From NCBI GenBank assembly GCA_024683645.1, contig JAIKYA010000012.1:1-42597 (forward strand): DNA of 42,597 bases, written 5' to 3'. Positions 1 through 42,597 of the stretch are shown piece by piece. The notes beneath the pieces were generated by a model. The model was given only the letters and a program-made list of their open reading frames with translations. It was not told the origin of the DNA and made no database searches. Position 1 is the first letter of the stretch. Every line of letters starts with the position of its first letter. Position numbers and translations under genes: made by a program. The stretch is from Lachnospiraceae bacterium (lineage in GTDB: Bacteria > Bacillota > Clostridia > Lachnospirales > Lachnospiraceae).

Positions 1-185
1 TTTGTGCTTATGTTAAAAGCCCTGCCTTTTTGCTTTGACATATAGCTGGTCAGATGGCATGCACCTGCGCTCACCCCGTAGCAGGATGAAAACTCCAGCT
101 CTTTTTCCATGAAAAAATCGAGAACACCTGCGGTATAGAGCCCGCGCATTCCTCCGCCTTCCAATATCAGGCCTGCTTCGATCAT
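1..185 (-). CDS. Patatin-like phospholipase, N-terminal part (cut by window edge)
   Basis: The 61 visible residues start at the ATG at 185 and run off the left edge. They carry the two signatures of bacterial patatin-like serine lipases: an oxyanion-hole glycine motif (EGGGMRGLYTAG, residues about 9-20) and a GxSxG nucleophile elbow (YGVSAG, about residues 39-44). Such proteins are cytosolic or membrane-associated acyl hydrolases acting on phospholipids; the actual substrate cannot be told. The ATG overlaps the stop of uppP as ATGA (182-185), which implies translational coupling and places it last in the activase-aminotransferase-uppP unit. The catalytic Asp would lie outside the window. The family is clear, the function is not. 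Confidence 0.85.
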   Translation of the reverse strand, partial: MIEAGLILEGGGMRGLYTAGVLDFFMEKELEFSSCYGVSAGACHLTSYMSKQKGRAFNIST

Positions 186-1099
186 AACAATCCTCCGATC
201 ACAAAGTACGCAAGGACGATGGCGCCCAATACGATACGATAAATACCGAAAGGCTTAAAGCCTTTATTCTTGCTAATGTATATTGTAAGGAACTGTACCG
301 TAAATACCGAAACGATAAAAGCCGTCACAAAGCTGACTCCGAGTATCGCAGCCTCGCTTCCGTTCATGCTCATACCGTCTTTCATGTATTTGAGCATCTT
401 TATCAGACTGGCTCCGAACATGGTGGGTATAGCAAGGAAAAAAGTGAACTGTGTTGCAACATTTCTTGAAAGTCCGAGCATTATTCCTATGAGTATGGTC
501 GCGCCCGATCTGCTGGTCCCGGGCAGTGCGGCAGCAACAAGCTGCGAGATACCTATTATCAGTGCTATCTGCCATGTCAGCTCAGGTATGGTTTTTATCT
601 TCGGACGTTTGTCTTCATTCTTTTTTTCTACGATGATGAATAAGGCTCCGACAAGGATCAGCATTACCGCAACTATATATGCCTTGTAAGGCGCCGTAAG
701 TTCCTCCACCATATCATCAAGGAGAAAGCCGTACAGCAGACCCGGTACACAGGCCAGCGCTATCTTCAGCCACATGAATATGGTCTTCTTTCTTGCAACC
801 ACCGGTCCGAAGAGTTTCCAGCTCTCATCGGCTGTTTTCTTTGCTGCTTTCTTTTCACCCTCTTTTTTTGCAAGTGCAAAAGGCCATATCACTTTCCAGC
901 TGAGCAATACGACAGCAAGTATCGCCCCCAGCTGTATCACCACATCATACATTTCCATAAATGCGGCTTCCCTCTCAGGCTGCAGGTCAAACTTTACCCA
1001 TTCGTTCAAAAGTATCAGGTGTCCGGTAGAGCTGACAGGTATCCATTCCGTGATACCTTCCACGATCCCGAACAGTATTGCTTTTAATATCTCTATCAA
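182..1099 (-). CDS. uppP: Undecaprenyl-diphosphatase UppP/BacA
   Basis: UppP removes a phosphate from undecaprenyl pyrophosphate at the membrane, recycling the lipid carrier for peptidoglycan and other wall polymers; extra copies confer bacitracin resistance. Both family signatures are visible: EGITEWIPVSSTGHLIL near the N-terminus and the phosphate-binding PGTSRSGAT at about residues 192-200. Several hydrophobic helices follow. At 305 residues it is longer than the usual 265-280; a charged lysine-rich insertion (about residues 76-106) after the second helix accounts for this. The start is TTG at 1099, forming a TTGA overlap with the stop of the aminotransferase gene, with GGAGGA about ten bases upstream. 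The identification is firm. Confidence 0.95.
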   Translation of the reverse strand: MIEILKAILFGIVEGITEWIPVSSTGHLILLNEWVKFDLQPEREAAFMEMYDVVIQLGAILAVVLLSWKVIWPFALAKKEGEKKAAKKTADESWKLFGPVVARKKTIFMWLKIALACVPGLLYGFLLDDMVEELTAPYKAYIVAVMLILVGALFIIVEKKNEDKRPKIKTIPELTWQIALIIGISQLVAAALPGTSRSGATILIGIMLGLSRNVATQFTFFLAIPTMFGASLIKMLKYMKDGMSMNGSEAAILGVSFVTAFIVSVFTVQFLTIYISKNKGFKPFGIYRIVLGAIVLAYFVIGGLL

Positions 1100-2283
1100 C
1101 GGTATGTCTCCTCCACAAATTTTCTGAGCACGGGTATACTGCGCTCAACTTTTTCAGTATCTATACAATATGCCATGCGGAAATAACCCTTTACTCCAAA
1201 ACTGTCGGAGGGCACCATTATCAGATCGTACTTCTTTGCCTTTTCGCAGAAAGCGTTTGCATCTTCTTCAAGTGCCTTGGGGAAAATATAGAAAGTGCCC
1301 GAAGGTCTTACCACTTCAAAGCCCAGGCTTTTAAGCTCATCATAAAGTATGTTCATGTTCTTTTCATATACTTTAAGGTCGCTGGTCATATCTATGCATC
1401 TGCCGACAGCCTGCTGTATGACCGAAGAAGGACAGTTATGTCCTGTACCTCTTGATATCTGCACGCACATGGGCACTATCATATCCGCATCCTTGGCCTT
1501 CGGATTAACCGCAAGATAGCCGATACGCTCACCCGGTATCGACAGTGATTTTGAAAACGAGTAACATGAAAGTGTGTTGTCATAGAATGCTGATACATAA
1601 GGTGTTTCCGCATTATCAAACACTATCTCCCTGTATGGCTCATCCGATATTATAAAGATCTCGTGTCCGTATTCTTTCTGTTTCTCAAGTAAAACCTCTG
1701 CCAGCTTCTTAAGCGTTTCCGCGGAGTATGCAGCACCGGTCGGATTGTTTGGTGTGTTGATGAGAACAGCCTGTACCCTGGGATTAAGCATCTTCTCGAA
1801 TTCTTCAAAATTGATCTGGAAATCCTCTGTCTGCGCAGGTACCGTTTTCAATACGGCTCCGGTCTCATTTACATACGGATAATACTCGGGAAAATGCGGC
1901 GCAAAAGTAAGCACCTCATCACCGGGTGCTGCAACACATCTTACGGCATGTGCTATAGCAGATGCCGCTGCCGAAGTCATGAAGATATGTTTCTGTTCGT
2001 AATCAAGACCGAAGCGTCTTTTAAGTGAATCCGCAACTATGCTCCTCACCTCGGGATTACCGGGATTCGGACTGTAACCGTGAGCTTCCGCAGAAGACTT
2101 TGTCTTCAGTATATCTATTATCGCCTCGTTAAATGCATCGGGTACCGGAACGGAAGGATTGCCGAGAGTGTAATCAAACACATTCTCGTAGCCTATCTCT
2201 TTTCCCCTTTCGGTCGCATATACAGAAAGTGCCCGGATCACCGATGCACTGCTGCACATATCTTTATAATGCTGTGATAACAT
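1096..2283 (-). CDS. PLP-dependent class I/II aminotransferase
   Basis: A 395-residue fold-type I aminotransferase. Visible family features are the NTPNNPTGA loop (about residues 176-184), SDEPYREIVF (Asp that binds the pyridine nitrogen) and the Schiff-base lysine in SYSFSKSLSIPGERIGY. The family includes aspartate, aromatic and alanine transaminases; the substrate cannot be fixed from sequence. The start at 2283 has a good ribosome site (GAGGAGGAAGCGAA-ATG). It lies 22 bases after the activase gene and its stop overlaps the uppP start, so it is probably co-transcribed with both. A link to 2-oxoacid or 2-hydroxyacid metabolism through the neighbouring activase is inference only. Confidence 0.9.
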   Translation of the reverse strand: MLSQHYKDMCSSASVIRALSVYATERGKEIGYENVFDYTLGNPSVPVPDAFNEAIIDILKTKSSAEAHGYSPNPGNPEVRSIVADSLKRRFGLDYEQKHIFMTSAAASAIAHAVRCVAAPGDEVLTFAPHFPEYYPYVNETGAVLKTVPAQTEDFQINFEEFEKMLNPRVQAVLINTPNNPTGAAYSAETLKKLAEVLLEKQKEYGHEIFIISDEPYREIVFDNAETPYVSAFYDNTLSCYSFSKSLSIPGERIGYLAVNPKAKDADMIVPMCVQISRGTGHNCPSSVIQQAVGRCIDMTSDLKVYEKNMNILYDELKSLGFEVVRPSGTFYIFPKALEEDANAFCEKAKKYDLIMVPSDSFGVKGYFRMAYCIDTEKVERSIPVLRKFVEETYR

Positions 2284-2305
2284 TTCGCTTCCTCCTCACG
2301 ATGTT

Positions 2306-5300
2306 TTATCTTGCTCCTACACCTTCTTTTGCCCTGACGCTTACCTGCTGCTGGTTCATTATCAGCATCTGCAGACGATTTTCGATATTTGCAAAGCTTA
2401 CATCGGGATCGTAATCAAGCGGCAGAAGTTCTATATCTGGATACATCTCTTTCAGCTTCTTGCACACGCCTCTTCCTATCACATGATTGGGAAGACAGCC
2501 GAAAGGCTGAAGTATTACAAAATTCTTGCAGCCATGGCTTGCGTAGTGCATTATCTCTGCGGGGATAAGTATTCCTTCTCCTGTATCAAAGGTATGATGG
2601 ATCACGTCATCACTCACCTTACCGAGATCTTCCATGAGCACCGCTTTATCATGCAGCTTCACATGTCTTGCAATATGGTCTATTGCCTTGTGAGCATAAG
2701 TAAAGAATATGTTTGCAACGTTAGACCAGAACTTCGTAGCCTTATCCCTCTTCACGCCGAACTCTTCTATCTGTTTATGCTGACAGAAATATGACTTCTG
2801 TATAACATCCGTCATCTTGGCTTCAATTATCTCAAATCCGTTATCTTCAAGGTACTTCTCTATGTCATGGTTCGCACCGGGATGGAAGTTCAGCAGATAT
2901 TCGCCCACGATCAGTACGGTAGGCTTCTTTACGCTGTCATCATACTTTACTTCCGTAAGGCATTTGAGCGCTTTCTTAAAACCGTTTATCGCTCCGAGTA
3001 TGCCGAACTTTTCAAGTCCCTTTACGAGCATATCCATTCCCTTCTCAAAAGCCGCGTCTGCACTGCCTTTTATGAGCTCGTACGGCCTTATCTTTCTCAG
3101 CACTTCTTCAAGCGTGTCGATGATAGGCAGACACATCGAAACACGCAGCAGCGACTTCGCATTCATCTTGAATCCCGGATGCATATCGTGAAGGTCCACA
3201 TCATCATTCGTAACTATCGCAACATGCGCGAAACCTGCATCATCAAGTGCCTTTCTTAATATCGTCGCATAGTGAGGCAGGCGGCAGCATCCGAGATACT
3301 TCGCCATAGCTACGGAAACATCATTGGTATCATATTTTCCGCTCTTCAGTTCGGCAAGTATCTCACCGATAACTATCTGTGCAGGGAAACATATATCATT
3401 GTGTGTATATCTCTTGCCGAGACGTATGGCTTCCTCGCGTCCCACATCAAGCGGTACAGTTTTCAGTTTCTGTCCTTTGAAAGCTGCGCTCATTACCTGG
3501 CAGAATGCATGGGAAGAATTCGGAACAAGCACTATCTTTTCCTTTACTTCCTTCTTTGTAAACTTAACCGGGTACGGATCGGAAAGTTCTCTTACCTTCC
3601 TCTGAAGTTTCATGTTGCGCTTTCTCTGTATCGTTTCTATAAATGAACGTACTCTTATGCGGAGAGGTCCCTGTGCATCGGATTCATCCACTTTGAGGAT
3701 GAGCGGTGCCTTATTGCTTATCTCCTTCATCATACGTACTATCTCATCTGAAAGAACCGCATCATGCCCGCAGCCGAAGCTTACTATCTGTATATATTCC
3801 AGATTATTGTTCTTTGCTGCAAGTATCGAAGATCCCAGCATACGTGCATGGAAGTTGTTCACTATATCTATCCTTGAATTCCTCAGCTCCACTTCGGGCA
3901 GATCGGGAAGTGAATCTGCCGTAAGTACCGGGACACCCATAGATACCAGCAGTTCGGGGAGCTCATGGTTGATGAGCGGATCGTTGTGATAGGGACGTCC
4001 TGCAAGGACTACCGCAAAGCTGTTCTTTGCACTTACATCCTCTATTACCCTCCTGCCTTCTGCTTTGAGTTCACGGTCATATGACCGCTGTATCTCAGCC
4101 GACTGTCTTACTGCTTTCAAACAGATATCCCTGTCTATATCATAGGTGTCATACATGTACTCTGTGATCTGTTTTTCGCGGTCTTCTTCCGTATACCAGT
4201 AGAAATAGGGCGAGTCAAACGGTACTCCGTACTTTGTAAAGGGATTGTCGGAATTCTTAATGACTATCGGGTAACCCTTTACCAGAGCACATCTTGAAAA
4301 GCTTGTCTCTTCCTTATTCTCGGAAGGCATTACGACTATCTCCGGCATAAAGATACGGTCAACTCCGCTCTTTACCAGTTCACGTATATGTCCGTGTACA
4401 AGCTTTGCCGGGAAACACTCCGTATCCGAAGGAACGGCATGAATACCGTTTTCGTATATCTTTCTGTTGCTGACCGGAGTAGTCTTAAATCCAAAACCGA
4501 GTGATTTAAAGAAGGTACTCCAGAACGGCATTCCCTCCCAGAAGTTGAGAACTCTGGGTATTCCGATCGTAATACCCCTGTCTTCGCAGAAGGTCTCATA
4601 CGGATAATCCTTCATCTGCAGATTCTTTCTTATCTCATAAAGGTTTGCAGGTTTATCCTTCTTCTCGTTTAATTCCTTTATTTTCCTTATAGTATCCTTA
4701 TCCTTGGGATCACCGATCACTTCGCCCTTCTCGCAGCGGTTGTTGGTAACCCACGAATCACCCGTCGAAAATGTCAGGATCGCCCTGTTGCAGTGATTGG
4801 TACAATACGGACAGGGTGAATTGGCCTGTTGTGTATAGCTGAATGCTTCAAGTTCTTCGTATGATATAAAGCTCTTTACGAAGTCTGCTTCCTGTGATTT
4901 TTCCTTTGCTCTTAATGCTGAACCTATGGCTCCCATAAGCCCCGCATACGGAGCTCTTATAACTTCACAGTCCACATACTGCTCCATCGCTCTGAGCACG
5001 GCATCATTCTGGAAGGTGCCGCCCTGTACCACTATCTTTTTGCCAAGCGAATCGATATTGGGCACACGGATGACCTTTGTAAACACGTTCTCTATGATCG
5101 ACCGGCAAAGCCCGGCCATTATGTCGTTCGGCTGTTTTCCGTTACGCTGCTCGGTAATTATCGAGCTGTTCATGAATACTGTACATCTGCTGCCGAGCTT
5201 CGCGGGATTTTCCGAAGCAAAAGCACGTTCCGCTATCTCCTTTGTTTCTATCTGAAGATTGTGGGCGAAATTCTCAAGGAAAGATCCGCAGCCGGAAGAA

Positions 5301-6679
5301 CAGGCTTCATTGACCACGATATTGGTGATGATACCGCCTTCCAGCCAGATAGCTTTCATGTCCTGTCCGCCGATATCAAGTATGAAACTGGGATCATCGA
5401 CATACTTTGCCGAAGCAAGAGAGTGCGCCACAGTCTCGACCACATGAGCCTCCGTACGGAACGCTTTGTTGAACAGGAACTCGCCGTAGCCTGTCGAAGC
5501 AGCCGCAAGAATATTCAGCTTTGCTCCCGCATCATTATATTTTTTATACATGCCCAGGAGCGCTTTCTTGGCAACATCCAGAGGATTACCTCCGTTCGAG
5601 GAATACCAGGAATCGATGATCTCCTCGTTCTCATTCATTAACACGAGCTTGGTCGTAGTCGATCCCGAATCTATACCCAGATAGGCATTTACAGTCTCTC
5701 CTGCCCCGGGCCTGTAATCCGGCGCTTCTTTTTTCGGATGACGCTTTTTGAAATCTTCGTATTCTTCCTTTGTTTCAAAATATAACTGTCCTACTTCCGT
5801 TTCAGCCTCATCTACACCGCTTAAGGAAGATACCATCTCGATAAGTTCGGAAACGGAATAATCTTTTGAATCTTCATGAAGTTCTTCTATACTTAAACCT
5901 GCGCCGTAAGCCACCATCATTTCGGGATGCTGCGGCACGATAACATCCTTGTCTTCGAGCTCCAGTCTATCCTTAAACACCTCGCAAAGCCTGGGATGGA
6001 AAGTAAGCGGCCCCCCTTCAAATGCGACGGGCGGCTTTATATCCAGTCCCTGCGAAAGTCCGCCTATGGTCTGCTTTGCTATGGCATGATAGCTCGATAA
6101 TGCTATATCATTTTTCTTGACGCCCTGATTCAAAAGCGCCTGTATATCTGTCTTGGCAAACACACCGCAGCGCCCGGAGATATCATAAACACTCTCTCCT
6201 TCATCAGCCATCTTTCTCATCTCGGAAGCATCGACACCGAGTACCGTAGCAACTTCATCGATGAAAGCCCCGGTACCTCCGGCACAGCTGCCGTTCATAC
6301 GCATATCAAAAACCTGGGATTCGCCCTTCTCATCATCCCTGAAAAAGATGATCTTGGCATCCTGTCCTCCAAGTTCTATTGCTGTTCCTATCTTGTGATA
6401 CTCTTTTCTGAGAGCCAGTGAATTGGCCACGACTTCCTGGGTAAAAGGAAGCCCCAGCCTGTCCGCGATGATCCTCGCTCCCGAACCGGTAAGACAGATC
6501 TTTGCCTTCTTACCTTCCAGCTCTTCCTTTACACAGTCCAAAAGACCCGTTATAGAATCTCTCTGTTTTGCGAAATGTCTTATATACTTATAAAATATCA
6601 GTTCCCCGTCTTTCAGCAGCGCTATCTTGGTCGTGGTGGAACCTACATCTATACCTATCCTGTACACTGTTTCTTCCAT
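2306..6679 (-). CDS. Fused 2-hydroxyacyl-CoA dehydratase activase / dehydratase-like protein (1457 aa)
   Basis: A giant protein joining modules that are separate in classical Clostridium systems (HgdC activator and HgdAB dehydratase). Residues about 1-285 and 330-600 are two BadF/BadG/HgdC-type ASKHA ATPase domains: GIDVGSTTTK and GIDSGSTTTK phosphate loops, ELGGQDAK and DIGGQDMK, and in each two cysteines where HgdC holds its shared [4Fe-4S] cluster (Cys132 in NGSCAGGTG and Cys171 in GRCGVFAK; NEACSSGCG and SRCTVF). A Cys patch (CPYCTNHC, about 665) leads into a DUF2229/HgdB-like half with TECFPAKL, SFGCGHDA and DICFPAQI. In the known enzymes, ATP hydrolysis drives one electron into the dehydratase to make a ketyl radical. 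Whether this fusion dehydrates an acyl-CoA is unknown. Only a distant SD (GGAGG, 14 bases) precedes the ATG. Confidence 0.88.
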   Translation of the reverse strand: MEETVYRIGIDVGSTTTKIALLKDGELIFYKYIRHFAKQRDSITGLLDCVKEELEGKKAKICLTGSGARIIADRLGLPFTQEVVANSLALRKEYHKIGTAIELGGQDAKIIFFRDDEKGESQVFDMRMNGSCAGGTGAFIDEVATVLGVDASEMRKMADEGESVYDISGRCGVFAKTDIQALLNQGVKKNDIALSSYHAIAKQTIGGLSQGLDIKPPVAFEGGPLTFHPRLCEVFKDRLELEDKDVIVPQHPEMMVAYGAGLSIEELHEDSKDYSVSELIEMVSSLSGVDEAETEVGQLYFETKEEYEDFKKRHPKKEAPDYRPGAGETVNAYLGIDSGSTTTKLVLMNENEEIIDSWYSSNGGNPLDVAKKALLGMYKKYNDAGAKLNILAAASTGYGEFLFNKAFRTEAHVVETVAHSLASAKYVDDPSFILDIGGQDMKAIWLEGGIITNIVVNEACSSGCGSFLENFAHNLQIETKEIAERAFASENPAKLGSRCTVFMNSSIITEQRNGKQPNDIMAGLCRSIIENVFTKVIRVPNIDSLGKKIVVQGGTFQNDAVLRAMEQYVDCEVIRAPYAGLMGAIGSALRAKEKSQEADFVKSFISYEELEAFSYTQQANSPCPYCTNHCNRAILTFSTGDSWVTNNRCEKGEVIGDPKDKDTIRKIKELNEKKDKPANLYEIRKNLQMKDYPYETFCEDRGITIGIPRVLNFWEGMPFWSTFFKSLGFGFKTTPVSNRKIYENGIHAVPSDTECFPAKLVHGHIRELVKSGVDRIFMPEIVVMPSENKEETSFSRCALVKGYPIVIKNSDNPFTKYGVPFDSPYFYWYTEEDREKQITEYMYDTYDIDRDICLKAVRQSAEIQRSYDRELKAEGRRVIEDVSAKNSFAVVLAGRPYHNDPLINHELPELLVSMGVPVLTADSLPDLPEVELRNSRIDIVNNFHARMLGSSILAAKNNNLEYIQIVSFGCGHDAVLSDEIVRMMKEISNKAPLILKVDESDAQGPLRIRVRSFIETIQRKRNMKLQRKVRELSDPYPVKFTKKEVKEKIVLVPNSSHAFCQVMSAAFKGQKLKTVPLDVGREEAIRLGKRYTHNDICFPAQIVIGEILAELKSGKYDTNDVSVAMAKYLGCCRLPHYATILRKALDDAGFAHVAIVTNDDVDLHDMHPGFKMNAKSLLRVSMCLPIIDTLEEVLRKIRPYELIKGSADAAFEKGMDMLVKGLEKFGILGAINGFKKALKCLTEVKYDDSVKKPTVLIVGEYLLNFHPGANHDIEKYLEDNGFEIIEAKMTDVIQKSYFCQHKQIEEFGVKRDKATKFWSNVANIFFTYAHKAIDHIARHVKLHDKAVLMEDLGKVSDDVIHHTFDTGEGILIPAEIMHYASHGCKNFVILQPFGCLPNHVIGRGVCKKLKEMYPDIELLPLDYDPDVSFANIENRLQMLIMNQQQVSVRAKEGVGAR

Positions 6680-6720
6680 TATTATACTTTCATCCTCCGA
6701 GCATACACCTACAAATTACG

Positions 6721-6750
6721 ATGATATCAAAAATCCTGCGGTATTGTCAA
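6721..6750 (-). promoter_or_regulatory. Sigma-A-type promoter of the activase-aminotransferase-uppP unit
   Basis: Reading the minus strand, TTGACA (6750-6745), an 18-base spacer and TATCAT (6726-6721) match a housekeeping promoter. It predicts a start near 6714 and a leader of about 35 bases before the ATG at 6679. A second TATAAT-like string abuts the ATG but has no matching -35. Confidence 0.6.
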
Positions 6751-6764
6751 GAAAACGATCCTCT

Positions 6765-8327
6765 CTAGAACAGCGGCGACAGTATGTAAAGGACGTTCTG
6801 GACTATCTTCTGCATGACGGGTCTTTTTTTCCATTTCTCGTAGCTTATCTCTTCAGACTTTTCTATGGTCTTCAGTATGTTTTCCTTTATATCTCCCACT
6901 ATATGGCTGTCGGCTACGAACACACCGTTCTCATGATGTATGTACATGCTTCTGTAATCAAGATTTATGGTCCCGCAGATCGCACATTCGTCATCACTCA
7001 CCGCGTCCTTTTCATGGATGAATCCCGGTACATATTCATATATACGCACACCCTGCTTAAGCAGTCTGCCGTAGTTTTTGACTGTTACCATATAGACAGC
7101 CCACTTGTCGTAGATCCTCGGAGTGATTATCCTTACATCCACACCGCTCAGTGCCGCGCTTATCAGATCGTTTATCATCCTCTCATCCAGTACCAGATAA
7201 GGTGTTGTTATATAAACGTAATCCCTCGCCTTATTGATCATGCGGGAATAGGCACCTTCCACCGGATTGTGCGGAGCCCTGTGCGGTCCGCCGGCAAAAG
7301 GCTGCACAAAGCCTTCATCGCACCCTTCCCATTTCGGTTCTATATCCATACCCGAACAGTCTTCCTTCACCACCTGTTCCCACATGGTAAGGAAGGTTGC
7401 CGACATCGACATGACTGCTCTTCCTTCCAGACGGATCGCCGTATCCAGCCAGTGTCCGAAACGGACTATCTTATTTAAGTATTCATCTGCTATGTTGATA
7501 CCGCCGGTATATCCTATCGTGGAATCTATGACACAGATCTTCTGATGGTTTCTGTAATTGAAGGAAAGGGAAGTGATCCTCTTTCCGATGGGTTCGTAGA
7601 GACCTACCTTTATATTATTGCTGCCGAGATTTTTCTTCATCTCTATGGGGTCCATATAAAGGCTTCCGAAATCATCTATAAGTATCCTTACATCCACGCC
7701 TTCCGACGCTTTCTGTATCAGTATCTCCTCGATCTCCTTCCACCACTCTCCGTTATAGATGATGAAGTATTCCATGAAGATGCGTTCTTTTGCTCTTCTC
7801 AGATCCTCAAGAAAATCCTCTTCCAGCTCATCACCGACAGGATAGTATTTCATGGATGTATTCTTATATACCGGAAAACCGTCTCTTGCAAGAAACCTTG
7901 CTATCTGTATCTTATTGGGATGTATGTCGGACAGATTTTTCAGCTCCTCTTCATTCTCGGGGAGCTTGCCCTTCATTTCATTTTCGCTTTCCCTCAGTTT
8001 CTCATTGACTGCGAAATTTTTCCTCGTACTGCCCCAGAAGAAGTACAGTATAAAGCCGAATCCCGGAAGAGCCACTATGATGGTTATCCAGAATTTCTGA
8101 TTATACTCGTTGTTGCTGACAAGGGCGAAAACGATAAATGAGGAAAGTATCTGTATAGCCAGATATATCTTTACGGAATATTCCCTGAGCCAGAAGGTCA
8201 GCGCCATTATGAACAGCACCTGAAATATCAGGACCATGATAACGGTAAAAGCTCTGAACAGCCCGTGATATCTGGCCCTGCGTCGGTCAAAGGTCTTATG
8301 GTGTTTTCTTTTTTCCGTTGCTGACAT
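6765..8327 (-). CDS. cls: Cardiolipin synthase, phospholipase D family
   Basis: Membrane enzyme that condenses two phosphatidylglycerols to cardiolipin and glycerol. The 520-residue protein has two hydrophobic helices at its N-terminus (about residues 25-85) and a PLDc_N segment with the typical YFFWGSTRK end, followed by two phospholipase D catalytic motifs: HQKICVID with downstream GGINIADEY, and HEKDAVSDD with downstream GTINLDYRS. Length and order match the Firmicutes family. It begins two bases from the stop of the D-2-hydroxyacid dehydrogenase gene, so the two are likely co-transcribed. The SD (AGGA, about 11 bases upstream) is modest. Identification is firm; the lipid specificity is inferred from the family. 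Confidence 0.93.
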   Translation of the reverse strand: MSATEKRKHHKTFDRRRARYHGLFRAFTVIMVLIFQVLFIMALTFWLREYSVKIYLAIQILSSFIVFALVSNNEYNQKFWITIIVALPGFGFILYFFWGSTRKNFAVNEKLRESENEMKGKLPENEEELKNLSDIHPNKIQIARFLARDGFPVYKNTSMKYYPVGDELEEDFLEDLRRAKERIFMEYFIIYNGEWWKEIEEILIQKASEGVDVRILIDDFGSLYMDPIEMKKNLGSNNIKVGLYEPIGKRITSLSFNYRNHQKICVIDSTIGYTGGINIADEYLNKIVRFGHWLDTAIRLEGRAVMSMSATFLTMWEQVVKEDCSGMDIEPKWEGCDEGFVQPFAGGPHRAPHNPVEGAYSRMINKARDYVYITTPYLVLDERMINDLISAALSGVDVRIITPRIYDKWAVYMVTVKNYGRLLKQGVRIYEYVPGFIHEKDAVSDDECAICGTINLDYRSMYIHHENGVFVADSHIVGDIKENILKTIEKSEEISYEKWKKRPVMQKIVQNVLYILSPLF

Positions 8328-8329
8328 TA

Positions 8330-9286
8330 TCAGACGATCCTGTTTCTTTCCTCTCCGGCTATATACGCTTCTATGTTTTTGCAGGCTTCACTTACCACCT
8401 TCTGTCTGGCTTCCCTTGAAGCCCAGGCCATATGCGGTGTAAGTATCAGTCTTTCTTTATTCTTTACTTTCATGAGCGGATCATCCGCTGATATGGGTTC
8501 ACGCTCCATCACATCCACTCCGGCTGCGCCTATCATTCTCTCGTCTATCGCATTTGCAAGAGCTGCACTGTCCACAACCGCACCTCTCGCCACATTGATC
8601 AGGATAGCGGAAGGCTTCATCAGTCTCAGTGTCTTCTCATCTACCAGATGTCTGGTCCTGTCATTTAAGGGACAGTGGAGAGAAATGATATCGCACTGCG
8701 AAAAGAAAGCATCCTTATCAAGAAATTTATAACCTAACACATTATTCACACCGGAAGTCGAGTAGCATACTACCTCCGCTCCGAAGGCTCTTGCCACGAG
8801 AGCCACCTTCTTTCCGATATTGCCCATACCTGCCACACCCCAGGTGAGTGAGGATAGCTGCGAGAATTCTTTCCCGAAATAGGTGAAGATCCCTGAAGCG
8901 CTGTATTCTCCGCTCTTAACGAAATTGTCATACCAGCCTATACTCTCCATCAGCGACAGTGCCAGCGCAAAAGTATGCTGCACCACCGAATCCGTCGAAT
9001 AATTGCTCACATTGCAGACTGCTATATTCCTGGATCTGCAGTATCCTATATCTATATTGTCATAGCCTGTCGCAAATTCTTCTATCAGCTTTACATTTGC
9101 GGCATCTTTAAGCGTCTTCTCATTCAGTGGCATTTTATTGGCCACTACGATATCCGCATCCTTTATCCTTTCGGCTACTGTTTCAGGCGTGGTATCGGTA
9201 TACACCGTCACATCACCAAACTGCTCCATTGCAGATACATCGACATCCGTTCCTACCGTATTTCTTTCAAGTATAACTATCTTCAT
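8330..9286 (-). CDS. D-2-hydroxyacid dehydrogenase (NAD-dependent)
   Basis: A 318-residue member of the D-isomer 2-hydroxyacid dehydrogenase family, which reduces 2-oxoacids to D-2-hydroxyacids with NADH in the cytosol. The nucleotide-binding loop GVAGMGNIGKKVA, the catalytic Arg in NVARGAVVD, the Glu region DVMEREPIS and the catalytic His in LTPHMAWAS are all present. The start was set at the ATG at 9286 (MKIVILERN, preceded by GGGAGCAGGGT) because the frame further upstream runs into the pgi terminator. The substrate (lactate, glycerate, hydroxypyruvate or other) is not decided by these motifs. It is followed within two bases by cls. Confidence 0.9.
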   Translation of the reverse strand: MKIVILERNTVGTDVDVSAMEQFGDVTVYTDTTPETVAERIKDADIVVANKMPLNEKTLKDAANVKLIEEFATGYDNIDIGYCRSRNIAVCNVSNYSTDSVVQHTFALALSLMESIGWYDNFVKSGEYSASGIFTYFGKEFSQLSSLTWGVAGMGNIGKKVALVARAFGAEVVCYSTSGVNNVLGYKFLDKDAFFSQCDIISLHCPLNDRTRHLVDEKTLRLMKPSAILINVARGAVVDSAALANAIDERMIGAAGVDVMEREPISADDPLMKVKNKERLILTPHMAWASREARQKVVSEACKNIEAYIAGEERNRIV

Positions 9287-9336
9287 ACCCTGCTCCCTGT
9301 CTCTTATGATCCCACGCTCCGCCCGGGATGACCTGT

Positions 9337-9368
9337 TAAAAAAAACGGGGGCGGCCCATGCCACCCCC
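9337..9368 (-). terminator. Rho-independent terminator of pgi
   Basis: On the minus strand a GC-rich stem, GGGGGTGG pairing with CCGCCCCC around a six-base loop, is followed by G and a run of eight T. It lies just after the pgi stop at 9381 and separates pgi from the downstream dehydrogenase-cls pair. Confidence 0.85.
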
Positions 9369-9380
9369 TCCCTGACTTTT

Positions 9381-10730
9381 TTAACCTAATCTCTTAAGCA
9401 ATGCCTCACGCTGTTCTTCGTATCCCGGCTTTCCGAGCAGTGCGAACATGTTCTTCTTGTAGCTCTCCACACCCGGCTGGTTGAAAGGATTAACACCGAG
9501 TATGTATCCGCTCACACCGCAGGCAAACTCAAAGAAGTAGAACAACTCACCGAGATAAAACTCGTTGACCTCCGGAACATTGATCATCAGGTTGGGAACC
9601 TGTCCGTCTGTATGTGCAAGCACTGTTCCGTTCATTGCTGACTTATTGACGAAATCAACAGTCTTGCCGCTTAAGTAATTCAGACCGTCGAGATCAACCG
9701 GCTCTTCTTCTATAGTAAGAGTTTCTTTGGAAGTCTCTACATTGATGACTGTTTCAAAAATGTTTCTGGAACCGTCCTGTATGAACTGTCCCATTGAATG
9801 CAGATCTGTTGTAAGGTCTACGCTTGCGGGGAAGATACCTCTCTGGTCCTTGCCCTCGCTCTCTCCGTAGAGCTGCTTCCACCATTCGGATACAAAGTGG
9901 AGTGCAGGCTCATAGTTTGCAAGTATCTCTATGCATTTGCCCTTTCTTAACAGTATATTACGTACTGCAGCATACTTAAGGGCATCGTTGTTCTCGAAAG
10001 AATTCTCAAGAGCTTTCTTTCTTCCGGAAGCTGCGCCCTCCATCAGCTTATCAATATCCGCACCCGAAACAGCGATGGGAAGCAGACCTACTGCGGTAAG
10101 CACGGAGAACCTTCCTCCTACGTCATCGGGTACCACAAAGCTCTCATAACCTTCTTCGGTAGCAAGATTCTTAAGCGATCCTCTTGCCTTATCGGTTGTT
10201 GCATATATACGTTTTGCAGCTTCGGCCTTACCGTACTTTGCCTCAAGCTTTTTCTTAAGTATACGGAAAGCTATAGCCGGCTCTGTTGTTGTGCCCGACT
10301 TGGAGATCATGTTAATGGAGAAATCCCTGTCACCTATCACTTCAACGAGATGTGTAAGATAGGTTGAACTGATGGAATTACCGCAGAAATAGATCTCGGG
10401 AGTCTTTCTCTGCTCCTTGGGCAGCACATTGTAAAAACTGTGACGCAGGAACTCTATCGCAGCCCTTGCTCCGAGATAGGAACCGCCGATACCTATAACA
10501 ACCAGCACATCGCTGTCTGATTTTATCTTCTCTGCTGCCTTCTTGATCCTTGCAAACTCTTCCTTATCATAATCGACCGGAAGATCTATCCATCCCAGGA
10601 AATCATTTCCGGGCCCCTTCTTTGAAACGAGAAGTTCACTTGCATCCACTGCAAGCTTCTTCATCTGCTCTACTTCATGATCTGCTATAAAACATCCTGC
10701 TTTTGAAAGATCGAAACTAACCTGTGCCAT
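9381..10730 (-). CDS. pgi: Glucose-6-phosphate isomerase
   Basis: Cytosolic glycolytic enzyme interconverting glucose 6-phosphate and fructose 6-phosphate. The 449-residue length is that of the shorter Firmicutes form. Recognisable segments are the sugar-phosphate loop [14 protein letters not shown], the SIS motif [32 protein letters not shown], the catalytic-Glu region [10 protein letters not shown] and the C-terminal region around the catalytic Lys ([17 protein letters not shown]). The start has a good ribosome site (AAGGAG, eight bases). It is followed by a strong terminator, so it is probably the last gene of its transcript or monocistronic. No odd features. Confidence 0.96.
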
Positions 10731-10773
10731 CTTAACAGCTCCTTTTCTTTATTGTTGCGGCTATCTGCCGATT

Positions 10774-11457
10774 TCAAAGTTTATCACTAACTTCCGGATA
10801 TGTAAAGCTCCATGCCGGCGGGCGCTTAAACTGCATTTTCTCCTTCGTTACCGGATGATCAAATTCCAGCATATACGCACACAGCCTGATATCCTTAATA
10901 TTCTGTTCTGCCGAGTACGCACAGGCTTCCTCATCAGCATATTTCCTGTCTCCAAGTATGGGTAATCCGGCAGCCGACAGCTGCAGCCTTATCTGATGAT
11001 GCCTGCCCGTAAGCAGTTTTATCTTTAATAATGTAGTTCTGTCTTTGACTGCTGCCACTTCATATTCAAGCCTGGCCTCTTTTGCCGCCGGATCGTTTTT
11101 CGCTGAGATAAGGGAAAGATTGCCCTTCCCGGCTTTCTTGATAAAGTCGGTGAGCATGCCTCTGCCGGCCGGTGCTCTTCCGTATACTTCCGCAAGATAT
11201 ATTTTGTTCATGCCCTCCGCGGATACGGCTTTGCTTAAGACAGCTGCCGATTCCCGGTCTTTTGCAAAAACCACCAGACCTTCCACGGGCTGGTCAAGCC
11301 TGTGTATCATAAAAAGGCCCGAACCTTTCAGATAGCGCTTCAGCTCACCCATCATATCCCTCTGGGAGAGATCGGCACTTTCCACTGCTATCCCCGGACC
11401 CTTCCTGCATACACAAAGGTGCTCATCTTCATGGATTATCTCTATTCTTCCGTCCAT
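10774..11457 (-). CDS. RluA-family pseudouridine synthase
   Basis: A 227-residue enzyme of the RluA family, which isomerises uridines to pseudouridine in rRNA or tRNA. The catalytic-aspartate motif is seen as MIHRLDQPVEGLVVFAKD, and the later family motifs as LLTGRHHQIRLQLSAAGLPILGD with the conserved Arg-His-Gln-Ile-Arg. The S4 RNA-binding domain found in many relatives is absent, as in the short RluA/YlyB-like subgroup. The HRLD motif is followed by QPVEG instead of the usual x-x-TSG, a mild departure. It starts three bases after the regulator gene, with GAGGG directly before the ATG. The RNA target is not predictable. Confidence 0.88.
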   Translation of the reverse strand: MDGRIEIIHEDEHLCVCRKGPGIAVESADLSQRDMMGELKRYLKGSGLFMIHRLDQPVEGLVVFAKDRESAAVLSKAVSAEGMNKIYLAEVYGRAPAGRGMLTDFIKKAGKGNLSLISAKNDPAAKEARLEYEVAAVKDRTTLLKIKLLTGRHHQIRLQLSAAGLPILGDRKYADEEACAYSAEQNIKDIRLCAYMLEFDHPVTKEKMQFKRPPAWSFTYPEVSDKL

Positions 11458-11460
11458 CCC

Positions 11461-12144
11461 TCAGGCATCCTGTAATACCTTGAAACAATACCCTTCACGC
11501 CAGCGTGTTTCTATTATCCTCGGGTGCTTCGCGTTCTCTTCTATCTTCTCCCTGAGCTTCCTTACATGCACCACCACGGTGGCTTTGCTCCCGTTATAAT
11601 CATCGCCCCAGATCTCACGATACAGCACTTTTCCGTCTATCATCATCTCCGCATGCAGCATCAGATATTTGAGCAGCTCATATTCTTTATTGGTAAGCCT
11701 GCACCGCTCCCCTCTCACTTCCACATTCCTGCTGTTCATATCCAGCTTCACGCCGGAGATACTTATGATGTCACGGCCCGGGCGGTGTTCCTTAAGTCTT
11801 TTGTACAGTTCAAGCTTGGAATCCACTCTGGCAGTAAACTCGCCCATTCTCAGGGGCATACCTATGCAGTCATCCGCCCCGGCTTTAAGGCATTTGATGA
11901 TCCCTGATTCACTGTTATCGGAAAGGACCACTATCAGAGGGATCTCCGTACGCTGTCTGCATCTTGCCACGGAAGCGTCATTATCACATTCAAAAATGAC
12001 CAGGGCAAATCTTTTTTCTTTAAGAGATGCAAGACCCGCGTTCTCATCCGTTTCGATGGTAACGTCGTGGTCATGCATCTCAAGATAGTCTCTGATCATT
12101 TCGTTATTGCTGTCGGTTTTTCCTATGACAAGTATCTCGCTCAT
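11461..12144 (-). CDS. OmpR-type regulator with a degenerate receiver domain
   Basis: A 227-residue two-domain protein. The C-terminal half (about 128-224) is a standard OmpR/PhoB winged-helix DNA-binding domain (LTNKEYELLKYLM, VVHVRKLREKIEE, IIETRWREGYCF). The N-terminal half has the receiver fold but the phosphorylation site is altered: the acidic pair after the first strand is Gly8-Lys9, the acceptor Asp position is Glu52 (VIFECDN), and the Lys before the conserved Pro is Met (CIGMPL). It therefore probably acts without phosphorylation; Glu may mimic the phosphorylated state. No histidine kinase lies nearby. The ATG has no SD and an extended -10 box six bases ahead. It also lies 20 bases after hsp20, so read-through is possible. 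Confidence 0.9.
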   Translation of the reverse strand: MSEILVIGKTDSNNEMIRDYLEMHDHDVTIETDENAGLASLKEKRFALVIFECDNDASVARCRQRTEIPLIVVLSDNSESGIIKCLKAGADDCIGMPLRMGEFTARVDSKLELYKRLKEHRPGRDIISISGVKLDMNSRNVEVRGERCRLTNKEYELLKYLMLHAEMMIDGKVLYREIWGDDYNGSKATVVVHVRKLREKIEENAKHPRIIETRWREGYCFKVLQDA

Positions 12145-12159
12145 GCGGACATTATATCA
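12142..12159 (-). promoter_or_regulatory. Extended -10 promoter, candidate leaderless start of the regulator gene
   Basis: The minus strand reads TGA-TATAAT (12159-12151), six bases, then the ATG at 12144. The usual distance from -10 to start places the first transcribed base at the A of the ATG. No -35 hexamer and no SD are visible. Confidence 0.45.
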
Positions 12160-12164
12160 TATTT

Positions 12165-12596
12165 TTATCCGATAGATATTATTTTCTTCTCCTCGATCTG
12201 AGGCTTTTTCTCCTCCGAAGGGAATTCGATGTTCAGTACACCGTTCTCAAAGTTGGCCTTGATATCTTCCTCGGTAAGGTGCTTTCCGACGAAATAGCTC
12301 CTCCTGCACTCACCGGTATGACGCTCTCTGTAAACTACGTTGCCTTCGTCGTCCTTCTCTTCATTGGTGGTATCGTTACCGGCGCTGATGGTAAGGTAAC
12401 CGTCCCTGAGCTCAGCCTTGATATCTTCCTTCTTATATCCAGGCATATCCACCTTCATGAAATAGGTTCCGTCTTTCTCAACTATATCCGTTCTCATGGG
12501 ATGTGCCATACGGTTAAAAGCGCTTACCGGCTTTCCGAACATATCATCCAGAAAGTTGTTCATAAATCTGTCTTCAAAAATACTCGGTGCATACAT
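12165..12596 (-). CDS. hsp20: Hsp20/alpha-crystallin small heat-shock protein
   Basis: A 143-residue ATP-independent holdase that binds unfolding proteins in the cytosol. The alpha-crystallin domain spans about residues 33-135: DIVEKDGTYFMKVDMPGYKKEDI, the family motif DGYLTISA, RSYFVG and the GVLNIEFP strand, ending in a short IIEEK-type tail (KKIISIG). Length is typical of IbpA/Hsp18 proteins. It has a strong ribosome site (AAAGGAGGA, seven bases before ATG 12596). The promoter at 12683-12711 is overlapped by a perfect CIRCE operator, so HrcA repression with induction by heat is expected. It may be co-transcribed with the regulator gene 20 bases downstream. Confidence 0.96.
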   Translation of the reverse strand: MYAPSIFEDRFMNNFLDDMFGKPVSAFNRMAHPMRTDIVEKDGTYFMKVDMPGYKKEDIKAELRDGYLTISAGNDTTNEEKDDEGNVVYRERHTGECRRSYFVGKHLTEEDIKANFENGVLNIEFPSEEKKPQIEEKKIISIG

Positions 12597-12682
12597 AAGT
12601 CATTCCTCCTTTATGTTCCGGTGCGTCTGCAGAACCCTGTGTCCTGTCCGCCTTCCGCTATGTTTTCTTAAGAACTGACGTA

Positions 12683-12711
12683 AGTATAACACCATTGTTA
12701 GCACTCGTCAA
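12683..12711 (-). promoter_or_regulatory. Sigma-A-type promoter of hsp20
   Basis: Minus strand TTGACG (12711-12706), a 17-base spacer and TATACT (12688-12683). The -35 lies inside the CIRCE spacer and right arm region, so operator binding should block RNA polymerase directly. Confidence 0.8.
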
Positions 12712-12724
12712 GAGTGAGTGCTAA
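12698..12724. promoter_or_regulatory. CIRCE operator (HrcA binding site)
   Basis: A perfect TTAGCACTC-N9-GAGTGCTAA inverted repeat, the exact consensus recognised by the heat-shock repressor HrcA. It overlaps the hsp20 promoter; hrcA, groESL and dnaK are not in this window. Confidence 0.97.
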
Positions 12725-12752
12725 CAATTTCTGTGAATTTTTTGTGTCCCAT

Positions 12753-14825
12753 TTACAGTCTGCTCATCCAGACTTCAGCCAGATCGGTCCATTTACCGGC
12801 ATCCCTGATCAGGCTCTTGTCTATTGGCATTACGGGAGGTTCCTGTTCTCCGGAGAACTGGGCTTCCAGTTCAGCCTTCCTCTGCTCGCTGACATTCACA
12901 CCCTTGCCTTCACGTACCGCACCGACTGCACGCCATACCTGTTCCATGGTATACTCGGGACCTGACCAGCCTCTGAAGAACTTTTCGTCGGCTGTGGACA
13001 TTCCGTGCCAGCCTGCAGGGAATACGTAATGTGCGAAGGGTATCTTCTTTTCCCTCAGTGCCATTGCAAAGAGGTAGCTGTTTTCCACGGGAACGACATC
13101 GTCACCGACTGTCTGCCAGATAAAGCAGGGCGGAGTATTGTCCTTAACCTGTTTTTCAAGAGAGAAGTATTCCAGTTCCTCTGCGGAAGGTTCGCGTCCC
13201 AGAAGTGCTTCTATGGAATACTGGTGGGTATATTTCTTATCCGTAGTGATCACGGGATATGCGAGTATCACGCCGTCCGGACGGTTAGAGAACTTTGCAT
13301 ATTCCGGATTTTTATCTTCAACGTCATCAAAATGTACGGCAAGTGATCCGCACACATGCGCTGCTGCCGAGAAACCGCACACTATAAGCTTTCTGCTGCC
13401 AAGTCCGTACTTGTCGGCATTCTTTCTGATGTAGCGCACTGCTCTTGAGATATCCCAAAGAGGCTGCTTTTTCAAAGGCACCGACATGGTGATATCCGTA
13501 GTATAAGTGAGGACAAAGACATTCATGCCGCGGTCAAAAAAGTTTCTCGCCGTCAGCTCACCCTCATGAGCACATACCATACAGTAACCGCCGCCCGGAA
13601 GTATCAGCATGCAGTCATGCTCTTCTTCGTCGTTGTGCAGATAGGCAAACATCCCCGGCACAAAACCGTATGCAGCGGGATAATCATATTCACCTTCTTC
13701 CCAGATCTTTACGGGCCTGAATCTCATGTTATTCTCGGGCATGCCCACTGGTTTAAAGCTTTCTTCGGGATAATCCGCCTTCCATTCATCTATCTCCTCT
13801 TTCGGGACTGTCAGCTCCATCACCGAATAATACGCAGGCTTTGCCTCGCATTTATCATCAAAAAGAAGCGGATAGCTTTTCTCGCGTCTGAAACCTGTCA
13901 GCCAGGAATCACCGTCACGCAGATTCCATAAAGTCACGCATGTAACATTTGCCTTCCCGCTTTTTTTCGCATCCAAGAGTATACCGAAGAATTTAGCATA
14001 ACGCTCAGCGAGTGCCTTCTGCGACTCCTCCGAAGGATCGTTATTGTGGATATCCATTTCCGTTACATGTATCTCAAGCCCTGTTGCCCCATACATTTCA
14101 AGTGCGGTCTTATATACTTCGGGATCAGGATAGTCCATGACCAGATGTGACTGCAGTCCCATACCGTCCACAAGCTTTTCATCCATGAGCGGTTTTAATA
14201 CTTCCTTAAGTATGAAGTCCCTCTTCCATTCCTGCGAAGTCTCGTAATCGTTATAGAAAAGCGACACGCCGGGAGCAGCATATTTCCTTGCGATCCTGAA
14301 TGCCTGCAGCACAAAATCCTCACCTACAGCCTTATACCAGGGTGACTTTTTTCTCCATCCTCCCTCATCCACGGCTTCATTCACAACATCCCAGGCATAG
14401 ATTATCCCGGGATATTCCGTCTGTACAAAACCGAGCACTCCGCTTATATAGCTTTCGAGTCTCTTAAGCATGGTCTCCCTGTCAGCTCTCGGACGCATCT
14501 CGTTGTATTCCTCGTGAAAGAACCACTTTGGAGTCTGGTTGTGCCATGCAAGTGTATGTCCGCGCATGGAGATACCGTTTGCTTTTGCAAATTCAAGATA
14601 CTGCCTGGCTCTCTCAAAAGTAAGCGCCGGTGCCAGATCATATTTCTCAGGATCTTCCTTGCATTTTTCCATATCAAGGAAGAACTGCGGCTTCATATCA
14701 TTTTCACAGGTAAAACTGTTGAACTGAGCCTTCAGCAGTTCCATATGTGCCGGTGTATGAAGATTAAACAGCGATATCGCCGCACCTATCTTAAAATCCT
14801 TTTCAAATGCCGTTTTCAGTACCAT
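12753..14825 (-). CDS. Intracellular GH10 endo-beta-xylanase fused to an alpha/beta-hydrolase esterase
   Basis: A 690-residue two-enzyme protein. Residues about 1-340 form a GH10 barrel with RGHTLAWHNQTP, the acid/base Glu in WDVVNEAVDEGG (about 150) and the nucleophile Glu in EIHVTEMDIHNN (about 256). Residues about 370-640 form an esterase of the acetyl-xylan or feruloyl esterase type: LPGGGYCMVCAHEGE (oxyanion hole), nucleophile Ser in CGFSAAAHVCG, Asp in GDDVVPVENS and His in GWHGMS. No signal peptide is present, so it should act on short substituted xylo-oligosaccharides in the cytosol. ATG 14825 was chosen because GAGGAGG lies six bases upstream; an earlier ATG (14840) overlaps the preceding stop but lacks an SD. 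It sits at the end of the cobalamin unit with no room for a separate intergenic promoter. Confidence 0.93.
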   Translation of the reverse strand: MVLKTAFEKDFKIGAAISLFNLHTPAHMELLKAQFNSFTCENDMKPQFFLDMEKCKEDPEKYDLAPALTFERARQYLEFAKANGISMRGHTLAWHNQTPKWFFHEEYNEMRPRADRETMLKRLESYISGVLGFVQTEYPGIIYAWDVVNEAVDEGGWRKKSPWYKAVGEDFVLQAFRIARKYAAPGVSLFYNDYETSQEWKRDFILKEVLKPLMDEKLVDGMGLQSHLVMDYPDPEVYKTALEMYGATGLEIHVTEMDIHNNDPSEESQKALAERYAKFFGILLDAKKSGKANVTCVTLWNLRDGDSWLTGFRREKSYPLLFDDKCEAKPAYYSVMELTVPKEEIDEWKADYPEESFKPVGMPENNMRFRPVKIWEEGEYDYPAAYGFVPGMFAYLHNDEEEHDCMLILPGGGYCMVCAHEGELTARNFFDRGMNVFVLTYTTDITMSVPLKKQPLWDISRAVRYIRKNADKYGLGSRKLIVCGFSAAAHVCGSLAVHFDDVEDKNPEYAKFSNRPDGVILAYPVITTDKKYTHQYSIEALLGREPSAEELEYFSLEKQVKDNTPPCFIWQTVGDDVVPVENSYLFAMALREKKIPFAHYVFPAGWHGMSTADEKFFRGWSGPEYTMEQVWRAVGAVREGKGVNVSEQRKAELEAQFSGEQEPPVMPIDKSLIRDAGKWTDLAEVWMSRL

Positions 14826-14836
14826 GTAATACCTCC

Positions 14837-15100
14837 TCATTTATCCGTGTGGGTTTTAGAACGATTCTGTTCCTTAAGCATATCCATTATCCTGTCGTAG
14901 TTTTCAGCTCTGTGCGGAAAAACACAGTTAAGACAGCTCTTTATCTTTCTGTCTCCCTTTTCGATGATCTCAAAGTTTCCCGGACAGTTTAAGTTATACA
15001 GCGGACAATAACAGAACAGACAGTTAAGATCTTCCTCTGTTTTATGACAGGGATAATACTCACATTCCCTGTTGGCGAAAAAACGACTGGAATTCTGCAA
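14837..15100 (-). CDS. Cysteine-rich small protein of cobalamin clusters
   Basis: An 87-residue protein with eight cysteines, in CEYYPCHK, CLFCYCPLYNLNCPG and SCLNCVFPH. It resembles the Cys-rich small-domain family (PF04071) often found in corrinoid gene clusters; its role is unknown, and metal or cluster binding is a guess from the cysteine pattern. The start is TTG at 15100, preceded by GGGGGAAG; the nearby ATG at 15114 is out of frame and the family's usual N-terminus (FFANRECEYYPC) begins right after this TTG. It lies 92 bases after cobQ, and that gap shows no convincing promoter. Its stop overlaps a possible early ATG of the xylanase gene. Confidence 0.8.
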   Translation of the reverse strand: MQNSSRFFANRECEYYPCHKTEEDLNCLFCYCPLYNLNCPGNFEIIEKGDRKIKSCLNCVFPHRAENYDRIMDMLKEQNRSKTHTDK

Positions 15101-15192
15101 TTTTCTTCCCCCATTTATACTTACTTTTCCGGGATGATCACATATTCCATTTTACACTTATGAATTGATATTTTGCTACGCAAGTTTTGCTG

Positions 15193-16035
15193 TTATCTAA
15201 TGAGGCTGAGTATGCTTTCGATCTGGAGGTTTTCTTCCATAGCATCGGCAAGCAGTTCAAACTGCTCATTTCTGTATGCGGCATCACTCGCACTTCTTTC
15301 AGTCTTTGGATTAACCGTATCCTTCAGACTGTCTTCCTCCTCTATATCTACCTTCAGATATGGCAGTACTCCGTAAACAGGCACTCCTGTCAGTTCCTCT
15401 ATCTGCGTGATCCCCGGGAGCAGGAGTTTTATATCACCGCGGAACTTATTGATGATCACTCCCTTTACACGTGCCCTTTCCTGTTCTTCAAGAAGTGCGA
15501 GAGTTCCGTATATCTGTGCAAATACTCCTCCCCTGTCGATATCCGCAGCGAGCAGCACGTCACAGTCTGCCATCTCCGCCATGCCCATATTGACGATATC
15601 GTTCTGCTTCAGGTTGATCTCGGCCGGACTGCCGGCACCCTCAATGACGATGGCATCAAAGCTTTCTTCCAGCTCATGCAGAGCCTTAAGTATAAGCGGT
15701 TTCATTTCTGTCTTTTTCTTAAAGTATTCCATGGCTCGCATCTTACCGCGGCTCTCTCCGAGAACGATAAGTTCGCTGCACATATCTCCGCAGGGTTTGA
15801 GCAGTATTGGATTCATCTGCGGCAGGGGAGTGCATCCGGCTGCTTCTGCCTGTATCGCCTGTGCACGCGAAAACTGCAGACCGTCTGCCGTCACATGCGC
15901 TATATTTGACATATTCTGGGATTTGAACGGCGCTGCGGCGATCCCCCTGCGTTTCAGCACACGGAGCAGTCCCGTTGTCAGCAGGCTCTTGCCAACCGAT
16001 GACATGGTTCCCTGTATCATTAGCTTACGTGCCAT
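15193..16035 (-). CDS. cobQ: Short CobQ-like cobyric acid synthase lacking the glutaminase domain
   Basis: CobQ/CbiP amidates four side chains of adenosylcobyrinic acid a,c-diamide using ATP and glutamine. This 280-residue protein has a complete ATPase half: P-loop GTMSSVGKS (9-17), APFKSQNMSN, SRAQAIQAEAAG, MNPILLKPCGD, IEGAGSPAEINL, DIDRGGVFAQIYGT and LPYLKVDIEEEDSL. Full-length enzymes (about 490-510 residues) then carry a class I amidotransferase domain with GxCxGxQ and a His motif; here only about 20 linker residues follow before a tail (NEQFELLADAMEENL) that resembles the usual CobQ C-terminus. No amidotransferase is encoded in the gap downstream. The ATG (AAGGAG upstream) overlaps cobD by 11 bases. 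It may use free ammonia or a glutaminase encoded elsewhere, or be inactive. Confidence 0.85.
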   Translation of the reverse strand: MARKLMIQGTMSSVGKSLLTTGLLRVLKRRGIAAAPFKSQNMSNIAHVTADGLQFSRAQAIQAEAAGCTPLPQMNPILLKPCGDMCSELIVLGESRGKMRAMEYFKKKTEMKPLILKALHELEESFDAIVIEGAGSPAEINLKQNDIVNMGMAEMADCDVLLAADIDRGGVFAQIYGTLALLEEQERARVKGVIINKFRGDIKLLLPGITQIEELTGVPVYGVLPYLKVDIEEEDSLKDTVNPKTERSASDAAYRNEQFELLADAMEENLQIESILSLIR

Positions 16036-17077
16036 TTACTATCTCCTTTATCTCCGATATAAGCTGCATATTATCTTCGTGCTTCCTTACTGCGATCCTG
16101 CAGCTGTACTGTCCCCTTATACCCCTGTGATCACTGCAGTCTCTTATCAGTATACCTTTATCGATAAGAGGAACATAAAGTTCCACCGGGCTTTCAAAAA
16201 ATATAAAATCAGCTTCCGAAGGGAATACCCTCATCCCCAATTCTTTAAGTTTAACGGAAAGATATTCTCTCTCCTGCCCTATCAGGCTTAAGCTATCTTC
16301 CAGATATTCCTTTTCTTTTAAAGCCTGCACCCCCGCCACCTGCGCGGGTACGGAGATATTCCATTCGGGCAGCTGCATGGCGATATTATCCGCAAGCTCT
16401 CTGTCTGAGCATAGCGCATAGCCGAGCCGCAGTCCCGCAAAAGCGTAGAGTTTCGTAAAAGCTTTAAGCGACACTATACCTGCGCCGCTCTTAAAATATT
16501 CCGTATAGCTTTTTGCATCCCCGATAAAACCCAGGAATACTTCATCTGCCAGCAGCAGGCTCCCGTTCTCTGCACAGGACGAGACAGTCTCTTTCATGAT
16601 GCTTTCGTCAGGACATATACCCACCGGATTTGACGGATTTCCGATCACATAAACCGCAGGTTTAAGACGTCGTATCATTTCCGCCGTATCATACTCCGGA
16701 AGATAATCCTCAGCTGCATCCGCATAATGCAGCTCACAGCCTGCTGCCAGAAATGCTCTTTCATAACCGCCGAAAAACGGGCACTGCAAAAGCACCCTCC
16801 TTCCGGCATATGCGTGTGCCACAGCCATTATCAGCTCGGATGCACCTGCTCCCAAAACGATCTGCCCTGCGGCAATAACTTCTTCTTCCGAAATTGCAGT
16901 TAGCAACTCCCGTGAAGTGATATCCGGATAGGCAGCAAACGAATCAATACTATCTGCAAGCACACGCGCTACTCCTTCAGGCAGTCCCAGGGGATTTACG
17001 TTCACGGAAAAATCCAGACGGATCTTCTTCCCCCCGGAATCTCCGCCGTGTTTATATACCCGCGTGTTCACATGCAT
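16025..17077 (-). CDS. cobD: L-threonine-O-3-phosphate decarboxylase
   Basis: PLP enzyme that makes (R)-1-amino-2-propanol phosphate, the linker between corrin ring and nucleotide loop. The 350-residue protein starts with the CobD-type KHGGDSGGKKIRLDFSVNVNPLG, has GNPSNPVGI, an ADEVFLGF segment and the Schiff-base lysine in FTKLYAFAGLRLGYAL. It lies in a cobalamin operon next to cbiB, which consumes its product; this separates it from the related histidinol-phosphate aminotransferases. It overlaps cbiB by ten bases upstream and cobQ by 11 downstream. The SD is weak, in keeping with translational coupling. The name follows Salmonella usage. Confidence 0.92.
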   Translation of the reverse strand: MHVNTRVYKHGGDSGGKKIRLDFSVNVNPLGLPEGVARVLADSIDSFAAYPDITSRELLTAISEEEVIAAGQIVLGAGASELIMAVAHAYAGRRVLLQCPFFGGYERAFLAAGCELHYADAAEDYLPEYDTAEMIRRLKPAVYVIGNPSNPVGICPDESIMKETVSSCAENGSLLLADEVFLGFIGDAKSYTEYFKSGAGIVSLKAFTKLYAFAGLRLGYALCSDRELADNIAMQLPEWNISVPAQVAGVQALKEKEYLEDSLSLIGQEREYLSVKLKELGMRVFPSEADFIFFESPVELYVPLIDKGILIRDCSDHRGIRGQYSCRIAVRKHEDNMQLISEIKEIVNGT

Positions 17078-18054
17078 ACGGTGATCAGCATGATCACCCC
17101 TCCGCGGACCAGCAGTACAGAAATAAGCCCCAGCGCAGACACAGCCAGCATCAGCTTATTCGCACGTGCGATATCCTCTCTGTCTATCTCCTTTTTCTCC
17201 TCTCCTATCCACGGCTTTTCCTTAAGCCTTCCGAAATAATACGCAGGTCCTGCCAGCTTAAGCCCGAGCGCTCCAGCAAATGCACTCTCCGTCTGGGCTG
17301 AATTGGGACTCTCATGTTTACGTCTGTCCCGTTTCCATATCATGTATGCAGCTGCTCCGTCCATTCCTTTCATAAGATGTGACGCAGCTATCGTAAGCAG
17401 TGCCGCAAGCCTGGCCGGTATATAATTTGCGATATCGTCAAGCTTTGCGGCAGCTGTACCGAAATAAAGATACTTCTCGTTTTTATATGCGATCATCGAA
17501 TCCATTGTATTTACAGCCTTGTAAAGCATGCCTCCCACCGGTCCGCCTATCATCAGCCAGAACAGCGGAGCGATCTCACCGTCGTTGGTACTCTCAGCAA
17601 CAGTTTCCACTGCGGCACGGAGTACAGCGTCTTCATTCAGTTTTTCCGTATCCCTTCCGACTATTCGGGATACCGCCCTCCGGCCGCCGTTTAAGCCTTC
17701 ATCATTCAGTGCTTTAGCGACAGCCATACTCTCTTTTTTCAGATCTCCTGCTGCCAGACAGCAGTCGGAAAGGATCACCGCGACTAATACAGCAAAATAT
17801 TCATTTATCCGGAAGGAGATATAAAGGATCCCGAAAGCGGCTGCACCTGTGACCAGCAGGACTGCGATGCAGAGAACTGCGCCTTTTAACCGCTCTGTTC
17901 GCGGGCTGTCATCTTTTCTGCGCAGCAGTCTTTCAAACAGAGTGATAAGTTTTCCCATAAAACATACAGGATGAAAACGTCCCAGCGGATCAGCGAAAAC
18001 AAGATCGAGCAGAAAAGCCGCCGCAGGAACGATAAGAAAATACCAGCTTTTCAT
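17068..18054 (-). CDS. cbiB: Adenosylcobinamide-phosphate synthase
   Basis: Integral membrane protein that amidates adenosylcobyric acid with aminopropanol phosphate. Family features of this 328-residue protein are the N-terminal LLDLVFADPLGRFHPV, MGKLITLFE, the VGRDTEKL motif, AVETVAESTNDGEIAPLFW, the MDSMIAYKNEKYLYFG segment and ESPNSAQTESAFAGALG. Hydrophobic helices lie at both ends and in the middle. The start at 18054 was preferred to an upstream ATG (18078) because it forms an ATGA overlap with the preceding cobU-like gene, the pattern used throughout this operon, and begins directly before the first helix. The identification is firm. Confidence 0.94.
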   Translation of the reverse strand: MKSWYFLIVPAAAFLLDLVFADPLGRFHPVCFMGKLITLFERLLRRKDDSPRTERLKGAVLCIAVLLVTGAAAFGILYISFRINEYFAVLVAVILSDCCLAAGDLKKESMAVAKALNDEGLNGGRRAVSRIVGRDTEKLNEDAVLRAAVETVAESTNDGEIAPLFWLMIGGPVGGMLYKAVNTMDSMIAYKNEKYLYFGTAAAKLDDIANYIPARLAALLTIAASHLMKGMDGAAAYMIWKRDRRKHESPNSAQTESAFAGALGLKLAGPAYYFGRLKEKPWIGEEKKEIDREDIARANKLMLAVSALGLISVLLVRGGVIMLITVCM

Positions 18055-18419
18055 TTGATCCTTATCCCTATCCCGCATACAACGCGGTACACTTCATCAG
18101 CCAGTTCCGCAGCCCTGCAAAGGCAGCGTCCTACGGCCTCACGATATTGCTCCTTTTCCTTTTCCATGGGTATCACCCCGGCACCCACCTCATCACAGAT
18201 CAGGATGATATCCGGCAGCTGCTCATACAGCCGTTCCAGTTCTCTGACCGGATCCATCCCCTGCTTAAGCTGCTTTTGTATACGCAGATGATACGCTGCC
18301 AGAGCCTTTTTTCCATCAGGCAGATCCTCGGGACCAGCGATCTCATCCTCGCTGATATTCTCACTTTTCATTACAAGACGGCATTTACCCTGCCATGCTC
18401 CGCCCATATAGAGTTTCAT
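18051..18419 (-). CDS. Short CobU-family paralogue (kinase-type motifs, no guanylylation His)
   Basis: A 122-residue protein related to CobU, the bifunctional adenosylcobinamide kinase/guanylyltransferase. The C-terminal half matches CobU well: ICDEVGAGVIP (residues 74-84), a QYREAVGR helix, LADEVYRVVCGIGIRIK at the end. The N-terminal P-loop is altered (GGAWQGKC, Cys13 for Ser/Thr) and the region with the guanylylated His (HRxxRPxxW in known enzymes) is missing, making it about 60 residues shorter than CobU. A second CobU (19231-19752) in the same operon keeps that His but has lost the VGxGIVP motif. It starts 44 bases after cobS with GGAG seven bases upstream. Whether it is an enzyme, a partner of the other CobU, or vestigial is open. 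Confidence 0.8.
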   Translation of the reverse strand: MKLYMGGAWQGKCRLVMKSENISEDEIAGPEDLPDGKKALAAYHLRIQKQLKQGMDPVRELERLYEQLPDIILICDEVGAGVIPMEKEKEQYREAVGRCLCRAAELADEVYRVVCGIGIRIK

Positions 18420-18463
18420 ATTCTGTCTCCGGCTCCTTCATTCTGCATAAGTATGACACATCC

Positions 18464-19234
18464 TTATCCCATAATACTCCGCACTGCCATTGCAGCTACG
18501 GATAACAGTTCCGACATGCAGATATACCAGCCTGCCGTATCTCCGTTGATACCGCCGAAACTCCTATCTGTCATACGACAGTAATACACTGCGAGTATCA
18601 GCTGCAGTGCCAGCTGCAGCAATGCATACACAGGATCAAGATACACAGCTGCCGCGACCGCTGCGATAAGGATCACAAGCGGTATGAATACACGTCCGCG
18701 TCCTCCCTGTTTTGCACTGTAGAGCATTCCCTCATTTTTCGCTGAAGGTAAAAGAAGAGAACTCACCGCACAGCTGCTCCGTGAAAACACAAAGACAGCC
18801 GCAAACAGCAGCAGACGCGTTATACCTCCATCTCCGTCCGCAATTACCGTAAGCCCCGCTGCCCAAAGCAGCATCAGATATATCAGCAGACGTATCACTG
18901 CAAAAGCACCTATATGAGGATCTTTGAGTATCTTTAATCTTTCTTCCTTCCCCCGCCAGGAATGCTTCGCATCAGCCGTATCCATCAGTCCGTCCACATG
19001 GATCCCACCGGTAAAAAGTATCGGCAATGCACACAGCAGTAATACCGTCGCCATATCCGGAAGTAAGAGGTAAGTGCAGAGATAAAACAAAGCTGCTTCT
19101 ATCGCACCAAGCACTGCCCCCACAAGAGGAAGCGCACAGAGCATATAGCGCTCCTCACCGCCCTTCAGTTTAAATGAAGGCAGAGGGATCACACTGTAAG
19201 TTGAAAATGTCAGTAATATAATACGAAATATCAT
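18464..19234 (-). CDS. cobS: Adenosylcobinamide-GDP ribazoletransferase (cobalamin synthase)
   Basis: Membrane enzyme joining adenosylcobinamide-GDP to alpha-ribazole (or its phosphate) in the last assembly step. The 256-residue protein is very hydrophobic and carries the family markers TFSTYSVIPLP near the N-terminus, GGIHVDGLMDTADA with the acidic metal-binding residues, RLKILKDPHIGAFAV, and DRSFGGINGDTAGW near the C-terminus. The start at 19234 makes an ATGA overlap with the cobU stop; an in-frame ATG six codons upstream is less likely. Partner enzymes CobT and CobU are adjacent. The identification is firm. Confidence 0.94.
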   Translation of the reverse strand: MIFRIILLTFSTYSVIPLPSFKLKGGEERYMLCALPLVGAVLGAIEAALFYLCTYLLLPDMATVLLLCALPILFTGGIHVDGLMDTADAKHSWRGKEERLKILKDPHIGAFAVIRLLIYLMLLWAAGLTVIADGDGGITRLLLFAAVFVFSRSSCAVSSLLLPSAKNEGMLYSAKQGGRGRVFIPLVILIAAVAAAVYLDPVYALLQLALQLILAVYYCRMTDRSFGGINGDTAGWYICMSELLSVAAMAVRSIMG

Positions 19235-19752
19235 ACTCCACCCTTTATCCACAGGGGAATGCCTGCAGATACCTCCGCCACTGCGTCCGCATCTTCCGCA
19301 AGCATGCAGTTTAAATGTCCCAGTTCCCTGCGATAGCTTTCCGTCATGCTGTCATATTCCTCAGCATCCGAAAAGACATCGCCGCTGACCAGCACCAGAA
19401 AACGGCTCCGGCTTTTAAGTGCACGTATATCCTCACGTATCTTTTCCGCAACCCGTTCCACATAAGTCTCTCCAAACTGTTCATTGGCAAGCAGATTGGT
19501 GATGCATTCCAACAGTACATATTCCCTGCACTGCTGCAGGACCTTCCTTATATCTCTCGCACACTCCACGGTCTCAAAACCTTTTCCGGCTCTCAGCGCG
19601 CGATGCCTCTCAATACGCTTCTCTGCAGACAAGGTATTTCTCTCCATCGTAGCCAGGTAGCTCAGCCTGTGTCCTTCCCCGGCCCGCATTATCAGTTCTT
19701 CCGCGAAAGCAGATTTCCCGCTCGCTGCTCCTCCGACCACCAGTACCATCAT
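19231..19752 (-). CDS. cobU: Adenosylcobinamide kinase/guanylyltransferase CobU
   Basis: A 173-residue CobU: P-loop VGGAASGKSAFAEEL (residues 6-20), the segment RIERHRALR with His50 at the position guanylylated in Salmonella CobU, FETVE, LLECITNLLANEQFG and the end VSAGIPLWIKG. CobU phosphorylates adenosylcobinamide and transfers GMP from GTP. The motif normally reading NEVGxGIVP is changed to SGDVFSDAEEY, which is unusual for the family. The short paralogue at 18051-18419 retains that motif, so the two may share the work. Its ATG overlaps the cobT stop (ATGA) and its stop overlaps the cobS start. Confidence 0.9.
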   Translation of the reverse strand: MMVLVVGGAASGKSAFAEELIMRAGEGHRLSYLATMERNTLSAEKRIERHRALRAGKGFETVECARDIRKVLQQCREYVLLECITNLLANEQFGETYVERVAEKIREDIRALKSRSRFLVLVSGDVFSDAEEYDSMTESYRRELGHLNCMLAEDADAVAEVSAGIPLWIKGGV

Positions 19753-20840
19753 AACCTGTGATAAGCCTCCATACTGAGTTCGGAAAAATCCGCAGCCTCT
19801 TCATATACACTCAGAACGTTACGCAAAAGTGCATATCCCATCACTGCTCCGCTTCCTTCACCAAGCGCGAGTCCTGCATGAATTGGCGCCTCAAGGCCAA
19901 GCGCCTTAAGCAGTCCTTCTGTCGCCGCTTCTTTTCCCTGATGCGATGCCAGCAGCCACGGGCTGCATTCGGGAAAAATACGTACTGCTGCCAGCGCCGC
20001 CGCCAGTGTTATCACACCATCCAGTATCAGCGGTATGCCTTCCAGTGCTGCTCCAATACACAACCCGCTGATCGCTGCTATCTCATATCCGCCCACACAG
20101 CTAAGCAGCCTGAAAGTCTCTTCCGCTGAAGTGACCGCGGTGTCAAACCCATGCAGTTTCAATGCCCTGCGTATCGTCAGTATCTTGCGCTCCAGTCCTT
20201 CATCACTTAAGCCTGCACCACGTCCGCACATAGCGGCAGCATCACGTCCCAGCATCGCCGAAGCAAGTGCGGCACTGCTGCAGGTATTTCCTATCCCCAT
20301 TTCGCCCGAAAGCAGTATGCGTATTCCTTTCTCTGAAGCCAGAGAAGCTTCTTCCATACCGCAGCGTATCGCAGTCAGACATTCCTCCTGCGTCATGGCA
20401 CTCTCTTTAGCAAAATTGCGGGTTCCCTTCCTTATACAGCGGCCGGTCAGGGCTTCTTCCTCCACATCACAGGCAAGTCCGACATTTACGATCCTCAGTT
20501 CCACCGACTCTGCCTCAGCCATACGACAGGCAGAAGATCGTCCTCTGGCCATGCTCCCGGCTACAAGCGCGCTCACTTCATGTCCGCTCTGGCTCACGCC
20601 CTCCTCCACAACACCGTGATCCGCACAGAAGATCACCAGCCGCGCCGGTGAGATGCAAAGCTTTGCAGTCCCCTCTGCCGCTGCCAGTCTCACCAGCTGT
20701 TCCTCAAAGATGCCCAGACTGTCCAGCGGCTTGGCGATCGTATCCAGTCTGCGCTTTGCCTCTGCAGCCGCAGTCAGATCGGGTTTTCTGATCCTGTTTT
20801 TCAGACCGGATGTAAACGCCTGAAGTTCCTCCCTGCTCAT
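19749..20840 (-). CDS. cobT: Nicotinate-nucleotide-dimethylbenzimidazole phosphoribosyltransferase
   Basis: CobT transfers ribose phosphate from nicotinate mononucleotide to the lower-ligand base, giving alpha-ribazole phosphate. The 363-residue protein has the family segments LDSLGIFEEQLVRLAA, VIFCADHGVVEEGVSQSG, LLSGEMGIGNTCSSAALASA, CGRGAGLSDEGL, LILDGVITLAAAL, LASHQGKEAA and, near the C-terminus, LALGEGSGAVMGYAL, which holds the catalytic Glu. The ATG at 20840 overlaps the btuD stop. CobT accepts benzimidazoles and, in anaerobes, other bases, so the lower ligand is not determined. No odd features. Confidence 0.95.
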   Translation of the reverse strand: MSREELQAFTSGLKNRIRKPDLTAAAEAKRRLDTIAKPLDSLGIFEEQLVRLAAAEGTAKLCISPARLVIFCADHGVVEEGVSQSGHEVSALVAGSMARGRSSACRMAEAESVELRIVNVGLACDVEEEALTGRCIRKGTRNFAKESAMTQEECLTAIRCGMEEASLASEKGIRILLSGEMGIGNTCSSAALASAMLGRDAAAMCGRGAGLSDEGLERKILTIRRALKLHGFDTAVTSAEETFRLLSCVGGYEIAAISGLCIGAALEGIPLILDGVITLAAALAAVRIFPECSPWLLASHQGKEAATEGLLKALGLEAPIHAGLALGEGSGAVMGYALLRNVLSVYEEAADFSELSMEAYHRL

Positions 20841-21610
20841 CCCACTGCCATCTCCTTAAGATACTCACGTACATTAAAATCATAGGCCTTCTCAAGTGCC
20901 CCGCTCTCAAGTACTTCTCTTTTCGGTCCCTGAGCTGTTATTCGTCCGTCTTTTAATAATATCAGATGATCGGAAAGCTTAAGGGCAAGGGGTATGTCAT
21001 GATATACGCCTATCAGGGTATGATGTTTTTGTCTGCTCCATTCCAGCAGATACTCACTCATTCCGGCCACCACCTTCAGATCCAGATGATTGGTCGGCTC
21101 ATCAAGAAGGAGTATCGGAGCATCCTGTGCAAAGGTTCTTGCCAGAAATACTCTCTGCAGCTCGCCCCCCGACAGGCTGCTGAGCTGACGTTTTGCCAGC
21201 GCCGTCACTCCGGTCCGGCGCATGCACTCCTCCGCGATCTCCCTGTCATGCCTGCTGCAGGCCGTAAAACCTCCGCTCAGATGGATATAACGCCCCATCA
21301 GTACTGTTTCCGCCACGGTATAAGAAAAATAGATCTGTGAAAGCTGGCAGAGCAGAGCTGCTGCAGACGCTATCTCCCTGCGCGTCATTTCCCCAACCGG
21401 CCTGCCCATGAGACGCAGCTCACCGCTAAACGGAAGCATGCCTGTCATTGCTTTCAGCAAAGTGCTCTTGCCGCTTCCGTTCTCTCCGAGTATGGCCACA
21501 CGGCTGCCCTCTTCGATCGAAATATCCAGACCACGCAGTATCTCCGTATCCGTATGAAGGCGGCGCGCATCATAAGCTGCATGAAGTTGTGAGCATTCTA
21601 CTGCTTTCAT
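20837..21610 (-). CDS. btuD: Corrinoid ABC transporter ATP-binding protein BtuD
   Basis: A 257-residue cytosolic ATPase of the FecCD/BtuCD import family. Walker A (LGENGSGKSTLLKAM), signature LSGGELQRVFLAR, Walker B ILLLDEPTNHLDL and the switch His (GVYHDIPLAL) are intact. ATG 21610 is the real start: it has GGGGAGG upstream and overlaps the permease stop as ATGA; the open frame further upstream lies inside the permease gene and is not protein-coding. Ferric-siderophore and cobalamin importers share this fold; the B12 riboswitch and cob genes make corrinoid the likely substrate. Confidence 0.93.
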   Translation of the reverse strand: MKAVECSQLHAAYDARRLHTDTEILRGLDISIEEGSRVAILGENGSGKSTLLKAMTGMLPFSGELRLMGRPVGEMTRREIASAAALLCQLSQIYFSYTVAETVLMGRYIHLSGGFTACSRHDREIAEECMRRTGVTALAKRQLSSLSGGELQRVFLARTFAQDAPILLLDEPTNHLDLKVVAGMSEYLLEWSRQKHHTLIGVYHDIPLALKLSDHLILLKDGRITAQGPKREVLESGALEKAYDFNVREYLKEMAVG

Positions 21611-22635
21611 CGTTTCCTCCCCGTTCCGAAATATACCCACAGAAAGAATGGTGCACCCAGCAGGGCCGTCACCGCTCCCACCGGGATTTCCTGCGGCGAA
21701 AGTATGGTACGCGATATCAGATCGGCCAGTGCCATGAAACTGCCTCCGAGAAGTACACTCATGGGAAGTACGATACGGTGTGATGAACCGAAGATCCTGC
21801 GCACCGCATGCGGAGCCGCCAGATCGATAAACCCTATCACACCTGTAAAACACACTGCTGCTCCGGTAAGCACGGAAGACAGGATCAGAAGTATCCTGCG
21901 GCTTTTTTTTGTATCCACTCCGACAGCTTCAGCCGTGTTCTCTCCGAAACTCATCAGATCCAGTTCACGGTGAAAAGCACAGGCGATGATCACGCCGGCC
22001 ACACATATGATCAAAAGTATACCGGCGTGTTCCCAGCGGCGTCCCGCAAAAGAACCCATCTGCCAGAGTATTAGTCTCTGCATGTGTCTAGAAAAAGCCG
22101 CAGATAAAAGAGTCAGGATAGCGTTCACAAAAAGCGAAAATATCATTCCGAACAGGATGATGGTATGGCTCCGCAGATTACCGTCCAGCCGTGCAGAAAA
22201 TGCTATCACCAGAAAGACTGTCGCCAGACCGAACACAAAACCCGAGGCCGGCAGCAGGAAATAATTCAGCGCAGGTATGGATATCTCAAATACTATCACC
22301 AATGCTGCGCCGAGGGATGCACCGGAAGATACTCCCAGGGTATATGAAGATGCAAGCGGATTCTGCAACAGCGACTGCATGACAGCACCGCTGAGAGAAA
22401 GCAGTGCCCCCGTGATAAAAGCACAGCAGGCACGCGGAAAGCGTATCTCCCACAGGATCGAAACCTTACCCGGATTTATAAAAGCAGGCATTTCTCTTCC
22501 GGATAGTTTGGAAAAAATGATCGTCACGATCTCCCGCGGGGAAATGGAGACACTGCCCACTCCCACCGCCAGGATCATGGCGATCACAGAAAAAACTATT
22601 GCCGTTGTAAGCTTTAAGCCCCGCCGCCCTTTCAT
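21607..22635 (-). CDS. btuC: Corrinoid ABC transporter permease BtuC
   Basis: A 342-residue polytopic membrane protein of the FecCD family with about ten hydrophobic helices. Family segments include EIRFPRACCAFITGALLSLSGAVMQSLLQNPLASSYTLGVSSGASLGAA, given here by its ends (EIRFPR at about 63 and SSGASLGAA at about 103), GRRWEHA, LDLMSFGENTAEAVGVD, FTGVIGFIDLAAPHAVR and LADLISRTILSPQEIPVGAVTALLGAPFFLWV toward the C-terminus. It forms the channel for the substrate delivered by the btuF-like lipoprotein. It overlaps btuF and btuD by ATGA on both sides. Confidence 0.93.
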   Translation of the reverse strand: MKGRRGLKLTTAIVFSVIAMILAVGVGSVSISPREIVTIIFSKLSGREMPAFINPGKVSILWEIRFPRACCAFITGALLSLSGAVMQSLLQNPLASSYTLGVSSGASLGAALVIVFEISIPALNYFLLPASGFVFGLATVFLVIAFSARLDGNLRSHTIILFGMIFSLFVNAILTLLSAAFSRHMQRLILWQMGSFAGRRWEHAGILLIICVAGVIIACAFHRELDLMSFGENTAEAVGVDTKKSRRILLILSSVLTGAAVCFTGVIGFIDLAAPHAVRRIFGSSHRIVLPMSVLLGGSFMALADLISRTILSPQEIPVGAVTALLGAPFFLWVYFGTGRKR

Positions 22636-23714
22636 GCTGCGGGACGCAGCTCTTCTGCATCCTTAAAGTATTCGGGATAGATATCCTCTGCCATATCGAT
22701 CAGCGCATCTATCACATGATGATTGGGCTGGTTTACCTGATCGGCATTAAGCTGATATACTGCACCGTCTTTGATGGCTTTTACATTCTCCCAGCCGGGC
22801 ATGGTCAGCAGTACATTTATAACATCAGGCGTATACATATCTGCAGTAAGGATAACCTGGGGATCCGCACCGACTGCTGCTTCTTCTGTCAGTGCAGGCC
22901 ACTGCGCCTCCTGATCTGCTGCGATATTGACTGCACCGATGAGTTCCATCATCTCATTGATATAGGTCCCCGGACCTGCTGTATATATTGTGGGATAATC
23001 AGCAGAAGGTGTAAAGAGTTCAAAGAGCACCGTCTTTTTTTCTTCCTCGGGAATGGTCGCAGCTATGGCTGCGAGCTCATCAAGAGCAGCCTGCATATCA
23101 TCGGCAAGCTTCTGACCTGCAGCCTCATTTCCTACACACTGTCCTATAAATACAAGATCCTCTTCTATAGCTTTCAGAGATACACTGCTTGGTATATCGG
23201 CAACACAGATTCCTGCATCACGTACGGATGAGAATGCATCCACACCGTCTTTCGAACTCATACCGGATGTAAATATGAGATCCGGTGCGAGGGCTACCAG
23301 CTGTTCCTGATCCGGAGCCATCATGTCCATGTAAAGTACATCTGCACCAAGCTCACTGCCGTATGAAGCCTGGGTGTTGGTGTCTGCGCAGACGATTTTG
23401 TCTGCATAACCCATATCGATCAGTACTCTTGAGATCGAAGGAGCCATGGAAACAATGCTGTTTACCTCGGCAGGTACTACGATATCATTACCGCTGCGAT
23501 CCTTCATCGCTGTTCCGGTACTTTCAGCTTCTGTTACTTCAGCTGTCTCTTCAACGGGTTCCTCCACGGTCTCTTCCTCTACTTCGGTAGCAGGTTCCGT
23601 AACCGCCTCCACAGGTGCTTCTGCCACAGGCGCTTCAGGCTCCTGTCCGCAGCCCGCGAGCAGTGCGATCGTTGTCATCGCTCCCGCGATCATTGTCAGA
23701 ATTCTCTTTTTCAT
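22632..23714 (-). CDS. btuF: Corrinoid-binding lipoprotein, BtuF-like
   Basis: A 360-residue substrate-binding protein. A lipoprotein signal ends in the lipobox LLAGC (Cys22). An acidic, low-complexity linker rich in Pro, Glu, Val and Thr (about 24-75) tethers the binding domain, which starts at DRSGNDIVVPAEVNSIVSMAP and has two lobes with VALAPDLIFTSG and VILTADMYTPDVI. This is the cobalamin/ferric-siderophore class III binding fold. ATG 23714 was chosen because the signal peptide begins there with AGGGAGG upstream; the longer open frame runs into the riboswitch leader. Control by the B12 riboswitch (23965-24074) argues for corrinoid as ligand; the fold alone would also allow an iron chelate. 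Confidence 0.92.
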   Translation of the reverse strand: MKKRILTMIAGAMTTIALLAGCGQEPEAPVAEAPVEAVTEPATEVEEETVEEPVEETAEVTEAESTGTAMKDRSGNDIVVPAEVNSIVSMAPSISRVLIDMGYADKIVCADTNTQASYGSELGADVLYMDMMAPDQEQLVALAPDLIFTSGMSSKDGVDAFSSVRDAGICVADIPSSVSLKAIEEDLVFIGQCVGNEAAGQKLADDMQAALDELAAIAATIPEEEKKTVLFELFTPSADYPTIYTAGPGTYINEMMELIGAVNIAADQEAQWPALTEEAAVGADPQVILTADMYTPDVINVLLTMPGWENVKAIKDGAVYQLNADQVNQPNHHVIDALIDMAEDIYPEYFKDAEELRPAA

Positions 23715-23737
23715 TTTTTTATTCCTCCCTTTGTAAA

Positions 23738-23768
23738 TGATAATAAAAGCATTCCGCTTGCGGAACGC
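23738..23768 (-). terminator. Hairpin with T-tract before btuF, candidate riboswitch terminator
   Basis: On the minus strand GCGTTCCGC pairs with GCGGAATGC (23768-23749) around a two-base loop, followed by TTTTATTAT. It lies about 25 bases before the btuF SD, where a riboswitch-controlled terminator would be expected. One G-T pair lies in the stem. Confidence 0.55.
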
Positions 23769-23836
23769 TTGCGCCAAGCGCGGTTGCCGCAGGCAACATC
23801 TACCTTTCGCGCGAGTGCGCATCCCGCCCGGAGGGC

Positions 23837-23883
23837 TTTTTTGTTTTATGGGAATTCCTCCGGAATTTCCATAAAACAAAAAA
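23837..23883. repeat. 47-bp near-perfect palindrome in the B12 leader
   Basis: Two 22-base arms (23837-23858 and 23862-23883) are inverted copies with one mismatch around a three-base loop. Each arm ends outward in six T (on the strand leaving the element's outer hairpin), and each is flanked by a short GC hairpin: GCCC-GGA-GGGC on the left and CCGC-TTTC-GCGG on the right. Read from either side it looks like a hairpin followed by a T-run, so it may be a bidirectional terminator or a REP-like element inside the leader. Confidence 0.85.
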
Positions 23884-23964
23884 CCGCTTTCGCGGCACAC
23901 AAAAGGAGAGCCGGCGATCCGACCCTTCGGCACTCTTCTCTGACTCGGAAAAGTTTGTGTGCCA

Positions 23965-24074
23965 GTGTACAGGCTTTAGACCCGGCTATAACGGTAGCGG
24001 CACTGTCCGGGAGTTTCACCCGGTTCCCATTTAACAAGCCCCGGAGCCTTTCGGCCCTGGCTCCACCTGTGCAC
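23965..24074 (-). promoter_or_regulatory. Cobalamin riboswitch aptamer
   Basis: The minus strand has the conserved B12 elements: GGGAACCGGGTGAAACTCCC (24028-24009), the B12 box GACAGTGCCGCTACCGT (24007-23991) and AGCCGGGTCTAAAGCCTGT. A closing stem pairs GTGCACAGG (24074-24066) with CCTGTACAC (23973-23965) with one mismatch. Bound cobalamin is expected to lower expression of the uptake and assembly operon. The predicted transcript start (24074) coincides with the first base of the closing stem. About 250 bases of further leader separate the aptamer from btuF. Confidence 0.9.
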
Positions 24075-24080
24075 CGCGCA

Positions 24081-24109
24081 AATATAGCATAAAGAAAGAC
24101 CCCTGTCAA
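24081..24109 (-). promoter_or_regulatory. Sigma-A promoter of the cobalamin operon
   Basis: Minus strand TTGACA (24109-24104), a 17-base spacer and TATATT (24086-24081), near consensus. The -35 lies in the terminator hairpin of the upstream HD-GYP gene. Confidence 0.85.
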
Positions 24110-24118
24110 GAACAGGGG
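24091..24118 (-). terminator. Rho-independent terminator of the HD-GYP gene
   Basis: Minus strand CCCCTGT (24118-24112), loop of five, ACAGGGG (24106-24100), followed by TCTTTCTTT. It is 19 bases after the HD-GYP stop and overlaps the cobalamin promoter -35. Confidence 0.75.
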
Positions 24119-24136
24119 CCTCAAACAAATACCTGT

Positions 24137-26293
24137 TTACTGGTTTTCAAACTTCTCCTTCTGAGCCTCGGTCACTTCCCTGACCTCCGCTTCAGCTTCC
24201 ACAAAAAGTTCTGCTATCTGCGGATCGAACTGTGTTCCTGCTCCGCCCCTGATGATCTCCATGGCTTTTTCTATGCTGAAAGGATCCTTATAGCTGCGCC
24301 TGGATACCAGCGCATCAAAAACATCGGCAACTGCCATGATACGCGCAGAAAGCGGGATATCCTCTCCCGACTTCCCGCTGGGGTAGCCTTTCCCGTCCCA
24401 GCGCTCGTGATGATAGGTAGCAAGGTTTTTAGCCTCCCGCAGATATCCGGTATCGGAGACCAGCGACATCGCACTGTCTATTATACGACTCCCCGCAGTG
24501 GTATGTGTCTTCATTATCGCGAATTCATCATCGGTAAGTCTTCCCGGCTTGTTCAGTATCGTGTCGGAAACCATTATCTTTCCCACATCGTGCAGAGGCG
24601 CGGAATTGGCCACATCCTCAATGTATTCATCCGTAAGGATATCCGAATATATACCGGCCTCTTTCATCTTCCTCATGATAAGACGCACGTATGCGGCCGT
24701 CTTTCGCACATGATCGCCCGTATTTTTATCCCGGCTCTCCACCATATCAGCCAGAACATATATCAGTCCGTTCTGCATATGACTGATCTCTTCACCTTTT
24801 GCATTCACATCCTCCAGATAACCGACTGTTTCGGCTATGGTCTTGGAAAGAGATTCATAAAGGTTTTCTATCTCGTCTCCCGTAGCTATATCAAGATGCT
24901 GCAGGCGGTCCACACTGATCTCTATGGCCTCCTCGCTGTCATAGGCAAATTTCCTTGCGGATACTGTTATGGAAGTAATGGGGAATATCAGATGATAATC
25001 CACCAGCCATATGCACAGCGCGAGAATAAATATATAGAAACCTATGAACAGCGAGAATACCTTGGTCATGTAATTGATTATCGAAAGAGTGATGTCTTCG
25101 ACCAGTATATCCGCTGCGGCATAGCATGCACAGTTTCCTTCATCGTCATAGACCGGCTCAAATACCGTGAGCAGCTTGCCGTATACCGTCTCATCAAGCA
25201 GCGGTTCTATCGGCCGTCCCGCAATAAGATCCGCTCTGTAAGGCCTTAAGTAATCCTCAAGTTCTATGACTGTTCCGGGCTTCTGCCCCTGAACCTCCGG
25301 CGTATCAAGATCAAATATCACCTGTGCACCTTCATGTGTAAAACGATATACATACATATACTCTATATCCGGATTGCCGGCCCTTATCTTCTCAAGCTCA
25401 CGCTCTATCTCCTGATACTCCCTCGAATCCCTGCCGACATGGATATACAGACCGACCTCTTCCGGATCTATCAGTTCTGCTGCCAGTCTGGCCGCACTCC
25501 TGCAGCTGTAGGTATATTCCTTCAATGCAAAACTGTGGAAGAGTATATAGCTTATAAGTGTTGTGACCAGCGCCACACATACCATTATCACGGAAATGAT
25601 CGCTATGATCTTGCTCCTTAAAGAGAAAGATCTGGTCACATCTTTTCTGGCATCCTTCAGTACATCGGATGAGAGCGGTGCCTGCCTCCATCCGGTGAGC
25701 ATAAGTTTCGGTTTTATCTTTTCCGGGATAAGACTTATAAGTATGTAAGCCAATACCACCGTAATAAGTTTGTCTGCGAGGTCGATCGCAACATCGGATG
25801 CCATCTGCGCCCAGAAAACCGACAGCTTACCGCTCTCCAGAAGCGATTTCGCAAAAGGTGCGCTGATACCCTCTCCCATACCGAAGCCATAGAGGAGATA
25901 AGTCAGTATCGATCCCAAAACTCCTCCGATAAAAGCAAAGGCCGGAACAGTCAGCAGCGCTTTCCAGAATGTCTTATAGAATCCCTTCCCTGCAAACCAT
26001 GCGCCTGCAGCGGCTATCATGGTTGAAAGCACGACGTAGTAAGCATTACCCGGATTGCCGTGCATATTGATGATATTGTTGAGATAGCCTATCACTATGC
26101 CCGGCAGATACCCGCCCAGCACTGACGCTGTAAGAGTTCCTACATTATCAAGATATAAAGGGAGACCAAGAGCCGATGCACTGCGAGGAAGTACAAAATT
26201 CAATGCAGTTGCAAAGGCAAAGAATATAAGCTGTACTGCAAGATTACGATTATAATTCGGTTCAGCGGTATGGCTGGGTTTTTGAGTTTTCAT
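24137..26293 (-). CDS. Membrane sensor with HD-GYP cyclic-di-GMP phosphodiesterase domain
   Basis: A 718-residue protein. Residues about 15-195 are a multi-helix membrane module rich in Gly and Ala (LDNVGTLTASVLGGYLPGI) that resembles ECF-type S-components or related membrane sensors. A helix near 230-250 is followed by an extracytoplasmic sensor region (about 255-400), another helix (about 405-425), a HAMP-like linker and an HD-GYP domain (about 510-700) with GDHVRKTAAYV, the metal-binding HD in LHDVGKI, LNKPGRLT and the GYP variant HHERWDGKGYP. HD-GYP enzymes hydrolyse cyclic di-GMP. ATG 26293 was chosen over the in-frame GTG at 26302 because GAGG lies eight bases upstream. The sensed ligand is unknown. 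Confidence 0.9.
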   Translation of the reverse strand: MKTQKPSHTAEPNYNRNLAVQLIFFAFATALNFVLPRSASALGLPLYLDNVGTLTASVLGGYLPGIVIGYLNNIINMHGNPGNAYYVVLSTMIAAAGAWFAGKGFYKTFWKALLTVPAFAFIGGVLGSILTYLLYGFGMGEGISAPFAKSLLESGKLSVFWAQMASDVAIDLADKLITVVLAYILISLIPEKIKPKLMLTGWRQAPLSSDVLKDARKDVTRSFSLRSKIIAIISVIMVCVALVTTLISYILFHSFALKEYTYSCRSAARLAAELIDPEEVGLYIHVGRDSREYQEIERELEKIRAGNPDIEYMYVYRFTHEGAQVIFDLDTPEVQGQKPGTVIELEDYLRPYRADLIAGRPIEPLLDETVYGKLLTVFEPVYDDEGNCACYAAADILVEDITLSIINYMTKVFSLFIGFYIFILALCIWLVDYHLIFPITSITVSARKFAYDSEEAIEISVDRLQHLDIATGDEIENLYESLSKTIAETVGYLEDVNAKGEEISHMQNGLIYVLADMVESRDKNTGDHVRKTAAYVRLIMRKMKEAGIYSDILTDEYIEDVANSAPLHDVGKIMVSDTILNKPGRLTDDEFAIMKTHTTAGSRIIDSAMSLVSDTGYLREAKNLATYHHERWDGKGYPSGKSGEDIPLSARIMAVADVFDALVSRRSYKDPFSIEKAMEIIRGGAGTQFDPQIAELFVEAEAEVREVTEAQKEKFENQ

Positions 26294-26350
26294 AAGCTTC
26301 ACCTCATATTATAAACATTATATCATAATATAGACAAAATCTCTTCACTA

Positions 26351-26380
26351 TTGTATTTTTTTCCCCATCCGTGATATTAT
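26351..26380 (+). promoter_or_regulatory. Promoter of the metallophosphoesterase gene, candidate leaderless start
   Basis: TTGTAT (26351-26356), an 18-base spacer and TATTAT (26375-26380). The ATG follows six bases later, which places transcription start on the A of the ATG. No SD is visible. Confidence 0.45.
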
Positions 26381-26386
26381 TATCGC

Positions 26387-27301
26387 ATGAAAAAGAAGAT
26401 GATTTTGATCACAAGCCTTATACTGCTTTCCGTCTGCGCTGCACTGATCATTCTTGCAGTCTTTTTGAAAAAAAATGCCTTTGATCCGACCGCCGAAGAA
26501 ATAACGGTAGATCTGGACGGAGTAGACAGCCCCGTAAAGATACTGTGGATCTCTGATCTGCATATTGCCGTTAAAAGCAAAAACTCAATGGGGAAATATA
26601 GTGATGACCTTCTCGCCCGCGTCAAATGGACACAGAACTCCGCCGGAAAATGGAAAAATAACTGGCCCGATCTTATAAACAACAGCGGAGCGGACCTCGT
26701 GGTATTCGGCGGTGATATGCTGGATTTCGGTTCTCTGAATAATGCATCTGTCTTCCGTGACGGCCTGAATAAACTGAAGATCCCTTATATCTATCTGCGC
26801 TGTGACCATGACGTGATGCCCACTTATATCTCTCAGCTCGAAGCAGACGAAGCGGCGAAGATAAGAGACGGGCTCTGTGACAATTCAGATATTATCACCT
26901 ATGAATTTGAGGATTTTACCGTTGCAGGCTGGAATAATTCTTCTTTCAATATAACGGATGACGGTCTGAAAAAGATGCAGGATATCTGCTCAAACGGTAA
27001 ACCCGTACTGCTGATGACACATGTGCCCCTCGAACCGAAACAGGATACTTCACTTTCGGAGGCTTCCCGCGATATCTTTCAGGGACGGTCTCTTTTATGG
27101 GGATACAATGATCAGTATTACTGGCCCGAATACAATACGAGACAGTTTCTTGATATTATCTATGCAGATGATTCTCCGGTCAAAGAAGTGTTCTGCGGCC
27201 ATCTTCATTTCAGCTGGGACGGATATCTTACCGACAGCGTGAAGCAGCATGTATTTGCAGCTGCGTTCGAAGAAAACTACGGCATCATCACGGTTAAATG
27301 A
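26387..27301 (+). CDS. Membrane-anchored metallophosphoesterase
   Basis: A 304-residue calcineurin-like phosphoesterase with an N-terminal signal anchor (about residues 5-27), so the catalytic domain should face outward. Metal-binding motifs are visible in order: WISDLHI, FGGDMLDFG, the GNHD-equivalent CDHDV (Asn replaced by Asp), MTHVPL and FCGHLHFSW. The family hydrolyses phosphomonoesters or diesters with two metal ions; the substrate is unknown. The insert KSKNSMGKYSDDLLARVKWT between the first two motifs is longer than in small relatives. No SD precedes the ATG; see the promoter entry. It stands alone, divergent from the HD-GYP gene. Confidence 0.85.
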   Translation: MKKKMILITSLILLSVCAALIILAVFLKKNAFDPTAEEITVDLDGVDSPVKILWISDLHIAVKSKNSMGKYSDDLLARVKWTQNSAGKWKNNWPDLINNSGADLVVFGGDMLDFGSLNNASVFRDGLNKLKIPYIYLRCDHDVMPTYISQLEADEAAKIRDGLCDNSDIITYEFEDFTVAGWNNSSFNITDDGLKKMQDICSNGKPVLLMTHVPLEPKQDTSLSEASRDIFQGRSLLWGYNDQYYWPEYNTRQFLDIIYADDSPVKEVFCGHLHFSWDGYLTDSVKQHVFAAAFEENYGIITVK

Positions 27302-27313
27302 TCCTTTTTGAAA

Positions 27314-27356
27314 CATAAAAAAAGAAGTACGTTCAGGGTATCGTACTTCTTTTTAT
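27314..27356. terminator. Bidirectional terminator between metallophosphoesterase gene and spoVG
   Basis: AAAGAAGTACG (27321-27331) pairs with CGTACTTCTTT (27342-27352) around a ten-base loop, with A-rich and T-rich flanks on the two sides. It serves the two converging genes. Confidence 0.85.
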
Positions 27357-27364
27357 CTTTTTAA

Positions 27365-27622
27365 TCATTCAGCTGATTCTTCGTATGCCTTTAAGATCCT
27401 TTTCTGCAGATCGTCACGTGTTTCGGAATTGATAGGATGTGCTATATCCTTATACGTACCGTCCTGCGCCTTGCGGCTGGGCATTGCTATGAATAAACCA
27501 TGGTCCCCTTCGATTACCTTGATGTCATGAATAACGAAGCAGTCTTCAATCGTAACGGAAACAACAGCCTTCAGCTTGCCTTCTTTGTCCACCTTGCGGA
27601 CTCTCACGTCAGTGATTGTCAT
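27365..27622 (-). CDS. spoVG: SpoVG, RNA/DNA-binding regulator
   Basis: An 85-residue Spo[13 protein letters not shown] at the start, [19 protein letters not shown]-like core and the hallmark [24 protein letters not shown], then a helical tail. In Bacilli and Listeria, SpoVG binds nucleic acids and affects septation, virulence and metabolism; it is also found in non-sporulating Firmicutes. The start at 27622 (AAAGGAG, eight bases) matches the family N-terminus; an in-frame start ten codons upstream is unlikely. It follows glgD on the same strand after 121 bases that hold a candidate sigma-H promoter. Confidence 0.95.
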
Positions 27623-27699
27623 GCTACAAACTCCTTTCCCATTTGAGTACAACTGTGTACTGTACCGTCAAGTAGTCATCAATAGGAGTCTTGTACAAT

Positions 27700-27728
27700 G
27701 TATTCAGTTGTTTAAGTTTATTCCCTTC
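27700..27728 (-). promoter_or_regulatory. Candidate sigma-H-type promoter of spoVG
   Basis: Minus strand GAAGGGAAT (27728-27720), 11 bases, ACTGAATAC (27708-27700). This fits RnAGGAwww-N11/12-RnnGAATww except for one base in the -35. B. subtilis spoVG is sigma-H dependent. The left part also belongs to a small hairpin (ATTCCC/GGGAAT). Confidence 0.35.
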
Positions 27729-27743
27729 CGGGAATCGTGAACG

Positions 27744-28868
27744 TCAGATCACATACCTTTCGTTTTTCTCTACAACGATCTTGATACCGTCCTCACCTTT
27801 GTGGGATGAATTAGCTCGGATGGTCCCCCTGGCTTCTACGATGCAGTTCTCGATGTAAGTATTGTCACCGATATATACATCATTCAATATTATTGAATTT
27901 TTGATCGTGCAGTTATTCCCCACAAAAACCTTCTTGAAAATGACGGAATTCTCAACTGTACCATTGATGATACTGCCGCTAGCCACCAGACTGTTTTTAA
28001 CGCTAACCCCTACATTATATTTTGCCGGAGGCAGATCATCAATTTTGGAGTAGATATCCGGATAAGTCTTGAAGAAGAACTTTCTGATCTCAGGATTAAG
28101 AAAATCCATATTGGTATCGTAGTAATCCTGTATGGTCGAAATATTCTTCCAATAATCCGTCATTTTATAGGCATAGATACGCTTGATGTCTTTGTATCTT
28201 ATCAGAATGTCGTTGACGAAATCATATCGGTTTTCCTGAGCCGCTTTTTCAATCATCTCGACAAGCTGACGACGTCTTATGATGTAGATACCGCAAGAGA
28301 TCGTGCTTGAATTTGCCTTTACCGGCTTTTCCTCAAACTCGGTTATCCTGCCGTCCATATCGGTCTTTACACAACCGAAGCGCTCCACGTTGACGTTATT
28401 ACCCACTTCTTTACATACTACCGTAATATCCGCCTTTTTGTCAATATGATATTCCAGCACCTTATTGTAGTCCATCTTGTATACACAATCGCCCGAAGCA
28501 ATGACTACATAGGGCTCATGGCTGTCCTTTATGAACTCAAGATTCTGTGCTATCGAGTCCGCAGTTCCCCTGTACCAGTCGGAATTGTCCAGTGTACGGG
28601 TAGGCGTAAACACATACATACCGCCCTGCTTACGTCCGAAATCCCACCACTTCGACGAACTCAGGTGTTCGTTAAGGCTTCTGGCATTATCCTGTGTAAG
28701 GACCGCAACCTTCTGTATATGTGAATTGGTCATATTGCTGAGCGCAAAATCGATGCTCCTGTAGCTGCCTGCCACCGGCATTGCCGCCACGGCACGCCTG
28801 CTGGAGAGTTCCCCCATCTTGCTGTGCTTCATTCCGCCGCCGGCTAAGATTATACCCATCGCTCTCAT
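27744..28868 (-). CDS. glgD: Glycogen biosynthesis protein GlgD (glucose-1-phosphate adenylyltransferase subunit)
   Basis: A 374-residue GlgD: nucleotidyltransferase domain beginning MRAMGIILAGGGMKHSKMGEL, with RAVAAMPVAGSYRSIDFALSNM, DNSDWYRGTADSI and a C-terminal left-handed beta-helix (NSLVASGSIINGTVENSVIF). GlgD lacks the full set of catalytic residues of GlgC (GGQGSRLG loop replaced) and is taken to be the regulatory partner in a GlgC-GlgD heterotetramer making ADP-glucose. It begins one base after the glgC stop with GGAGGG eight bases before the ATG, so the two are co-translated. Identification is firm. Confidence 0.95.
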   Translation of the reverse strand: MRAMGIILAGGGMKHSKMGELSSRRAVAAMPVAGSYRSIDFALSNMTNSHIQKVAVLTQDNARSLNEHLSSSKWWDFGRKQGGMYVFTPTRTLDNSDWYRGTADSIAQNLEFIKDSHEPYVVIASGDCVYKMDYNKVLEYHIDKKADITVVCKEVGNNVNVERFGCVKTDMDGRITEFEEKPVKANSSTISCGIYIIRRRQLVEMIEKAAQENRYDFVNDILIRYKDIKRIYAYKMTDYWKNISTIQDYYDTNMDFLNPEIRKFFFKTYPDIYSKIDDLPPAKYNVGVSVKNSLVASGSIINGTVENSVIFKKVFVGNNCTIKNSIILNDVYIGDNTYIENCIVEARGTIRANSSHKGEDGIKIVVEKNERYVI

Positions 28869-28869
28869 A

Positions 28870-30138
28870 TCAATTGCCCTCCTTTATCAGAGATTTACCG
28901 CTTGCAAGGGCCTTGTCCGGATAATCGGCAAGCTCGGTCTTACCGAAGATGACCGTATTCTTTCCTACGGTAACCCCTGCGGGTACTTCGGTATGCTCAC
29001 CTATGCAGACCAGTCCGTGATTGTAGATGTGAGGATCGGTCTCGTTCTCGACCTCTTCACCTATACCGGTCTTTACACCGTCTTTTATAAGTGTATTCTC
29101 TGCAATGATGGTCTTGTTTATCTCACAGCCGGCACCGATCACGGTGTCATTCATTATTATGGAATCGCGTATCACGGCTCCCTTACCTATCTCGACATTG
29201 CAGCCGATGATGGAGGAATAAACCTCGCCGTATATTGATGCGCCTTCGCCTATAAGACTTCTTTCTACTATACCGTTCTCTGAAATGTATTGAGGTGTGA
29301 GTGCGTCCGATTTCGTATATATCTTCCAGTATTCCTCGTAAAGATTGAATTCCGGAACTATATCGATCAGCTCCATATTTGCTTCCCAGTATGAATGCAG
29401 CGTTCCTACATCCTTCCAGTATCCGTTATATTCATATGCATAAATCGGAGACTGATTCTGATGGCAGTAAGGTATGACATGCTTTCCGAAATCAAGCGCC
29501 GGCTGGTCAGCCTTCGCGATCAGCGCTTCCTTCAGCGTCTTCCAGTTGAAGATATAGATACCCATGCTTGCCAGATTTGAACGGGGCTTCTCGGGCTTTT
29601 CCTCGAAATCCACTATCTTCCGGTTTTCGTCAGTGATCACGATACCGAAACGCTTTGCCTCCTCAATAGGCACCGGCATAACGGCAAGCGTGACATCGGC
29701 TCCGTTCGCCTTGTGGAAATCAAGCATCACTTCGTAATCCATCTTATATATATGATCTCCCGAAAGGATCAGTACATAGTCCGGATTGAAGGTCTCCATG
29801 TAGTCGAGATTCTGGTAAATGGCATTGGCAGTACCGGTATACCACTCACTGTTCGTGCTCTTCTCGTAAGGAGGAAGTACCGTAACGCCTCCGACATTCC
29901 TGTCAAGATCCCAGGGAATACCGATACCGATATGGGTATTCAGTCTGAGCGGCTGATACTGCGTGAGCACACCCACGGTATCAACGCCGGAATCGATGCA
30001 GTTACTCAGCGGAAAATCGATAATACGATATTTGCCGCCGAATGAAACCGCAGGCTTCGCAACCTTTCTGGTCAAGACTCCGAGTCTGCTGCCCTGTCCT
30101 CCCGCGAGGAGCATGGCGATCATTTCCTTTTTTACCAT
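28870..30138 (-). CDS. glgC: Glucose-1-phosphate adenylyltransferase
   Basis: Makes ADP-glucose from glucose 1-phosphate and ATP for glycogen synthesis. The 422-residue protein shows the catalytic loop [65 protein letters not shown] with the sugar-phosphate-binding Lys, [12 protein letters not shown], and a C-terminal beta-helix. First gene of the glgCD operon, behind a promoter at 30227-30255. The ATG follows AGGGGTGAT. The family is usually under allosteric control; residues for this were not analysed. Confidence 0.96.
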
Positions 30139-30226
30139 CTAAATCACCCCTAGCTTATTTTATTTGTAACCCTTTCAATACAAGCCTTTTCGGCTTCACC
30201 CCATCCCTGCTCAGCAGGTTTTGTAT

Positions 30227-30255
30227 ATTATATCAGAAAATTCTTATAAAGTGAA
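30227..30255 (-). promoter_or_regulatory. Sigma-A-type promoter of glgCD
   Basis: Minus strand TTCACT (30255-30250), 17 bases, TATAAT (30232-30227). The roughly 85-base leader forms two small hairpins (CCTGC-TGA-GCAGG and AAGCC-GAAAA-GGCTT); no known riboswitch class was recognised. The rest of the murC-glgC gap is AT-rich. Confidence 0.65.
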
Positions 30256-30344
30256 CCATTTTTTTACAACTTTTTCACAAAAAACACCTCTTCAAAAGTT
30301 TAAGTCATTATGTTATCATGTTATGTAATCGAGGAGGATACAAG

Positions 30345-31721
30345 ATGTTCCAGTTAGATTTTTCCAAACCCCAACATGTACACTTTATAGGTATAGGCGG
30401 CATAAGCATGAGCGGACTTGCCGAACTGCTGTTAAGCAGGGGCTTTAACGTCAGCGGCTCGGACGGTTCGGCTTCGGGACTGACGGCTCACCTGGAAAAG
30501 CTGGGCGCACGTATCTCAATAGGACAGAGCGCATCAAATATAGAGGACGGTACGGATGCAGTCGTATACACGGCAGCCATACATCCCGATAATCCCGAAT
30601 ATGCGGAATGCGTACGCAGGGGGCTTCCCCTGATCTCCCGCGCCACTCTGCTGGGTCAGGTCATGAAGCTATACGAGCTTCCCATCGCCGTTGCAGGCAC
30701 TCACGGCAAGACCACTACCACTTCGATGATAAGCGAGATCCTTTTAAACTGTGATACCGATCCCACCCTTTCAGTAGGCGGTATACTCAGTTCGATCGGC
30801 GGGAATTTCCGCGTCGGAGGCGATAAGTTTTTTGTGGCCGAAGCCTGCGAATACACCAACAGCTATCTGGAATTCTTTCCCAAAGTATCCGTGATCCTCA
30901 ATGTGGAAGAGGATCATCTGGACTTCTTTAAGGATCTGGCTGATATAAGAAGATCCTTCCGTGCTTTTGCCGAACTTCTTCCCGCGGACGGGACCCTTAT
31001 CATCAACAATGATATAGAAAATGTAAATGAACTTACCGACGGTCTTAAATGCAGAGTCATCTCTTTCGGACATGACGCTGCTGCAGATTATCATGCGGAG
31101 GATATCGGATATGAGGCATCAGGCCATCCTCATTATTCTCTCTGCCACGGTAACGAAAAATATAAGGTAGATCTCGGTGTGGTCGGTGAACACAATATCT
31201 ATAATTCACTCGCCGCCATTGCTGTCTCGGATCTCTTCGGTCTTGACCGTGAAAAAACACTTGATGCACTGAAACGCTTTACAGGTACTGGCCGACGCTT
31301 CGAGATAAAGGGCAGGATCGGAGACATCAGCATAATAGACGATTATGCGCATCACCCTTCCGAGATAGCCGCTACTCTGAAGGCCATGGAAAAATATCCT
31401 CATGAAAAACTGTGGTGCGTTTTCCAGCCCCATACCTATACCCGTACAAAGGCCTTTCTTCATGAATTTGCCGATGCTCTCAAAACCGCGGATACGGTAC
31501 TCCTTGCAGACATCTACGCCGCGAGGGAGACAGACGATCTTGGCGTTTCATCTAAAAACATTGCCGACCTGATCAACGCTTCCGGCGGAAATGCCCTGTA
31601 TTTCAGTTATTTCGATGATATTGAAAACTATCTGCTCAGAAACGCCGGTGCCGGAGATGTAATACTTACAATGGGTGCGGGCGATGTATACAAGATAGGG
31701 GACCATCTGCTCGGAAAGTAA
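30345..31721 (+). CDS. murC: UDP-N-acetylmuramate-L-alanine ligase
   Basis: Adds L-alanine to UDP-MurNAc with ATP, the first peptide step of peptidoglycan synthesis. The 458-residue protein has HFIGIGGISMSGLAELL, the P-loop AGTHGKTTTTSMI, EACEYTNSYLEF, NVEEDHLDFF, GEHNIYNSLAAIA, TGTGRRFE, DDYAHHPSEI and the C-terminal FQPHTYTRTKAF. ATG 30345 was chosen because GAGGAGG lies seven bases upstream; an in-frame start nine codons earlier lacks an SD. After the stop, a small hairpin (31731-31749) may act as a weak terminator. Confidence 0.96.
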   Translation: MFQLDFSKPQHVHFIGIGGISMSGLAELLLSRGFNVSGSDGSASGLTAHLEKLGARISIGQSASNIEDGTDAVVYTAAIHPDNPEYAECVRRGLPLISRATLLGQVMKLYELPIAVAGTHGKTTTTSMISEILLNCDTDPTLSVGGILSSIGGNFRVGGDKFFVAEACEYTNSYLEFFPKVSVILNVEEDHLDFFKDLADIRRSFRAFAELLPADGTLIINNDIENVNELTDGLKCRVISFGHDAAADYHAEDIGYEASGHPHYSLCHGNEKYKVDLGVVGEHNIYNSLAAIAVSDLFGLDREKTLDALKRFTGTGRRFEIKGRIGDISIIDDYAHHPSEIAATLKAMEKYPHEKLWCVFQPHTYTRTKAFLHEFADALKTADTVLLADIYAARETDDLGVSSKNIADLINASGGNALYFSYFDDIENYLLRNAGAGDVILTMGAGDVYKIGDHLLGK

Positions 31722-31730
31722 AACAGGGAT

Positions 31731-31749
31731 ATCAACATTTTTTGTTGAT
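31731..31749 (+). terminator. Weak hairpin after murC
   Basis: ATCAACA and TGTTGAT pair around five T, ten bases after the murC stop. The T-run lies in the loop and none follows the stem directly, so termination here is doubtful. Confidence 0.3.
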
Positions 31750-31791
31750 GATTTATTGCGTCTTATGGTCTTTTTTCCGTTTTTAAGGTAC

Positions 31792-31809
31792 TTATCCACA
31801 TTATCCACA
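31792..31809 (+). promoter_or_regulatory. Tandem DnaA boxes
   Basis: Two adjacent direct copies of TTATCCACA, the consensus DnaA box, at 31792-31800 and 31801-31809. They lie 45 bases upstream of the -35 of the dnaD-like gene. Two boxes with no nearby AT-rich unwinding repeats are more likely a DnaA-controlled operator or a titration site than an origin. Confidence 0.75.
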
Positions 31810-31853
31810 TCCTCTAAAGCCACGATTGCGGATGTTTTGTTGATACAGCTGTC

Positions 31854-31882
31854 TTGATTTTAGCAGTCTTCAAGCTTATACT
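31854..31882 (+). promoter_or_regulatory. Sigma-A-type promoter of the dnaD-dnaC-like operon
   Basis: TTGATT (31854-31859), 17 bases, TATACT (31877-31882), predicting a start near 31889. Confidence 0.65.
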
Positions 31883-31912
31883 CTTGTTTGCAAATCCAGA
31901 AAACAAAAAAAA

Positions 31913-33010
31913 ATGGGACGTATAATGCAGAATCTAGCTATTGTGCTTGACGCGGGATGTTCCTTTACCCTGCTGTCAAACTGTTTTATAGACAATTATA
32001 TAAAAGACGCGAACGATGTGCAGCTGAAAGTATATATCTGCCTTTTGAGAGGTGCAGCTTCCGCGCGCGGCATAAGCATGAACGATCTGGTCGAGTTTCT
32101 TAACTATTCGGAAAAAGACGTAATCCGCGCTCTCAGATACTGGGAGAAAAAGGGACTGCTCGTACTTTCCTCGGACAGCGGACGCAAGGTGAGCGGAGAT
32201 GATACTCTTATATCGGACGAGACCATCTCCGGTATTCAGCTGATCACTCCCCAGCCTCCTTCAGTGCCGCAGCAGCCTGCCGTTCATGAAGACAGACCCG
32301 CAGCATTGAGCCTGGTCAGAAATTCTCCAGCACATGCTCCGGGATCACACAGTCTTGCTGATATGAAAGAATTCCGCAATGACCCGGCCAACCGCTGCCT
32401 CATAACCGCTGCTACGGCATACCTCGGCAGACCCTTAAGCGAACCGGAATTCTCCAGTCTGCTTTATTACTCAAAAGACCTCGGTTTTTCTCCGGAACTT
32501 ACCGATTATCTTTTACAGTATTGCATCGGTGAAGGAAAAAAGAGCTTTCATTATATCGATAAAGTTGCTCTTTCCTGGGCAGAGGAAAATGTCCGCACTC
32601 CCGATGAGGCCCGCGCTCTCATATGCAGCCATGAAGATGAGGAAGCCATAAGCCGCATCCTGAAAGTCCTTGGCCGTGTCGGAAAGCTCGCTCCCGAAGA
32701 GGGAAGACTGGTGCGCCGCTGGCTGCACAAATATGCCTTTCCCATCGAAGTTATAGAAGAGGCCCTGACGCGCAGCGTTATTGCCACCGATCATAACCGC
32801 ATACCTTATGCGGAGAAGATACTCAAGAGCTGGCACGATCTCGGAGTACGCAGCCTGGAAGATGCTAAAGAGGCAGATGCCGCTTTCCGGGCGGAAAAGG
32901 AAGCTTCCCGTCCTGTTGCGTCATCACGGAAAAGATCCGGCGGTTTCGCGGATATAGAACAGCATGATTACGATTTTTCCGAACTGGAAAAAAAGCTTAT
33001 AGATAACTGA
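31913..33010 (+). CDS. dnaD: DnaD-like primosomal protein
   Basis: A 365-residue replication-initiation protein. Residues about 25-90 form a winged-helix domain (DVQLKVYICLLRGAASARGISMNDLVEFL, YWEKKGLLVLS at its end). A Pro/Gln/Ala-rich linker (about 105-145) follows. A DnaD/DnaB2-type helical domain appears at about 155-210 and again in the region 245-320, whose end YAEKILKSWHDLGV matches the YxxxIxxxW motif. DnaD proteins remodel DNA and help load the replicative helicase. The next gene encodes a DnaC-like loader, which fits. The start is uncertain: no SD precedes the ATG at 31913, and an ATG four codons later (31925) is possible. Confidence 0.85.
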   Translation: MGRIMQNLAIVLDAGCSFTLLSNCFIDNYIKDANDVQLKVYICLLRGAASARGISMNDLVEFLNYSEKDVIRALRYWEKKGLLVLSSDSGRKVSGDDTLISDETISGIQLITPQPPSVPQQPAVHEDRPAALSLVRNSPAHAPGSHSLADMKEFRNDPANRCLITAATAYLGRPLSEPEFSSLLYYSKDLGFSPELTDYLLQYCIGEGKKSFHYIDKVALSWAEENVRTPDEARALICSHEDEEAISRILKVLGRVGKLAPEEGRLVRRWLHKYAFPIEVIEEALTRSVIATDHNRIPYAEKILKSWHDLGVRSLEDAKEADAAFRAEKEASRPVASSRKRSGGFADIEQHDYDFSELEKKLIDN

Positions 33011-33033
33011 TACAGAGGTACGTAATTTATTTT

Positions 33034-34020
33034 ATGGCACTTTCCAACGAACAATTCGAAAAGATAAAGCGGACTCTCGAGGAGCGACAGCTGGCCAACA
33101 GCCTTATCACAGCTTCCCGGAGATCGGAGATCCTGGAAAAGCTTCCGGGGTACCGTGCCATGGAAGACGAGACCGCTGCCCTGTCCATGCAATGTGCGGA
33201 AAAACTTGTATCCGAACCCGATGCGGCGACACGGAACAGAGAACTGGAGACACTCCGCAGCCGTATCAAAGAGATAAACATTTCCAAAAAAGATCTCCTC
33301 ACAAAAGCCGGTTATCCGGCAGACTATCTGGAGCCCGTCTGCAATTGCAGCAAGTGCCACGACACAGGCTTCATCAACGGAAAGAAATGTACCTGTTTTA
33401 AACAGCTCGAGATAGATATCCTCTATGATCACTCCAATATGTCAGCCTTTCTTAAAGACAATAATTTTGACAGACTCAGCTACGATTATCATAAGGGAGA
33501 CGATCTGACACATTTTAAGAAAGCCGTCGATACCTGTAAAAAGTTTATAAATAATTTTGATAATGACTACCACAATCTCCTTTTTTATGGTACAGTAGGT
33601 ACCGGCAAATCATTCCTCTCGGGATGCGTTGCAAAGGAGCTTCTTGATAAGGGACATTCCATAGTATACTTCAGTGCAGAGCAGCTGTTCCGCAGTATTT
33701 CAGCTCTATATTACGATCATGAGCACAACGCGGAAAGAGAAGCGCTCTTTGATACACTGCATGAAAGCGATCTGCTGATAATCGATGATCTGGGCACGGA
33801 ATTTTCAAATGAATTTACCAAATCCCAGCTGTTCTCGATCTTCAACCAGCGGATCACCAACCGGCGTCCTCTGGTCATCTCCACCAACCTGACGCTTGAG
33901 GACATAAGAAAGATCTATTCCGACCGTTTTCTTTCCAGACTGGCCGAAAACAGCTACATCTGCAACCTCAAAGGTTCGGACATAAGGATAAGAAAAAAGA
34001 TAGAAAACGAATATAACTGA
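33034..34020 (+). CDS. dnaC: DnaC/DnaI-like helicase loader ATPase
   Basis: A 328-residue AAA+ protein. The N-terminal part is helical and ends in a Cys cluster CNCSKCHDTGF...KKCTCF (about residues 106-125), a zinc-site-like element seen in Firmicutes DnaI-type loaders. The ATPase part has Walker A FYGTVGTGKSFLSG (about 187-200), Walker B LLIIDDLGTEF, sensor-1 STNLTLEDI and the arginine SDRFLSRL. It is expected to load the replicative helicase with the DnaD-like protein, whose gene ends 23 bases upstream. IstB transposition helpers are related, but no transposase is present here. Confidence 0.9.
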   Translation: MALSNEQFEKIKRTLEERQLANSLITASRRSEILEKLPGYRAMEDETAALSMQCAEKLVSEPDAATRNRELETLRSRIKEINISKKDLLTKAGYPADYLEPVCNCSKCHDTGFINGKKCTCFKQLEIDILYDHSNMSAFLKDNNFDRLSYDYHKGDDLTHFKKAVDTCKKFINNFDNDYHNLLFYGTVGTGKSFLSGCVAKELLDKGHSIVYFSAEQLFRSISALYYDHEHNAEREALFDTLHESDLLIIDDLGTEFSNEFTKSQLFSIFNQRITNRRPLVISTNLTLEDIRKIYSDRFLSRLAENSYICNLKGSDIRIRKKIENEYN

Positions 34021-34055
34021 TAAACCCTACAGAAAAGAAAGTGAGGAACAAACAT

Positions 34056-35240
34056 ATGTCACAGTCAAAATCCGAGATACGTAATCTGGACACCATACCC
34101 AAGGGAAGTCTCGGTATCATTCCTCTTCCCGGATGCCGTGATCTCGGTGAAAAGGTCAACAGCTATCTGGTCAAATGGCGTAAGGAAAGAGAAAACAAAC
34201 ATATCGATACTCTTGACTTCACCGGCTATAAAAGAGACTCCTACATACTTGATGCTATCGTTCCCCGCTTCGGTTCAGGTGAAGCAAAGGGTATCATCAA
34301 CGAATCGGTACGAGGAACAGACCTTTACCTTCTCGTTGATGTCTGCAATTACAGCCTCACCTACAAGCTGTTCGGAAAGATGACCAACATGTCTCCGGAC
34401 GATCATTATCAGGACCTTAAGAGAGTGATCGCTGCTGCCGGAGGAAAAGCCAGACGCATAACGGTCATCATGCCTTTCCTTTATGAAAGCAGACAGCACA
34501 ACCGTTCCGCAAGAGAATCCCTCGACTGTGCGCTTGCACTTCAGGAGCTCACCTCCATGGGCGTTGAAAACATCATCACCTTTGATGCTCACGATCCCAG
34601 GGTACAGAATGCAATACCCTTAAGCGGTTTTGAGACCGTACAGCCCGCATATCAGTTCATTAAAAATCTTTGCAAGGAAGTAAAAGACCTGAAATTTGAT
34701 TCGGAGCACATGATGGTGATAAGCCCCGATGAAGGCGGCATGAAGCGCGCCATATATATTGCGAACGTTCTCGGCCTTGATGTAGGAATGTTCTACAAAC
34801 GCCGCGATTTTGCACATATCGTGGACGGACGAAATCCTATAGTTGCACATGAATTTCTGGGCAGTGATGTTGAAGGAAAAGACATGCTCATTATCGATGA
34901 TATGATATCTTCGGGCGAGAGCATGATAGATGTCGCAAGTGAGCTGAAGGCCCGCAAAGCCGGCAGGATCTTCTGCTTCACTACTTTCGGACTCTTTACC
35001 GGCGGTCTCGAGCGTTTTGACAAAGCCTGCGCGGATGGGATCATCACAAAAGTACTTACTACCAACCTTATTTACCAGACACCCGAGCTGCTTCAGCGCG
35101 ACTGGTACATCAGCTGCGATATGAGCAAATACATAGCTTACCTTATAGATACACTCAATCACGATGTATCAATAAGCGATCTGCTGGTGCCCAACGAACG
35201 TATCCGCAATCTTATGGAGAAATACAAAAACGAACAGTGA
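34056..35240 (+). CDS. prs: Ribose-phosphate pyrophosphokinase
   Basis: Makes PRPP from ribose 5-phosphate and ATP for nucleotide, His and Trp synthesis. The 394-residue protein is longer than typical Prs (about 315) but has the expected two-lobed fold: ITVIMPFLYESRQHNRSARES (flexible-loop region with the HNR motif), VITFDAHDPRVQNAI, VISPDEGGMKRA and the PRPP-binding loop MLIIDDMISSGESMIDVA. Extra length lies at the N-terminus and C-terminal end. ATG 34056 has GAGG nine bases upstream; the in-frame GTG at 34041 overlaps that SD and is rejected. It lies 35 bases after the dnaC-like gene. Confidence 0.93.
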   Translation: MSQSKSEIRNLDTIPKGSLGIIPLPGCRDLGEKVNSYLVKWRKERENKHIDTLDFTGYKRDSYILDAIVPRFGSGEAKGIINESVRGTDLYLLVDVCNYSLTYKLFGKMTNMSPDDHYQDLKRVIAAAGGKARRITVIMPFLYESRQHNRSARESLDCALALQELTSMGVENIITFDAHDPRVQNAIPLSGFETVQPAYQFIKNLCKEVKDLKFDSEHMMVISPDEGGMKRAIYIANVLGLDVGMFYKRRDFAHIVDGRNPIVAHEFLGSDVEGKDMLIIDDMISSGESMIDVASELKARKAGRIFCFTTFGLFTGGLERFDKACADGIITKVLTTNLIYQTPELLQRDWYISCDMSKYIAYLIDTLNHDVSISDLLVPNERIRNLMEKYKNEQ

Positions 35241-35248
35241 CCTCTTCG

Positions 35249-35836
35249 TTACTTTTCGTTCAGACTTGCAAGACTTTCAAGTTGCAGGCTTTCCTCACTT
35301 TTCAGGACAGCCTGCATTTTATTAAAGCTCTGATCCATCCCGTATACCATCTGGAAGACGTATTTGTTTGTGATAAAGCAGTGTTCGCGGACCTTAAAGG
35401 TTGAATGGTCATCACTGTAACCGGCTGTGAACAGAACATGATAACAGCCGTTGCCTTCATCGTTTGCTGAAAAATCCTCTATGGTACAGCTGGTGCCCAG
35501 CGACAGATTAAGAGCTGCCTGGTAATCACTCTCACTCAGGCTCTTATAATCCTTGTTCTGATCCTTTTCCTTTTTTGAATACATTATATAGGAATAATCA
35601 CCCTGGTCCTTACTGTAATAGTAGTCCTCGTCCTCGGTACTCAGGCTGTCATTTCTGATAAAACCGTCCGGTATGGTATAGCTTAAGCTTATATATTCAT
35701 ATGCCTCAGCCGGCACGGTCTTCTGATGTGAAGTGGCCTGTATCTCTTCCAGAACGCTCACCCCTTCATCTATATCCTTGCCTGCGCAGCCTGTAAGGCC
35801 AAACAGCATTATAAGCAATAAAACTCTCTTCTTCAT
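35249..35836 (-). CDS. Putative lipoprotein of unknown function
   Basis: A 195-residue protein with a lipoprotein signal (MKKRVLLLIMLFGLTGC, lipid Cys17) and a soluble outer domain rich in Tyr, Ser and Asp, including DEDYYYSKDQGDYSYIMYSKK. No family was recognised; the shape (small domain with an aromatic strand pattern, KVREHCFITNKYVFQMVYGMD) recalls DUF-type surface lipoproteins of Firmicutes. The ATG follows GGAGAAG. It converges on prs with only eight bases between the stops, and no terminator fits in that gap. Confidence 0.8.
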   Translation of the reverse strand: MKKRVLLLIMLFGLTGCAGKDIDEGVSVLEEIQATSHQKTVPAEAYEYISLSYTIPDGFIRNDSLSTEDEDYYYSKDQGDYSYIMYSKKEKDQNKDYKSLSESDYQAALNLSLGTSCTIEDFSANDEGNGCYHVLFTAGYSDDHSTFKVREHCFITNKYVFQMVYGMDQSFNKMQAVLKSEESLQLESLASLNEK

Positions 35837-35872
35837 TATACTTCTCCGAAATATAGTCTCATATCCTTATGT

Positions 35873-35901
35873 ATTTTATCATGTACAGGCTTTTACTGCA
35901 A
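35873..35901 (-). promoter_or_regulatory. Possible promoter of the lipoprotein gene
   Basis: Minus strand TTGCAG (35901-35896), 17 bases, TAAAAT (35878-35873). The -35 is a poor match, so this is tentative. Between it and the next promoter lies an imperfect inverted repeat (GAAGAC at about 35919, GTCTTC at about 35941) of unknown meaning. Confidence 0.35.
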
Positions 35902-35990
35902 ATCCCGTTATATATATGAAGACGGCGGCAACCACGCCCTGTCTTCTCACACGGGATCCCGGAACGAAACCATATCATAAATATTTCTAC

Positions 35991-36019
35991 TTGACATAGT
36001 ATCTAAAACTACATATAAT
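35991..36019 (+). promoter_or_regulatory. Consensus sigma-A promoter of the DegV-like gene
   Basis: TTGACA (35991-35996), exactly 17 bases, TATAAT (36014-36019): both hexamers are perfect. It predicts a start near 36026 and a 25-base leader carrying GGAGGA. Confidence 0.9.
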
Positions 36020-36051
36020 CATTTTGAAAATTACTTCGGAGGATCGCATCT

Positions 36052-36504
36052 ATGGATAAGATAATACAGTTTTGGGCTAATGAGCCCCGCTATGATATAC
36101 TTACTGATACTCCCGGCTGCCTTTCGGAAGATATCTTTAAAAGATATAATATCAGGATCGCAGACAGCCCCATGACCGATATCGGCAAAACTACCGAATT
36201 TCTCAGGCCCTCTCTTGATGCAGGCAGGGATGTCCTTTATATCTGCAATACCGAACTTACGGATGCAAATAAGGCTGCAGAAGCTCTCATGAGCGCCTAT
36301 CCTGACCGTCATATAGTTTGTGTCAAGCTCCCTTCCGTATCCGAAAATGACAGCCTGAAAGCCGTAAAAATGTCCAGGCTGCGTGCCGCAGGTGCGACTC
36401 TGGAGGAAGCAGCTGCTTTCTTTAAAAACCATCGTCAGAACACAGCTGCTTCTTTTCCGACGAACCGCTATTCCTGGCCGGTGGCAACAGCGATCTCAAT
36501 GTAA
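36052..36504 (+). CDS. Half-length DegV-like protein
   Basis: A 150-residue protein resembling the N-terminal domain of DegV fatty-acid-binding proteins: YDILTDTPGCLSEDIFKRYNI at the start (DegV: TDSTxDLP), then LDAGRDVLYICNTELTDANKAAEALMSAYPDR, where the lipid-contacting LSSGLSGTY loop is replaced by NTELTD, and the helix RLRAAGATLEEAAAFFKNHR. Normal DegV has about 280 residues and a second domain holding the other side of the fatty-acid pocket; this one stops 20 residues later and is followed by a terminator. A perfect promoter and SD (GGAGGA, eight bases) suggest it is expressed. Its function is unknown; it is unlikely to bind fatty acid in the normal way. Confidence 0.75.
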   Translation: MDKIIQFWANEPRYDILTDTPGCLSEDIFKRYNIRIADSPMTDIGKTTEFLRPSLDAGRDVLYICNTELTDANKAAEALMSAYPDRHIVCVKLPSVSENDSLKAVKMSRLRAAGATLEEAAAFFKNHRQNTAASFPTNRYSWPVATAISM

Positions 36505-36529
36505 GATATTTCTGATCCCAGACATTTAA

Positions 36530-36565
36530 AAAGCGCGTCGCCCGGCGACGCGCTTTAATATTTTT
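36530..36565. terminator. Strong GC hairpin terminator between the DegV-like and hypothetical genes
   Basis: AAAGCGCGTCGC pairs with GCGACGCGCTTT (36530-36556), followed by AATATTTTTTT on the plus strand and preceded by TTTAAA. It serves both converging genes, more clearly the plus-strand one. Confidence 0.9.
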
Positions 36566-36568
36566 TTC

Positions 36569-37132
36569 TTAACCTACAAGAGCACTCGTCTTTTTTAAGC
36601 AGCTCATCAGCTCACCCATCATCTCTTCACGTCTGGGAAGCCATTTGCATCTCATCAGCACTGCTGCCAGTGAAGGCGGTACATCATAGAGTTCCAATAT
36701 ATCTCTGAGCGATCTCTTATCCTCTTTACCGCATTCTTCACGGAAATACTGCATTACCTCCAGTGCTTCCTGATTACCATAACCTTCGTCAAGCAGGATC
36801 TCATATATATCTTCCAGTACAAGTACCGGATACTTTCTGTACCAGGGCTGTCTGTATATCTTACCCTGAATGTTGTATGCCGCATATTCAACACTTATCG
36901 CATCACACATCTGCCAGAAGCCAAAAGGTTTAAGTTCACCTACTGTTGTCTTTGCTGTCTCGGATACAACCGCCTGCTGCAGATCTTCCCATGTCAGTTC
37001 GCGGAACAGCCTGGGATCTATATCATTCTCCTCAAGGAGATGGTTGATCCAGGTGGAATTGATACACAGTGCACAGAACCCCTGCTCTATGCCCAGTTCT
37101 CTGATAATGAAACGATATCCCCTGTTTCTCAC
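36569..37132 (-). CDS. Hypothetical protein, 187 aa
   Basis: A soluble, acidic protein rich in Trp, Tyr and Leu with no signal or membrane segment. No family was recognised. Visible traits are two Cys in FCALCIN, a helical stretch with HLLEENDIDPRLFRELTWEDL and a C-terminal helix pair (RSLRDILELYDVPPSLAAVLM). The start is GTG at 37132 with GAGGGAGA four bases upstream; no in-frame ATG lies near. It is transcribed alone between a terminator and a 226-base gap that holds a TATAAT (37214-37209, minus strand) without a clear -35. Coding potential rests on length, SD and codon pattern. Confidence 0.7.
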   Translation of the reverse strand: MRNRGYRFIIRELGIEQGFCALCINSTWINHLLEENDIDPRLFRELTWEDLQQAVVSETAKTTVGELKPFGFWQMCDAISVEYAAYNIQGKIYRQPWYRKYPVLVLEDIYEILLDEGYGNQEALEVMQYFREECGKEDKRSLRDILELYDVPPSLAAVLMRCKWLPRREEMMGELMSCLKKTSALVG

Positions 37133-37208
37133 TTACTCTCTCCCTCAATAAAAAGGCATATATTCGGTACTATATCTAGTGGCATAGTTGCACACAGCCA
37201 CATTTGCT

Positions 37209-37214
37209 ATTATA
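37209..37214 (-). promoter_or_regulatory. -10 box candidate for the hypothetical gene
   Basis: Minus strand TATAAT about 75 bases before the GTG at 37132. No -35 hexamer stands out at 16-18 bases. Confidence 0.35.
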
Positions 37215-37307
37215 CATCATTTTTTTGAAAATGGTAGTCCTTTTTTCCAATATTTTGTATTTATTTTTCTTGACACTCTCTAAATCTTGTGAGACATTCA
37301 AAAATAA

Positions 37308-37341
37308 AAGGGCTGCAGAACATTCAATGCCTGCAGCCCTT
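37308..37341 (-). terminator. Terminator of the galE unit
   Basis: AAGGGCTGCAG and CTGCAGCCCTT pair around 12 bases; on the minus strand the stem is followed by TTATTTTTG. It lies 18 bases after the galE stop. Confidence 0.85.
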
Positions 37342-37358
37342 ATAAATACTATATATTG

Positions 37359-38378
37359 TCACTCAGAATAGCCGTTTGGATTGTTCTTCTGCCATCTCCA
37401 GCTGTCTTCACACATTTCTTTTATCCCCATCTCGGCTTTCCATCCCATCTCTCTTTCCGCTTTTGAAGGATCGGAATAGTTCTCTGCGATGTCTCCCGGA
37501 CGTCTGTCCATCAGCTTATAGGGTATCTTTACTCCGGTGGCCTCTTCAAAGCTCTTTACAATGTCCAGCACACTGTATCCCTTTCCCGTTCCCAGATTAT
37601 ATACAGCAAGACCGCAATCTGACTTTATACGGTCAAGCGCCTTTACATGACCTTTCGCGAGATCGACCACATGGATATAATCACGTACTCCGGTGCCATC
37701 ATGTGTAGGATAATCACTTCCATATACACGAAGGAAAGGAAGCTTGCCGACAGCGACCTGCGTGATATACGGCAGGAGGTTAAGCGGTATACCGTTAGGA
37801 TCCTCGCCGATCAGTCCGCTCTTGTGAGCACCTATGGGATTGAAATACCTGAGCAGTACTATGTTCCACTCCGGATCCGCATGCTGTATATCAGTAAAAA
37901 TGGTCTCCAGCATTGATTTTGTGGAACCGTAAGGATTTGTGGCCCATTTTTTCGGAGTATCCTCTGTCACCGGTACCTTGTCGGGATCACCGTAAACCGT
38001 GCATGAAGATGAAAAGATCATGTTCTTCACATTGTGCTTTCTCATAACATCAATAAGTGTGAGGGTTCCGCTTATATTGTTATCATAATAATCCCAGGGT
38101 ATCTCAACGGATTCGCCTACTGCTTTGAGTCCCGCAAAATGAATGCAGGAATCGATATCAGGTTCTTTGGCAAATACTTCGTTCAGGCCTTCCCTGTCAC
38201 GTATATCCACTTTATAAAATTTAACCGGCTTTCCTGTTATCTCTTCTACTCTTTTAAGTGATTTCTCCGAAGAGTTTGAAAGATTATCGATCACGACCAC
38301 TTCATATCCGGCTTCCTGCAGTTCTACTACGGTATGTGATCCGATGAATCCGGTCCCGCCTGTTACAAGTACTGACAT
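37359..38378 (-). CDS. galE: UDP-glucose 4-epimerase
   Basis: Interconverts UDP-glucose and UDP-galactose (Leloir pathway, cell-surface sugars). The 339-residue extended short-chain dehydrogenase has the NAD loop [21 protein letters not shown], the Ser/Thr of [10 protein letters not shown] and catalytic [24 protein letters not shown] and [15 protein letters not shown], all typical of GalE. The ATG follows GGAGGTGG. It lies 14 bases after the channel gene and ends the unit at a terminator. Identification is firm. Confidence 0.96.
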
Positions 38379-38392
38379 AATCCACCTCCGTT

Positions 38393-39583
38393 TTAAGATT
38401 TCTTTTGTTTTGTATAAAGTACCACATTATCTCCGGCGCGTAAAGTAAGTCCGCCGTGCGGTATCAATGTCTTATCGCCTCTTTTCACGCTCACGATAAA
38501 GGTCTGGCGTGAAATATTCAGATCTTTGATCTTCATACCATTCCACTCATGCTGCTCCTTCAGTTCAACCTCTTTGAGCTCTATCTTCAGTTCCTTACCT
38601 TCCATGGTATCCGCTGCCAGGGCTACCACATCACCGTTCTCAAGTACCAGCTTCCCGTTGGGAGTAAATATCTCCCCGTTACGGCTCACGGCCGCGACTA
38701 TCACATCATTAGGAAGTCCCAGTTCCTTTATGGTCTTGCCCTTCCACTCATCGTCCTCATCCACCTCAACCTTGATGAACTGTATTCTCTTCTCAACTTC
38801 TTCCTCGCTCATCTTTCTCAGCTTCTCGTACTGTTCAACGAATCCGGCAGAAATGATACCAGTCGGGATCGCAACCATCCCGACTCCAAGCATAGTGATT
38901 ATTATTCCGAAGGCCCTTCCCGCTGCCGTTATGGGATACATATCACCATAGCCCACGGTCATCAGAGTAGCGGATGCCCACCACAAGCCCGAAAGAGCAT
39001 TATCAAATACCTCCGGCTGTACTTCATGCTCAAGACTGTACATGCACAGGCTTGAAGCCAGCATCAGCATGGCAACGACAAATACCGAGGAAACCAGAAG
39101 TTTTGATTTATTCTTCAGGACTTCGCCTATGACATTGAGTGAATCGAAATATGCATTTATCCTGAATATCCTGAAAATACGCATTACGCGGAATATCCTG
39201 AACGCTGCCATTCCTCCGGGGAAGAAAACAGGGAGATAATAAGGCATGCAGGAAAGCATATCAACAAGACCGTTGAAAGAAAACGCATACCTTAATAAAG
39301 CTGCAGCTTTTGACCTGTCGGGAAACAGATATGAAGATGTCCACAGCCTCAATATATAATCGATGGCAAAGAAAGCAACTGAATAAGCTTCCAGCTTATT
39401 CAGCAGGCCGCCGTATCTTGAATTGATATCGGAATAGGTCATGAGAACACTGGCTGCCAGATTTATCAATATGGCACCCAGGTTAAAAATATCATATGCG
39501 CGTCCGACAAAATCCTCAACATATCCTACTTCGATTATATCAGACACTCTTTTTTTGACTGCTTCGTAACCGCCTTTTTTCAT
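38393..39583 (-). CDS. Voltage-gated-type potassium channel with two TrkA-C domains
   Basis: A 396-residue six-helix channel: S1 near residues 32-53, an arginine-rich S4 ([12 protein letters not shown]), S5, the selectivity filter TLMTVGYGD and S6 ([16 protein letters not shown]). The cytosolic part has a short helical linker and two tandem TrkA-C domains ([20 protein letters not shown] and [20 protein letters not shown]), with no Rossmann RCK-N domain between. TrkA-C domains bind ligands such as cyclic di-AMP in some potassium transporters; that is family knowledge, not shown here. ATG 39583 follows CGGAGGG; the open frame upstream of it lacks a better start. Confidence 0.92.
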
Positions 39584-39650
39584 TGCAACCCTCCGACAGT
39601 CATTATAAGCCACCGAAGGGTTTCGGGCAAGCAGTTTTACGTTCCGGCTT

Positions 39651-40169
39651 TCATTCGCTGTACCCGAGTTTTTCAAGCATTGCGGCGCAGCCCCTCTCTA
39701 TCTGCTTATATACTCCGCCGAAATCGCCGGTATACCAGGGATCATCGATATCTTCTGCCCTTCCTGTAAAGTCCATCAGAAGGCAAACCTTATTCTCGGG
39801 ATCACCGCCCAGTATGCGATGCATATAGCTCATATTGAGTTTCTCCATGCCTATGATATAGTCCCACTTATCATAGTCATCGCGCCTGATCTGCCTCGCT
39901 GTCTTGCCCTTACACGATATGCCGTGCTTCGCAAGCTCCGCCCTCGCCGGCGGATACACGGGATTCCCTATCTCTTCCGTACTCGTCGCCGCCGACTCAA
40001 TATGAAAATCTCCGGCGATCCCTCTTTTTTCTACCATATCCTTCATTACAAATTCCGCCATGGGCGAACGGCAAATGTTGCCCCAGCAGATGAACAGCAC
40101 ACGCACTTGGTCCCTTGCGGGCTTTTGGTCCCTTGGGGACGGGGTTAGGGGTTCATTTTCACAAATCAT
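39651..40169 (-). CDS. Low-molecular-weight protein-tyrosine phosphatase
   Basis: Cytosolic phosphatase with the signature loop VLFICWGNICRSPMAE (Cys nucleophile, Arg) near the N-terminus and the general-acid Asp in DDPWYTGDFGGVY. In bacteria such enzymes often dephosphorylate tyrosine kinases of polysaccharide export. Two starts are possible. ATG 40169 (AAGGA, eight bases) gives 172 residues with an unusual Pro/Arg-rich extension. GTG 40106, preceded by AAGGG at five bases, gives 151 residues, the normal family length. An 11-base direct repeat (40107-40117 and 40125-40135) duplicates the second ribosome-site region. Confidence 0.9.
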   Translation of the reverse strand: MICENEPLTPSPRDQKPARDQVRVLFICWGNICRSPMAEFVMKDMVEKRGIAGDFHIESAATSTEEIGNPVYPPARAELAKHGISCKGKTARQIRRDDYDKWDYIIGMEKLNMSYMHRILGGDPENKVCLLMDFTGRAEDIDDPWYTGDFGGVYKQIERGCAAMLEKLGYSE

Positions 40170-40198
40170 ATTGCTTTTCCTTTCAACATAGAATAAAT

Positions 40199-41062
40199 CT
40201 ATATTCCAAATGTCTCCAACGCCTGGTTCCAGTATTTTTCCGGAACGCATTTCCAGTCTACTTCGCCTTCTTCTTTTTCACATAACTCACAGGCTTTTGA
40301 GAGAATCTGAATTTGTGATACATCTTTCCCTAGCAACACTGCTTTAGCAACCCTATACCATCCCGGCGCCTGCATCGATAAGTTTTCCTCGTCCATCTCT
40401 CGAATGGTCTTTTCTACATCATAAGTCAGCGTGTGAAACTCGCTTTCCCATTTTCCCTCACATGCCAATAGCATCATAAATTGCGCTTTACCGCCACTTC
40501 TCAGTGGAGTTCCAACCGCTCCGGGATTAATTACTCTCTTCCCGTTGCGAACATATTTTGTCTGAATATGAAAATGTCCGCAAATTGTTAATTCTGTCTC
40601 CAGACTTTTTGTCAGAGTGTCAATATAATCATAGTCCTCGCGTAGACTCTCATTAACCTTAAACGGCGACCCATGGCAGATTACAAAAGGTGGCATGCTA
40701 TCATATTGCATAACCTTTGCTATTGGCATTTTCTCAAATTCGCTAATCTGAGCCTCTGTTAGATGAGAATACGAATACAGCAACATTCCTGACCCTGATG
40801 TTCCGGCCTGCCATAGCCAATCACCATGCTTGCCGTTTTTGTGATCGATCCAATAGTTTTCCTTGTTTCCCCGGATAAAGGTACAAGGATATTCCTGCTT
40901 CAGTTTTTCCAGACACTCCAGTGTCCGTTCAGGATATGCCATTTCACCGACATAATCCCCAAGAAATATAAATTCATCAGCCCCAAGCCTCTTTGCCTCA
41001 TCTATACATTTTTCCAATGCGACATGATTGCTGTGAATATCAGCCATGACTGCTATTTTCAT
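40199..41062 (-). CDS. Metallophosphoesterase (YfcE/DR1281-type)
   Basis: A 287-residue calcineurin-like phosphoesterase without signal peptide. Metal-binding motifs appear in order: MADIHSNHVALEK, FLGDYVGEM, RGNKENYW (GNHE type), ICHGSPF and ICGHFHIQTKYV, then a family-typical VINPGAVGTPLRSGGKAQF. Relatives act on phosphodiesters or phosphomonoesters with manganese or similar ions; the substrate is unknown. It lies five bases after the HD-domain gene and 29 before the phosphatase gene, so the three may be co-transcribed. Its DNA is more AT-rich than genes to its left. Confidence 0.9.
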   Translation of the reverse strand: MKIAVMADIHSNHVALEKCIDEAKRLGADEFIFLGDYVGEMAYPERTLECLEKLKQEYPCTFIRGNKENYWIDHKNGKHGDWLWQAGTSGSGMLLYSYSHLTEAQISEFEKMPIAKVMQYDSMPPFVICHGSPFKVNESLREDYDYIDTLTKSLETELTICGHFHIQTKYVRNGKRVINPGAVGTPLRSGGKAQFMMLLACEGKWESEFHTLTYDVEKTIREMDEENLSMQAPGWYRVAKAVLLGKDVSQIQILSKACELCEKEEGEVDWKCVPEKYWNQALETFGI

Positions 41063-41067
41063 ATTAT

Positions 41068-41655
41068 CTACTCCGGTCTGTAATTCTCTTTATCTACCAC
41101 AACATAAAGGTCCTCACCCATCCTGCTCTCAAAGTATTCCCTGAGTCTTATGTTTGCGTCCCACTTTTCCTGATCATAGTCCCCATAACGATTCTTCACA
41201 TCCGTCATACGTTCAATCTGATCCATTACGCCTTCTGCGCCTGCTATAGAATCGCAAAGCTGGATCAGGCGGTCATAATCGTCAAGTTCAATTGCACTAA
41301 GTCCATCTTTTATCAAAGCTGTCTCTTCTTCTGTAGTATCGAATTTACCGACATATTTCGATATGTCCTTTTCATTAAAGGAATGCGTCAGACATATTCT
41401 TGCAACATCGTCATATCCAAGAGACATCATATAAGAGTAACCATCAGACACATGCCCAAGATGTCTTTTTCCGAACTTTCTGCCAATATCGTGAAGTAAC
41501 CCTAAAACATATGCCTTCTCAGCATTCATTCCTGATCTTGCAGCAATAGCTTCAGCGCAATGAGCCGCCGTTCTGCTATGATTTCCCCACGGTCCGGGAT
41601 TACAGCCTTCCGCCTCTATCAAAAGTCTCTCTGCTTCTTCTCTTGTTGGATACAT
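41068..41655 (-). CDS. HD-domain phosphohydrolase
   Basis: A 195-residue HD-superfamily protein: NHSRTAAHCAEAIA supplies the first metal His, LLHDIGRKFG the HD doublet, then ICLTHSFNEKD and CDSIAGAEG for the remaining ligands. Family members hydrolyse nucleotides or other phosphates; the substrate is not predictable. The start at 41655 has a weak AGGAC-type SD. The gene heads a possible unit with the metallophosphoesterase. No membrane or sensor segments are present. Confidence 0.85.
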   Translation of the reverse strand: MYPTREEAERLLIEAEGCNPGPWGNHSRTAAHCAEAIAARSGMNAEKAYVLGLLHDIGRKFGKRHLGHVSDGYSYMMSLGYDDVARICLTHSFNEKDISKYVGKFDTTEEETALIKDGLSAIELDDYDRLIQLCDSIAGAEGVMDQIERMTDVKNRYGDYDQEKWDANIRLREYFESRMGEDLYVVVDKENYRPE

Positions 41656-41720
41656 TTCTTCTCAAGTCCTTTCACAAGCAAATTCTATCATATCAGTCCC
41701 CGGTTTCCCGGCGGATCCGT

Positions 41721-41843
41721 TCAATTTCCGAAGTGCAAAAAGGCGTATTGTCCCCAAAAAAGATTGAAACGAAGAATACCAACAGCCTTTCCTTCTTCTA
41801 ATATGACATAGCCCTGCACATTCCTTACTTTTTCCTCAAACAT
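41721..41843 (-). pseudogene. N-acetyltransferase (GNAT) remnant
   Basis: A 40-codon open frame (ATG 41843, stop 41721) whose peptide contains GYVILEEGKAVGILRFNLFW, like the early beta-strands of GNAT acetyltransferases. The rest of the fold (acetyl-CoA loop) is missing and no continuation was found in the other two frames, so it appears to be a decayed fragment. The ATG follows AGGAAACA. The surrounding 41656-41913 gap otherwise holds nothing recognisable. Confidence 0.5.
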
Positions 41844-41913
41844 TGTTTCCTACAAATGACAATCGAAATTGATAGTTACATCAACACCAGACCTATAAAA
41901 ATTCCATCCTTTG

Positions 41914-42597
41914 TTACAAGCAAAACGTCATATAAGCCGGAACGCACACTATATTATCTTTTATTATCAGGTTTCTCGGATGAATAATATAACTCTCCCC
42001 TATTCTTGATTTGTATTTTTCCATAAACCGGTTTAGTGAAGTTGTTGAGTATTTTTTCCCTGACTTAACTTCAATCGGATATATCTTATATTTTAGCTTG
42101 CTGTTATTCGAAATAATGAAATCAATTTCTATATCATTCCGATGCTTTTCTGTTGAGTAATGCGTATAAAAATACAGTTTATGTCCATTTGCCACAAGCA
42201 TCTGTGCTATTACGTTCTCATATAACATTCCCTCATTAACAGAAAGCTTGTCATTAAGTATCTGCGCATACACCTGACTCTCAAGCAATTCATTCTCATC
42301 AAAAGCATGGCTGAGCAAAAGTCCGGTATCCCCCAGATAACATTTCACGTAAGTACGCTCTTCATTTATCGAAAGACCAACATTAGGATCATTGCACAGG
42401 AAGCATTCGTTTGAGATCATAGAATCAGACAACCAAAAGAATGTATCGCTGTATTTATCCGCATAACTGCCTTCTTGTATATCTTTGAACACAACTCGCT
42501 TCTCATGTTGTGACAACAAACCCGGAATTTGGTCAAAAATAGCCAAAACTTTACTACGATACTGAGCCTTGATCTTCATAATGTCATTACGATACAA
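41914..42597 (-). CDS. DUF4143-type AAA ATPase, C-terminal part (cut by window edge)
   Basis: The visible 227 residues are the C-terminal end of a large family of archaeal/bacterial AAA ATPases with a DUF4143 nuclease-like domain. The middle shows KCYLGDTGLLLSHAF and LYENVIAQMLVANGHKLYFYTH; the end shows the PD-(D/E)xK-like pattern NDIEIDFIIS, then KIYPIEVKSGK. The N-terminal ATPase part lies beyond the right edge; the codon at 42597 is TTG in open frame and not a convincing start. These proteins are common accessory genes of unclear role. The region is AT-rich. Confidence 0.85.
   Translation of the reverse strand: MYRNDIMKIKAQYRSKVLAIFDQIPGLLSQHEKRVVFKDIQEGSYADKYSDTFFWLSDSMISNECFLCNDPNVGLSINEERTYVKCYLGDTGLLLSHAFDENELLESQVYAQILNDKLSVNEGMLYENVIAQMLVANGHKLYFYTHYSTEKHRNDIEIDFIISNNSKLKYKIYPIEVKSGKKYSTTSLNRFMEKYKSRIGESYIIHPRNLIIKDNIVCVPAYMTFCL

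Follow-up and report, generated by a model that had tools for sequence, protein, structure and literature searches.

A B12 gene set ending in a short cobQ

The window, by which we mean the whole stretch of DNA analysed (42,597 nucleotides from a Lachnospiraceae bacterium, contig JAIKYA010000012.1, assembly GCA_024683645.1), carries a B12 gene set that runs in one direction on the minus strand. It is headed by a cobalamin riboswitch (23955–24085; RF00174, with 31.5 bits, a score equal to the gathering threshold), followed by genes for a BtuF-like binding protein (22632–23933) and a BtuC-like permease (21607–22635), both assigned by sequence reading and 77% and 84% identical, respectively, to genes of the same-genus relative G657, the permease gene at the same place. 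An ABC-transporter ATPase (20837–21853), for which none of the best 25 models passes its cut-off, is called BtuD by context. The BtuF-like and BtuD coordinates are those of the open reading frames (ORFs) as listed, and the true starts probably lie further in. CobT (19749–20840; family models), CobU (19231–19752; Pfam) and CobS (18464–19252; Pfam) come next, and then a short second CobU-like protein of 122 aa (18051–18419), which matches only positions 103–168 of 168 in CobU and is likewise present in the loci of genus and family relatives. CbiB (17068–18078; family models) and a CobD-type threonine-phosphate decarboxylase of the aminotransferase fold (16025–17077; TIGR01140, 225.2 bits, below the cut-off of 290.55) stand before cobQ, whose start is overlapped by the cobD gene by 11 bases. 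CobD, CobU and CobS of the window all fall below their NCBIfam cut-offs; CobU and CobS are over those of Pfam.

The last gene of the set, cobQ (15193–16035), is an ORF of 280 aa from ATG to stop. Its ATPase (synthetase) domain occupies residues 1–236 (15328–16035) and includes, at residues 9–17 (15985–16011, placed by alignment), what we take to be the P-loop. We observed that both NCBIfam models of the full-length enzyme pass their cut-offs, yet match through their first half only: NF001989 scored 369.2 bits (cut-off 273), with residues 4–240 on model positions 2–239 of 480, and TIGR00313 scored 314.4 bits (cut-off 309.9), with residues 5–238 on positions 1–235 of 477. Pfam matched CbiA/AAA_26 and, at E ≤ 0.001, no GATase_3. 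Aligned with full-length CobQs, the protein follows the ATPase domain to about residue 236, passes through a short linker where the GATase domain is missing (residues 237–250; 15286–15327), and resumes as the CobQ end, a C-terminal helix tail (residues 251–280; 15196–15285), with about 220 residues gone between. The nucleophile motif CGGxQ is present in 144 of 145 full-length rows of the alignment, the remaining one reading CAGYQ, and in 0 of 20 short rows.

Is the tail truly that of CobQ? The last 45 residues score 28.3 bits against an HMM made from the C-terminal 60 residues of 142 full-length CobQs. As controls, 878 of 2000 shuffles scored at all, with a best of 10.0 bits, and 136 of 337 C-termini of neighbouring ORFs scored, with a best of 4.0 bits. 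An unrelated tail is ruled out by 28.3 bits against at most 10.0 in the shuffles. The tails of 20 short forms score from 11.5 to 49.8 bits, the lowest, that of G440, barely over the best shuffle. In an AlphaFold model of the short CobQ (pLDDT 90.0, pTM 0.91), the tail is predicted to form helices 252–269 and 272–279, in a block with pLDDT 91–97. A sequence search found no solved structure of a CobQ ATPase domain. An extra C-terminal helix common to CobB, CobQ and GatD is described in the available part of PMC5871853.

These results confirm that the ORF is a CobQ/CbiP with the ATPase domain and the usual C-terminal helix, in which the GATase domain is absent. They bear out the first-pass annotation of the locus, which had read the protein as CobQ through the whole ATPase half, its tail as the normal CobQ end, and the whole as an internal domain loss inside an intact operon (the gene order is common to G657), with no glutaminase directly downstream. 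The next gene (12753–14840) encodes a xylanase-like domain fused to an esterase-like domain, the GH10 assignment being a sequence reading.

The source genome (G000) is a metagenome-assembled genome (MAG) of 3.11 Mb in 203 contigs, 91.44% complete with 5.75% contamination, so each absence in it alone is soft. It has one TP_methylase match, in a frame of 293 aa, and the genome search found no CbiA-type GATase_3 protein; it thus shows no sign of corrin-ring synthesis and, by its gene content, looks like a B12 salvager. In G657, whose listed completeness is 100%, a short CobQ also of 280 aa shares 72% identity with that of the window, its gene standing after btuF, btuC, cobT, cobU, cobS, cobU2, cbiB and cobD as in the window (btuD was not scored). 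G657 also has one TP_methylase match, and GATase_3 is found there only in a HisH-sized protein. Directly after its short cobQ (L247:11056–12180) lies a gene in which a histidine-phosphatase (CobC-like) domain is fused to a CobA/BtuR domain (His_Phos_1-CobA); unlike G657, the window has no gene of this type after cobQ.

Distribution and repeated origin of the short form

The first-pass annotation had proposed that the same short form be sought in related genomes, and it recurs in G657 and 20 others beyond the window genome. GATase-less CobQ was found in 22 genomes: G000, G657, G175, G579, G396, G320, G534, G635, G549, G513, G433, G277, G440, G537, G377, G606 and six named genomes (G250–G255). 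The latter were found among the 80 best loci in named genomes, with short forms of 280–288 residues from the aligned start in a Tissierellaceae genome, Anaerosalibacter bizertensis, Treponema putidum, Tissierella sp. P1, a Clostridiaceae MAG and Tissierella pigra. In the class sample, 118 of 391 genomes had a CobQ match at E ≤ 1e-95, 13 of which (G000 included) are frames of 279–297 aa aligned through the tail, and G579, with 272 aa and a wider deletion, is a fourteenth short form; at this threshold the count is a lower bound, as weaker short forms may be missing, and two frames of 391 and 401 aa (G337, G371) were left out.

Closer to the window, 29 of 35 genomes in the genus sample have a CobQ match, and beyond the two short forms these are open frames of 459–824 aa, G652 and G672, where the match is partial, being the exceptions. 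TP_methylase matches number 5 in G651, 4 in G668 and 4 in G658, the nearest full-length sisters. Since these sisters have more TP_methylases, the GATase loss is derived within the genus and accompanies the loss of corrin synthesis. The first-pass annotation had weighed a full-length gene in relatives against its own reading; such genes do occur in most of the genus, which marks the loss as derived without making it any less real. Similarly, genus g348 contains short (283 aa) and full (505–538 aa) genes at the same operon place.

CobQ matches occur in 155 of the 250 genomes of the family sample, with frame lengths taken among the matches listed (G010, G167, G180, G214 and G246 lie outside these, and G180 has 502 aa in the class sample). 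Full length was first judged by frame length in the genus, family and class samples, a sign that can mislead: the CobQ within the 514-aa frame of G175 is GATase-less. In that frame (L257:5534–7078), an ATP:corrinoid adenosyltransferase (CobA/CobO/BtuR) domain is joined to the ATPase domain and tail of CobQ, and there is no GATase.

Other arrangements were noted along the way. A full-length CobQ frame in L033 continues from about position 6001 onward to about 736 aa, and its end, in our reading, presumably resembles CbiC/CobH. Just before the short cobQ of Tissierella-type genomes stands a xylose-isomerase-like TIM barrel (L187:9846–10610, L070:5215–5979, L090:5217–5981; its family, AP_endonuc_2, was scanned in L187 only), which we suppose is possibly CbiR-like. 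In G606, a DUF71/Diphthami_syn_2 protein (L198:8324–8986) directly follows the short cobQ; DUF71 is predicted to act in B12 salvage, according to the available part of PMC3541065.

For a tree of 74 ATPase domains, 21 from short and 53 from full-length CobQs, we masked the four residues that follow KSQNM; G534 (L189), whose frame starts too late, and six frames open at the locus end, including that of G048, were left out of the trees and of the column counts given below. The tree has seven changes between short and full, of which the starred branches force at least four, and 0% of 200 bootstrap trees, from a bootstrap that had not settled, have a single change. Some of the seven changes sit on open forks, for example those of G175, G579 and the long-branched G606. 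A single origin of all short forms is thus rejected, and it appears that different bacteria have lost the GATase domain on several occasions. The window CobQ pairs with that of G657 (100/99), and next to the two stand three full-length genus members and one named Lachnospiraceae MAG (99/94); eleven short forms (the Tissierella types, Treponema, and families f34 and f48) form one clade (100/99). Placement of the window CobQ in the Tissierella clade, with which it shares KSQNMS, is rejected by the tree. The short CobQ of Treponema putidum, a spirochaete (L063:5992–6855), is nested among Clostridia-class short forms, which suggests horizontal transfer.

Nitrogen donor, substrate and fate of the short enzyme

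By TP_methylase counts, 13 of the 22 short-form genomes resemble de novo makers (5–7 matches) and nine, G000 included, resemble salvagers (1–2). No full-length CobQ was seen in the 13 de novo-type genomes, so the short form would have to make the cobyric acid there, if cobamide is made. All 13 have a CbiA-sized GATase_3 protein of 429–465 aa, which is their one strong GATase_3 match (in the comparison genomes, CbiA is assigned from a GATase_3 match together with protein size and gene position).

Is the keeping of CobQ by a salvager peculiar to the short form? Among the 155 CobQ-bearing genomes of the family sample, 12 have at most two TP_methylase matches. Two of these (G000, G175) are GATase-less and the other ten have long frames; all nine examined (G170 lies outside the GATase_3 search) have CobQ with GATase_3, six without a CbiA-sized GATase_3 protein, and full-length CobQ is kept in the salvage-type genomes without CbiA G068, G069, G114, G166, G207 and G236. 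Because full-length CobQ is also found in salvagers, its retention is not special to the short form and needs no new function. GATase-less CobQ was seen in 2 of the 12 low-TP_methylase genomes against 0 of the 143 with more (Fisher p 0.0055), the latter count being provisional, as it was made by frame length, with four frames outside those listed, G048 at a contig end, and fusions possible. Rodionov et al. 2019 define an Acbr class of 43 genomes with CbiP-CbiB-CobU-CobS-CobC-CobT-CobD-BtuR and without CbiA, which is read as salvaging cobyrinate diamide, such variants being read as salvage of cobyrinate diamide and other precursors (PMC6593275, available text). A salvage role of this kind fits the short CobQ here.

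Which molecule, then, supplies the nitrogen? The search for a glutaminase covered GATase_3 and, in G000 and G657, PF00117. The only GATase_3 matches in G000 are two proteins that we take to be HisH-like and DJ-1-like, and in all eight salvage-type short-form genomes searched (the nine minus G579) there was no CobQ-type GATase_3 partner beyond HisH-sized, DJ-1-like or weak partial matches. PF00117 matched six proteins in G000 (GuaA, PyrG, CarA, MetA, TrpG and, presumably, HisH) and five in G657 (GuaA, PyrG, CarA, TrpG and, by size, HisH). All are housekeeping enzymes, and the orphan class I amidotransferase that the first-pass annotation had thought worth seeking did not appear in either genome. 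A GatD-like partner is likewise rejected, there being no separate GATase_3 partner in G000 (91.44% complete), G657 (100%) or the other short-form salvagers searched. The absence of a partner in the salvagers tested makes a dedicated glutaminase in trans unlikely and leaves free ammonia as the simplest donor. Thus, of the three explanations first offered, namely ammonia, a MurT/GatD-like glutaminase in trans, and a changed role, the first is favoured and the second has lost ground.

We lean, with modest confidence, towards the short CobQ being a cobyric acid synthase that amidates the side-chain carboxylates of a corrinoid with free ammonia. Like CobQ and dethiobiotin synthetase, it would use ATP to phosphorylate the carboxylate, which NH3 in solution would then attack. 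In G000, the substrate would be a scavenged, incompletely amidated corrinoid, for example cobyrinic acid a,c-diamide, because this genome shows neither a CbiA with GATase nor a corrin-ring methyltransferase. BtuFCD would take up the corrinoid, if it imports cobyrinate diamide, and the product, cobyric acid, would be passed to CbiB. MurT with a GatD lacking the catalytic Cys still amidates with NH3 at pH 8.5, and neither MurT nor GatD amidates independently, whatever the nitrogen donor (PMC3266927, available part). Since MurT and GatD do not work independently, CobQ would have to tolerate full loss of the GATase, and the analogy counts against ammonia use in that partner loss is not always tolerated. 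A glutaminase on loan from CbiA, which may still operate in the 13 de novo-type genomes, counts against it as well.

How has the synthetase itself changed? We compared 104 ATPase-domain columns that are at least 90% conserved in 145 full-length rows across seven short lineages. Six columns (A43, L44, N45, S46, G56 and Q88) are changed in five or six of the seven lineages, and 62 of the 104 are changed in none. When changes were shuffled among columns within lineages, the mean was 0.055 such columns and six never occurred in 5000, and seven random full-length rows gave no such column in 500 draws; the test is a guide, as the lineages were drawn up with the tree already in view and substitution rates vary between columns. 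Residues 43–57 of the window CobQ (15865–15909) form a patch that is nearly invariant in full-length CobQ, and here it reads S43, N44, I45, A46 and S56 in place of A, L, N, S and G. L44, N45, S46, G56 and Q88 are invariant in all 145 full-length rows. A43 is S in five of these, of which two are sister to the Tissierella clade and two to the g348 short pair, so the change at A43 may precede the domain loss; the short form of G579 keeps A43. Segment 43–46 follows a lysine that is presumably equivalent to a substrate lysine of dethiobiotin synthetase. The changed patch could reflect altered substrate binding rather than lost GATase contact, and the repeated changes may be part of tolerating GATase loss. 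More tentatively, GATase-less CobQ may be a distinct enzyme type that arose several times, in which GATase loss is accompanied by a change at 43–46, 56 and 88 that fits a formerly glutamine-channelling synthetase for the use of free ammonia or for another task, for example, in salvagers, restoring amides on corrinoids that are damaged or only partly amidated.

The same columns speak for a changed function, to which we give a lower but appreciable chance. The corrinoid carboxylate would still be phosphorylated, and the nucleophile or the substrate would differ (another amine, or re-amidation of damaged cobamides in salvagers), or the enzyme would act jointly with CbiB. Retention of the short form in nine genomes without sign of corrin-ring synthesis speaks for it, as does the position of short cobQ directly before a cbiB-type gene in many short-form loci, though not in the window. 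On the other hand, the same patch is altered in de novo-type genomes, where the ordinary cobyric acid step is needed, and the family's salvage-type genomes without CbiA keep a full-length CobQ too.

We consider it improbable that a glutaminase acts in trans, whether this were CbiA, for the de novo genomes, or, for the salvagers, a housekeeping GATase, HisH for instance. A CbiA-sized GATase_3 protein is indeed encoded near the short CobQ in several genomes, but none was found in the eight salvage-type genomes searched, and the PF00117 proteins of G000 and G657 all have housekeeping identities.

Slighter still is the probability that the short gene is a non-functional relic heading for loss after de novo synthesis was lost. 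In its favour, the genome is of the salvage type and several short forms depart from the DIDRGG motif (DINPGG in G657, DIDKGG in G433 and G440, DIHRGG in G606), which may be decay and counts against an intact enzyme in those members. However, the dN/dS of short cobQ is about 0.10 between G277 and G433 and 0.09 between G320 and G534, both pairs of salvage-type genomes. Between G000 and G657, where dS is saturated for cobQ, its dN of 0.219 is the second lowest of eight genes compared; six of the seven others lie at 0.244–0.444, and BtuC is lower, at 0.126. Most ATP-site residues are kept: G9, T10, S12, G15, K16, E132–P137, D146, N149, G169 and G170 in 21 of 21 short rows, and each position of the EGAGSPAEINL stretch in 19–21 of 21. 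Fresquet and colleagues reportedly studied a D146 mutant of CbiP. Short forms also persist in separate lineages, and the short genes are, by these rates, under purifying selection and apparently kept in working order.

An assembly or sequencing error has a negligible chance despite the 5.75% contamination of the MAG, since G657 carries a matching gene in form, length and position, named isolates such as Treponema putidum and Tissierella pigra have short forms built alike, and the correlated substitutions of the short protein are not the pattern of read errors, which makes the sequencing deletion considered in the first-pass annotation unlikely.

Comparison with known systems

Amidotransferases are a textbook case of two coupled active sites joined by an ammonia channel. 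The apparent repeated loss of the glutaminase, with both kinds of gene in one genus, offers a natural experiment on the residues that coupling needs. Surveys that score CbiP by its ATPase half would count short-form genomes as glutamine-dependent, since the short CobQ of the window passes both TIGR00313 and NF001989, and the keeping of CobQ by salvagers suggests that incompletely amidated corrinoids are exchanged. In open-licence papers, with most subscription papers outside this scope, we found no description of a CobQ without glutaminase.

CobQ/CbiP (EC 6.3.5.10; NF001989, TIGR00313) is glutamine-dependent and amidates the b, d, e and g side chains of cobyrinic acid a,c-diamide. The short form shares its ATPase domain, C-terminal helix and operon place, but lacks GATase_3 with the catalytic Cys and His and is changed at 43–46, 56 and 88. 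The Acbr class resembles the window genome in having CbiP (here short), CbiB, CobU, CobS, CobT, CobD and a B12 transporter, with no CbiA and no corrin-ring genes, although the available text of its description (PMC6593275) makes no mention of a CbiP without GATase. MurT/GatD, a ligase with a CobQ-type glutaminase, also has a synthetase with no glutaminase on the same chain; however, no GatD-like partner was found for the short CobQ, and MurT is a Mur ligase rather than a CobQ ATPase. The CobQ ATPase domain is said to have been linked to dethiobiotin synthetase by Galperin and Grishin in 2000. Dethiobiotin synthetase (BioD) is the nearest solved fold to the short-CobQ model (1dbs, E 6.1e-11) and, although it is 16% identical over the aligned part and acts on a different substrate, it is, like the short CobQ, an ATP-dependent carboxylate-activating enzyme without a GATase.
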